Assembly: GCA_009869945.1 (NCBI GenBank)
Contig: WIXG01000002.1
Coordinates: forward strand, 496,001-560,000
Origin: Mesaphorura yosii
Lineage: Eukaryota > Arthropoda > Collembola > Poduromorpha > Tullbergiidae
Direction of reading: 5' to 3'
Length of the DNA: 64,000 nt
Shown here: positions 1 through 64,000 of the stretch, one piece after another
Numbering within the stretch: the stretch's first letter is position 1
Layout: each line of letters starts with the position of its first letter
Translations under genes and position numbers: made by a program
Notes under the pieces: model-generated
What the model saw: only the letters and a program-made list of their open reading frames with translations
Told to the model about the DNA's origin: nothing
The model's database searches: none

Positions 1-16
1 TTTCTAGACACTCACC

Positions 17-3000
17 TGCATTCTCGAAAAGAACACTCGCCAGATGAGTTGAGCCCTGAGGCCTCAACATTTGTTGCTGGAGAAGACTTGGAGCCACGGT
101 GGAGGAAGGTCTGAATTGTGAATGATTTACCGACATGCTCGCGCTCGCACCGACGTGGGATCCGCGAATCAGGGTCTGTGACAAAATCTCCGAGCTGTGC
201 CTCCTCTGTGTTTCGACAATGAGCGCCCTTCGGTGTTCCATCTCGACCAATCGCTGAGCCTCGTGCGACGCAAAACACGGCTCGGCAATGAGCTCCTGGC
301 TCGTCTCCCTCTCATTTTGTTGCACGGGGTACGGGCTTTCGGGTTCAAATATGTTGCTGTTGCTCAGCGTGCTTCCTATTCGCAAGTGCTCTTCGTTGAA
401 GTGAGCGTGAAGTTCCGCGTCTGACGTGAAGTTTTTGTCACACATTGTGCATTTAAAATCATCCGACTCATTCTGTTGGTCAGTCTCTTCTTCACGAGCA
501 CCAGGACCGGACTGGCACACGTGGTCATGGTCATCAAATGTTCTGGCTTCCGGGTTCACACTATTCTGTTCTTCATTGACTCGCGGAGCGTGCGGCGCCT
601 GATCGTCTGTCTGACGATGGTCTCCGCCCATGCCCAAAGATATGTCTTCTGGCCGAACGTGAATGACCACATTCTCACTCTCGTCGCCCTGCTCGTGCTC
701 GCCCTCCTCCGAATTCGGGGGTGTGATGTTCTCAAACTGTGGCGATGCAGTCGGAGCCGAATTTGGTATATTGGTTTCTGGCGACGTGTTGGTGCTCTTG
801 TGATTGTTGCGTTCCCTCGAGCTCAGACTCAAGTCCGTGGGGGTCGGACTCACGTTCCCGCCATTGCAATGTCTGTCTCGATTCTCGCACTCAACCATGG
901 CGGTGATAAACTGCTTCTTCTTGGCCAACATTCCTGCTGGGCTTGGGCTTGGGTCTCTGTTGTTGGCTTCGCTTGTGATTGTCGTCTGAATGTCCACTAC
1001 CGTAACACCGCTTCCGCTCAAGTTTTTGGCGTCTTCCGAGATGAGCGTGCGTCGTTCCAAGTCATCCTCCGTCAGTGGGAGAATCGATTCTGGCTGAGTC
1101 TCGTCGTCGTCGTCTTTTCCCGGTTCCTGCAATAGCAAATCAAATGAATTTTTGAATGGCCGAATGTTGACTCGGGTCCCGGCTCGAAACTTGTTCGTGC
1201 TAAATATGTCAACCCGTGTAGTGTCCGTCTAATTATTTACAGCTCGTCTTCAAATTGCGAACAAATCAATTCCATTACGCTGATTAATTTGTGAGTGCAA
1301 TCGCAAGTCACATTGATTCCTCCCCGATCAATGATCACTTAAGCCAATTATGTTTAAATGTTAAATGAATTCGTAACCAGAATTTATTCAATAAAACTGC
1401 TAATGAATGAAATGAAGGAGTAATTAAGTGGTTCATATTGCGATTAAGTAAATCTTACACGGAATTCCGTGAGGGCCTCCTCTTCTTTGATTCTTCTTAA
1501 CAGTAAAAACTGCACAACCTTCAATCTAATTAAATCCGAGTAATAACTGTCCATTGATCTGAGCCTGAGCATGTTCATCAGAAAACAGACTCGGAGGCAA
1601 TGCACCGATTTCGTTCAGCTCACAGCTCTCAATCAAATCAAAATCCATGCTATCACGTCGAAGTGTTCTACCACTTATTGCATGGAGTTTGAAAAACCTC
1701 AAACCAACCAACCGCATTTCATGGCGGTGCGGTTTGGCTACAGACATCATTTAACCATAACGATTTTAACGATGCAAGAATGAAATGATTATGATTACTG
1801 AGACGGTGTGTATTTTGCGTGCAGTTTCGTGTGCAAAATCTGGTCTGGTGTCTGGCTGTGCGTTCGTGATGCCCATATTTACATTTGGCAGCTTACCTCG
1901 ATTATTGTCGTCAACGTTGAGTTTGAGCTGCTTGCTTGTCTATCGCTATGATTGTGATCCGTTTCTGTCTCTGAAGGATAGTCGGTCGGAATAATGCTCA
2001 TGGACCCAATCGTGATAGGTCGAAGCAGAGGCTTGGACGAAGCCGATGAAATGATTTCTTTGATGATGCCTGTAGCAGCAGAAACAGGGCTGTTGTGTTT
2101 CTCAGAGTCGGAGTCTGATGAAGAACTTCCTGAACTGGAGTCTGAACCCGGACGAACTTCTCGCCCGCTTGTACTTGGAGCAGTCGGACCTTTTCTTATC
2201 GTAGAAACTTCGTTGTCCCGCGGCGGCGGCGTTGGCTGCGGGTCAACTGCTGCTTTATCGTCACTTTTTGTCTTGGCGGCTGGCGGCGGTGAATGCGAAT
2301 AGTCAGTTTTATTTATCACTTTTCTCTCGTCAGAATTGTGCAACGGCAAAGATTTTTCTACAGAGGAAGAGGAATTCGAGGTGCATGTTTTAGTTTCATC
2401 GGATGCATTTGCTGCAGATTCCTCGTCCTGCAACCGTTTTACGTCTTGCTCCGGTTCCTGGCTTGGCAGCGGTTTGTCAACTGCAATTGCAGCGTCTGTG
2501 ATCACTGTTGTGCCAGTGCTGCATTCATTACTATCTTTACTGTCCGTGCGTGCTCGTTTGCCAGGCGGGTGGCCTGCTGCTTCTGCGTCCTCGCTACAAT
2601 GTGTAGAATTTGCACGTTTGCTCGACTCTTTGGTAATCGGAGTTATTGCATCGGCCTCTTTGTCTTTATCCTCTGCGCCGAGTTTCTCGCTGTTTATTGC
2701 ACTTGCACTTGGCGGTGGCGATAACGGTGAGGCCGGGACGGGGACTAGGACAGGAAATTTGTCTTCTGGCTCGAGATTTGAAGGCCGTTTCAAAATTGTG
2801 TAACTCTTTCTTTCTGAGGAGTCGCTCCCTCGTCGGCACACTGCAATCTTTAACTTCAACTCTTCGTTCGGTTTCGCACTCGGCTGCGGCTGCGATGTCG
2901 GTGCCTGAGTTTTAGCGTGCGCATGGGCGCTGACCTCAGTCACCTGCAGATTCTTTTCGACGCTATTCGTCGAATTTCGGCGTAGAGATCGTTTGTCGAC

Positions 3001-5296
3001 ATTGTTCATTGCAACAATAGGATAAGGATTCCGATTCTTTATGTGGAAGTTCACCACGTGATAAGTCCACGTTTCACTGTCTGCAAAGTTTCGCCCACAC
3101 CTGAAGCAGTGGACGCAGGGGTCAGAACCATCAGAGATTGGGACGACGATCGAAGGACTCGACTTTGGTGGCACTCTCGAGTAAGTTTTCAGAGGCGGGT
3201 TGGGTCTGCTGATGACACTGAAACTGGAATTGGCGTGATCATTGGCTTTAGCATGCGGTTTACTGTTGCTGTGGCTGGACTTGTCATGAGACCTGACAAT
3301 GGCTGTGGTGGAATTCAGAACATTCGTCTGGATTCGAAGCGGTTCAACTTTCGGGTCTTCCGGCGCACTGGCGTTCGAGTTAACTGGCGGAGCTGCGGGC
3401 TTTGGCTTGTTGCTATTGTGACTGGTTAGGATGATCGAGTTGCTATTGCCGTCAGGCCCGGCGATGGCAATAGAGACTTTACCGACTTCTTTCACGAATG
3501 GCGACTTAGATTTCGACCCGAGAAAATGGCTCTGCTTAATGTGTGTGCCCAACTCCTTGTCGGTCACGAATCGCGAGTGGCAGAGCACGCACTCTGAAGG
3601 ATACTCATCCCCGTGTAACTCGCTGGAATGCGCTTCTAATTGGACGCAATCGAGAAAGATTTCACCGCATACGTTGCAGGCCCACGTTGAGCCAGCAGTC
3701 CCTTTGCTGCCTGCACCTGCCTGTTGACGAAGCGGTGCGTTGTGTGTGTGTGTATGTGCGGTTGTCCTTGATGACGACGAAGTGACTGGAACCAGCAGCT
3801 GCGGTGATGGTGGTGGATCCGAGTCTTGCGACTTGCGAACGGTGTTCCTGTTCTCGCAAGTTGCGGAAGACAGATCGGGGATGTTCTCAATAACAGCTCG
3901 TTCAACTTCTGTGCAAGACAAGAAAAAGAACAAAAATAGACAATGAACAGCAGGATAACAATTTGTACTGTCGTAAAAACGGGGAAATCGTGTTCATGAT
4001 TTGCAATTTTTGGCAGAGCAATTAATTCCTGGCAGCACAGCACGGCACAGTTTCCTTCTCGCCGACGAGGAAGGGGAGGGTGAAGACATTCGTAAACCAT
4101 AAACGCTTCATGCGAAAATCTTTAACAGTGATTCAAAATCGTACCAGCCATGAAGTGTTCAACTGCAACGTGTGAGTCCGTGTCTTGTGTTTAATAATTG
4201 TAACCGTGTCAAACAATTATAATTTTATTTCCAACTCCGAGCCGTCCTCTTCTCATCTAGGTTCACAACGCTCGTCAAGAAATGAACAATCAAAAATGAA
4301 TGAATGAATTCTTGCGCGTCCAAACTATACATGCACAATGCAGTCATCAAAATTGGCGTTTCAATGGTTTCTTGTCCGGAAAATTTCCAATAATTTCCAA
4401 GGAATACAATTACAGAGCATAATTTGGAATTCCTGCAGGTTCAAAGAACTATGAAATAATTAACAATGGTGGGGCTCGGCTCGTCTCGTCTACGTCAACT
4501 GGTTTCAATGTCAGTTCAGTGATTTAGGATTTAGTGCGGGTTTGGAGGGAATCAAGAAGCTCAGCTTGAAAACTTATGGTACAGCAATCAAACCGGACTG
4601 AGCTGCGAGCCAGCTGAAGGTCAAATTAATCCTAAGTCGTCGTGAAAGGTGTGAATTACAAATAATTACAGATGTCCCCGCAAGAGAGGTGTTTTTGGGC
4701 CTCAAAGCCGGCACTGACTGGTGAAAGTGTTTAACGCTCAAGTCGAAAAATAATCTAATAGACTTTTGGCGGCAGGAGGACACCAATAAGTTTACATTTA
4801 CAAGCACATAAGCCGTGACAACTCAGTTGTGCCAACCCGCTTGTTGTAAGTCACTTCGTTAGTATAGACAAGAGCGAAAACGAATCCACTCAGACCGTTT
4901 CAAAACTTCCTGGAATCTTAATCTACGCATTACATTCTTTATCTACAACAAATATGTTTGCCCGTCGATTTATTTGCTCTCTCATTGATTCTAGGCTAAA
5001 TTCCCTTATTCACAGTTACCGATCACATAGCATAAACAGTTTCATGTCTGTTCATGAACTTCGAGAGTTAATTTATTAGACTTCAGGATTCCGTTGCCTA
5101 TTGAACATTGACTGTTTGCAGTAGACAATTGCGGTACTCACAATCAACAATACACCCACAAATATTTGCAGGCTAACGTTAAACACACCGAAACCCGTCG
5201 GCTCAAATTCCAGACAGCAGACAGGGCAAACATGTAAATGAATCAACTTAATTTGGGTTACTTACTCTTACGAACTGTCTCGTTAATGAGAACCAT
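17..5296 (-). CDS. C2H2 zinc-finger protein, 3' part outside the window
   Basis: Probable nuclear DNA- or RNA-binding protein with widely spaced C2H2 fingers; I do not recognise the family. Exons on the minus strand: 5296-5266 (31 nt, MVLINETVRK), 3908-1897 and 1126-17, then a GTGAGT donor and continuation past the left edge. The distant first exon was chosen because its A|GTAAGT donor matches the phase of the acceptor at 3908. Fingers: a pair at about residues 88-137 (CNVCGEIF..., CVLCHSRF...), one at about 278-300 (CFRCGRNF...) and one at about 905 (CTMCDKNF...H...H). The rest is low-complexity, rich in Ser, Pro, Asp and Glu, with an (His-Thr) run from a GT repeat. About 1,050 residues are visible. 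Fingers scattered through disordered sequence suggest a transcription or chromatin cofactor; that is inference. Confidence 0.8.
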
Positions 5297-6416
5297 TTGG
5301 GTGGATGTGGCCGTATCAGATGAACACAAAGAATGACAATTTCAACTCTTTCTTCCAAAGTCGAAGCTGCACAAAATTAATCGTGCAACTAAGCAGCGCA
5401 AAGTGCACGTGTTATCCTCATGCACCCTCAACAGCACAACAGCTACAGCTCGCTAGTTTCGTGACTAACCTCGGTTAGTCATTTAGCGTCACCAGATAAG
5501 ATTGCACTTGATACACGGATTGTGAGGGTCACGTCCACACATCATTGTTGAGCCCGAACTTTTACTGCGCAGTGCGAAAACGGCACTGCATAGCCAAATA
5601 TGGAGTGGTTACGAAAATTATTTGTATCAGCAGATAAGAAGCGGTGATTAACCACAATGTTGCGTGATGGTCTTGTGATTCTGGTGACCAGCTTCAGAAA
5701 TGAGGGTCGTAAATGTCGCAGGTCGTAAATTGCATCTTTATTTCACGGAATTCAAATCTTTACTTTCATCAGGCCAGAGTCCAGCTAAATAAAGATAATT
5801 TTCTGTTCTCAGATCAGATCACGTAATAAACGCGTGATCAAGCGAGTCCTTCATTAAGAAGAGCCATAAATTTAATAGGCGGCGGGAGGAACACATGTCG
5901 TGATGGAGCAGAAATTAGAATTATGATAATTGCTGGTCCTGCTGTCTACTCTCGTTTTAATTCGTGTTCGTATTATTCATATGCAATGCAATTAAAACAC
6001 TTTGACTTGGACTCGTTACATCGGAATGCTAGAAATTCGTTATTTCGATTTGCACTTTCGGATTTACTTGAGCTGGAACTGAACTTGGAACGTCGAGCGA
6101 TTTTTATTTACAAACACAGCAGACAACATCACAACACAACAATGCAATGTGTACTACGTCCGAATTAATCGCTGCTTTGAAAATGCCCCTCCACGCAGCG
6201 CTCGACGACTGGTTTGGTGGTTTTGGAATGCAACTTAACTTTGCAGCAGGCAGCCTTGAGGAGCCAAGGAGAGCAAGAGCCGAGAGAATTGTCTATATTT
6301 CTGGTTTTTGTATGCTACAATGCAAAGTCGGAAATGCAATGTAAGTGACTATTTGACTTTACAACAGCACTTCAAAAGGTCGGACAAGCGAAATATTGAC
6401 CACCTGCAACTTAGAA

Positions 6417-6461
6417 AATTTAGAATGCACAAGTGCAATCAAATCTTGTGCATTCTAAATT
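6417..6461. repeat. perfect 17-bp inverted repeat with 11-nt loop
   Basis: The left arm AATTTAGAATGCACAAG (6417-6433) is exactly complementary to the right arm CTTGTGCATTCTAAATT (6445-6461), separated by TGCAATCAAAT. A transcript of either strand would fold into a 17-bp hairpin. It could be a small fold-back element or a structured RNA; nothing nearby decides. Confidence 0.85.
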
Positions 6462-6750
6462 GAGTGAGTGCCATAATTTATTGATTAACAATTTCAATGC
6501 AACGTGGAATTGGCTGAATTTCAATAACTTATGCATGAGCGTACGTTCGATACTTCTTGCAAGACATGGAATGGGCGGGCGACTCAAGTCTTCGAGTCAC
6601 TTACTTGGCCTCGACACTCGAGAGACTCGAGACGTTCACTTGTTCATCTCAACTCGCCATAATAAATGACCATCACAGGGCCCACACGGCACACGAGACA
6701 AGACAAGACAGCTAATGTAAAATGTATTACCATTAATTTACTTGTAATTC

Positions 6751-6786
6751 AGGTTTTTCAGGTTTTTCAGGTTTTTCAGGTTTGCG
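6751..6786. repeat. 9-bp tandem repeat, AGGTTTTTC x 4
   Basis: Three exact copies of AGGTTTTTC followed by a diverged fourth (AGGTTTGCG). A minisatellite-like run with no coding association. Confidence 0.85.
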
Positions 6787-9700
6787 TTCGAGTCTGACAA
6801 TAAGGTAGGACCTCGGAGTTCATCTGACCATGGGTCAGTGGAAAGTGGAAACCGAATGGCCGACCGGCCTGTACTGGATTGAGCTGTTGCCAGCCTGAAT
6901 CGGAAGGAAACTTTTGCTCGATTTGAAATTGCTTCCCCAAAGCATTTTATTGCTTAGAGCACATGGCCGAACGCAAACGCCCTAGGCCAAAATGCGAGCG
7001 TGTAAAGCAGCTGCTTCCATGTTTCTGTTGAAAAGCATAAGCATAGGAATTCGGTGCCTGTGCCTGCCCTTCCCTTTTTTTCGCCTAAGTTATTGCAAAA
7101 TCGGTAGAGCGTACTCGGACCTGAGTTATCTGAAACAACAACCAACAATGCTTTCGAAAGATCCCGACGACAGAACTATTACTCATCACTCTATTTGATG
7201 AGATTTTGATAAAATTATTCACAATTGCAGCTTCAAAAGCCAAAGATAAAAAATCAGCCCACTGAGTCAAAACGGCAGGACTTTCCAATTTTACTGACGT
7301 ACGTGCGCATATTGGGTTTTCTTATCAGTGAGAGCATTATTGTGAGTCACCTTCATCGATCGACCAACCCAAACCATGAAACCATTATCAAGTGAAAATC
7401 CTCTCCTCTCTCATCACTGATTGGCTGACGCATTTAACTTACGTGCCTACATTGTAAATGCTTACATTGTAAACGCTGGCTTGAGTACTTCCAGTTCAAA
7501 CTCGAACTCGTCCAGCTCTCACTGGAACTTTTCCATTACTTTCTATTTGTTCATACCATGTCATGTTTTCTGTTTACCCAGTTTTTTTGGATGATAAGGG
7601 TTTTATCAGGATTAAAGTTCCAGTCGACGCAAAAGCTGAAAGCCTCAGAGATGGATGGCATTTAATGAAGCTTGGCTATGTCTTACATCTTTCTTGTCAC
7701 GCGTGCTTTAAGTAGGGAAGGGAATTTTCTGGAAAGGAACAGGAACCGGAAGCCGGGCCTCGAGGGCCTGGAAATGATCGAGCTTCTGCAAGAATTATGG
7801 AACTTGCAGAGTAGCAAACTGCAAATTGCGTTTGGCCTTTTGCGCATTGCATTCCTGAGTTTCGGGGCTTGTGACGATTCTACGCACTTTGGCCACGCCG
7901 TGCACGCGCTACTCAATTTCATTATTCATTGTTTGACTTCGACTTCGACGTAAACAAGACAAGCTTTGGCTCAGGGTCACGGGACGAGGCAGATATGCCT
8001 TTGATATTTCCGTAAAATGGAAAGCCTGACAATAAACAGCAAAATTTCACACAATTGCAGCCAGCCGCAGAGTCAGCATTCGGCATTCGGCGACGGTATG
8101 CTGCTTATCGCCCCTTTTTGCTCACCTCAGCACTTTTCTAAGAACATTCGACGCCCACGCACTTCAACCCTTTGAGCTTTGAGAGCTTTGAGCTGAAAAA
8201 TATTAATCTAGAATTTCGAGTTCAAGGAAAAATTGCGCAATCGATAAGGGCCGACTTCCTGCGTGTCGCCTGATGTAACCGACTCGTCTGACCATAAACA
8301 GCAGCTGTTACATTCGTTAGCGCGTCTAAAAAAATAGACGAGTGAAGTATGGTGTGATGTAATTAGTAACTGGATTTTATAATTCGCAGAAAATGTACGA
8401 TTAATTGATTTTTGCAGTGTAAATTGCAAAATACAAGTTAAGCCCATTGCTCAATGAATGATGGAAATTTTATTTCATTTACGTCGACTACACACGAAAC
8501 CATGTCCTTAGTTTTGTTGATAACCGCGATAAAGATTGTGGCTCATTCATTCTGTATCTTTTCCTTCTTGACTCGGCTTCTGCAAACTATGTATTGTAAT
8601 TTGTTGGTGAAACCACAATAAATAATAAAAGTGCACATGTCTCACACATTTTTGTGTTTTCTGTCACCGGAGGTCGTCTGACCGACACCGAAGCCACAAC
8701 CAAAAATTCCAATCACGCATGCGTGACATGGGAAAGCGACGCCCTGCGATGAGCGGACCACATTCTTATCTATGCTAAACTTTGGGCTGTGGCTTACCAC
8801 CGAAGAAAAATTTGCAACCACAGCCTATAGTCCGGCTGCTCGGTTCGACTAGCGGCGTGTCGAAGCCTTGCCGAATTCTTTCCATATGTGCCTTCGAAGT
8901 TTTCTGACTGAATGCAAATGGCGAATGCGAATGTGGGCTGAGCATGAAACTTACCTCAAGTGACAGCTTATTTCTTCTGCTTGAATGCTCGAATCAAATT
9001 CTTTCTCACGGTGGCTCGGTTAAAATTGAAAATTCTGATCGTTTCCGGAGCAAATAAAAACCACGACTGAGCACTCAAATATACGAAAAACAACTGATTC
9101 TTGAAATTGGAACACCAGGAGCTTCTAAGAACGTGCATAAACTTTATGACCTCGATAATTTTGTTGTATATCACGATATAGTGGATATGACGTGTATACT
9201 AAAATTCCCTTCAGGCCTACATTGCCTGCCTCAAGGTCTCTGGTGACAACTTTGAGCACGCCGGCGGAGCAGCGGCTCTCTAGCTCTCTTGAGAAATGAA
9301 AATGACAATTACAATGAGTCAACTAGCACGAGAACACGTGCATTAAAATGGAAGCGACAGCTTTGGAAAGGATCTTAAATTTTAACAACCAAAATCAGGG
9401 CCTTGGATCCTCGTGGAAAACGCGACACAGCCACCGCCAGACTCACGAGTCAAATCCCGGCTTCTTTATGACACGGCTTTGACTCCGACTGTGACTAAGA
9501 CATGGCCTCGTGCTCGTGACATGAAACCCAGATAAACATGCAGCTCTAAACTTTCACAGCCAACTCATCAAAAAGACGACGCCTGCTTCATAAAATTTAT
9601 GACTCCTTTCGGTCCACGCGTGAAAACGACGAGTAACGAATGTGATGCGCTAAGTTTGTGTCGCCTGTTTCTTGGAACTCGGGCAGGAAGAAATCCGATT

Positions 9701-11944
9701 ACAAACACTTGTCCTGTGCCGATCGCCGCCGTCGCCATCAGCATCAGCGACAATATTTTTTATTTCACGTGTATTAACAACAGCTTCTTAGAAAGCTGGT
9801 CGGTCTAGGCCGTAGGCAGGCCAGGCAATAAAAAATAAAAACACTTAATGCGGTTGAAAGATCAAAGGAACTGCGCCGCCCCACCACTTTTGAGGTCTGG
9901 CTGTTTGACCCACACTCATACAAAGGCACTCGTGTTCTTAGCGTGCTCCAAGTGCAAAATCCCGTCATGTCACGCCTTGACATGTGTCGAAGCTCGAAAA
10001 CAGGATGGCACATGGTAAATCAGATACTCACCTTGTTCGACGTTGTTATCCCGCACGTGCACGTGGTCATCATTTCCAGGTCCAGACGACTCTAGCTGTA
10101 AATCCATATCATTACTCCCATGCTCACTGCGTTCGTTTCAGGGGCTGGAAAAACGAGACTGGTTGCTGAATTTCTTAGTCAAGACGTTCGCGTTCAATGC
10201 TCCAATTTTCCCTGAAATTTTGCATGCATTTTGAGTTCTTAACGACTTTGAGGATAGACGAAATTATTCGAATGTTCGCGCAAATGGAAAATTATGCATG
10301 GACCTACCGAAGATAAGACTAAAGAAAACATGGCCGGCTCTGGCGGTGATTGGACGGACAAACGACAAACGACGCGACAAGCAGCAACGAACTCGCTAAA
10401 AGCAATAGTACTTTTCTCAAAAAGTATTCACCATATGAAAGAAGATAAGGACACTTATCTGTATCTTTTATCATTAATTTCGTATTATGAAATAATAATG
10501 CTCGTGTTTCCAAAATGTAGTATAATTTTAGCTTGTGAAAAATTCCTTTAATAATTTCGGGCTTTATTTAGAACGAGGGCGAGGCAATGGCAGTTTATTG
10601 TTAGCACAGTTAATAGAGACTTCAGTGATAACGTTATCCTGCCATCGCACTCTTGACTATAATTATCACTCCGGCCTGGGCAGCCCGGGAATAGAAATTA
10701 TTAGTGCAGGAAATCCAATTTACAAGCCTTGAGTGGAGATTTTCTGTTTTCAACATTTGAAGCGTCACTTCAAAATTTTGAACGCACATGTGCCTGTTTC
10801 GACATGTTCTGAACCTGAGAATCAAAATGTACTAAGCTCAGCGGCAGATTTGCTTTTGCAGAATTGGAGCCTTATTGCGTGCTAGAACACGTGTGGGGCA
10901 GGTTAGTCAGCACTTGAAGCTGTTATTTTCCAGGGAACTGAGTCCAGAAAACCAAACATTTGCTCACAGCACCCAGAGCCTCTTATCTCGAGTAAACAAC
11001 TGGAGCCCTGGACCATTGCAAAACATGACGCTGCTATCTCGAATTCACGTGAAGTGATGTCCCAATTCATAGAATTGCTGCTCCCCTTCTCAGAACTGTT
11101 CATGACTGGTTGGTATCCGCACGGGTATTGTTGTCGTTCGAGTCAGCAATCGGAAAACGACTTAAAGGCCAGCCAGTATTTGTGTGTACTTTAACTGCTC
11201 AAACAAAAACAGCGGCCCATCAATCAATCAACTTGCTTCATCCTTTTCATTGGCTTCCCTGTTTGATATTTTGCTAGCCATTTTCCATGTCTATGCTGGT
11301 CTCTATTCTTTCCTGGAGGAATTGGCATAACGGAGCATTGGAATTGGTGCACACTGCTGATAACTAGCTTCCATGCAAATTGAACCAAGAGAATTGTTGC
11401 CAGGGAAATTGTTCCAGATATTTGTTTCGAGAAAATTGTCCGCATATAGAAATTGTGGAATATAGCGCTCTTGAAAATATTTATGCAGGAGCCTTTCAGG
11501 GAAGAATATTGCATTTTGACGAAGTTTATTACAGAAATCACATATTATAAAACTTAGAAGCTGGATACATGTGGAAGTACACTAAAAGAAAAGATTACGA
11601 GTTCCAAATTCCTCATTCCTGTCAAACCTTCAAACTCAAGTCACGAAAACTGCTAATCTAAATCGTATCATAAGAACAGTTAACTATTACAATCAGCGTT
11701 TAAGAAGTTTTGAGTCAAGTTCGTTGCGGTGCTTAAGTAGTGAATTGGATTGTTGTAATTCCGAAGAACAGAGTACACGTTGTCAGTCGTGGCAAATTTC
11801 TCGAGAAATGGAATAATTTGTAAAAGGTGCGCATCAGTCTTATCATTGAACTAGCTTGGGACGGCCACCGCGTTGTGCTAAAAAAAAACATGGGTTAGGT
11901 TAGATTAGATTCTTTTTATACTTGCACTTCGTTAGGCATTCGTT

Positions 11945-12290
11945 TGTCGACCCACCGGACGAAGGAGGTAGCTCATCGGTGATCGAGCATCACCACACGC
12001 TCCAAATTCGTCAACGTGAGGCCCACTTTAAGACATAAATGTTGCGAATGGAGCCATCCAGGAAGCAAGCACGATGTCTGGGTTGTCCACGAGGTCGAAT
12101 GAGGAGTGTACGAGAGTTTCATCCAAGTCAATCACGAAGCGATGCTTATCAGTGTCTTTTAGCTGTGGCAGTAAGAATGGTCCTGCAGAATTTCGTCAGG
12201 TACTAAAATTTATTAGAATTTAAAGAAGAACATTCTCATCTCTTACCTGCCTGGCTCATGAGTGGAACCAATGGTGTGTCCATAACTCTT
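11945..12290 (-). pseudogene. relic of a small CTD phosphatase gene (CTDSP/SCP family)
   Basis: On the minus strand an exon-like piece from 12184 reads FLLPQLKDTDKHRFVIDLDE then TLVHSSF. This matches the start of the HAD-type catalytic domain of small C-terminal-domain phosphatases, including the DLDET nucleophile motif. Further matches follow in other frames: DGSIRNIYVLK near 12055-12025, then PHVDEF near 12015. The frame changes between DIVL and DGSI, again just before PHVDEF, and again after it (stops follow), so the domain cannot be read as one protein. A TTCTGCAG acceptor precedes the exon, and an upstream piece (MDTPLVPLMSQA, about 12280-12246) ends in a GTAAGA donor in matching phase. 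The copy therefore kept an intron and is probably a decayed DNA-level duplicate rather than a retrocopy. The rest of the phosphatase domain was not found. Confidence 0.72.
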
Positions 12291-12439
12291 CACCTTCTTC
12301 AAGGACAGCCACATTTTCGAAATGTTCTGCAAGTACAAAGTGACTGAAAAAGCTTCCGAACTCTTTCTCCAATTCCTCGAGACATTTTCATTCCTTTCTG
12401 CTTTCCGTCTTGATTGATGCTTAAAACCAACGTTCATTC

Positions 12440-14042
12440 AGATTCTAGGTTAAGTTAAAGTTTGTGTTACCTGTTTTCGGGTTGCTAAATAAATCACAGA
12501 TGTGCTTACTCAAAAATCTTAGGTTTCCTTTCGGAATCGGAGCGTCAGGACAGTCAGGAGTGTGCGAGATGATTCGCTGGAACCTTCAACAATAGTTCAG
12601 CATTTGTCAGAGAACAAAACTTTAATTTATTCACTTGGTTTAATATTTTCACAAATTTTACTTGAGCGTGTTCGCCGTGTCAGTTGCTTTGAATGATGCT
12701 GCATCGCGCGTTACGTCGTCGAGTCGATATGAGACGACTGCGAGCCTCCCGTGACAAATTAAGCCGAACGGGTTCACTCAAAGCTCAACACTCTGATGTT
12801 TATCAGTTCGCGATCAAAATCTTAAAGTTATGATATTACTCCATCGGCCGTAGCTTAGTGCATATCGGTAGAATCTACTGTGCACTGATGAGATTGAGGT
12901 CCTTCATCGTGCATTTCATAAACTGTCGCAAGCCGAATTGTGGATCATGGGGTCGAAAGGATTCGGCGCATAATTTGCAGATACTGTCTTATCAAAATGG
13001 AACCGGTCTAAGTTCCCCAAACGAATGCAAGAAAAGTGGTGGTAGGCAAACACATGTCTTTACTTGAATGGTTTGTATTTGACTTGACGAAAGGATTATT
13101 CAATCAGTAGTAAAATTATAGAACTTATGACTAATAGATATCGCATAACAACAGACTGGCTCATAAAGTAGCAATGTACCGTAATTAACGTGTGCATCTC
13201 AAGTAGCTTAATTAGAATCTAGAACATTACTATGCTTGTCGTGTATATATCGTCTTATCGTATGTGTTAACATTTTAAATATATCTGAATTTCAGTATTT
13301 CACAAAATTACAAGAGGTTGTGCTAATTATTTTCACACAATGTACAACGAACGCAAGGGTTTAGCTTCGAGATAAACGCTAATCAATTAAAAAAATAACA
13401 ACTACTCGTAAAGCAGTAATTCCAGTTGAACCTAGGAAATGGGAGCGGTAATAAGTTTACGGTTCGCAGAGGGACAATAATAAAACTTTAAATTCAATCG
13501 AGAAAATATAAAAGGCGTTAAATTAAAACTTCTTAACCAGCATCCTCTCCAGCCCGGTAAAAGAGTACCGGGTTTTTGAGGTCGTGGGAAATTGAGAGCA
13601 TGCGTAAGGTGACGAATGGCCGTAAAATCTCCAGGCTACAGTTCAATCATAACTTAATTCGAAAACAACAACGGGCAACCAAAGAAATGCCAAATAACAA
13701 ACAAGGTCATAAAACTTCATTCGAAAAGTTCCTCCCATTAACATCGCACACTTAACTTATGTCAAGGCAAAGGCATGGCATTATTGTATCCTCCAGACGT
13801 TTATATACGAAATGTAACGAAATCACCGGAAACATCGAATTTCTTGTGCTCCGGTCCAAACTTGCGGCGGTGTTGCGTTTGATCGATTTAATGCCCAGAT
13901 CATGTCGCTCTAAGCTCAAACGCTGTGCTAAATTTTCATCTTTCCGATGGGAATCCACGTGTTTCATAATCTAAATAAGATTTAATGAGTTATGTAATCG
14001 TTTTGCCAAACGAATGCAATAAATCTGATTCTGAAATAGCTG
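12440..14042. other. intergenic, AT-rich, no supported gene
   Basis: Lies between the CTD-phosphatase relic and the 3' end of the NCOA6-type gene. No coding exon or known RNA was recognised. A short hairpin at 13551-13574 is listed separately; the remainder probably includes 3' UTR of the coactivator gene. Confidence 0.5.
13551..13574. repeat. short GC hairpin followed by a T run
   Basis: CCCGGTA (13553-13559) pairs with TACCGGG (13566-13572) around the loop AAAGAG, and five Ts follow (13573-13577) on the plus strand. It resembles the 3' end of a small RNA polymerase III transcript, but no box A/B promoter or RNA body was recognised upstream. Confidence 0.4.
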
Positions 14043-17000
14043 TTACCTATTCGCAGCACTACTTCGGGTTTTTCGTTTCTCATTTTTTGGGCCGGTGGAT
14101 GGACTTGACTCGGAGAGGTCTTGGACCTGTTCTTTCGCGTTCCTCGCCCTTTTCGTTCCTAACGCATTCTGTGATTTCGCCGGAGTCGCTCGTTTTGATC
14201 TTCTCGCCTTCGACGGCTCTTCTTCTGGTTGGTCAGCAACCATAATTGGACTTTCACTCCTCGACTGCGGTTGTGCCTTCAATTTGTTTCGCGGAAGATC
14301 CTTCTTTTTGATTAACCTAAAAACGAAATTCAATGTTGATTAAAGAAACAATGTAAGATTTCGTACAAGGAACCGGAATACAATTTGCCGCTTACTTGTC
14401 CAAACTGTCCTCGTCTCGTAAAATTGATTTGATTGAACTTCTTTGAACGCTGCTTCCACGACTAGATGATCTGTCCTCAGACGAACCACGACTTGCACTC
14501 TTCCCGGTTAAGCTGAAGTCTATTGAGTCTGTTTCGCTTTCATTCTGCTCCAGGATGGTTGCTGTTTATGAAAATTCAGTCGTATTTTGTAATGTAGGCA
14601 ACATGGACCTAGGCCTATAAATATGATAATGAAAAAGATGTCTTACGTGTGTTTTTTCTAATCCTGTCTCGCGCCTTCGTATCTTCAAGCTTTCTGCTGA
14701 AGGAGTTGACTCGCTTGGGTGTGTCTTCGATCCCAATACACGCTTTGATCAGTTCCGCCGCATTTTCCGAGCACCGCCGTTTACCAGGTCTTGAGTTGAG
14801 GTCGATGAGCTCCATCTTGTCCTCTGTCGTGATTTCGTCCTTTGACGCAGAACTGCTGTCGGATTCCTGTCGTCTTCTTTTATTCGGGCCCCTGCCCGCA
14901 ATCATCCGAGTACTCGAACTCGCAGTGGAGCTTGCAGAGTTGGAAATTGGACTGGCTCGAGCAGACGACGCGCCGCTTCCTCCGCCGATGGTTGGACTCA
15001 GCAGTTTGATGCTTCCTGTCGGGCTGGCTTTCGGACTGTTCTTGAAGACAACGTCGACCTTCTTCGCAGCCTTTCGTGGCTCAGTCAAGTCAACTATGTC
15101 CGGACTCACCGGCCCCTTGGTGGTGGTTGATCTGGTGCTTCGTTTGCCCTTCTTCTCTTCGGTGCTCACGTCATCTTGCCCAGGAATGCTGATGCTGAGA
15201 GGGCCCAGCTCACCATTCCCGTCGGGGGTTGTCTCCTTCTGGTTGTAGGAGTGATCGGGAAACTTCTCCATCGGGCACACATCGGTTTCGGTGTCGAAAG
15301 ACTTAGGCGATGCTGAGCTGGAAAATGAGTCGATTATCTCCTGGTCTTCGTCGTCGACTTCCGGGTTGGGGCTTGCACTTCTTGACGATTCCCTCGAGTG
15401 GTCAGAGTTTCGTGCAGAAGACCCACGGTTTGAGTAAGTGTACAACGGCGAGTTGGATCTCAACACACGAACTGGTGAGTTTGGCGTGGCTGACGGAAGA
15501 TTTGGCTCCAATTCATCTTCATCATTTGTAGTCGTAGTTATCGCAATAGCAGCGACCTCAGCTCCTTCGATCTTACTCGTAGTTTTCGTATCTGTGGCCT
15601 GGCGGATGGCAGCTTTGATGGGCTGCGGCGGCAGCACGTCGTAGTCGTTGTGCGTGAAGTCGTAGGCTGAGCTGCTAGCATTGTCAATCCCATTTTCTGT
15701 AATGCAAATGCTTTCGCCAGCAAGTACAGCGGCCAAATCCTTTTCATCATGGATTATGTCAGCCTGGAATAGGAAGTCTTGATTCTTTGTGTCGGGCAGA
15801 GACGTTTCGAGCAGTTGCACTCCATGAATGCCTTTGTAGATGGATGCACCTCCGCCTGGTTTCTGAGTGTTCTGGGCAGAGGAACTCTTCTGCTGTTTGG
15901 CGCTCGCGTTAGGCTCTTTTTCCGTTTCTTTCTCCAGCGGAGTCTTTGCCTTTGTTGGTTGGATTGGCCTCTGGAGTTCTTCTGAATTCATTTCCTCCTT
16001 CTTCACGGGAGGTTGAACGGTGCTTGGACTTGGACTCGGGCTTTTGTTCTCAGCGCAATGATTAATAGCACCCGGTCCTGCCGACAGAACCTTGAAAGTC
16101 GTAGCTCCACGAGGAACGCTGGCATTCGTCATTGGTGGAGTACCCATTACCACCGATTTCATAACGACCGGTTGTCGAAGATTGTGTTGCGCTTTCAAGG
16201 GAGACGAGACCAGGACTTTGACTGGATTGTGTTGTCCGGCCATAGTTGACACGTTCGTGGGCACCGCCGAAATGGGAACCAAAGTGATGTTGCCACTCCC
16301 TGGCACCCCTACTTGGACCGCACTTATGCCTTGAGGAGAAGAATGAACGGGCGATGACGAACTGACGTTCCTGAACGCGCTGGTTTTCACAGCTTCGATC
16401 AGAGTCGGAGATGATCGATTCAGCGGCGTGCCAACGAATGAACCGATTGCTCCTTGAGCGTTTCTTGGAAAATGTACGATCTGGATCGGGACGATCTTCT
16501 GTCCCGATGGAAGGGTCACGGTTTGCTGCTGTTGCTGAATTTGCCGCGGGAGCACGGCACCAGAGTTCGAGTGAAGTGCGAATATCCTCGGAGGATTTGT
16601 CTTTCCTGCTTGAGCAACTTGGGGTAGAGAAACAGAGACCACGCCTCCCGTGGCACTGGTTGCGATGAGCGAAGATGGCACTTTGCCTTGCATAGTAGTG
16701 ATTGAACCAGACGGCGCTCTTGTCAGGTGAATGACGTTCGGAAGAGACGTTATTCCACCGCTACGACTGAAACTCAGGGGCAAGGATTGCAAATCTATGT
16801 TTGGCTGAGCCTCAGAGTCTGGGGCTTCCGCCGACTGAATTTGGACTGGAAAGACTTGAATGGGTTCGTGATTGACTCGGTCCTCCGGCTTGGGCTGCAA
16901 TCTTGGCAGAGACTTGAGGTCGGAGCGAACTCCCAAGGCGATTCTCGCGGTTGAATCCATCAGTTTGGGGCGCAGGAGAATGGTTGGAGCCGGACTCTGA

Positions 17001-20000
17001 ACATGCGGCCTCAGTAACGGTCGGTGCCTTATCGCGGAATGCTCGATCCGGGGAAGGAAGCTGACTGGAATTGACCCCGGCTGATACTCCGTCACATTTG
17101 TGGTTGTAGATTTTGTGACTGTGACCTTGGCCTCCGTCGTCAGTGGCGTAGTGGAGGAAGCTGTAGTCGTTGTCAGCACGATGGTCCTGGCACCTTCTTT
17201 CGGCGCCTCCTCCACAACGGTAGGTCTTTCTAAGGCAGAAACCGTTGGCTCTTCATTCTGCTTCTGCTTGTCTTTGCTCGAATCGGCGGCAGCGAGGTCT
17301 TCTTTCAGTGCTTCCTTCAAATTCTGAACCATCGCTACAATCTCACTTGGTGGCATGATGCCCTGCTCGACCGGGACAACGACTGGCACCTCCACCTGCT
17401 TAGTTTCTTGAATTGGCTCAGCGTTCGGGGTTGGACTCGGTGATTCTGGTTTGGCCACAGGAGGAGCAGCAGAGACTTCCGCTTCTTCGATTTCGCTTGT
17501 GGTTTTTCGTGACGTCAAGATTTCGCCGCCTTGCTCAAAACACGCAACCGGCTTTTCTTCTTTTGTTGACACTTCATCTTCCACCAAGTCAGATTTAGCC
17601 TTGGACTCGATCTGAGACAGGCCTGTCATTTCCGCTTCAGCCAGTTCGGTTTCCGTCTCCAATGTATTATTGTCCTCAGTTTGAATGCTAGCTGGTTCCG
17701 AGACGTTCGTTCCCGCATTTTCATCCTTTTCCAAACTTGAGTCTTCCAAGGCGTCATTGGTCGACTTGCCCTCCGCGCAAATTGGAGCAGAGGTCTCCGC
17801 CTCCGAAGGCAGAACTGGCTCAAGTTTTAATTCATCCTCAGTTTCCACTGCATTCTGACTCAAACTTGATGGTTCCTCGGGTTTCTCCTCGTTGACTTGA
17901 TCTGCGTCTTCGTGAACAGTCTCATTTTCGAACTCGGGATTTTTCGGGCGCGGAAGGTCAGCAATTATTTGCTCTGGCTCTTGCTCTTCTTCAAGGTGCA
18001 AACTTGGCACTGTCAGCTTCGTGTCAGATTCTACCGCATTATTGTCCGTCTTTTCTTTGGGAGAGTCGATTTCTAGCTCTGCTTCTGGGAGTTTCTGAAT
18101 TTTCTCACCCGTATGAGCTTCGTCCGTATTTCTCGTGGATTGCAGCTGAATTTCAACGGCTTGCCTGTTGTCACTTTCCTCACTCGAAAAACTTGACTCC
18201 TTCTCCACGTCAGCTGATTCACCCACAGGCGTGGGTTCTTTTGTTTCGACAACTGACGGAGTTGGTTTCTCGATTACTGGTTCGATTTCAGGCACGATTT
18301 CCGTTAGCGTAGGCTCTTCTGTGTTCACTTTTAACGTACTCGGTTCGCCTCCGCTTTCGATCACCGGTTCTGGCTCAGGTCTTAATCGCTCGTAATATTT
18401 CCCGGGTTCGTTTGGATGAGAACTTGGAAGATACTGATGCACTTTGTCGCTATTCACCAAGTGATGCTCGAGCTCCTTCCGCACAGGACTTTCACCTTGA
18501 TTGGGACTTTTCTCAGACAAAGCATCCATTGAGTCGATTCCAGAATCCTCCCCGCCTGCCGAGTGCCCGTTTCCATTCCCATTGCCGTTTCCATTGCTTG
18601 GTTCGACCATTGGCTGCACGGCTAATGGCACTTGTCTGCTAAGAGCGTGGTTGCTGGAAGTGGCAGCAGCGGCTGGCGTTGTAGTTGCAGGTGTCGCCTT
18701 CTTCCGCAACAACTCGTCTACCGGTAAAACCGGTGCCTTAGTTTCTTGTGCGGATTCTTCGTACTTGAACACTTCTTCAAATGCAGAATCTTTGGATTCT
18801 TTGACGTCCGCTTTAGAAAGCGAATTCGGAATGATGGGGAGTTGAGGTTTGGCAATTTGTGTGACTTCTCCCTCAGACTCGGAGCCTGACTGACTTTTCT
18901 TGCTTTCCTTTTCAATCAGGGCTGTCCGATGTGGCAGACTCGCTTCCGATACAATATCCTTCTCTGCAATTGAAATTTCTGCTAATTTGTTCTCGCCGAG
19001 TCCCAGTTTGCTCTCCTGATTTTCCGCTGCGCTAAATTCGAAGTTGTCCCCGACTTTAACAGTACTCTTATATTTAGTATCTTGGAAAGAATCCACGTCA
19101 ATGGACAAGTGCATGCTTTCTGATAATGCGACTGTCACATTTTGCGATGGCAATTCAGGAAATATTTCCGGAATTTCCGTCTTCTTCGCAGGCTTGTACA
19201 GTTTAGCAGGTGGTGATGAGTCTGCCTTCTCACAGTTCTGATCTTTTGCTGCAACTTGACTCGTGGAGTACTCCCGTTTCAGAGATTTGAGTTCGGCACC
19301 AATTGGAACTGAATTTTTGTCGTCCTTTGGTTTCATTTCCACGCCTTCTGCCGCTTTACCTGAAAGTAAGGAACATGAGTCAGTCGTACTCGCAAAAAAC
19401 TTAATGGCTCTAAGAACTGCATAATTTCTACGTACCTAGCTGCTCAATCAAAATATTCTCATCTTTGGCTTTCTGATCAACAATCCGAGTCGCACTCTGG
19501 GGAATCTCGTGGATAATCTTTTGTACTGGCTGTGCAGTGTTTGTGTTGTCGCTCCCTTTGAGCTGTGCTTTATCTGAACCTTTTTTGCTGTCCATGCTGA
19601 CTGAAACAGCCAAATTTTGAATTGGTGGGGGTAAATCGATGTTTGGAATAGAACCAGGCTCTGATTTCTTCGTGGATACTTCCGTTTTTGCCGGAATCGA
19701 TGTAACTTGTGCCACATCAGATTTCTTAACATCCGGAATTTTGGTTAATGCATTTGTACTCTCGGTTTTATTAGTGCTCAAGTCGTCTGCTGTCACATTG
19801 TCCGAAAGAAGCTGGAGTAATTGGGATTCCTCCATTCTTGGTGTTAAGCTGCTTTCCAGGCCGTCCAGCCTATCGTGCTGGCTAATTTCAGGATGTAATT
19901 TCGACTCATTTTCAGCTGCATTAGCATGAACGGCCGACTTTGTTTCAGAAAGTTCCGATTTTCGCCTGCTCTTTTTGGTCTTCTTTGGTTGGGAATCCCA

Positions 20001-23000
20001 GTCAACTTCTTCCTCTGCTAAACCGGCTTTCACGTTGGCTGATGAAAATGAGTTGGACTTCTTCGCACGGATTTTGCCAGGCACAGATTTGTTAGCCACA
20101 TTTCTCGGTGTGTTTGTATTCTTCGGTCGAGGTGTTCGGACCTTGCTTTGGCTGGGGTGGGGCGATACGTCTGCGCTCTTCAGACGATTTTTCATTCTAT
20201 TCTTCACGTTCGTGCTCACACTAGACACTGCCGCCACTACGGCATCCACACAATTGACACCAATTCCTGCGGGTTTCACAGCGTCGGAGACACTGGTTGG
20301 CGTAGCGCTTAGCTCAAACGAATCAGAATGCTCTCTCTCATCCCTTCTGGGACTCACTACAACAGCAGCATTTTTGCCACGAAGTGAAATATGAAGTGGA
20401 GGCACACGTGGTTGGTCAGTGACGCTTCCTTGACTTGGCTGACTCGACGACGGGTTCGCGGCCAGGACAGAAGCAGCAGATGTTTGCGAAGCAGCACCGC
20501 TTGTGGTAGCCTTCTCTTCGGTCTTCAAGAAGGACACGTTCACTTTGTACGCAGGAGAAAGCACAGGCTCGCTCTTCTCGAGCTTAAGTCGCAGTTTGAT
20601 CTTTTCACCGCTGCTGCTCAGAGGATCGGCCTTTCCTTCCTCCGTAGATAATTTCCTACCGCCAAGAGCAGAGGAAGAGCTCGCAGCGCCGGCGGAGGCT
20701 GTGGACGGAGTTGACGGCTGATGCAATCGGTGTTGCTGCTGGAGGAGGAGTTGCTCTTGCTGCTGAAGCAGGAAAATCTGTCTCTGCAGCTCCTTCGCTT
20801 GCTCAGAAATTGTAGCCGGTTGTTGTTTGCCAAGGACACTCGGCATTCCACTGGCAAGAGCTTCCGCTGGCTTACCTTTGCCCAAACCACGTTTCCCGGT
20901 GAAAGTTTTACTACCCGCTTTTCCGTTCTTGTCGTCTTCACTTTCAGAACTGGCGCTGCCCTCATTCTGTGGCGTGGGCTCCAAATGCCCGGTGAGTGGA
21001 TTAATCAGGAGGAGACGCGGCTTTCCGCCTCCCGCGGAGCCGGGCATCGTTCTTGGCCCTGGTGGCCGTCCTCGCGGTCGAAGCGAAGTCACGGACGTTG
21101 GGATTGATGGCACAAGCGCAGTTTTGTTAGAACCCTTGGATGAATGACTAGCTAAATTTTTTGTGATCGCATCAGCCGACTGCACTCCTTTGCCGGTGTC
21201 AGTTTTTGGCATTGGCTGAGGAAACGCGAATACCGAGTCAGCAGATGAAGACGTGGCTGGTATCGACGACGTTTGTCCCTGTCCCTGAGAAGTATTTCCG
21301 GGTGCTGCGTGCATTGCACTCGCATTACTCACAGGATCAGACACTGAAGTCACATTAACAGCACTGATGGGAATGAAAGAGTGGATTTGTTGTTGGTCGG
21401 TCAGAGTGCTCATGGCCTGAGCCTGCTGCACTGGAATCTTCGTCACGTGTACCGCCGTCGCAATGTTTGCTTGCGTTGTTGGGCCGTAGAATCTGCTTCC
21501 GGTGACTCCAACGGGCGATGACGGCACTGCGAAAGTTTGCTGGCTTTGGCCACTGCTCGTAATGGCGACACTGGTGATTGGCATCATTGAGTTGTCGGAT
21601 GTGTTAACGACAAACGACGGTGCATTTGATTGAGCAATGGTTTGTGGCGAAGAGTATTGTTGTGGGGAAGAAACCGGCCCATTGAACATGTGCTGTGGTT
21701 GCTGACTCCTGGCCTGCTGCTGCTGATTTTGTAACTGAACACTTTCCGTCGGAGTCAGCGCAAACTGCTGTTGCTGCTGCATTTTTTGGTAACTCGAGTG
21801 GTCCAAGCCCATCTGACCTTGCGGCTGCTGCTGTTGCATTCGTATCGTGGGTCGTAACTGATTGTGCTGTTGCTGCTGGTGAAAAGCGGCAACTTCGGTG
21901 GGATTCATGCCCCGGTAGGGCGTGGAATTCTGAGATGAGTTCTGAGTGATTGTCGACGTTCGCAGTTGTTGTTCAGCAATGTTCCTACTACTACTTGGTA
22001 CATCACAAGGTAAAGGCATAGCAAATTGAAACTGTTCGTTCGAGTTCGTCAAAGGGGAGCTAGTGGAGTAAGTAATAGCACTTAATGATTGTGAAGCAGT
22101 GAAGTTCAAGTCATGGAACGCGTTGGGTTCCTCCAGCCGTTGTGACGAGTTGGTGGAGTCTAAACTCAGTGATCTTTGAGGTCTTTGCTCTTGAGCTGGA
22201 ACTTGCCGCCTGAAGTACTGCTGCTGCTGGCCGTCCATCGATGATGCCGCCGTTGGCGGAGGCGGCATGAACATTTGTACTTGGCTCTTGGAAAGAGATA
22301 ACGACTGTGGTCGTGGTGAAGCAGCGTTTGAAACCAGCCCGCCATTATTCGCATTCGTGTCTCCATGCTGAAGCAGGTTCACTAACAGCGGGCTCGACAT
22401 TGGCTTATCACTTGCAGCAATTTGTGAGGCTAGCTGAGGCGGTTGCTGTCGAATTTGCAGCGTTGCGGGAGGTTGCTTTTGCTGATATGGATAAGGCGGC
22501 GGCGGCAACGTGGAATTGTTGACATTCACTAATTGAATCTGTAAGCTCGGATTTGTCCCAGGTTGTACTGCTGATGAGGTTGCCGGTAGAACGAGAGAAC
22601 TTGCCTGACTAATAGCGTTGTTTGCACTAGACTGTGAGTTACTACTAAATACAAATTTTGCTCCCCCACTTTCAACTACACCACTTTGCGAAGTCAATCG
22701 AACACCGGTCACTGGCGTGGACTGTTGCACATTGTGAAACTGCGACGCGGTGTTTTGAACATTTGCAGATTTACCAAGAACGTACGCATTTCCAACATTA
22801 ACTTTGTCCCGATTGGAAACATTGCTTGAATTTTCATCACTTGCCACTTGAACTGAATTTGTGTCGCCTCTTTGAACGGTGTGAGCGGCAGCGTGGACCA
22901 TGCTAGCGAATGGAAACGGCCCGGCCAAAGGTATTCGTGGAGGAATTCCCGGCCCCGGCGGCCCCCTTTGAGAAAAAGGTACGCTTTCTCCAGTTGGTGC

Positions 23001-23745
23001 CACCACATTTGGACTCCTGAACGGCGAAGGCTGTGCTGCCGCTGAATTCCTCACATCGATGGGATATCGCACACCGCTTGGTCCTGCCACCGCGAATGGA
23101 ACCGTAGACGTCGACGGCGTTTGTTTTTGTAGAAAGGAGGGATTACTGATGCCAGTCACGAGGAAGTTTCCAGCTGCGGATGAAGATCCCGAAGGAAAAG
23201 ACTGTTCGGACCCATGTTGCAACGTCACGTGTGTCGGTTCACTGCCCGATCCAGCTAGCGTTAACGAGATCACCTGGAAAATACGCACGATTAACTTGAC
23301 GTGTGCCACAACTTTACTAACTTGAAAATATTTAACTCTTGAGCAGGAGATTCGCAGGAGATTCACTAACCTGGTCACCCTCAACTTGGACTGAAAGGAT
23401 TCCTAATTGCCGTAAAACATGTGAGCCTTGTTCAGCCAATTGTTTCAGCCGTTCCGCAGCTTCCTTTGGAATACTTATCGTTACTTTAACTGAATTCCAT
23501 GGCTCAATTTTACGAACACGAAGGATGTCGTCTTCCTTTTTACCTGTAAACGAAAGGAGGAATCGAGTTATTCGAATGGTTTTTGGCTAGTGACATGATT
23601 AAACGAATCTTGTCTTACTTGGAGACAAAAGGCTCTTTAGTTTATCTACAATGATTTGAAACTTGGTTGAAAAATCTGGATCATGTAGATTTCCCTCGCA
23701 TGTTACGACGGCGTCGATGTAATTCGGTCGATCCTCATGTGCCAT
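14043..23745 (-). CDS. NCOA6: nuclear receptor coactivator 6-like protein, about 3,096 aa
   Basis: Homologue of NCOA6 (ASC-2/TRBP), a coactivator bridging nuclear receptors to MLL3/4 histone methyltransferase complexes. Exons: 23745-23619, 23543-23371, 23273-19436, 19359-14647, 14561-14396, 14316-14043; they sum to 9,291 nt in frame. The N-terminus carries the NCOA6 signature: KIEPWNSVKVTI, IPKEAAERLK and LGILSVQVEG match the vertebrate conserved block. A receptor-binding LxxLL box (SSPLLVNLLQ) lies near residue 395, in the same context as in human NCOA6. A second conserved-looking block, RPRGRPPGPRTMPG then GGKPRLLLINPLTGHLEP, lies near residue 850. The rest is Gln-rich (about 21.7-21.9 kb), Ser/Thr- and Glu-rich, and the C-terminus is basic (KRKTRSSAANR). 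It is well above the human length (about 2,060 aa). The start ATG lies two bases after an acceptor, so a 5' UTR exon is expected upstream. Confidence 0.88.
21690..21880 (-). repeat. CAG-type polyglutamine runs in the coactivator gene
   Basis: Clusters of CTG/TTG triplets on the plus strand (CAG/CAA on the coding strand) encode short Gln runs inside exon 3. They are interrupted rather than long pure tracts. Confidence 0.7.
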
Positions 23746-25266
23746 TTCTAAAAGCAACAGAAATAATATTAGAATACGTTTTCTAGTGAACTGCACGGAG
23801 TGGATTCACTGTCACAAAATCATGTTGACGCTTCTTGGTGGAAACAGATTCCTTCCTATCATTGAGACATCCGAATTTTTGGACTGGTGGTTGTTTGTTT
23901 ATTTTGGATACAACGTATATATTTTCTCTCCACTCTAACTTTGGTATTTGTCATCTGATTCAAGTGACGTTACGTCCGTTGAAGCTTCCCGTTAATTGGT
24001 TTATTTTGGTCGAAATTCCTGATTGGGCGACCGAATGTTTTGATTTGTTATCCGTCCAGCCAGCCCAACGTGAATTGGCGAATCTACACCTTCCATCCCC
24101 TAATCAGGTCAAATCAGTGGCAAACTTACCAGGACACGTGGGGAGTTGCTGCGTTCTTGTTCCAGAAGAGTCAACTTGCTCAAGAAATAATCCATGGAAC
24201 AATAACAAGCGCTGCCATTTGCAAATTGTGTTCTTTTCTTCTTTTTCTAAATATTTTTTACTATAAAATATCTGCTGATGTTCCTCTCTGGCGGTGGTAA
24301 TTGTAAAGGCTAAGGCGAATATAGCCTGGCCTTTGCATATGCAATGCAATGCTCCTTCGCTCCGTATAGATGGAATTGTGTAACTACTAAGCCCGTGTAA
24401 ATATGGTGGCAGTATAACTACGTATTACAGATCTCATCTCTCGCCAGCCAGCCAGTGAGCCAGTGCTTCTTCGTTTAGCGCTGTTCGCTTTCGCTGGTTT
24501 GGTTTGGTTGCTTGGCTCGTGCAGCAGTGGCCCAAGAGCTTTCTGCTTCGAGGGATGAGGTGGTGGGTGGCAGCACTCACTGGTGGTAATATTTATAAGG
24601 AAAGCTCCGCTCGCTCGCTTGATATGGCAATAAAAGCCTCGCACTGCACCAGCACTGCCACTGCCGTGTTATAGCAGCTATCTTCTGATGCATGGGCAAT
24701 GGCAATACCTTTGGAGTTGGAGATTTGCTGCTGCTGGAACTCCCTTTTCGCATAAACTCCGTGCTGTAGTTCACCGTAGAGAGGTGGGACAACTGGGCTT
24801 CGTGAAACAAGATCCGCACCAGACCAGTAGATGTAGTGCACATGGACATTGGACATGCGTCGAGGGCAGGCGGCGCAGGCAACCGACCTTATCGCGAATC
24901 AATGCTAATTTGAATAATTTTAATGCGCCTGAGAAAGATTTTGGTGATCTACGATCTTGGTTTGGCAGATCATGCAACTTGTTAACAAATACGTCGGGAT
25001 CGAGAATTCCTGGAAGTGGACATCTGGAAAAGAGTGCAAAAATCCAAACAATTCGACGAAAATCAATTAATGCAATTGCAACTTTATTCAACCATTCTTT
25101 TCCTTGCCTTTCGCATAAGATGCTAGAACTTACAACATAAATTGCTTTACTCCAAGAATTTTTTATGTTGAATGTACACACGACGCGATCGTTCTGTTTT
25201 GCTACATTTTACTTGAGATAACTAAATGACTAACAGCGTAATGGCAGGTATTTTAGCTTAACTCAT
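23746..25266. other. intergenic between NCOA6-like and COX6C genes
   Basis: Probably holds the 5' UTR exon and promoter of the coactivator gene plus the 3' end of COX6C. Several open frames of 80-150 codons occur (about 24.1-25.2 kb) but show no known domain, no splice-consistent chain and overlapping alternatives on both strands, so none is called. Confidence 0.5.
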
Positions 25267-25630
25267 CTAAAAGGGCTCTCCGGGCTTCACGCAAGTAAAA
25301 ACGCCAGCTTCCTTCTTGGCGTCAAAGTCTGCGTCGATGTCGAACGTCCTGCAAAAAAGAATGCGAAAGAATTAGTAACACATAACGGCCTAAACCCACT
25401 TCAATAGTTAAGCGAGAATCCAAGAAAGAAGTGATCAAGTCTAAAGGACTGCAAATAAATAGCAAATTGCATGATTACCTCCAGAATTCTGCATAACGCT
25501 GTTTCCGTGGTTCGACCACCAAAGTTCGATGAGCAACCACAGCAATTGTCGACAGGATAACAGTAATGACCATGTCACGCTTAAACTTGCGGACCATGAA
25601 TCCTCGCATTAGTGGTTTTACGGTAGCCAT
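25267..25630 (-). CDS. COX6C: cytochrome c oxidase subunit 6C
   Basis: Small nuclear-encoded subunit of mitochondrial complex IV, an inner-membrane protein with one transmembrane helix. Two exons, 25630-25479 and 25348-25267, give 77 residues, the usual length. The N-terminus MATVKPLMRGFMVRKFKRDM is followed by the helix (about residues 20-38) and the family-typical YAEFWRTFDIDADFDAKKEA and GVFTCVKP tail. The junction splits the Arg codon after YAEFW. The start is the first ATG after an upstream AG; a 5' UTR exon is possible. EIPR1 lies head-to-head about 550 bp away, so the two may share a promoter region. Confidence 0.9.
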
Positions 25631-26180
25631 CTGCAAAACATAAACAATTGCATTGAGTAAATTAGAATTTGATGTTCCGGAATCTAAAAAGCACTCAAAT
25701 GTCATGATTAAATTAAAGTAAGAACTAGTATTTGGGCAATTTTGCAACGAGCAACTTCTTACAACGGAAGTCAATGGCAGAGATTCCCAATAAACCGAGT
25801 CTTACCTTGATTACAGATGAAGCCGCTAATTGCAGCGATCAGTGGCTTAATTTCGATTAATCTTCACAAAATTAACCAACTGCCAACCCAAAAATAAATT
25901 GAAGACACTTTGTACGCTTTGCCAGAGTCCATGCAAAACTGCGAGGAGAAATGTGGGCTTTCTGCGTAAAACATGTGATGTGATGAATCGATGAGCGGAG
26001 AGCATTCAGTTCTCATGTTCTGGTTTGTACTCGTAAAAATAAACATTTGAACGGCTGATGGTCTTGTAGTACCGGTGACAACATTCTCTGATGGATTTTA
26101 AGCTAATTTTGCAGTGGCAGGGGCAGTGGTGAATTGGCGCATCTATCTGTGAACGCCTTTTTCGTTTGATTCCATTCAAG
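25631..26180. promoter_or_regulatory. divergent intergenic region, COX6C / EIPR1
   Basis: A 550-bp gap separating two oppositely directed start codons. It must contain both 5' ends and probably a bidirectional promoter. No TATA box or known factor site was confidently identified. Confidence 0.4.
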
Positions 26181-27704
26181 ATGGAGGCGGCTGCCATTTA
26201 TGGCCTTGAATCACAGGTATGAAAATCTTGGACAAAATATTCAAGATAATATTTATCGGATGACTGAATTGATTTTTGCTGTCAGGGTCGGGCGCTATGT
26301 TCGCAACGGAACAATGATGCGGTGGACACAATTCAGTTCTTTCTGGGGACACTCTCGCCGAAATCCAAGGGGCAGATTCATCAAATTGACTTTGACGATG
26401 AGACCAATAAGCTTACAAAGAAAGTGTACAAGCCGGACATTGGAGAAATCTGGCAGCTTCAGTGTTCACCGAATCCCGTCGGAGTTGCTGGTCGCAATTA
26501 TTTGGGCGTCTGCTATAATGATACTAAAGGTAGAAGTTATTATTACTCATACTCACAATGTTTTAGTATTAGAATTGTGTTTTTATGGCGTGGCCTTTTT
26601 AGACAGGTCTGCCCAGCTCAAGGCCGCAATCTTTAGTCAGGAAAACTGTAAAAACGAGGACAACCAAGATTTGACCTTGCAATGCAACTTGATCCCTCCT
26701 CCAGTCGAATATCCTGAGCTCGCGAAGCAAAGCACTTTAAGCTTGGATTGGCATCCAAGTGAAGGAGGAATAGTTGCGACGGTGCTAGAAAATGGTCTGC
26801 TCGTCTGGGACTTGAACGAAGGAACTGAGAAGGTACGTGATGAACACCGAAACTGATAAATACTCCATCTTCAGCGATTAAATGAGGTACTCATTCCTAT
26901 TTTATTCCCCAGATAAGGCAGAGTGTTCTCAGCTTGCCATTCAGCAGCAACGTAGATAACGGAAAATGGAACCCTCACTTGTACGGGAATCAATTTACGT
27001 TTTTGTACGGCTCATCAGTCAGCGGAATAGACTTACGCTCAAATCAAGAAGCTTGGACACTTCCAAAGGCTCATAATTTCCAAGTCCGCGACGTAGACTT
27101 CAACCCGAATCGACAATATTACTTTGCTAGTTGTGGCGATGACTGCCTAACCAAATTTTGGGACTTCAGAAATTATGCAGAACCTTTGAAGAAGTTGGAA
27201 TGCCATTCTCACTGGTATGACCATGGAGTTGATCACACAATTTGTGATTAATGTCTTCCATTTTTCACTAAGTTAATTTTTGGAATGCATGTGCAGGGTG
27301 TGGAGAGTGAGGTACAATCCATCCCATGATCAATTAGTTCTCACGTGTGGAAGTGATTCGAGAGTAGTTTTACATTCACTGCCTTCAATATCTTCGGAAC
27401 CAAAAGGAAAAGCTGTCTTCAGTGACAGCGAAGAAGATGCAGAAAAAGAAAAGCCCCAAGAAACACCGTATGAGTCTAAGCATAACTGAGAGTTAAATGC
27501 TTTGGTCAAATGTGGCTAAGTTTGCATTTATGCTGCAGGAATCCTACTGATGCAGTTCTGGCCAAGTACGAAGAACATGAAGACGCAGTCTACGCTGTCG
27601 AATGGTCCAGTTATGATTGCTGGATCTTTGCATCTCTTTCTTACGATGGACGATGCTTAATTAATCGAGTTCCAAAGTCCGAAAAGCATAAAATATTATT
27701 TTAA
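26181..27704 (+). CDS. EIPR1: EARP/GARP-interacting WD40 protein EIPR1 (TSSC1)
   Basis: WD40 beta-propeller protein that binds the EARP and GARP tethering complexes in endosome-to-Golgi recycling and dense-core vesicle formation. Six exons (26181-26216, 26286-26529, 26603-26832, 26913-27214, 27297-27467, 27539-27704) give 382 aa; human EIPR1 is 387 aa. Diagnostic matches: [67 protein letters not shown], an acidic insert ([12 protein letters not shown]), then [15 protein letters not shown] and the end [20 protein letters not shown]. All junctions keep frame. It converges with eIF1A, with 141 bp between stop codons. Confidence 0.93.
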
Positions 27705-27845
27705 ATGCGAAATGACCACAATTTCCAGCGAGTTTCACTTATTCATATGTAAAAGTTTATTAATACGGTTTCGTATGCATTATTTTATTACATTACTTAC
27801 TCGTAATAAATGAAGTGAAGAATTAGTGGTTACCAAAAACGTAAT

Positions 27846-28447
27846 TCAAATAGCATCTATATCATCCTCGCTCGACTCCGCGTCCGACATCTCATCGAAC
27901 TCAATATCATCATCCATGCCTTCATCAACAAAGGTGACTGTCTCCGAAATCTTGACAGATTCAGGGAATTCACCGTAAGATTTCAGGTTTCTAGCTTCGT
28001 CGGCTGTATATTTCAGAATCACATCAGCTTTAGTGTCTAAATACAGAAACAAAGATTGTTTCAAAGTTAGATCAAAATTTTAATGAGCCAATGGCAATTT
28101 CAGTAATCTTACCCTGATAGTCACGAAGTCCAACCAGAATGATATCCCCAGCGTTAATCCAAACCTTCTTGCGGAGTTTTCCACGAATGTGACACAACCG
28201 CTTGGTGCCTGCAAATGTTCCAAACATTATTTAGGCAGATCCTCGGAAGACTTCCCTGACCGCAGTTAGTAACAAAATCATTCTTACCATCAAAGCACAT
28301 GGCTTCCAGACGTCCATTTCCAAGCATTTTGGTGACTTGTGCATATTCTTGGCCATCTTCTTTGAAGACCAATTCACGTTTTTCGGTTTCGTTTTCGTTC
28401 TTACCCCTACGACGATTTTTACCTCCCTTTCCCTTATTTTTCGGCAT
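27846..28447 (-). CDS. EIF1AX: translation initiation factor eIF1A
   Basis: eIF1A promotes scanning and start-codon recognition on the 40S subunit. Three exons, 28447-28288, 28208-28113 and 28036-27846, give 148 residues (human 144). The N-terminal tail [20 protein letters not shown] is nearly identical to human. It is followed by the OB fold ([57 protein letters not shown]), the helical part ([20 protein letters not shown]) and an acidic C-terminal tail ending DDIDAI. The short middle exon contains the core RNA-binding residues. It is transcribed divergently from LTV1. Confidence 0.96.
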
Positions 28448-29033
28448 TTTGTGCCTTTCTACTGCCTTTTAGGATGGCGATGTGGATCTTGATTAGTTTG
28501 AAATTGACTCAACACACAGATCGGATGTGGGGTCTGAAACGCGATGCGCGGCGATCAAATTTTGAGAATAACTTGAATTTGGACACGATCCACGATTTTA
28601 CAATCTTTGAGATTAATTTTTCGTCAGAAATTCGTAAATTTTAACTCACGCTGTGCAAAATTGATTTGCAAAAGGAAGGCGTTATCTATGCTTCAGCGTA
28701 AAGTCAGAAAAAGTGTCCATAAGCTTGCGAATACTCACGGAAGTCACAATCACGATCATTAACATACACAAGAAGCAGAGCAGCAACCTTGTGCTAAAGG
28801 CTATTTTCTCTTTCAAGATGAATGGCGAATTTGTGATTTTACAACATGAGCACGAGATTCGATTGGGACTCGCATGCGCGTGGTCTTTTGTAAGGAAAAT
28901 TCGAAGAGCTCCGATCCCACATGGCAAAGAGATTTATATTTGCGGATTAACTTTGTGAACTTGAAATTATTCCAAATAAATTATCTTTTCTTGTAGCCGT
29001 CGATCCTAATTCGAGCATTTGTGCTTCATCATT
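28448..29033. promoter_or_regulatory. divergent region, eIF1A / LTV1
   Basis: A 586-bp gap between divergent start codons of a translation initiation factor and a 40S assembly factor. Overlapping open frames of about 80 codons on both strands (28.68-28.96 kb) show no domain and are not called. A TCCTTTTAGG-like pyrimidine context precedes the eIF1A ATG; no firm promoter motif was identified. Confidence 0.4.
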
Positions 29034-31062
29034 ATGGTAGGTATCATCAATTTTCCTGGTACTGAAGTTTGGAAGCAAAATATAAATGGCGTGTATTTGT
29101 TTTTTTCAGCCGGGGAAAGGAAAGACGAAGAAATTCATCGATAAGAAAAACTCGGTCACATTTTACTTGGCGCACAGGTCACAGAAAGATCCACTGATAG
29201 TGGACGAAACAGCACCGCAGCGAGTGTTAGTGCCTCTTGATCAAGCTGGAGGCTCTCGTAGTCATGCAGGAGCGCCTGGACCTCCAAAGGGTGGAGAAAA
29301 AGATGTGGTCAGTCTCTTATTGAATTGTGACAAATACTCTGATAACTTTAATTTGAGCTGTATTATTTCATGTGTCCTCATTGTCGTCTCGTAGAACTCC
29401 AAAGACAGGAAGGCAAAACAATTGGAGTATGGCATCTATTTTGATGATGATTATGACTACCTTCAGCACTTGAAAGATTCTGAAGAAGTTTCAAATATCG
29501 AGTGGGACATTAGAGAAAGACTTTATGCACCCAAGGTCGAAGAAAGTCAAGTAGCTGTACAGGCTGTTCCCCGCCCAAGTACTTCCAAGGTTCGTTAATG
29601 ATTTAAAACTTACCTTCGAAAATTGAGAGTTGTTGAATTGGCATTTCGATTCGTACGCAGGGTGCAGTAGGACTTCAATTGCCGTCCTCCGTGTTCCAGT
29701 CAGAGTACGAAGAGAAGATCGGACTGCTCAATAAAGCTGTTGAATCACAAGGTAAAGCCTCGGCATAGATTTAGCTGTTTCACGTGTACACGGAAGCTTT
29801 TTAACTGATTGGCTATTAATTTGATCTGTCAATACAGGCCCAAGGCCAGATTTGGACCCAGACGTTTTGGCCGCTCTAGACGATGACTTCAATTTTGAAG
29901 ACCCTGAAAATGAATTGGAAGATAATTTCATGGAATTGGCTACTGGAGGTGATGTCCATATCTCCGAAGAGTCGGAGGATAGGAAGCCGGGTGCAATTGG
30001 TAAAAGGAAAGACATCTTTGGCAGTGACGATGGTGAATACATGGATGAAGATGAGGACAAGGTTGGAGAGCTGATGTACACCGACGAATCTTCCGAAGAA
30101 GACGGGGAAGACACAAGATTTACAAATTATTCTATGTCGAGTTCTGTTCTTCGTCGTAATGAACAGTTAACACTTCTGGATGATCGTTTCGAGAAAGTTA
30201 GTTTTGCAATTTTAAGCGTTCGGGTATTTGGAATTGGAGACAACCATTTCAAAATTCTTTCTCTTAGATGTTCGAAGATTATGATGATACTGAAATTGGT
30301 GCCCTCGATTGCGATGAAATTGAAGGGCATTTGGATCCGCAGTCACAGTTATTAATGAAATACGCGGAGCAATACGAAAAAGAGGCAGAGCAGGAGGAGA
30401 CTCTCAAAGATAAAATAGAGAAACTGGTGCTAAGACAAGAGCAAGAAGAAGGGCAAGAAACCGTGGACGATGTCTGGGATGGTAAAGAAGAACCGAGGGA
30501 GAAATGGGACTGTGAATCAATTCTTTCAACCTACTCAACCACGAAGAATAGACCAAAACTTATCAAGGAGCCATCGAAAGTAAGTTTCTTGAGAAAAGTC
30601 TATCTGTCTATCTACAACAAGATCTTGACAGGAAAAACCTTATTTCAGAAAAATCCCATCAAAATCAGTGGTAAAACCCAGCTTCCCGTTGACACGCTAG
30701 GACTCGGTTTAACAAAAGCTGGACTGAAGGAGTTGGATGCGGAATATGAAACACAGCAAGGTAGCTCAGAATTAAATGCCAAGTCAATGATTAGCAGCAT
30801 CTCCGCTATGAGGAGAAAGGATGAGACTCCTGAAGAACGAATACAAAGGAAAAGGCTCCTGCGCGAGTACAGAAGTGTAAGTTCAACCATTGATTTTTCT
30901 ACAAACATACACAGGATAATTGCAATTAACTATTTAACTGTTATCCTTTAGGAACGGCGAGCCGAGAAGAAGGCCAATGCTGAAGCATTCAAAGATGAGA
31001 AGAAACGTCAGGAAAAAGTTCGATTGAACAATGTCTCCAATGTGCAGGGGCTCAAGATTTAA
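29034..31062 (+). CDS. LTV1: 40S ribosome biogenesis factor LTV1
   Basis: LTV1 is a pre-40S assembly factor that places Rps3/Rps10 and leaves after CK1 phosphorylation. Eight exons (29034-29036, 29110-29307, 29395-29589, 29661-29751, 29838-30196, 30268-30579, 30649-30876, 30952-31062) give 498 aa. Key blocks: KKFIDKKNSVTFYLAHRSQK, DPLIVDETAPQRVLVPLDQ, YGIYFDDDYDYLQHLKDSEE, LDPDVLAALDDDFNFED, GHLDPQSQLLMKYAEQYEKE, and the basic C-terminus RAEKKANAEAFKDEKKRQEK. The acidic middle region is typical. The coding part of exon 1 is only the ATG, with an intron directly after it; this start is supported by the match of PGKGKTKKFIDKK to other LTV1 N-termini. Confidence 0.94.
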
Positions 31063-31396
31063 ACGGAACTAAACCTTCGTTTTGCTCGTATAATTTATTG
31101 AACCAATTTATAACCATTTTTACATTTATTGCGTCTTGTTGTAATTCTTCTACAAAGTCCGCATTTGTAGCCAGTAAGGAGTAGAATAAAATTTATTTTT
31201 GAAGCATTGTTAACCACATTGTTGCAGTGCGCGTGCCTTGTTGTCTTCCCATACCCGATCCGAAGGGCATTCATCCTTGACGCACAACCCTGATTGGGGA
31301 GCTTATTTCCTGTGACATTCTCCGTTGAACACCGTCCGTCCATGACGCTAATATGTGCACAAGGAACCCGGACGCAACGCTGCGTGCCAATTTGTT
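31063..31396. other. 3'-3' gap, LTV1 / TRAPPC12
   Basis: The space between two convergent stop codons, holding both 3' UTRs. It contains AATAAA on the plus strand near 31185 (AGAATAAAATTTA), a plausible LTV1 polyadenylation signal. No gene is seen. Confidence 0.5.
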
Positions 31397-33699
31397 TTAT
31401 ATCAAATTCGGCAATTTCAATGATGCAAGATTTACTCCATCGCCTTTGTATTCGCTGATTAGCTTCAGCAGAGCATTCTTCTTGGAACCATCCGAATTCT
31501 CCAATTCAATAACCGAGCTCAAGTTCAGCAGGACGTTTTCTTGAAGAGACTGTGGGATATTCTGCCGGACCGTGGTCTCCATTAAAGCAACGCTTTCCTT
31601 GACCTTTCCCAAGTACAGCAGACAAACCGCCATGTTGTTCAGCACCATGAAATTATCCGGTTGAATATGTGAGGCTTGCGTGAGCAATGCCAATGCTTCC
31701 GGGTAAGAATTTTGAGTGATTAGAATTAGCGCCGAGTCGACGAGAGTGTCCACTTGGTCCGAGTCTGACTCTAAAGTTCGCAGCTCCGATGCTTTATGGA
31801 AATACTCTTGCGCTGATGTCAAATCTCCGTGTTGAAGGAACAGTCGTCCAATCGCTGCTTTTAATTGTGGTCTGTGGCCTGGGTCGATCTCGCATAATCT
31901 CGTCAAGAATAGGAAGGCATTGTGATATTGCTGGGGACAGACGAACAGCATTTCAGAATTTTGCTGTGATTAAGCAAAAGTTTAAAGTTGAGGTACCTTT
32001 GCGAATAATGAAGAGTTCGCCAGTGAGTACAGCACATAAATCCGTCTCTCTTTCCAGATTTTGATTGCGGTGTTTACATCAGCTGCTTCTCCTAAACTTC
32101 CGCCTTCATGCAACCCACCCTCAAGATTTTTTAGAATCTAGAAGAGCCAGGAAATCAGTGACCATGAGACAATCATTAGAATTAAGATTCACACGCACCG
32201 AATTAACAGTGAGCAGCAATTTCGTCAATTTCTCCATTGTCTCGTTGGATTTTCGGAGATACTGTGGGATTTCTGCTGCGAGAAGTCGGAAGTGGAAAGG
32301 TACGAGAGACCCTTTTCGCTGACTGCTCAAATCTGGGTAATATTCGTAGTACATATCGGGATTCTCAAAATCATTGAAGAATGACACTTCGGACTCGGCT
32401 ATTACGAATTCTCGGACTCGCACGAGAAGAGAAATGCGAGTAAACCAAACCTGCATTAATTACAAGACAATGGCTCGTTATAAGTCTCAAAAGACCGAAA
32501 TGAAGTTTGGATATCACAGGTGAATTAAACTTACCTGAAGTGAATACGCAGTGTGCTTGCTGTAATGTCCTGCTTTGCCTGGTCCTTGACCGCAGAGAGT
32601 CAGGAGTCGTTTCGTCAAATTCAGCGCAGATCTGTAACATCCCAACTGTTGCCAGTTGGAAGAATTGTATTTAACATTGCACACTGGACTCAATCGGAAG
32701 GCAATTACCTTTATAAGTTCACGCAAGCCATTTTCATCTTGCTTGACATTATCTGCTGATAAAATTTTCCGCTTGGTGGCCTCCGCATCGCCAAAAATTC
32801 TCGCCACGTTGACGCCCACTTTATCCATCTTACAAGACATGGCATAGCGTTATCAGCATTCAACAATACACAACTCTTCTCAATCAAAATTACTGCATCC
32901 TTACAAATTCTTCGTCGTGCATTATACCAGGCATCGTCATGCTGGATTTGTCCGGGATGTAAGTCCCGGAGGGCTGTGATGTTATGGCGGATAGAATTGC
33001 CTTGGCGTCCTTCGAAGGAATCCAAATATCATAAGTCGGGTTATGGCTATCGTAAGACGAAGCTACGGGGACGTGGCTCGAGATGTTGAGGCTGGGAAAA
33101 ATTGGAGGAGGATTTACTCCCATCGACACAGGCGGGATATGCTGCATTTGTGGTGCCTGTGTGTGAATTTGGTCACCTGCAGTGAGCATAGCACCGCTGG
33201 TCACAGGCACGGGCAAAGGCGCAGCTGAAGCAACGTTCACAGGAAAAGGGACCTCGGGAGCATCAGAAAATAAGCTTTTGGCAGTTGGGAGTTCGGAGTC
33301 CACTTCTGCATCGGGCTCCGGTTGTTGACTTTTTGTCTCCTTCTCCTTAGGTGCTTGGAATAGTTTTCCGGCGTCGCCTGCACCTGCCACACCGGAAGAA
33401 GCTTCTCCTGACTTATCACTTTGAAGGTCATCGGCAAGCACAGACATCATCGAAGTTGTTTTAGACATTCCGGTTGTGGGTGTCGTTGCCAGTTGCTGCT
33501 GTGATTTGGGCGAAGTAGGCATCAGAAACGCGGAAAAAGCTTCGGACACAGACGCCTGCTCTTTTGTGGGTGAGTCCTTCTTTGGCACGGTGAATGCAAT
33601 CGTGTCAAAGACTGTCTTTGGTTCATTTGTGCTTGCGCTCGAGGAAAATACAGTACAGACTTTGGGCTCCTCATCGTCGTTGGATGAATTGGAGTCCAT
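31397..33699 (-). CDS. TRAPPC12: trafficking protein particle complex subunit 12
   Basis: Subunit of the metazoan TRAPPIII complex (ER-Golgi traffic, autophagy) with C-terminal TPR repeats. Exons: 33699-32905, 32828-32709, 32645-32535, 32450-32199, 32137-31997, 31930-31397; total 650 aa (human about 735). The first 265 residues are disordered and end in the conserved stretch TYDIWIPSKDAKAILSAI. Then come DNVKQDENGLRELI, LGCYRSALNLTKRLLTLCGQ, VWFTRISLLVRVREF, FHFRLLAAEIPQYL and TPR helices in the last exon (FLQHGDLTSAQEYFHKASEL, MVLNNMAVCLLYLGKVKESV). The exon 2 acceptor (TTGTAAG|ATGG) is weak-looking, but the phase and exon length fit. It is divergent from the CS-alpha-beta gene, 807 bp away. 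Confidence 0.88.
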
Positions 33700-34506
33700 T
33701 TTGCCTGCCTTCGATTCCAGATTCCAAAAACTCCAATTTCAACTCGCTGAATGGGGCTGTGGATAAACAAGCGAAAAACTGCTATAAACTTATTCATCAC
33801 ATGAAACCGCGTTTAATTAATTAAGCAAATAGTTTCAGGCGTAAGCGTAAGACGTGAGAGCTGGGTGAGTGTAACAAATGAAATACAGCCGCACTGACAG
33901 GATGACAGCGTGTTTATTTTTGGATGCGAAGTGTGAATTTATTCGCAGATAGCGTACAGTGCACACTTGCACACATCTGGCGTTCTGGCACGAGGCATTG
34001 GGCGCACTACCTGGCGCTACTTTGGCAGCGTTCCATAAACCAAGCCCCAAGTCACGCCATTAAATACTTTGGCCTCTAACGATGTAATTCCAGTACGCTA
34101 AATTGGTATTTGGGATAAAACTAAGAAAAATTACGAGCTCCTGTCGCATACGAGCATGAAGTAGCATCTTCAACTTTTAAGTTTCCATTGATTAGTGCTC
34201 GTGGCTCGTCGTAACGTTAGACTTCAGACCAATTTCCCTTCCTTCTGGCTCATGCTCAAATTTGTCGCGATTGTATACAATAAAAACGCTATGCTAATAT
34301 TCATTCGTAATGTAAAAATAGCACTCGCGGACTGTCAGGAAATTTTATAGGCGCAAACAAATGGACCTCACTTACAAACCGCTTCTGGTCTGAGTGCACT
34401 GCCAATTTTATCAGCCCACAGGTTATAATTACAAAGATCAACAAGAATCGAATCAAACGTGAGAGGTTCCGAGTTAGGCTGGCAGTTTAAGATTAAAAGA
34501 TTCAAA
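33700..34506. promoter_or_regulatory. divergent region, TRAPPC12 / CS-alpha-beta gene
   Basis: Contains both 5' ends. A TATA-like AGATTAAAAG lies close to the CS-alpha-beta ATG (34490-34499). I found no convincing NF-kappaB-type (GGGRNNYYCC) site by eye, so inducible immune control is neither supported nor excluded. Confidence 0.35.
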
Positions 34507-35818
34507 ATGAAGAGGTGTCTGCTAATTTTCGCCCTTGTGGCCTTCTTGGGCGATAAAAACGTGAGTGCTTTTGGAGTCCAGGATTTCAGAGGTGAGGCAA
34601 AATTCTGCACGCAAATCTGCGCGTCTTGCATCTAATCATTCCTAATTTCTGTCATCTTTCGTAACAATGAAGATCTGGACATATTTCCCGTGAACACGTA
34701 CAAAGACCGGATCATTTTCTACCTCGACTCGGACTGTGACCCGAGCGCGTGCCTTCTTTCGTGCTCCGCGCTGCATTTCGGACACGGTGTGTGCTCAGCA
34801 AATCCACGCTCGTGTGTGTGCACAAGCTCAGGCCAGGTTGACCTCACCTCAAGCAATTTAAGGACCGGATCCTCTTCAACCCGTAAGCACAAGGCAGAAT
34901 GGAATTTTTACAAGAAATTTTCAACTTCTTTATGTGCCTTATGCAGGAGTTTATCAATTTGGAAACGATTGGACAATTTTCCCGGAGTTGAAATGCCTTG
35001 CGAACTCCGCGTGCGAAAGGAGTTGTGGGGAGCAGAAGTTTAGAGAAGGGACCTGCTTAAAATTCAACACTCAGCACCCCGTCTCCGCGTGCGCTTGCAG
35101 ACGCCCCACGGCGGCCCTGCAGAAGGAAGCGACGATAACCGCACCTTTCCCAGTGCTGCCTAGCAAGCAAAGTTCGCCGCAAAACAAAAATTTCTGGAGA
35201 AATTGTTTTAAGCTTCACGAAGGAGCTAACTGAATAATACTGATTGCATTTTGTTACAGGAGTGGCCGTTTACAACAACTCGGTGTACCTCACCACCGAC
35301 CTGTGCCAGCAAAGCAACTGCGAGAAGTACTGCGAAAAATTCAACCTCGCAAATGGCGTCTGCCATTACTACAAGGGATCTTCCTGCAAATGCGATACGG
35401 GGATGAACGAAACGAGAATTGTTAGCGATTTGCAAATCAAATCTTACGCAGGAGGTGAGTCAAGACAAATAATCCAATCCACGTAAATCAGTCTCAAAAA
35501 TACTAGAATGAACGTTCGCTCTCAAATTAAGGCATTTACACACTGAACGGATGGCATTTGTTCGAGCACGACTCGTCGGTCGAGTGCACTGACAAACTTT
35601 GTGCTCCAGTCTGCCAATCTTGGGGATTCGAGAGTGAAGTGGCCTGTTTTCCAGGGAAGGGCATCACAAACGCGTGCGGCTGCAGGGAATACAAGTCAGA
35701 CGTTCCCTCAGCTGAAGAACTAGCCGCAGCTAGAAAGGATGCTGAGGGTTCTGCAGCACAACTTAAAGCGATACTTCCTCAATTTGCAGTCTTGCTCGTC
35801 CTTTGGTGCTTACAGTGA
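34507..35818 (+). CDS. secreted four-domain CS-alpha-beta (defensin-fold) protein with predicted GPI tail
   Basis: Not a family I can name. Exons: 34507-34591, 34673-34882, 34947-35171, 35260-35454, 35532-35818; 333 aa. Residues 1-21 are a signal peptide (MKRCLLIFALVAFL...). Four domains follow, each with six Cys in the order C-x(4-5)-C-x3-C-x(9-10)-C-x(6-11)-C-x-C: Cys 50-78, 115-149, 189-218 and 257-289. Domains 1-3 also have the Gly-x-Cys of the defensin gamma-core (GVC, GTC, GVC); domain 4 has VAC. Each is preceded by a similar aromatic strand. Exons 2-4 have phase-1 introns on both sides, and exon 5 begins in phase 1. The C-terminus (GSAA, spacer, then ILPQFAVLLVLWCLQ) looks like a GPI-attachment signal. 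The exon 3 donor (A|GTTCGC) is weak and was chosen by phase; reading through gives a stop at 35231-35233. Membrane-bound binding or antimicrobial roles are guesses. Confidence 0.8.
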
Positions 35819-37046
35819 ACTCTAACTTGTTCAATTGGCGATTTAATTGATTTCGGCGTTAATGTATTGATGCAGCTGCTTTCTCTTGTGATTTCTGTCC
35901 CAATTTGCTTTTTACGCGGATAGTGTTGTCTGATGCGGTTAGTCATTGCACTATTTGTGTTCAACAGAAATTCAGAACTGCTAGCAATAAATTGGAATTT
36001 TTTTTGCGACATCTCGGTGCGTTGAAAGCTTCTCGCGTTAAACCAAATGATAAAATTAAATATGAGTTGATCATTTGTGGAGTAAATGCACGCTGAACAC
36101 CGGCATCATGTCTGTCCAGAACACGCAACAGAATAGAATGTTGCATAGTACCACTTGTACCAACTTTGCGAATTCAACAAGTGGCACCGCAAACTGCACT
36201 AATTTATGACAGTTGTGGCGTAGATGCCATAATTATGAAGTATGAAATAAAATATTTGCACGTAAATACTAATGAAGACGTGATGCAGAAATCAATACTG
36301 CCCATTGACTAATTCCATAACTTACCAGAATGAAAAATATTCTAGGCTGACTTGATTCTCCTCCTGATCCGTTTAGAATCACGATCAGCAGTTTTCACCC
36401 GCTTTCTCCGGCGTAAAAGCACACAGGCGCAGCGAATTAGAGACTATCTGGACCACTGGGATTAAGTGAGAAAATCATAAACTTTCAAACGACATCAACG
36501 CGCCTCGCACGAGCCAATTCACTTTGTTTGCAAGCAAGCAGACTCGATAGAACCATTTTATCATTTAACAATTCGGCAGCGTCAGCAAGTTTAATTTCAA
36601 ACACTTTTCATTGGGGTTGCGATTGTGTTAACGTGTGCAATTTCGAACAGTGTGGGGTCTGACAAATAATTTAGCTACGACCTACGACTCCTACCTAATT
36701 AATGTGAGATTAACACAGTCGCACCAACAAAGTTGTGGCACAAAGCTCGAGTGTTGTGGTAGCTGCGGACTGCATACAAGTCAGTTTTTTCTCGCCCTTG
36801 CCTCGTTTTATTTTGCAGATCCCGTGCTTGTGAACGTACCAGCTCAGCTCCATCACCGTCCGTGGTCTGTGTCCATTGCATTCGTGTTTCTATTTCCATT
36901 CCATACGGTAGTCGCTGCATTCAGTCACGAACGAAAGAGGAAGCAGGAGTAAGTGCGCAGTAACTGGAGAGTGACAGAGCTTAGCAAAACAAACAGAAGA
37001 AGGTGCGAGTTATCATCGACAGATAAGTGATTTGGCGGAGCGAAAC
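35819..37046. other. intergenic, CS-alpha-beta gene to DAP1
   Basis: Holds the 3' UTR of the CS-alpha-beta gene (AATAAA at 35986-35991 is a candidate polyadenylation signal) and the promoter and 5' UTR of DAP1. A 105-codon open frame at 36635-36952 lacks any recognisable domain and is not called. Confidence 0.45.
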
Positions 37047-37703
37047 ATGTCATCACCCGAAAAGCCCGAGACTTTGGCGGCTCACCCACCAGCAGGTAAG
37101 AATTTCAAATCATTCTTTCTCATAATTGACGACCTCGACCTTCATCAGTAATATAGGACGTTGAATAACTGCGCACCTGTTTTGGGTTTGTTTTCGTGCA
37201 AGCTCGTGACTAATTAAAATGTAACATTTTTAATGCTCACTCATTTAATTATCGTGTTTTAGTGAAAGCTGGAGGGATGCGAATTGTCCAGGACAAGACC
37301 CATTTGAAGAAGAGGAATGAAGCACCGGTTCCAAAGCCTGAAGAGGATGCACTTAAAGTATCTACCAGGTACGTTTCCCGAGTCCGATAAGTGTCAGTTT
37401 CACAGCTGCCGGAAAAGCAGGACAAGCAGTGTAAGTCATTGTAACTCCTCAATCTTGCCTTTCAGCCCTCCAAAACAACTGGATTTGATGTCTGGTGCTA
37501 CATCAAAGGGTCACGCTGACTTTCCGCCAGGTAAACTTCTTCAGTTTTATTCATTAGAAGATTTGACTCATTAGATTGTTCGAGTTAATTTATTTTGTTT
37601 CTACGCAGCTGCTGTTGACTCTTTTCACGTTAAACCGTTGCCGAGTATGAGCAACACCCGAGCGTCCAGTAAGCCGACGGTGATTCAACAACCTAAGAAA
37701 TAG
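37047..37703 (+). CDS. DAP1: death-associated protein 1
   Basis: Small, disordered, proline-rich cytosolic protein; in mammals it is an mTOR substrate that restrains autophagy and helps keep ribosomes dormant in eggs. Exons 37047-37095, 37263-37368, 37466-37530 and 37609-37703 give 104 aa (human 102). Matches: the start MSSPEKPETLAAHPPAVKAG then GMRIVQ, the middle SPPKQLDLMSGATSKG, HADFPPAAV, and the end QQPKK. Intron phases are consistent at every junction. Confidence 0.92.
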
Positions 37704-38000
37704 AGAGATGGTAAACAGCTAGTGGTTCCGGAACATCAAGACAGCAGACCTACAAGAGAAATCTACACAACAACCTTCCATTTGAAATATTTCTTTCTTT
37801 CTTAAAATTTTTCCAATTTCGTTCTACATTCTTGTAATTTTGAAGGAAATATAAATGAAATGCCTACTCGCAGTCTTTCGACGAAGGTAGCTTCAGATTA
37901 GATTTTTAAAGTAAGAACTGGTGCTCACGCCCCAAGAGTATCTTTATTTTTCAATTTATCGTCTATCGTGCGTCGAACGGTCGTTGGTGGGCATTTCAAC

Positions 38001-38987
38001 CTAATTATTCGATAGTTCCAAATCCTGAGCTTCTGCAACAGCTCCTGCTTCTGTTGTTTCTGTGTTCTTGTTCTTATCATTGCCACCAGCTCCTTCAGTC
38101 GCAGTGGAGTTCCAAAGTACTCGATGATCGCTCCGATTAAACATTGCAGCCTTCTCCGCTGGTTTCAGTGGTGTCAAGTGTGCGGCGAGAACCACTTGCC
38201 TAGCATAACACATAATGAAATTAGATTAGCAAAGCTATTGCCATTATGCCGTTGTTTTCAATTGATAGCATTTTCATGGTCATATTAAATCTGCAGCGCA
38301 TTACAAATTACGGCACGGGCACACAAGATGAGATGAGGCTGAGTGTTTGTGTTTTTATCCTTACTCACTGCGCGATGGGAGTAAATAAATACAGAATTTC
38401 ATACAACAAAGGAAAAGGGCTCGCGATTTCAAAATCGGGCATTCGTATTGGAACTCGAACGCAATGCGATTATCGTTCCAAAATTAGTTTCTTGAACAAT
38501 TTTGACTTTTTGGTTGGCTAATTGACCTACGTTAGTAAGAAAGTGAATATATTGGACGAGTCCTGTGAAGTTTGGAATAAATTGGAGTTCTTTGTTCGAA
38601 CGGATTTCGAACAATATTATCAACAAGTAAGTAAACACCGACTCAGTGCACATAACATTGTCTGGATATCTCTTCCGGTCAGGGCGTCAGGAGTCATAAT
38701 TTTGTGCCCAGGAAATTGTTTAATTCATTTGAAGGGCATAGTTTGGTAAATCAGTTCGGAGTTATGTTCCCAAATACTTTGCAAAACTAAACTTAACACA
38801 ACGCTCACCTGAACTCTTCGTAACATTGGGCTTGCGTTACTGCCCTCATCTTGGCGTCATTTCGCTTCCAGTAAAGTTCATCCCCTTCTATTCTTCGGAG
38901 TAAATCTTCGCCCAATTTTCTGTAATCGACCTTGAATAAAGTGAAGTTTACTTCGTTTCCTGCTATGTTCTCCGAGTCGCTTGCCAT
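38001..38987 (-). CDS. CCDC103: CCDC103/DNAAF19-like dynein arm assembly protein, short form
   Basis: CCDC103 is needed to attach dynein arms to ciliary and flagellar axonemes. Two exons, 38987-38809 and 38199-38001, are separated by a 609-bp intron and give 125 aa. The match covers the N-terminal dynein-attachment domain: FTLFKVDYRKLGEDLLRRIE, KRNDAKMRAVTQAQCYEEFR, then QVVLAAHLTPLKPAEK. The junction splits the Arg codon of YEEFR. Human CCDC103 is 242 aa; the C-terminal RPAP3-like domain is absent here and the protein ends in a Thr/Glu-rich tail. Retention suggests motile sperm or cilia in this species (inference). The start is the second Met of the open frame, the one with family-like context. 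Confidence 0.8.
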
Positions 38988-39379
38988 TATGCACCACAAT
39001 TGTCAACACTTGCCAGGATAAGCGTAATTTCAATTATTGATAGGGCGAGGGTGATAAGTCGTCAAATTTGCCCAAAGCGTGAGCTCGTGTCTCGTCTCTC
39101 TTTGGTTGGAACTTCATCAAGCATACTTTAGCGTTGTGGTTTTCAATTTATTGATTGTCGAAAATCAACAACTGGGTTGCCTGGTTGCATAGTAAAGATT
39201 AATGCATCAGTGCGTGCGCGCGGGATATTATAATTTGGGACCGTTTTGTGTGTCCGCGTCGTTGCATGGACGTGGCCCTGTTTACGGATGTCCTGATCCT
39301 GGATTGAATGCCTCGTACTGACAATCGGCTCTTATTAATAACTGCTTTCACTGCTTTAGGTACTAATTTGAACTGCAAC
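38988..39379. promoter_or_regulatory. divergent region, CCDC103 / CASC3
   Basis: A 392-bp gap between head-to-head start codons; it must hold both promoters. No specific element was identified. Confidence 0.4.
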
Positions 39380-42300
39380 ATGTCTGCCGAAATAGTTGCG
39401 AAGTCTCCCGAGGTCGTACCTCGCGAGGAGGTAGAGGTAGGCACACAAGCATTCAATCGCAAGATTTCTGAATTCTGATGAGTTCAAACTGAGCTTGTCG
39501 ATCTTTGTAGGAGCCAGCCGTGACTCATCATGACTCGGAAGAATATGAAAGCGCAGAAGAAGTTGAAGAAGCGTCGTATGAAGAGGAGGTAGAGGAAGTT
39601 GAGGTCGAAGTCGAGGAAGAAGTGGAGGAAGAGGAAGAAGGGGGAGAGGTACTTGAGTTTTCAGCACTTATCTTTTCATTGCATTGCGGACGGGAGCACA
39701 GTAATAAACATAAACATTTTTTTTCGAAATTCAGCAGGAAACTGAAAAGGAAAAGGAAGTTGATGAGGATAGAAAAAATCCTCAATTTATTCCGAAGAAG
39801 GGTTATTTTTATGAGCACGATGACAGAGCTGCCGGAGGTGAAGAAGTGTAAGTTTCAAAATACATGCAGAGTATTGACATTGCAATTTATGTAATACAAG
39901 TAACATGCAATTTTAGATTGGAAGCGGAGGAAGAGGAGCCAGTTAAAGTGGAAAAACCTAAACCGAAGGCAGCCAGAGATCCTGACCGCTGGACTCATGA
40001 TTTATTTGACGAAGAAGAACAGGCTCCTAAAACTCGAGCCGAACTGTCGGGCCGATACGGGTATGATATTAGAAGCGAAGATCAGGCACCAAGAGCTCGT
40101 CGCCGTCGCCGCTATGGGTAGGTTTATTGTTGAGACTTAAGACTTCAAAACTCGAAAGTATTGTTTACTGATTTGTTCACTTTTCAGTCGAGGACCTACC
40201 AAGTATACAAGGAAATGGGAAGAAGAAGAAGCATACCAAAAACCACGAGGTGGCGGTCAGCGGGGAAGGGGACGAGGAGGTGGTGCGGGTGCACGACAAA
40301 ATACACAGGCAGAATTTGAAGAAGAGTTCCCAGAGTTGGGTCCGTCTCAAGCTCGCAAACAAACAACAGCGCCTGAAGCCGAAGCAAAAGGAGCCCGCAG
40401 AGAAAATTACTATCAGGGAGAAAGAGAAAGTAATGATGAGAGAGGTGGTCGCGGTGGTGGAGCCCGAAGGGGTGGTGCCAGAGGACGTGACTCCGACAGG
40501 GAAAGACAAGAGGACGTGAGAGGCCGTGGTGGAGGAAGAGGCTGGGGTCGCCGAAACGAATTTTCGAATCGCAACAGGTATCCTGACCGACGAGGATCCG
40601 GGGAAAAACAAGACTACGCTGCTGCTGCCTCTGGGGCCAAAAGGGAGGAGAAAGTAGAAAAGCCGAAAGAAATGTACTATCAGAGGGAAAACACAAAGCC
40701 AGTAGAAGATACAAGAAGAGCTGGCGAGAAAGTGGCACCTGAAAAGAGTTTTGCAACAGCAACTAACTCAAATGCAAATAATACAGCGAGGAAATCGACA
40801 GGCCGAGTCCCGCCACCATTTACAAATACTGAATACAAAGGAAGTGAAAGTCTCGCTACGGCTAATTCAAAACCCCAGCAGAATGTTAATGAACGAACGA
40901 TGCCTCCAAGACAAGACCAAAATGAGCCAAGCTACAATGAGGATCTTGACAATCCAGACAGGGAAGCGTTTCCAAGAGATGGATCAAATCGTAAGTACAA
41001 TAAGAGAATACTGTCATCGATCTGTTTGCAATCATGGGGCATGTTTTTCTTTAGGAGGATATGCACAGGATAGACGAACACAAGTTCCTCCGCGGCTTCA
41101 ACAGCAGCCTTTGGAATCTGCTCCGAAACCGAAGAGATTTTCAACACAGCGGCAACGACAAAGCGTGGATCCGAGCAAACCGTTGGTCACGGCGGCTGGC
41201 ATGGTGAGCGGAGCCGGGCCTGGACAGGTTGTACCCTCACCAGTTTCTACTATCTCAAGCTATCCTCAACCACAAGGCTATTATGACACAGGTAAGTCAT
41301 AATACGACTGTTTCAAATTAAGTTATACTGTTCTACCTTTGGTCTTCGGTGATTTGATCTAAGTTTGCATTTGCTTGCCAGTGGTACCTTCAACATATGA
41401 GGCAAGGGTGTATCCTGGTTCTGGAAGTTCTGTTGCAGTCAGCGGAAGTGGTCATGGGCCCACGGTCACACCATCACTCTGGGTGCCACACAGTTCTCCG
41501 TATGTCACTGCTCCGTATCCTTCGCCTCCAACTGGGCCCCAAGTTCCACAGCCACCGTACCAAGACCCCACGTACATGCCACCTCAGCAAGGAGGGCCTC
41601 CCATCTTTGCTCCTCCTCCGCATCCACAATTCATTCAGGACCCAACAATTATTAATTATGTCCCTCCCGTTCCGCCTCCAAATTATGGACCCTCATTTCA
41701 CGCTTCTGGCTTTCAAGGATATCCTCAAGTGGTGAGACGGAATTCCTTTGTTAAGTTTGTTAAGTTGAAGAAAATGGACCCAAATGGACTTTATCATTTG
41801 CAGGCACCACCTCCGCCCCCGGAACTGTATCATGCGGGAGTAACGTATTACAGCACTCAGAATCAAATTCCGAGACCCCACATCCCTACTGTGACCAAGC
41901 GCCCAAAACAAGTGCTGCAACTTGTTGAACCTCCTGAAAAGAAGGACATAGGCAGACACTATCCTGGAGGAGGCGGAATGGGCCAGCATCAGCATAGATA
42001 CGAACCAGATTATAGCGTCTACCATGAAGGAGCACCAGGACGGCAAGACTCAGAAAGTGTCCAGCCTCCGTCTAGCACACCCGCAACAACATCAACATCC
42101 AAGAGGTCTGATACTGAATTAGCTGATCAATTAGAGACAATGAAGTTACAACCAGAACCCGAAAGGTGAGTTTTCTAAGGACAGCACTCTTGGTTCTAGT
42201 GCGGGTTTACGTGGCAAGGCTAACGGTTCTATTCTTGCAGAGTAAAGAAAAGTCCATCTCCTGCGCCCTTAGACCTCGGAGAGAAAAGTTGGTCAGAACA

Positions 42301-42442
42301 GATGGCAGACATTACACCTGTTAATTCCCCGACGGATGCACACGGGCCAGAACCAACCCTGACCTCAGACGGCAATGGAGAAAGTAAAAACGTTAAAAAT
42401 AGCAATGACGAATTGAAAGAGAAAAAGGAAGAACAAACCTGA
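39380..42442 (+). CDS. CASC3: exon junction complex core protein CASC3/Barentsz
   Basis: Fourth core factor of the exon junction complex; binds eIF4A3 and RNA and acts in mRNA localisation and decay. Nine exons (39380-39436, 39511-39648, 39735-39847, 39917-40117, 40188-40990, 41055-41291, 41382-41731, 41804-42165, 42241-42442) give 820 aa. An acidic Glu/Val run (exon 2) precedes the SELOR domain: PQFIPKKGYFYEHDDRA, DPDRWTHDLFDEEEQAP, RAELSGRYGYDIRSEDQAPR and RGPTKYTRKWEEEEAY. Arg-Gly-rich, Ser-rich and Pro-rich disordered parts follow. The 72-nt intron at 41732-41803 has a length divisible by three and no stop, so it can be mistaken for coding sequence. Confidence 0.93.
39541..39648 (+). repeat. 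GAA/GAG/GTx purine-rich run encoding Glu-Val repeats
   Basis: An imperfect trinucleotide-like run in CASC3 exon 2 encoding EEVEEVEVEVEEEVEEEEE. Acidic N-terminal stretches are usual in Barentsz proteins. Confidence 0.7.
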
Positions 42443-44071
42443 AGAAGCTTCATCTACCAAATAATTTGCAATCTTTTGATCTTTGCTTATCAATTCTTTT
42501 TTTGCGAGCACTTAACCGTACCGTAGCGAAGGAAGCGTCATGTGCAATTTGAACAACCAATAGGTTAAATTGGTCCAACTCAATTTGTGAAAATGTATAA
42601 TTGGTGAACGAACAGAAGATTGGACGAGCACTACTTGCAGGTCGAAGATCATGCAGGAGTAACCACAAATTCTGGGGTATTTTCGTCTGTTTTTGCTTGT
42701 TTTAATATTTGGTTGCCACAAATATTGTCTGCAGTAGTTTTTCACCGACGCAGTTGCATTAACTTCGTTTTATATAGTCCTTTCTTATAGAAAATTAGAG
42801 GAAGAGTGTACTTAACGCAGATGATGACGGGTGGCAGAAACATGTAACCAATTAATTAGTTTGTGTTTAGGTGTTTTAAAATACTTGACGCGGGACTGTT
42901 TTCAGTTTTCCCTCAGATCAAATTGCAGTTACTGTAAGTTTTCGCTTGCAGTCTAAAAACCTGTCACCTAGAATCACGATTAATAAATTGACAATTACGG
43001 TTTTCTCTAATCCCTGTTTACAACCCATGCTTTTATTTTCTCAAAATGACAAACACCGCCAGAAAGTGTTCAGTAATTTTGTACTACCGTCAGATCTACC
43101 TTTCTCATTTCAGACGCCAATCCCGTTTTAACTTCTGCAATCGTTTTTCGTCGTTGCCTGGTGTAGCCGACGGGTTGTTTTCCCTTCCCTGTGATGCTAC
43201 ATGTTCTCGGTCCCTGCGTCGGCGCCCTGCAATTCCGGGAATCCTGGCTTGGGCTCCACGGCTAGACTTTTATGACCAACTCGTGAAGTGCCTCTTTCGA
43301 TTTTTCGCTCATATTGACGAAGTACTCGTTTTCTTGGTCAATGTCCTTCGATGGTACGAAACTCTCAAAGGTACCGGCGAGATTCTCTTCGTCGGACGAA
43401 AAATCTTCTTCCCAAACATTGTCATTAACTTTCTCGGTCATCTTCCCTTCTCCTTCCCTGCTCACCCCAATTGTGAACTTAAAAACCGAAAGCGCCTTCT
43501 TAACTTCCATCTCAAATATGATACCCGATATTTGGCTTCTTGATATTAGATTTTGTACAAATCAAGTACAAAAAATGGAAGATAACGTCGGGTCCATCAA
43601 AAGCGTCTAAAAGTTTATCACCCATGGCCCATCTCATCCGACAAAGTGCACTAAATTGTTTAGAGCCCGACTTTAACCTTAGTTACAATTAGTGACAATG
43701 CAATGTGGCCAACAGGCGTAGAACTCGTAGAACGGAGCGTTGGAGCTCCGAGAACGATCTTCTTCCCGATCCTTTGCTTTACTGTGTACGTGAACGGGAT
43801 CTGCGTGCGCGGACACCCAACGCGTTCATGTCTCCCATCTAGCCACAAAGAGCATCCAACTATTTCATAGTATAGTGTTAAAGGAGTTGCAGGTGCACGT
43901 GACCTTCTCAGACTCCGCTGTTCGGATCGGAACTTGTGAATTTGGACTGGGAAGTGAGTTAATCAGTACAATTTTGGATTCTGGAGATCAAATTGAGTTG
44001 ATCATTTGTGAAATACTGCTTGATTGGAGCAGGAGGCCGGCTTGTGTTCAGTAACAACAACAGGAGTCAGG
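42443..44071. other. intergenic, CASC3 to ATP5F1E
   Basis: Contains the CASC3 3' UTR and the ATP synthase epsilon promoter. A small acidic open frame on the minus strand (43262-43510) is listed separately. A longer plus-strand frame across it (43046-43543) has a Phe/Arg-rich composition typical of an antisense shadow. Confidence 0.4.
43262..43510 (-). CDS. hypothetical small acidic protein
   Basis: An ATG-started frame of 82 codons with protein-like composition: MEVKKALSVFKFTIGVSREG, then an acidic stretch (NVWEEDFSSDEENLAGTFES) and NEYFVNMSEKSKEALHEL. No family is recognised. A second open frame directly downstream on the same strand (about 43110-43250, ending RLQKLKRDWRLK) could be a further exon if spliced, but no good donor was found. 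It could equally be chance. Confidence 0.3.
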   Translation of the reverse strand: MEVKKALSVFKFTIGVSREGEGKMTEKVNDNVWEEDFSSDEENLAGTFESFVPSKDIDQENEYFVNMSEKSKEALHELVIKV

Positions 44072-44369
44072 ATGACGTTCTGGAGAGTAGCCGGACTTAA
44101 GTAAGTTCTGAAGTGTATTCTATTAGGAGGTCAATTTTTAATTACCATTAACTTGTTCAAGTCGCTCTTGAGCCCACTGACGTTCAGAATCTAACCACAC
44201 ATGAATTGTTTGTGTTTACAGTTACATCCAATATTCAACAATTGCGGCCCGTGTCGTCCGAAGTGCGCTGAAGAGCGAAGCAAGGGTGGAAGCTGCCAAG
44301 CGTGAAGAATGTGTAATCAAATTCATCCCTTGGAAAGATGGGAAACCAGCGACGGTTGCAGCAGCATAA
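44072..44369 (+). CDS. ATP5F1E: ATP synthase F1 epsilon subunit, mitochondrial
   Basis: Smallest subunit of the F1 central stalk of mitochondrial ATP synthase (fly stunted). Exons 44072-44100 and 44222-44369 give 58 aa, the usual size. MTFWRVAGLNYIQYSTIAAR is the family signature, followed by VVRSALKSEARVEAAKREEC and the conserved IKFIPWKDGKPA. The intron splits the Asn codon of GLNYIQYS. A single clear ATG starts the frame. Confidence 0.95.
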
Positions 44370-45183
44370 TTTAATAGCTCTATGCAATGTAATATCGTAT
44401 CGATTCATTGGTTGTCCTAAGCTCGTAACCCACAATGTAGTAAGTTCAATTGTAGTAAAATTCGCTCGGTTAAAGAGCTCGAAGTGAAGCAGTGTTCATG
44501 AATTAGTAATTAAATTAAGTAGTTAGGAGGTTGCAAGTGAAGCTCGTAAATCTTTAATTTGTGTCCCAAGCCTGAGATAATAACATCACACAGTCTTGAA
44601 TTTCTTAAAACCTGTCGCTACATTTGATACTAACACTTGGTGCTCGCGGCCCTGACCTCACCTGATTTTGATTTGGTCAGATTTTGTTTCCAAACTTGAT
44701 AACGATCATCTCATCCGCATCAACCATACCAGTCTAAGTTACTAATTACATACAAGTGGCATTGACTTAATACTTAGAGACGTTTTAGGATTGTTTCTCC
44801 AGGTTGAAGGGCATCATCCTCGAATTCGTAATTGACGCGTAATTGCTGGTACCGGAGCCCCTAGCGCGCCAAAGCATGGAGGAGTGCAGGAGGTGAGAGT
44901 AATTTCTGCTGACAGGGCGGTGTACGTTTAGTTAAAGGGCCAAGCGCCTAATGGCTTGGGATTTGGGAAAGATGAGTCGGAGTCTGTGCGTATATGATAC
45001 AGATACATCAACGCGCGTTGAGACGTTATTTTGAAACGTTGTGTTGAAGTTATTTACAGTCAGAGAAGGAATCTGAGGAAGATTCTCAAGTTAACCTCAT
45101 TTAAGTTGCCATCACGTCAAGCAGAGTCGAATCATAATTAGCATTTCATAATGTGGAAAATGACGTAATTCCAAGTGTATGTG
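44370..45183. other. intergenic, ATP5F1E to Parkin
   Basis: The 3' UTR of ATP5F1E and the upstream region of the Parkin gene, 814 bp. No coding potential seen. Confidence 0.5.
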
Positions 45184-47230
45184 ATGCTGTCGGAAATCTT
45201 GAGTGCACTAGGAGACTTTTTCCAGTTATTTTTTTCAATGTTTTCCTCCAAAAACACAGCTCCAACAATTCTACCATCGAATGTGCTGCGTGTTTTCATT
45301 AAACACAATTATGCCCCGACGGCAAGTGATGCAACCTCGCCTGTAGGATCCGCAAGTCAAACTGTAGCTGTGGATCTGGACATCAAGTGGTCAATAAAAC
45401 AAGGTAATAAAAAGAAGACGAAGAAACGAATCTGTGAATACCCCGAGTGTAATGTGGCTTCAATTTTGTCCATACAATTCTTTTCTAGTCAAGGAAATTA
45501 TTGCTCCAAAGTTACACCTCACTGCCGATGAGATTAAGATAATATTTGCGGGGAAAGAATTGCCAGATGATTTAATGTTGGAGGTAAGCTTATTGCATTG
45601 TTCCATTTTGTCCTGAATGCACATTTTTCATAACCGCATTGTGATTCTCGTATTTACAGACTTGCAATGTTGGTCAGCAGAGCTTTCTTCACGCAGTCAA
45701 AGTTCAGGTTAAGCCAATTAATACTCCCGTCGAAGAGTCTGGTTCTGGCAGTGAAAACACAGAATACATTTCGACACCAAATCCTTTGACATCAAGCGAC
45801 AAATTCAAAGAAGATGAGAGCAAACACAATCGTTCAATGAATGAATCCTCAGAGTCCACCGAATTTCCGGGCCTGCCTGACACCAGTGGCCATACGTCAC
45901 CAGATGCCAACATGAAGTCGGAATTCTTCGTATATTGTGAGACATGTGGTGGTTTAAGGGAAGGAAAACTTCGAGTTCGATGCGCTGTGTGTTTATCCGG
46001 GGCGTTTACTGTGAGTTTTGGAACAACAGCTTCAATCGTCTTCTAGAGCGATACAGTATTCTGATATCTAAATGCAACTTTACGCAGGTACTGAGAGATC
46101 CTGAAGACTGGAACGACGTATTGAAACCCAATCAAGTACGAACCTTTCAGCGTCTCAGCGGAAATTGAATTAAGTTTTATCCTAATTCTCGTATGGCCAC
46201 ACTGTAGGTGCCTGGATCCTGCGAAACAATCGAGTGCCCCAGTAATTACTCACAGTTTTACTTCAAATGCAAGTCTCACGTTACATTAGGAGAAGACGAC
46301 TCTTCATGTCCATTGTGTCAAGTCAAACGCAACCCGGACTCGATTCCGTGTCTTGCCTGTGGAGATGCGAAGGACCCAGTATTTGTTTTCCAGTGTGAAG
46401 CCAAACACGTGACGTGCATCGAATGCTTTGAACGCTTTGCCTTAATGAAAACTAATCAGCGACAGTTCATACTCGTAAGACCAAAAAACTGAATTTGCAG
46501 GCTTGCGTATTTGTGCTTGATGGTGATCGTAACTTATTCTAGGACATAAATATTGGCTACACACTGGGATGTCCGGCTTTATGCGAAAATTCTTTGATCG
46601 AGGACGGCCATCATTTTAAAATTATGGGCAAGTATCAGGTAATTATTTTGGCTTATACCAAACTGAATTGCGATCCGAATGTGCGTGCAATCAGATTCAT
46701 ATCCTATTTTCAGTATGAGCGGTATCAAAGATTTGGGGCAGAAGAGTGCGTCCTTAGTGCCGGAGGAGTATTGTGCCCGCAGCCAAATTGTGGAATGGGA
46801 ATCATCCCCGCCGATACGGGATGCAATAAAATCGCGTGCCTTCATGGGTGTGGGGTGAGTAAAGGTTCAAGTATTAATAGTAGCCGATGTCTTATAAACA
46901 CGCATTTTGCAGTTTGTTTTCTGTCGGCTCTGCCTGGAAGGATGGCATGTTGGCCAGTGCTCAAAAGACACTCCGGTTTCATTTGCGACTGGCTCAAATA
47001 GCAGCAGCAGTTATACAGTGTCTTATGAAAGGGTGGCGAGAGCGCAGTGGGACGACGACACTCGTCGAGCGCTGAGGTTATCGACGAAGCCTTGTCCTCA
47101 GTGTCGCGTAGCCACTGAAAGAGCTGGAGGTTGCATGCATATGGAATGTACCAAGTGCCAATTTCAGTGGTGCTGGGTGTGCCAGACTCGCTGGACGAGA
47201 GATTGCATGGGCAATCATTGGTTTGGCTGA
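45184..47230 (+). CDS. PRKN: E3 ubiquitin ligase Parkin
   Basis: RBR-type E3 ligase activated by PINK1 on damaged mitochondria. Eight exons (45184-45403, 45489-45583, 45660-46010, 46088-46135, 46208-46474, 46543-46638, 46714-46854, 46913-47230) give 511 aa. Order: a 30-residue N-terminal extension, as in fly Parkin; the Ubl (to about 118) with GQQS, Ser113 matching human Ser65; a linker; RING0 (CETCGG...CAVC); RING1 (CLACGD...HVTCIECF); IBR (CPQPNCGMG...CGFVFCRLCL); and RING2 (CPQCRVATERAGGCMHMEC) with catalytic Cys480 and His482, ending in the conserved W-F-G. All Zn ligands I checked are present, so it looks active. The start is the first ATG in frame; the frame is open a little further upstream. 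Confidence 0.96.
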
Positions 47231-47665
47231 TTTTCAGAGATCAACTTTCCTGTGCCAGTGCCTTGGATGGGAAATTAATTGGCTAGATTTTAATTATTTT
47301 TGAAAATGCGTAGTCGTGATGAAATTGGAATTATTCGTAATTGTACCTTTCGACTTTACGCTCAAGGCACCGAATCTAGATTGTGATAAAGTTTCTGGTC
47401 AAAACGCAGAACGTTATTTGTATGGCTTGTGCCATCGCTTATAAAGTAACTTGTGCGCTATATTAATCTTGCTGATTGTAAATTAAATAGAGTATACAGT
47501 AATTAATTTTAAAAATTGTGACGCCTCAAGTGCAAATACTCAATAAACAAAGCTCGCTTGTCATCAACAAGATTACAAGTGTGACCGGACTGCACAATTT
47601 TCTGAGATAATGCCCATGAATGGAAATTGGAAACTGATTAAAATAACTCTCAGAACTTCTCTATA
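47231..47665. other. 3'-3' gap, Parkin / UNC-93-like
   Basis: A convergent gap with both 3' UTRs. AATAAA at 47542-47547 is a candidate Parkin polyadenylation signal. No gene is seen. Confidence 0.5.
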
Positions 47666-49770
47666 CTACTTTTCTTGTTTGTTTCGTTTTCTTGTGCGTT
47701 CCATCACTTCCACAATTAAATAGCCAACAATTCCAAACCCAAGTATTCCTAGCAGTGAATAAAGTTTGGCGTTCACACAGGCTAAATTCGAGTTGATATA
47801 CGCAATGACGAATCCGAGCGACTCCCAGAGTCTGTAATTGCTGAAGGCAGCCTCCTCGTTTTGTGGGAACAGGACTCCATAAAGAGCTGCAAGAAACAAT
47901 AAACTTTTTTTATCGTGTCTTGTTCAAAATAATTTTTCCACTTTCTTGAAGTGACGTGTAAACTATATTAACAGTATTTCTTACAGTTTATTTGAGTCTG
48001 CCAAATTCCATCACTGAAATTGGTGAAATGTACCGTAATTGTAATTGCTGCACGAAATTCAGTGAGAAAGAGCTTGCTTAATTCGCTCACCCGATTCCCC
48101 ATAAACCAGCCAACACGAAGAAGATTACCGGCTCGTCCGGATTTGGGTCCCAAACGAACAGCGCGATTATAACACCGACGTTCACTGTAAATTCCGTTAG
48201 AAAGAGCGATTTCGCAATTTAATTTATGAAAAGGTGAGACCTCCAATATTTCTTACCACAAGCACCAAAAATGAAGATTGGAACTCTGCCGATGCGTCGA
48301 ATAATTGGACCGAAGCAAATAGACGCGATTGCATCGCACACTCCGTAGCAAATCATGACGTATCCAATTTTCCCAATTCCCCAGGCACAGGAAATGTAAG
48401 CCTGCGTGTAGTCGGCGTTGATGAAGCCCTGCTCCATGCCAGACCACATTGTCAGAGGAATGATCAAGATTTGATAAGGTTTCTTCATCTGCTGGAAGGT
48501 TGCGAACAGGAGGTTGATTCCAGACAGCTTGCTGGCGTCTCCCTCGCGTTCTTTTTCACCATATCTGAAACAGAGTTGAGCGTTGCGTATCGAAACTTAG
48601 TTTTACTCGACAAAAGCTGACAACCAACCTGGTAAGTGGGTCCAGGAAGAGTGACAGAATGACCATTGCTGCCAATGAGCACCCGACGTAGATTCCCGTA
48701 AGCGTATTTCGAGTTGCATCCGGCACCTCCTCCAGCGTCCCGTTCAGTGCGTCATCGGGACAAAACGTTGACCCACACAGAGAAGTGTCGTTGCTGGAGT
48801 CTCTCGCACCAATCACGAGCGAAGATATCAAGTTTCCCCAAATGTTTGAAGTTTGGAACGCGAAGAAGAATATTCCAAAGAATCTGTCAACGAACACGCA
48901 CAGCATAAGATCGCCTCAAGATTTCTATTCGCAGTTTATAGAGAATTAATTTGCAACCTTGTCACTACAACTTCGGCACTACCATTTTTGCCATTTGTCA
49001 GCGCCGCGTACTGATGCCCAACCTGTAGAAAATTGCATTTGGTCAAGAAAGGTTAAAAGTTATGTTATTCCTATTTCTGGATTTCTTGTAACACAAGAAG
49101 AGCTTACATGAGTGAGATAAGTACATTTGGCACTCCAGAGTGGAGCGGCGCAAATTCCGACCACTACCTGAACAGGCAATTATGGAATAGAAGTCGATAT
49201 TCAAGTACTTTATGGTTAATTTTACGCACTCGTGGTGATAGTCATTTACCGCAAACGGAATCAGCATGTAGAACCTCGGATGCGCCTGTGCCGCGATGTA
49301 CGCGGTGTAGCCCGTGATCGCAAACACCAGCGTCCATTTGACTGTGAACTTGGAAATCAAGAACGTGGGCAGGAACATGCAAGAGACTATAATCGCTCCA
49401 TAAATGGTGCCGTTCGCGTAATTCCCCAGGCCATCCTTCAAATAGAAGTACACGATGAGAACCGAAGTACAACTTGTAGCGATCGACAACAACGTACTTC
49501 CGGATTGAACGAAGTCTGCAGATTTGACATGCTCTGGAAGGCTGTGAAGAGAAGTGTGAAGGAGCAGCTCGTGATGATGATGTTCCTTAGCATCCGCCTC
49601 TCTTCACCGGGGTCGTAGCTCATTTTCGGGGCTGCCGGAGCCTTTACCTGCTCAGGCAGAGGCAGGGCGCCAGGACTCATGTCCCATTTGCCTTGACCCT
49701 CAACGTCGAGGTCGCCAACGAAAGTTGTGTTCAGCTCTCCATTCAGTCCATTTGTCTTCTTCTCCGCCAT
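47666..49770 (-). CDS. UNC93A: UNC-93-like major facilitator protein
   Basis: Multi-pass membrane protein of the UNC-93 family (MFS fold); worm UNC-93 regulates a K2P potassium channel. Nine exons: 49770-49498, 49435-49250, 49167-49108, 49022-48958, 48883-48629, 48564-48257, 48184-48091, 48013-47985, 47886-47666; 496 aa. After a hydrophilic N-terminus, the family start FTAFQSMSNLQTSFNPEDGL is seen. NYANGTIYGAIIVSCMFLPT, IYVGCSLAAMVILSLFLDPL, LTMWSGMEQGFINADYTQAY and GIGDGIWQTQINSLYG follow; several other hydrophobic segments fit 10-12 helices. Exon 8 is only 29 nt and carries WQTQIN. The C-terminus is basic. The 62-nt intron 1 has a clear GTACGT donor. Confidence 0.9.
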
Positions 49771-51500
49771 GATGCGAGCCGTATTCCTTCGTATTCGTAT
49801 TCGAAGTCAATTAAGTGAGTTCGGCGTCGTCAGCCAGTTGCTCGACCCGACGCTGGTCTCTTTTATGCACTGATTAGACAAATCGTTCACATCGCCTGCG
49901 CTGCGCTGCGGGTGCGGTACGCGTGCCTGGACTGATGCCTGCCACTTGAGAACAGAAAGAGATACACGTACACGCCTGTCGTAAGCTGGGGCGTTTGCGT
50001 TATGCACGCATCGGCTGCGGTAGGCATTTATCAATCTCGTCGACAACATCGACAAGACAAGCACTTGAGTTCTGATTTGATGACGGCGCAGGAGTGAATT
50101 AATTCTCGAAATATACCAAAGCCAATAGCCAAAAAATGTATGAGGTTTATTACTATTTACGAATAATAACTCGCAGTTCTCACTTCTCGGAAACATTCAC
50201 AGCGCCAGCGCTGCCTTCGTAGTCGTATACCTGCACGGCTTGATATTACCTGCGTATTTCCATTGCCCCTGTGCTGTCAATCAATTGCTAAGTCTGATTG
50301 CAGGAATAAATTCACCTCAGTCAATGTCAATGCAATGAATGTCATTGTAGTTACAGTGTAGCCGTGTAGCATTTAGCAATCCAAACAAACAACTTTCGTG
50401 ACTTTGACTTTCATGATGACTACACTAACGCTAACATCTGCTCTGCGACTATTTGCTATTTTCGGATTTCAGAAGGAACAAGCACAGGCATTGTTGTCCA
50501 ACATGAACACCAGGCGTGGCTTTGTTTGTAAGTTATCGCTTCGATCGCTTAGGAAATTATGCAAGCGTGGGCATTATTAGAACTTCAGAAAAGGTTGAGT
50601 ATATTCGACTCGCACACATTACGTCACGCCACGTTGCTGAATGAGATTAATCCACAACTTTCGGAATCGGAATCGAACTGATAGCAGGAACAGCACGCAT
50701 CAAACGAGTGATGATAGGAAAGAATGGGAAGTTCTGACTTCTGAGTGACACTAAAGTGGCTGGGGATTTTGGGATTGCCTCAGCATTGATACGAAGTGGG
50801 GAGATGTTTACAAGATGACGAACCCACGAAAGCTAAACTAAATACGAAAAACAATTGCAAAACACTCCCAATGTAAGTGGACGCGAATACATCGCCATTT
50901 CGGGTCTCACATTTGAACTTGAAACTTAACTTGGCCGTTGCTCCCATCAGTCAATATTGTGGCCACTTGCTACACATCTAATTTGACATTTGGCTTAACC
51001 CTTGCTTAATATACTTAATTAATGGCAGCATGACTCAGCGCTTGCTTATACATCACGAGTGTCACGAGTGAAAAATCTCGTAAAATAACGTTTTGACACT
51101 TCATTCACGTGGGGCGACAGTGGCGCAAGCTCCCTATCAGTATAAACTGTGTCATCAACAATTAGCGATCAATCAATCGTCTGGCTGCTTGTGAATTGCA
51201 TGCTCTTACGTAAGAGTGAAAAGTAAAAACTGGGAACGCATTAAATAATTTTTTATGGCATATTACATTGGGAGGTATCGGACGATTAGATGAGGAAATG
51301 TGATGCAAATTTCTTCGTACTTTTATTGCTTATTCATAATCTCAATCTATTTCCAGGAAAGAACACTTGGATCAACGCAAATTACAAGATTTCTGAATAA
51401 TTCCTTATCGTTCTATAATCCTTTTCTGAATAAAAACTACATCGGGTGAGAATTCCGATTGTACGTGGTTCATGTAGTAAAATGATCACGACCTAGTTTT
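49771..51500. other. intergenic, MVD 3' end to UNC-93-like promoter
   Basis: 1.7 kb without a supported gene. A short plus-strand frame at 50412-50530 (MMTTLTLTSALRLFAIFGF...) followed by a TTT|GTAAG donor looks faintly like a secretory first exon, but no partner exon was found. Confidence 0.45.
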
Positions 51501-53400
51501 CTATTTCGGCATCCCATCTGCCTTGATCAAATGTGCGCTCTCATCAACAAGTTGTTGTGGTCCACTTCCAATCTTTGTATGAATAATGTACCGCAAACAA
51601 TTCTTGCCCCATGGCTCTCGCTTTGCGATGGAATGGAAGTTCTGTTCAATCATCAATCAATAAACATAAACGTGGTTATCGAAGGAATTACAATTGCATT
51701 ACTTTGGATAATATATCAATAAACTAGCAATTGACATAATCGAATTAAAATTAGGGCATTGCCATAATTAATGAATGACCATAAATGTGGCTGGCTTGAC
51801 GAACCTTGGGTACCGAGGCCGGTATCTCTGTCGGAATACCTTTGTAGTACTCGTTAACGGGGCTATCTGAAGGAAAAACATGACGCACAGCAGTCAGCAC
51901 GGTCGGAACATATTCCTCCAAAAGATAAAGACACGCGTTTGGCCCAGCATCGTACGTGTAAGCTACCTAATTAAATTAAGTCCTCAATTAGCCAAGGCAA
52001 GGCATGAATAGATTATGTAATGGGGGATTAATGCATAATTAATTGACTCACAATGCTTTTTCCTGCATCGGAATTAATTTGATGTATAAGATCAGCAATT
52101 GCATGCGAAGTATCGTTCATGTACACGCATGGTGGATAAGTATCCAGACAAACGGCATGGAATTGATTGCTGTCTTGTATCGTGATTTGCGCAAATGTTT
52201 CAAAGTCTTTTTCGAAAATGGCCTTCGTGATTCGCTGCATCCGATCCGGCACACATTGGCTGACACGATACTTCAACAATGGACTCGTTTCAACGCTGTT
52301 TTGCATACCACTCGTGCTGCTCGTCTTCTTTTTGTTGTCACTCACCTGAATTAATAAACACACTTGAAACATAAGTTTACTCTTTTAAGTTAATATTATA
52401 ATTTGGAAATTCCTCTGATGAGTTTACCACAAGAATGAGAACTCGCATTTCTGGCCAGAAACTCTCGTTGACAATTTGCTTGGCGACGGAGTCCAGCCCG
52501 TTGGATGCCGTTCCTGCTATCCACGCGACGAATCCACCATAAACGCTCCGGCAGGCGCTTCCAGAACCTTGCCTAGCAATGGCCGACACGTCATCATCAA
52601 GTTCGTACAATTTCGCCAGCGAGTACACTAAAGACCCAAAATCAAAATGAATTCAATCGACGTGTACGAAATCATGACAGTAGTCACACGACTTTCTCGA
52701 AACAATTGTCATGGAACAATTTATACGGGACACCGGTGTTTCTTATAGCTGAATTGCTCGGACAAATTGAAAGCTTACCAAGGCACGCATATCCAGCAGC
52801 TGAAGACGCCAACCCAGCCGCAGTTGGAAAATTGTTAACGGAGCAAATGTGCACGGGCCATGACAGCTGCTCGGAAGTCAACTTTCCTTGCGACTTTGCT
52901 CGAGCTTTAACTGTGAAATATCGAAGCTGTTAACTTACGCAGAACTTAATCAAATGCTGGTAGAGTCACGATGTCACGAAGACCTTACTTTCGGCAAGGC
53001 AGTTTTTGAGGCGAGGATTGTCAAAAGTTTCCTCCTTTCCATTGAGCCACATGCGATCCTTCGAAAACGATGGGTCGATTGCGACTGTAGTCTTTGAACA
53101 CATCTGGACAAAGGCGTGACATTAAATACAAGTATTTTAATCCAAAGGCGCAGGCGTGACGATTGTCAATTCCTAGCTGAACGAGCTAGTTTTCGTACCT
53201 GGTCCGTGCTGAGCGTCCCACTCAACGAGTCGTTGAGGGGTAGAATGAGATTCTCATCTCGCTTTCCCCCTGCAATTAAGTTAACCACGCTAGGAAGGTT
53301 AATTTTAAGAATTCGCAAAACCACGCACGCATGCCAACTTACAATATTTGATCACGGCGATGTTCACCGGCGCAATGCACGTGGCAATTTTCTTCGGCAT
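51501..53400 (-). CDS. MVD: diphosphomevalonate decarboxylase
   Basis: Converts mevalonate diphosphate to isopentenyl diphosphate in the mevalonate pathway, a GHMP-kinase-fold enzyme. Exons: 53400-53343, 53269-53199, 53103-52989, 52910-52779, 52627-52428, 52345-52052, 51966-51805, 51641-51501; 390 aa (human 400). Motifs: [20 protein letters not shown], the nucleotide loop NNFPTAAGLASSAAGYACL (about 107-125), GSGSACRSVYGGF, KDSNQFHAVCLDTYPP-like (QDSNQFHAVCLDTYPP) and catalytic TYDAGPNA. The last exon was found by reading past an in-frame stop after PASVPK: it encodes LRYIIHTKIGSGPQQL, the conserved C-terminal strand, and ends MPK. Arthropods use this route for terpenoids such as juvenile hormone (family knowledge). 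Confidence 0.95.
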
Positions 53401-55143
53401 TTTGAATGCGTTTAGTTTCAACAGAACAGAAAATGGTACAGGTCGGGAAAGGCTGGACACTGATTCAACAATGATTCTGGAATAAAACACAAACGAATCA
53501 ATTTACAAGACTTTTAGCAGCGTGATTGGTCAATCGACATTGATATCCAAGGCCCTACGAGGGTTTAAGAGGAAATTGCTACAATCGATTAAAGAATTTC
53601 GAAATTACGCAACGAGGTGAGCTGCTTTTGAGAACTTTACTTTAGGTTTTAGAAGGATTTATTTTGTAAGTCTTACTCTCAAGAGTCAAGAATAAGATTT
53701 CCACTTCAAAATCACAAATTGAGCTGGCAACCATCAAATAGTGACTGAAAGAGGTTCTGACGAAGCCGCAGCCGCAATCACAATTAACACGAATGCGAAG
53801 ACGCAGACAGCAAAAAAAAACAGGAATCCAGTTCTGTAGTGTTAGAAGGTCATGCCCATTTCTTAATTCAAAGAATGAATGTGCACAATCGACAATAAAA
53901 GTACGGCGAACGTCAAGCATGCAACGTAAAGGAAGTAATGAAGTTAACAGTTTTTGTGCTTGACGTGGATTTCCCGACATCGTCCTGTAACAATAAAACC
54001 AGACCAGGCCAGCGTTCTTACGGCATTGTGCAACGCACGTCACAACTTTACGTAATTCATACTCGAAAATAAGGAATTAGGATTTTCTGACAATACCAGA
54101 ATTGAATGCCGTATTCCATATTAATTTTCTCAAGCTGTCTTTGACACCGAAGGAATGGTCCGGCCCTGTTTCGTATCGTGATACATCCAACGACAACGAA
54201 CGCTGCAGATTCATGCTTTTCATGCCAATGGAGATAGAATACTAATCTCACATGAATTACACTATCAAATTTTCATGTGCGGTCGCTCCTAATCTCAATT
54301 TATGTTGATGGTGACTGCATTTGGACAGGATCTTTAAAAATGTTAAAATTGGAAACCACAACGTGCAGCCAGCCAGTGTACGTGCATAAATTATGAGATA
54401 CGATGATATTAAAATTTCCTAATACCAAAAACTCCAAAGGAGTAGGATCACAAAGGTAATCCTTTGCATTATGCAACAAAAATGACCAATAAAATTGAAG
54501 TTAGTCGCGCCATGTACGTGTTATTGTGAAAGGAGTCTTTTAGCTCGAACTGGACTGGAACCGGCATCGGTCGTGTCTCCTTGTGTGAACAAATGCACAA
54601 TATTCTGAGGAAGGAACACTGAAACTGGAACTGGAACTGAAATTCTCTGCGGCTAGGCTGCAAGTAAGATTAACTTGGCGTATTATTGCCTTTCCCTTTG
54701 TACTCGCCAGACACGCCTTGTCGTCAGTTAAGCTATCGATTTTCAATAGTCGTTTGACATTTCCAGGCAGGCTTTACGGATAATTCATCAATATGAATAC
54801 GTAAGATACGTGAAACTAAGAAATAATTGATTGATCTCATCGTGCCTGCTGTGACCGTGTGACCGAGTTTTAGTTTTCTGGCAATAAACACCGGCAAGGA
54901 CATTCGAATCGGTTCGATACTTTATTTTAAGCCGTGCTATAGGAAATTAGGAACTTCCTTGGAAAGGTATGAAATATCACAGTAACTTGTCGCTTGTGCT
55001 ACAATCAAATAACGAATTCACATTTTGGATTCCTTTTCTGATAACAGCAGCTTGAGAAGATTACGAAATTACGTTATTTGACTCAGGCCAGCACGCGTGC
55101 CTTACACTTCGTAATTCCTGAGTGGACCGACCAACTCTAAACG
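53401..55143. other. intergenic, MVD to TPX2-like gene
   Basis: 1.7 kb between two start regions facing apart (MVD minus, TPX2-like plus). A 133-codon minus frame at 53642-54043 has no domain and Cys/Arg-rich, non-coding-like composition. Nothing else is seen. Confidence 0.45.
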
Positions 55144-57019
55144 ATGGACAAGGAGAGTAAACCCACGACTGATGAAGCAAACGCTACTACTGCTCCCCAA
55201 CTCCTGGATTTTAGTCAGCTGAATACAGAGAACGACAAAGGTGACCAGTTCTTTGGTATGTCATCTGTTTCTCATGCTTACTACTCGCTGCTAGTTTGCT
55301 AATCCAATTCGGTTGGTCATTCATTCGCTGCTTTGCATTTCAGCAAATCACAAGGAGAAGGAGGAAGACGATTTCTTTACACCATCAGACGTCACTCTTG
55401 CGTCTCCGACAGCCGTGGACGAGTCTGAATACGAAACCCCACAAGCCGGATCCACAACCACTCCAATGGAACCAGACGCTCAGGTACAATCAGTTAATAC
55501 TGGCGATTTGGAAGATGGAATCAATGGAAATGAGGAACCCAGGATCCCAGAACTGACCCCGTAAGATTTCTTTCTGGAACTTTTCGACGTTTCACTCGGA
55601 CTGCTTTCTAAGTACACGATAATTGTATAATTAAGGAATGGGCCTGAAACTAGTGGTGAGAACAAATTAACCATAAAAAATAATGGAGATGGAGGTAATC
55701 GCCAGGATCAGGCTGAGGACATTCAGGAGCTCCAAGTAACCGCAACGTAAGTTATTTTTGCCCATTGCTAATTATTTGACTAAACTATTATTGAACTTCA
55801 ACTAAATTGACATCTCCCAATTAGAATTGAAAAGGTACCGAGTGCAGAGGAGGCCGAAGAGTCACGTGGACAGAATGCAAATACATATGCTGAGTATGAA
55901 GTGGCTGGGGTTGATACGAACGGTGCAGTGACGGACAGAGAGGAATTTGCAATAGGAATAGAAAATACTGCGACTGAAGTCACAGCTGGCGAAAAAGAGG
56001 TAGTTGAGGAAAATCAAGTGAAGGATTCGATTCCAGCCGATGCTGCAGCTCCTTCAATTAATCAGTATGCTCATTCCTGGTTCCTAGTAATATTTAGTGT
56101 AATATTTTGTTAACTTAAGGTTGTGTTATTTTTAGGTTAGAATCAGAGGCCTCAGCTGTAGCTCCCAACCACGACAATAAGAAACCATCAAAGAAGAAAG
56201 ACTTCAAAATCACAGTTCCACAACCGTTCAAATTTCATGAAGGACGTCCGAAGGTATTGGTATTGAAGCCTGAAACATGTGCATGGATCTTTATCACATG
56301 GATAGCAGATCTCATTTTGATTTGATGTATTGCAGGTTGAGAATGCGGACAAAAATCCTGAGTACAAATTCAAAGCAAGACCAGTTCCAAAGAAAGTATT
56401 TGAAGGACCGAAAGACGTGAAAATCAAAGCCAAACTTACGAAGATGGCAACGGAACCAAACCTAAAGTCTGAGGAGCGAGCTCGCGCAAGAACTGAGAAA
56501 GAGTTAGCTCCGGTAAGAAACTGTGTGATGCTGTATGCTTGTAATTCTTATTTGTACGTCACGTAACAATAAAATAATCTCGAATTTTTCAGATCATGTC
56601 TTCTGATAATGCCAGTAGTAAAACGTCTACACACACTTCAACGAGCTCGATCAATAAGATTAAGTCATTGAAACCACGCACCCCTAAGAAAGTATTCCCT
56701 CCTTCTCCAACTAAAATCAAGCCGTTCAGCTTCGCAGAACGTGACAGTGAACTTCAACGGAAGAAGCAAATGAAACTCCAGGAGGTACCTAATATTATAA
56801 CTTGCTTAAATGAACTGAAAAGTATGGTCCAATGAACTCAATGAAGTTGTTGCTTTCAATTACTAGAAACTGGAACAAGATTTCAAAACTTTCAAATTTG
56901 TGGCTAAACCTGTTCCATCTTTTCGATCTAAACTAACAAAGACAACAGATTCTGAATCCACAACAGGTCTGAAGGGGAAGGTAGCCGAAGCCGTTCAAAC
57001 TGGTTCCCGAAAATGGTGA
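55144..57019 (+). CDS. TPX2-family-like microtubule-associated protein
   Basis: Probable spindle or microtubule-binding protein. Exons: 55144-55255, 55344-55560, 55636-55746, 55825-56064, 56136-56253, 56336-56512, 56593-56784, 56867-57019; 439 aa as read. The first half is acidic and disordered. The second half has basic repeats typical of TPX2 proteins: KITVPQPFKFHEGRPKVEN, YKFKARPVPKKVFEGP, IKPFSFAERDSELQRKKQMK and FKFVAKPVPSFRSKLTK. The frame stops at 57017-57019 after an unremarkable tail. In another frame, starting near 56989, an open stretch of about 55 codons begins KPFKLVPENGE, itself TPX2-like, and runs to TAA at 57173-57175. An indel in the assembly or a real truncation is likely. 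The fly relative would be Mei-38; family assignment rests on motifs only. Confidence 0.68.
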
Positions 57020-57175
57020 AACTGAATCTGCTGAAGTGAACGGCGGTGAAATTAATAGTAATGATGCGAATGATGAGGGTGGAAGTGGAAGCGAGCATGG
57101 TTGTGAGGAAACAACAAATGAACCAACTGAAACTCCTGAAACTGCAACCGTTTAACTGGTATAGCTGACTTCTGT

Positions 57176-57620
57176 CTGGTAAAGCACAGTAGTCAAATAT
57201 TTTAATATTTCGATATGATGATCAAAATTTAAAAGCGAGTTCCCCCGGTCGGCACGTAAATAAATAAGCCCAAAGAAATCAAACACATGCGTACGCTATC
57301 AGGAATTTCAAACGCAATTAAAAGTAACAATTAGTAACTATTTTTTTACCTTGCCCTCCGATATTATGAAACCTGGGGCTTATTTTAATTGTGAAATCAG
57401 AATCCAAACTCGCTTTATGTTCTTTATCATAAGGAAGATCTTAAAATACGCTATGAAATACGAGCTCGAAGCCTAGAGTTAAAGGTTATTTATTGCAAGT
57501 ACTTCGAATTTGTAAGTTAAGTAGCATTGCTAATGAATTTGTATTAAGTAAATACACAGTGATAGGTAAGAGGGTAACCTTAATTTGGCCCAAGATGAAT
57601 GATGGAATGAAGTTGTGACT
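57176..57620. other. 3'-3' gap, TPX2-like / UQCR10
   Basis: A convergent gap of about 450 bp with AT-rich 3' UTR-like sequence and several AATAAA-type words (for example 57260). No gene is seen. Confidence 0.45.
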
Positions 57621-57893
57621 TTATGCTCCCTCTTCCTCCTCGCAGTATTTTTCCTTAATATGCTTCCATAATTTCTGAAAACAGAAGAATAAAACAATCA
57701 ATGCTTGTCTGAATTCTATCTGATATTGAAAAGATCATTCATTTTAACTTACACCACGGTTTCGAGATTCGAAGATGTGATTTGCAGCCATATCAAATCC
57801 GCGTTCAAACATGAAGGCCCCGACCACAGTTGCTAGAACAAATGTTGAGGTCCGGCGGAAAACGCTGCGGTAGACTACCTCTGGAAACCCCAT
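57621..57893 (-). CDS. UQCR10: cytochrome bc1 complex subunit 9
   Basis: Small single-helix subunit of mitochondrial complex III that sits near the Rieske protein and cytochrome c1. Exons 57893-57753 and 57674-57621 give 64 aa, the usual length. MGFPEVVYRSVFRRTSTFVL starts the protein. The helix (TFVLATVVGAFMFERGFD, about 17-34) and the conserved DMAANHIFESRNRGKLWKHI follow, with an acidic C-terminus (EEEEGA). The first ATG lies soon after an AG, so a 5' UTR exon is expected. Confidence 0.93.
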
Positions 57894-58646
57894 TTCTACA
57901 ATGGAATTGGAACCAAAAATAAACCATTAGCGCTTGGTGGACGAATTTACAACCTACCAGTAAAAAGATGAAGGAAACTTACCGTTTGTTTTGTAGTGTC
58001 ACTAACTTTAACTTATTAAGCTCGAAGATCACCACCAGATCCGATACGGCACGAGGAAATCAGCGTATGGATTGATTACACACGGAGGAGTCGATGTCGA
58101 ACTGATCTTTCACTTTCATGGCTTTCACTTGACACGCAAATAATCACTTGGCACCTTTCAGTTTCACATTTTGCCGACACCAACTATAAATTATTTCTTC
58201 TTCAAAATACGTTTGCTTTCCTCGTTCGTGCCGTTTTACACAATTCCTTGCTTGAATCTCTTCTCTTTTGTGAAGGGATCAAAAAGCGCGATGTATGCGG
58301 TCGGTCAGTCACACCCATGAACATATCAGATCATTTTCCTTGTACACACGTACCTCGGAACAAAAACAAACGAAACTGTCAAGGCTTTTGTTTTTGATAC
58401 TCCTATTTTTCTATCCGAATCTCTGCAGGTCCAAAAATTATCTTTACTAAAATATATTCTTGCATGGTATTGCCGAGGCAGTAAAAGTTGAGCATTTATC
58501 CATATGTTAAACGAGAGGTGAATTTGCATGACTTTACTTCGCAAGTTTAAATTGGAAAGATTTGAAAGCTCCTGAAAGTTTGATTCCGCTATTCTGCAAG
58601 CGAAACCTAAAGAACTGACGATTACGACTAGACGACTTGATCCAAG
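57894..58646. promoter_or_regulatory. divergent region, UQCR10 / septin
   Basis: A 753-bp gap between head-to-head genes, holding both promoters and probably 5' UTR exons. Overlapping minus-strand frames into the septin exon 2 are shadows. Confidence 0.4.
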
Positions 58647-60711
58647 ATGTCTTTTGAACAGAAAAGAGTAAGATTGCACTGCCTTAACTTCTATTCTCGA
58701 ATAAATTCTAGAATTTGGTGTGCAGGAGCCTCTTTCAAGTAAAAGCAACAGCCTGAGCGGAAGTAACAGCAGCAGCACCACGACGCTGGGCTCTGTCAGT
58801 TCTGCAACCACCGGAAGCTACGTCGGATTCGCAAACTTGCCGAATCAGGTTCACAGAAAATCAGTGAAAAAAGGATTCGAGTTTACGCTTATGGTAGTTG
58901 GTAAGTTGACCGATTACATGCGTCGGGCCATGGAACCTGTTCAATTTTCGCCTTTGAATCTTGCAGGTGAATCTGGGCTTGGAAAATCCACTCTTGTCAA
59001 CAGTCTCTTCCTATCCGACTTGTATTCTGATCGTAAAGTTCCTGATGCTAAAGGTAACGCACAAAATGGCAACAGCGCAGGAGATTCTACGTTTGGCAAA
59101 CTTGGTGGACTTGCTGCAAAAATTATTGATCAAGATCACAACATTATTCAACGTGGGTTGTTAGGTGGGGAAGATTAGATTAGAAAGGGCCACGCGCTGC
59201 CGGGCTGAGTTTGTGGCTTGTATTTTACCTAACACGTGAATTTGTAGACTGGGTTCCTAACTTTTTGGTCTGGTTTGGTTTTGGTGATTACACCTTTTAG
59301 ACCTCTTTACTTTGTAGTAGTTGCTTGCATGCTTGCTCACGACATTTCGTGCATGTAGATTTTTTTTCAATCTGCATCACTGACCACTTCATTGATATAC
59401 CGTTCTGAGTAGATCTATTAATTCTATTAGTTTTGGGACATTTCACGCTTGAAACCACTTTATTTTTTTAAGCGACTTCATTAATCACAAACTTAACTTG
59501 GATAATAATTGCAGACAAATATCAGAAAAACTTGAAAATTACTGCCAAGACTGTTGAGATTGAGGAGCGGGGAGTCAAATTACGCTTGACAGTAGTGGAC
59601 ACACCAGGATTTGGCGATGCAATTGACAACACTGATAGGTAAGATAGCTGTAATTAGTCATCCTTTTTCTAAGATGTTATCAACCAGAGCGTCCAAATTA
59701 TTCTCGTGTGGTTTACAGCTTTGGTTCGATTATAAAATACATTGACGACCAATTCGAAAAGTACTTTCATGGAGAGCGTGGACTGAACCGACGAAATATT
59801 GCTGACAACAGAGTCCACTGTTGCTTTTATTTCATTTCTCCCTGGGGTCATGGGTAAGTTGAAAACACCATGCTTACTTTTGACCAAGTCGAATTTCACC
59901 CTTTCACCGGTATCGGTTTTCTCAGACTGAAGCCATTGGACATTGAGTTTATGAAACAACTTCACCAGAAGGTAAATATAGTTCCTGTAATTGGAAAGGC
60001 TGACGCATTGACTAAGAAAGAAGTCGCCGCTCTCAAGAAAAAGGTACGCAGTATTTTTGTGATGGCATTTACGTATTACGTTGCTGACTAAACGTTGTTC
60101 ATCACATTTATCTAAAATTGATCTCTTTGGATAGATTACTGAGGAGATTAAAAGTCATGGAATCCGAACTTACACATTGCCAGATGTTGACGAAGACGAA
60201 GACCCAGAATACAAGCAAGAAGTGAGTACTAACCAATAATATTTCTTATCTCCGTGTACCCTGAAGAAGACGCACATTTATTGAAAAAATCTCATTTTAG
60301 CTGAAACAGTTGAAAGAAGCAATGCCTTTTGCTGTCAGTGGGTCCACAACTTTTATTGAAGCGAAGGGAGTGAAACTGCGTGGCATTCTTTTCCCGTGGG
60401 GACATTTGGAAATTGAGAATCCCGAGCATTCTGACTTCATCAAGCTGAGAACGATGCTTATTACTCACATGCAAGACTTGCAAGAAGTGACACAGGAAGT
60501 TCACTATGAAAATTACCGCTTGCAAAAGTTAGCAGCGGAAGCGAGGGCTGGGGCCAGAGCCGAGCTAAGTTTGGATGATGCAAATAGCAACGGGAACGGC
60601 GGAGACAACGACGAAATGAAGAGGAAGCTACAGGAGAAGGAAGCAGAGCTTCGACGAATGCAAGAAATGGTTGCCAAAATGCAAGCAAATCTTAATGGCC
60701 AAAGATTATAA
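58647..60711 (+). CDS. septin GTPase, SEPT2/Sep1-Sep4 group
   Basis: Filament-forming GTPase of the cytoskeleton and cytokinetic ring. Eight exons (58647-58667, 58726-58900, 58967-59053, 59515-59638, 59719-59853, 59926-60043, 60135-60221, 60301-60711) give 385 aa. Order: a Ser-rich N-terminus; basic [16 protein letters not shown]-loop [29 protein letters not shown] with G3 [28 protein letters not shown]4 GKAD; the septin unique element ([40 protein letters not shown]); and a C-terminal coiled coil ([20 protein letters not shown]). G4 reads GKAD where septins usually have AKAD. Intron 3 (461 bp) is long for this gene. SEPT2-type versus other assignment is moderate. Confidence 0.93.
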
Positions 60712-61711
60712 ATTGATTTGGCTCCACACATAGGCTTGGATGAATCCTAATCCCAAAACGGGAGGTGAGCACATGACACACCGACTATCTGTATTTATTG
60801 TATAAACCAGTAATGTTGCCACTTCTTCGTCTATTTCCCGTACAATATTTTACGATCAAGTCAGTTTTAAAGTAACATTTTCTATTTCGTCCTCGTCACC
60901 GACTTTTATTGCTAACTTCAGGAAAATGTGTCCAAAGCTTCGATTGTATGGTGTGTTTTCTGTTACCAGAAAGTTGTGAGGACTGGAACTTTCATTTTAA
61001 TGTAAATTATCTATAATGAAGATTATGCTCTTTTTATATCCTTTCATATTTTATATGTGAATTTTCTTCGCGTTACCTATTTTCTCAGAACTTGTGAGAG
61101 TGCAAAGATTAAGCAGAAAATACTCATGAATATTTTCCTCTATTCTGCACTTGCACGCTTTTAAAAGTAAATGAAAGACTGGAGCACTTGGTCGTGAATT
61201 TGTCCAAAATCAAGCATTTGCAAATTGTGTCTTATTGTTGTGTATTGTAAATCTTGAGAAATTAAGTTGGCCAACAATAAAATCCACATTATTTAATGGC
61301 AGCTCCTTTCGTACGGTGAAATCTATTCCAGCATCCAGGGGCACAATAAATAATTCCGAGTCAGAATCACCATCAAGAATGATGAAGAACAACAGAGTTC
61401 AGTCTAACGGAAAAAAGCGCCCACCCACGTCGATTTCTCACATTTTCACTTCACGCTCGGATGAGTCACTTTTCCTTGTTTTGCTTCAAGTGTTGTGGTT
61501 ATTTTTTGTTTATAACGTAGATGGTCATAAAAGTCATGAAAGAAAATTTCATGTTGAGGGATGTGTTCTGAAAGATAATTGAACAATTTTAGTTTAAATT
61601 CACTGCTACTGCTGCAAAACCACATGTTGCCATCAAGTTAATAGAGTTTGTGAAGAATTCACTAAATTGAACCTTACATTAGAACGTGTTGGTCTTGAAT
61701 TGTGGAAGTGA
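60712..61711. other. intergenic, septin to membrane-protein gene
   Basis: The septin 3' UTR and possibly upstream exons of the following gene. An open stretch at 61235-61582 has no ATG near its start and no domain; a missing first exon of the membrane protein could lie here but was not found. Confidence 0.4.
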
Positions 61712-62479
61712 CCATATTCAATAGTTGCTGATATTCGTCCATTGGGGAATTGGGGGTCCAATGAATTATGGTCAGCAGAACTCACGTCCGCGGCCATAGG
61801 CACTACCAGCATCTGTATCAGTAAGCTATCTGTCACCTCCGTGACGAGCATCTCCTTGGAAAGTCACGCCACTGTGGCTACTAAACCAGACTTCGAGATG
61901 ATTGAGATAGTTATCATTATTTTGGTTCTGCTTCTGGTAAGCTGCTTCGCATATATTTCACCACCGAACTCTAATATGGTAAATGCTAATGTGCCTTAAT
62001 TAAAATGTTAGTTAGCAGTTGTGGCCTTCCTCCTCTATCGACGGTGGATCAAATCCCGGCCTGATCGTGCAATCGCTATGCGTAACAGCTTAGTTAATAG
62101 AAACTACTTCTTCCAAAAACCTTCTGGTCAAACAGCGAGCGATCCATACCGTTACAACAATGCATCTAACCAGATTTACACCTCTACCACAGTACCATTT
62201 CACGAAGACTACGACGAGGACAGTTATGACCGCCGCAGAATTCTGGATGAAGAGGCCAGAAAGAAGCACCAAGATACTCACAACAGTTGGGCAGTCTCTC
62301 AAGGAGAATCCGGCGGTGGAAGCTTTAGCAGTAGTACAGAAACTCACAATCTGCTCTCCACGGCGCAAGACGAAGACACGACGGTCGCTTTCGCAGATCT
62401 TTCTGGAAGATCGTCGACCGAACCGACTGAGCAGGTGTCAACAACTGGCAACACGACTGGACCGAGTACCTTCGCTTAA
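61712..62479 (+). CDS. unknown single-pass membrane protein, 5' end uncertain
   Basis: Not recognised. Two exon parts: an open stretch 61712-61936 and 62012-62479, joined across a 75-bp GTAAGC...TTAG intron that interrupts the transmembrane helix. The first in-frame ATG is at 61898, giving a minimal 168-residue protein (MIEIVIIILVLLLLAVVAFL then LYRRW): a very short N-terminus, one helix, a basic stop-transfer and a polar tail. The open frame upstream of that ATG (Ser/Thr-rich, LTSAAIGTTSICISKLSVTS) suggests a longer extracellular part with a missing first exon. The tail has FHEDYDEDSYDRRRILDEEA and a Ser/Thr-rich end, like adhesion- or signalling-receptor tails. Confidence 0.6.
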
Positions 62480-63596
62480 GTGCAGCTGCCACGAACGAGT
62501 TAAATTTCTACGTTAATTGCAATCATTTGTTGTAAACACGTCTTTCTGTCTTTGATCCGGTGTGTATCTCAATTCACAAATTTACTTCATTTGTCCAAAG
62601 CTCTTAGCTTAAGCTTTCAGGTCACAATTACGGGTGTTCACTCACAATGCGATCCTTTAGAGATTCTTTTATATGCTATTTATTGAGTTTAGCGTATTAA
62701 GGTTCATGGTAGAAATGAGAATTGAAATCAGGGTTACCTTAATTATACACGTTTTTAATATTTATTCCATAGCTTAGAGAGGTTCAACGCGTAATGTGAT
62801 TCAGATTCACGTAATGCTATGCTACCCACTACTATCATATTAATGAAGTCCATCCAGTTCTAATCCGACTCTATATGGGACCTTATCGAATTTCTGCACA
62901 ATTCAAGAACCATATCTCTATCTTGATCTTTCAATTTTTGAATTTGGTTTAGTCATTAATCTCATTTATTCATCGAGTCAGCGAGTGGAAAGATTAGAAC
63001 TATCATAAGGTTGTCGATCTTATTTAGTTAGAATCTTTGAAACATGACCATGTATATTTTACAAGGCAAGTTTGATCTGATTTTATAACACAGGATCTAA
63101 TTTATTAACCTGTTTCTGTTAAGATTACTATTGATCTTGTTAATTTGCTGTCTAATCACCAAATTCTGGAATGCAATGCTATCTACTAAAAACTATTCAT
63201 ACTTATGAGGAAGCCTGGCATCGTGGCCACCTACTTTTCGATATTTTTTAATTAATTCGGAATGAATTCTTAACTAATGAAATCTGAGGTTGTGAATCTT
63301 GTGACAAATGTGCTTATCTCATGCAACAACGATAATAAAACGTAGTATTCTGTTATTTACAGGTAAAGCGATTTTATAAACAGCATTACACTCTCTGTTG
63401 AGAGATTCTGTTGTCGTTTACTTTCCTTGTGGTTTTGGGTGACATGCAAAATTCAAACCCGAATAGAGTCGAGTCATTGCCCACTTCTGCTACATCGCTG
63501 ATTCTGCTTTAATTCACAGATTGCAAATAATATTCGTGATAAGTTACTATTGATTAATTAGTAGCATATTTCAGTTTGTCCACCTTCATCTCCAAA
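62480..63596. other. intergenic, membrane protein to PSMB4
   Basis: AT-rich 3' UTR-like sequence, then the PSMB4 upstream region. AATAAA occurs near 63335. No gene is seen. Confidence 0.5.
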
Positions 63597-63985
63597 ATGG
63601 AATACAATACGCTGTCATCTGCCACCAAGGCCCAGCATGAAAAGCTCTGTTTGAAGACTTCGTTAGAGGGACCGGCTAAGCATTCACAGTAAGTTAAATT
63701 TGAACTTGGTTAATTAAATAATAGCAAACTTCAGTATCGGAACTAACAGTTCTCTTGCGATTATGTCACGGTCATTAGAAGTCCGATAACAACTGGTACT
63801 TCTGTGATTGGAGTGGCATACAAAGACGGTATCGTCCTGGCGGCTGATATTCTCGGCTCTTACGGATCACTGGCAAGATTTCGCAATTGCCCAAGACTCT
63901 TACAAGTCAACTCGACCACAATGCTTGGGTGCACAGGCGATTACGCAGACTATCAGTACTTGAAGGCACTCATTGAACAGAAGGC
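63597..63985 (+). CDS. PSMB4: proteasome subunit beta type-4, 5' part
   Basis: Beta7 subunit of the 20S proteasome core, a structural non-catalytic beta subunit. Exons 63597-63688 and 63779-63985 are inside the window; a GC|GTAAGA donor then leads out of it. About 99 residues are visible. A short N-terminal propeptide region is followed by SPITTGTSVIGVAYKDGIVL, AADILGSYGSLARFRNCPRL and TMLGCTGDYADYQYLKALIE, all diagnostic of PSMB4. The catalytic Thr of active beta subunits is not expected here. The gene continues to the right and cannot be judged for completeness. Confidence 0.94.
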
Positions 63986-64000
63986 GTAAGAAATAACCTA

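What the first reader, a model, noticed from the sequence alone, without database searches (positions are those of the whole stretch)
34507..35818. Four tandem CS-alpha-beta (defensin-fold) domains on a predicted GPI-anchored protein
Seen: a signal peptide; four six-cysteine domains, each with C-x3-C and C-x-C spacing, three with the Gly-x-Cys gamma-core; and a small-residue/spacer/hydrophobic C-terminal tail. Known: CS-alpha-beta peptides are normally single secreted domains. Inference: this is a tethered, multivalent version, which I do not know as a described architecture. It could act as a surface recognition or defence molecule, a scaffold, or in cuticle or gamete interaction.
Basis: partly seen in the sequence, partly recalled or inferred. 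Interest (0 to 1): 0.82.

Follow-up and report, generated by a model that had tools for sequence, protein, structure and literature searches.

The report
Four defensin-like domains, possibly membrane-tethered
An arthropod gene encodes one protein carrying four defensin-type domains in a row and a tail that looks like a membrane-anchor signal; chains of such domains are already known in moths and a wasp, but the probable tether and the lack of positive charge are unusual.

Summary
A five-exon gene (34507-35818, +) encodes 333 residues: signal peptide, four six-cysteine domains (one per exon 2-5, all introns phase 1) and a hydrophobic C-terminus. A paralogue 481 kb away on the same contig keeps the plan: 41% identity, all 24 domain cysteines, the four phase-1 introns, a hydrophobic end. 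A sequence profile and one of two structure models support the CS-alpha-beta fold; the second model has the right topology but its matches are not specific. Single-domain secreted relatives with a phase-1 intron exist in the genome, so the gene probably arose by tandem exon duplication before the gene itself duplicated. Tandem CS-alpha-beta proteins are published: X-tox in Lepidoptera (PMC2728511) and nasonin-2/-6 in Nasonia (PMC2853521). A GPI-like tail on such a protein did not appear in my search listings, which were partly capped; it rests on a rule read by eye, no predictor. Both proteins are neutral to acidic, so membrane lysis is unlikely; I favour a tethered multivalent binding or adhesion protein derived from defensin-type peptides.

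The parts
34507..34591 (+). exon 1: start codon and signal peptide (about residues 1-21), phase-1 donor
   Evidence: signal peptide judged by eye, no predictor
34673..34882 (+). exon 2: domain 1
   Evidence: paralogue exon conserved, split by one extra phase-0 intron there
34735..34821 (+). domain 1 cysteine core (residues 50-78)
34947..35171 (+). exon 3: domain 2; weak donor GTTCGC
34994..35098 (+). domain 2 cysteine core (residues 115-149)
35260..35454 (+). exon 4: domain 3
   Evidence: structure model
35304..35393 (+). domain 3 cysteine core (residues 189-218)
35532..35818 (+). exon 5: domain 4, tail and stop codon
35585..35683 (+). domain 4 cysteine core (residues 257-289); no Gly-x-Cys
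35747..35815 (+). C-terminal GPI-signal-like tail: small residues G-S-A-A, spacer, hydrophobic stretch ending at the last residue (residues 311-333)
   Evidence: rule-based
35986..35991 (+). candidate polyadenylation signal AATAAA
   Evidence: read by eye from the sequence

Best explanation
The gene encodes a secreted protein of four diverged CS-alpha-beta modules that is most likely held on the outer cell membrane by a GPI anchor. Gene structure indicates that it arose by tandem duplication of one phase-1 exon of a defensin-type peptide gene and that the four-domain gene then duplicated. I infer that it works by display: the four modules, which together are no longer cationic, bind ligands such as microbial surfaces or partner proteins at a cell surface and act as a multivalent recognition or adhesion molecule, not as a membrane-lysing peptide and not as a precursor cut into single peptides.
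For: Shown: gene model; paralogue with the same plan, 24 of 24 domain cysteines aligned and the four phase-1 introns; same-position domains 39-58% identical (4 pairs) against 13-31% for the 12 cross-position pairs, so exon duplication came first; protein-level constraint, with NG86 dN 0.56, dS 4.2 (saturated) and third codon positions least conserved. Fold: a profile of the eight domains against PDB lists 22 sequences up to E 10, 20 of them defensin-type peptides by name or recall, best E 0.016; the domain 3 model is beta-alpha-beta-beta and its first 32 Foldseek rows are all scorpion toxins or plant defensins by title or recall, best E 0.086. Relatives: two complete two-exon single-domain genes, C401 and C1057, with a signal peptide and a phase-1 intron and without the tail. 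Tether: rule-matching tail. Not cationic: mature net charge -3 and -8. No furin site in either protein; the dibasic pairs of the window protein are not shared by the paralogue.
Against: No predictor or experiment supports the anchor. The paralogue tail is less hydrophobic, holds a glutamate and ends FRIYS. No ligand, tissue or induction evidence; no kappa-B-type site (GGGRNWYYCC) lies in about 1.5 kb upstream of either gene, though with none in the whole window either the test has little power. Of ten neighbouring frames given to Pfam, five matched at E 1e-3, all housekeeping types (LTV twice, TPR, RING, septin), not a defence cluster. Domain 3 alone has net +2 and paralogue domains 2 and 3 have +3 each, so single modules are not all acidic.
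Confidence: 0.45

Rival explanations
1. A soluble defensin rosary like X-tox or nasonin-6: secreted, multi-domain, not anchored; the hydrophobic end is simply a C-terminal extension or is trimmed.
For: [quoted passage not shown] The paralogue tail is a weaker GPI candidate.
Against: Both copies have their most hydrophobic 16-residue stretch (searched from residue 26 on) at or within four residues of the stop codon; the single-domain relatives C401 and C1057 end two and three residues after their last cysteine with no tail. Spod-11-tox itself was reported in a membrane-associated form inside haemocytes, so membrane contact does not separate the two readings cleanly.
Confidence: 0.3
2. A polyprotein that is cleaved into four single CS-alpha-beta peptides with antimicrobial or signalling activity.
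For: Each domain is an exon-encoded unit, with 36-39 residues between the cysteine cores.
Against: No furin motif in either copy; window dibasic pairs at 150 and 306 are absent in the paralogue. The protein as a whole is not cationic. Spod-11-tox was not cut to defensin-sized pieces.
Confidence: 0.1
3. A surface or matrix protein of reproduction or epithelium (gamete interaction, cuticle) with no immune role, in which the defensin fold is a generic scaffold.
For: Non-cationic, diverged domains; the Pfam family that scores best is a plant pollen-coat ligand family of the same fold, an analogy only.
Against: Nothing in the sequence points to a tissue; no expression data.
Confidence: 0.15

Closest known systems
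Nasonin-2 and nasonin-6 of Nasonia vitripennis (PMC2853521; section 22 and passages seen)
   Same: 4-5 tandem CS-alpha-beta domains, without protease processing signals; in nasonin-6 each domain is on one exon with phase-1 introns between; explained by exon duplication
   Different: The paper presents its peptides as a set with net positive charge (the value for nasonin-6 was not seen) and its main text has no occurrence of GPI. Here the protein is neutral to acidic with a hydrophobic C-terminal tail. Domain sequences were not compared.
X-tox proteins of Lepidoptera, e.g. Spod-11-tox (PMC2728511; parts 1 and 3 of 5 and passages seen)
   Same: Tandem CS-alpha-beta domains in one secreted protein, evolved from defensins; anti-Spod-11-tox reactivity separated from antimicrobial activity; a membrane-associated form in haemocytes is reported
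   Different: Five to eleven domains, in Spod-11-tox cationic and of consensus C-x4-C-x3-C-x7-G-x-C-x3-K/R-C-x-C; the spacings and charge here do not fit; reported only from Lepidoptera; main text has no occurrence of GPI or transmembrane.
Scorpion and other arthropod defensins (PMC6435467, passages seen)
   Same: Six cysteines, mature domain on one exon behind a phase-1 intron, as in the single-domain relatives here
   Different: Single-domain; no tail
Plant defensins / gamma-thionins and SLR1-BP (Pfam PF00304, PF07333)
   Same: Same fold; best profile scores
   Different: Plant proteins with eight cysteines (recalled); similarity is at the level of the fold

Membership tests
CS-alpha-beta superfamily | Six cysteines as C..C-x3-C..C..C-x-C | tested here: met
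   4 of 4 domains, and 4 of 4 in the paralogue
CS-alpha-beta superfamily | beta-alpha-beta-beta fold | tested here: met
   Domain 3 only: model and Foldseek, with moderate confidence (mean pLDDT 66, best E 0.086). Domain 4 has the topology but its matches are mixed with ribosomal and RRM-like folds. Domains 1 and 2 were not modelled.
CS-alpha-beta superfamily | Disulfides 1-4, 2-5, 3-6 | not testable with these tools
   needs mass spectrometry or a solved structure
Arthropod defensin, Pfam Defensin_2 PF01097 | profile score over the curated cut-off | tested here: not met
   no match for the window protein; paralogue 13.8 bits against 20.4; genome search empty, though that control rang nowhere
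SLR1-BP, Pfam PF07333 | profile score over the curated cut-off | tested here: inconclusive
   window protein 31.4 bits over 22.7, summed over four stretches; its domain 1 alone 22.7; paralogue 17.8 and single-domain relatives 18.1 and 21.5, all below
X-tox | domains cationic with consensus C-x4-C-x3-C-x7-G-x-C-x3-K/R-C-x-C | tested here: not met
   spacings and net charges 0, +1, +2, -1 against PMC2728511
X-tox | lepidopteran | not testable with these tools
   genome unnamed; 93 Mb in 1127 contigs
Nasonin-6-type tandem defensins | 4-5 domains, one exon each, phase-1 introns, no processing sites | tested here: met
   against; domain sequences were not compared with nasonin-6
Nasonin-6-type tandem defensins | net positive charge (stated in the paper for its peptides as a set) | tested here: not met
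   mature charge -3, pI 6.1; paralogue -8, pI 5.7
GPI-anchored proteins | signal peptide, small-residue site, spacer, hydrophobic end at the stop codon | tested here: inconclusive
   rule met in the window gene, weaker in the paralogue; no predictor
GPI-anchored proteins | release by PI-PLC | not testable with these tools
   bench test

The most novel reading that the evidence does not exclude
A GPI-tethered four-module CS-alpha-beta receptor or adhesion protein, non-cationic as a whole, evolved in this arthropod lineage by exon duplication from secreted defensin-type peptides: a defensin fold turned into a cell-surface recognition array, independently of X-tox and the nasonins.
Probability: 0.4. 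Interest if true: 0.6.

Novelty: new variant of a known kind. Interest (0 to 1): 0.42.

Why it matters
X-tox showed that chained defensin domains can lose antimicrobial activity without revealing what they do instead. If another tandem CS-alpha-beta protein is tied to the cell surface, with two retained copies under purifying selection, it would give a concrete role to test (tethered binding) and would suggest that the phase-1 defensin exon is a reusable building block like Ig or EGF modules. The same genome holds single-domain relatives, so the steps from peptide to array can be compared directly.

Tried and rejected
Tried without result: viral contigs hold no relative confirmed by tblastn; Rfam at gathering scores and the tRNA scan of the window were empty; phmmer of the whole protein against PDB gave one row, scorpine, E 1.2; kappa-B-type sites upstream, none. 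Rejected: plant origin or contamination suggested by the SLR1-BP and gamma-thionin hits, because the genome has 66 RR cuticle matches and the window holds genes such as a RING fragment that I read as parkin by recall and a septin. Rejected: a precursor of single peptides. Family counts are lower bounds because the genome search scores only the best candidates, exon by exon. Of the six PF07333 genome matches, three are the window gene, C1057 and C401; C770 also holds a cysteine-rich peptide, and C505 and C207 show no six-cysteine pattern on either strand.

Literature: nine of ten searches used. Their listings were full only (13; 16; 14); the others listed 20 of 1,646, 20 of 216, 15 of 145, 8 of 237, 10 of 10,616 and 12 of 87. 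Among the titles and abstract starts listed I saw no GPI-anchored CS-alpha-beta or defensin-domain protein of an arthropod, but papers that hold both terms (for example PMC12499507, PMC4853860, PMC9104911) were seen only as listings. Subscription papers are not held. PMC5116183 was seen as one passage.

Full report
Gene model. The window gene runs from 34507 to 35818 on the + strand in five exons (34507-34591, 34673-34882, 34947-35171, 35260-35454, 35532-35818). All four introns are GT-AG, 64 to 88 bases long and phase 1, and the spliced frame is 333 residues.

Independent confirmation. A search of the own genome (93 Mb, 1127 contigs) found one other place with all parts, at C2:48220-49659 on the minus strand, 481 kb from the window gene. 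Its model has 353 residues, 136 of 332 aligned residues identical, the same 24 domain cysteines (24 aligned Cys-Cys columns), introns at the same four phase-1 positions plus one extra phase-0 intron inside domain 1, and again a hydrophobic end. The weak donor and acceptor of the window gene have ordinary signals at the same places in the paralogue. NG86 gives dN 0.56 and dS 4.2, the latter saturated; identity by codon position is 55, 66 and 37%. Both therefore look like real genes whose proteins are under constraint.

Relatives in the genome. Single-domain genes of the same kind exist. C401 and C1057 are complete two-exon genes: signal peptide, phase-1 intron, one six-cysteine domain, stop (splice phases read by eye). 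C403 and C1030 have a matching domain exon; C770 has a signal-like stretch and a related cysteine pattern in one frame. C704 has two weak matches (E 0.007 and 0.05), and no full six-cysteine pattern was found in that region. A domain exon behind a phase-1 intron is the published plan of scorpion and other arthropod defensin genes (PMC6435467). The four-domain genes follow from it by tandem duplication of that exon, which keeps the frame because both its ends are phase 1.

Tail. The last 23 residues read GSAAQLKAILPQFAVLLVLWCLQ. Small residues at G311 or S312 with small residues two further on, a short spacer and a hydrophobic stretch to the end fit the usual description of a GPI signal (recalled rule). 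Shuffles of the protein reach the hydropathy of the last 16 residues in 32 of 20,000 cases; for the paralogue 316 of 20,000. No GPI predictor was available. I put the anchor at about 60%.

Function. The mature proteins are neutral to acidic (net -3 and -8), though single modules range from -4 to +3; there are no furin sites and no shared dibasic sites. That speaks against lysis and against release of four peptides. Spod-11-tox was not cut to defensin-size pieces and its immunoreactivity separated from antimicrobial activity (PMC2728511). A tethered binding or adhesion protein is therefore the most likely role, by inference. No kappa-B-type site was found upstream (low power), so an immune role is not shown.

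What is known. PMC2853521 describes nasonin-2 and -6 with 4-5 tandem domains, and for nasonin-6 one exon per domain with phase-1 introns, as exon duplication, and says that repeats also occur in fungal defensin-like peptides. PMC2728511 describes X-tox with five to eleven domains. The tandem architecture is therefore a known kind. What I did not see in the listings of nine searches of the open-access library, six of them capped, is a CS-alpha-beta arthropod protein with a GPI signal. In PMC2728511 and PMC2853521 a search of the main text for GPI gave no occurrence.

Verdict. Real, well-formed gene; a new variant of a known kind; the tether is the main new element and is inferred.

Noticed in passing
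L029 4052-4391 (C401), L030 minus strand (C1057:6605-6980), L051 minus strand (C403), L052 minus strand (C1030): A dispersed family of single-domain six-cysteine peptides; C1057, C403 and C1030 share a C-F/Y-N-G-P stretch. C401 and C1057 have signal peptides and domain net charge -1 each.
   Followed up: partly
   Followed up: no
L046 (C704:22683 and 23766): Two weak, diverged matches to the same peptide family in tandem; no complete six-cysteine frame, possibly decaying or split by introns.
   Followed up: partly
L047 minus strand from 5433 (C703), L048 from 4261 (C255), L045 minus strand (C380): Another defensin-like class with C-x3-CC or C-x2-CC and C-x-C; the C703 frame holds two such domains. 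Gamma-thionin scores for C703 and C255 are 17.0 and 18.4 bits, below cut-off.
   Followed up: no
L042 1465 (C15:107275): A CS-alpha-beta-like domain followed by a Thr/Ser-rich stretch and a mildly hydrophobic end (best 12-residue hydropathy 1.13).
   Followed up: no
L053/L054 (C1035) and L055/L056 (C727): Diapausin-family matches in close pairs (one of four over the Pfam cut-off), suggesting tandem diapausin domains or genes.
   Followed up: no
window 32893-33738 (-): A frame just upstream on the other strand, 282 residues, low complexity, no Pfam match at E 1e-3.
   Followed up: no
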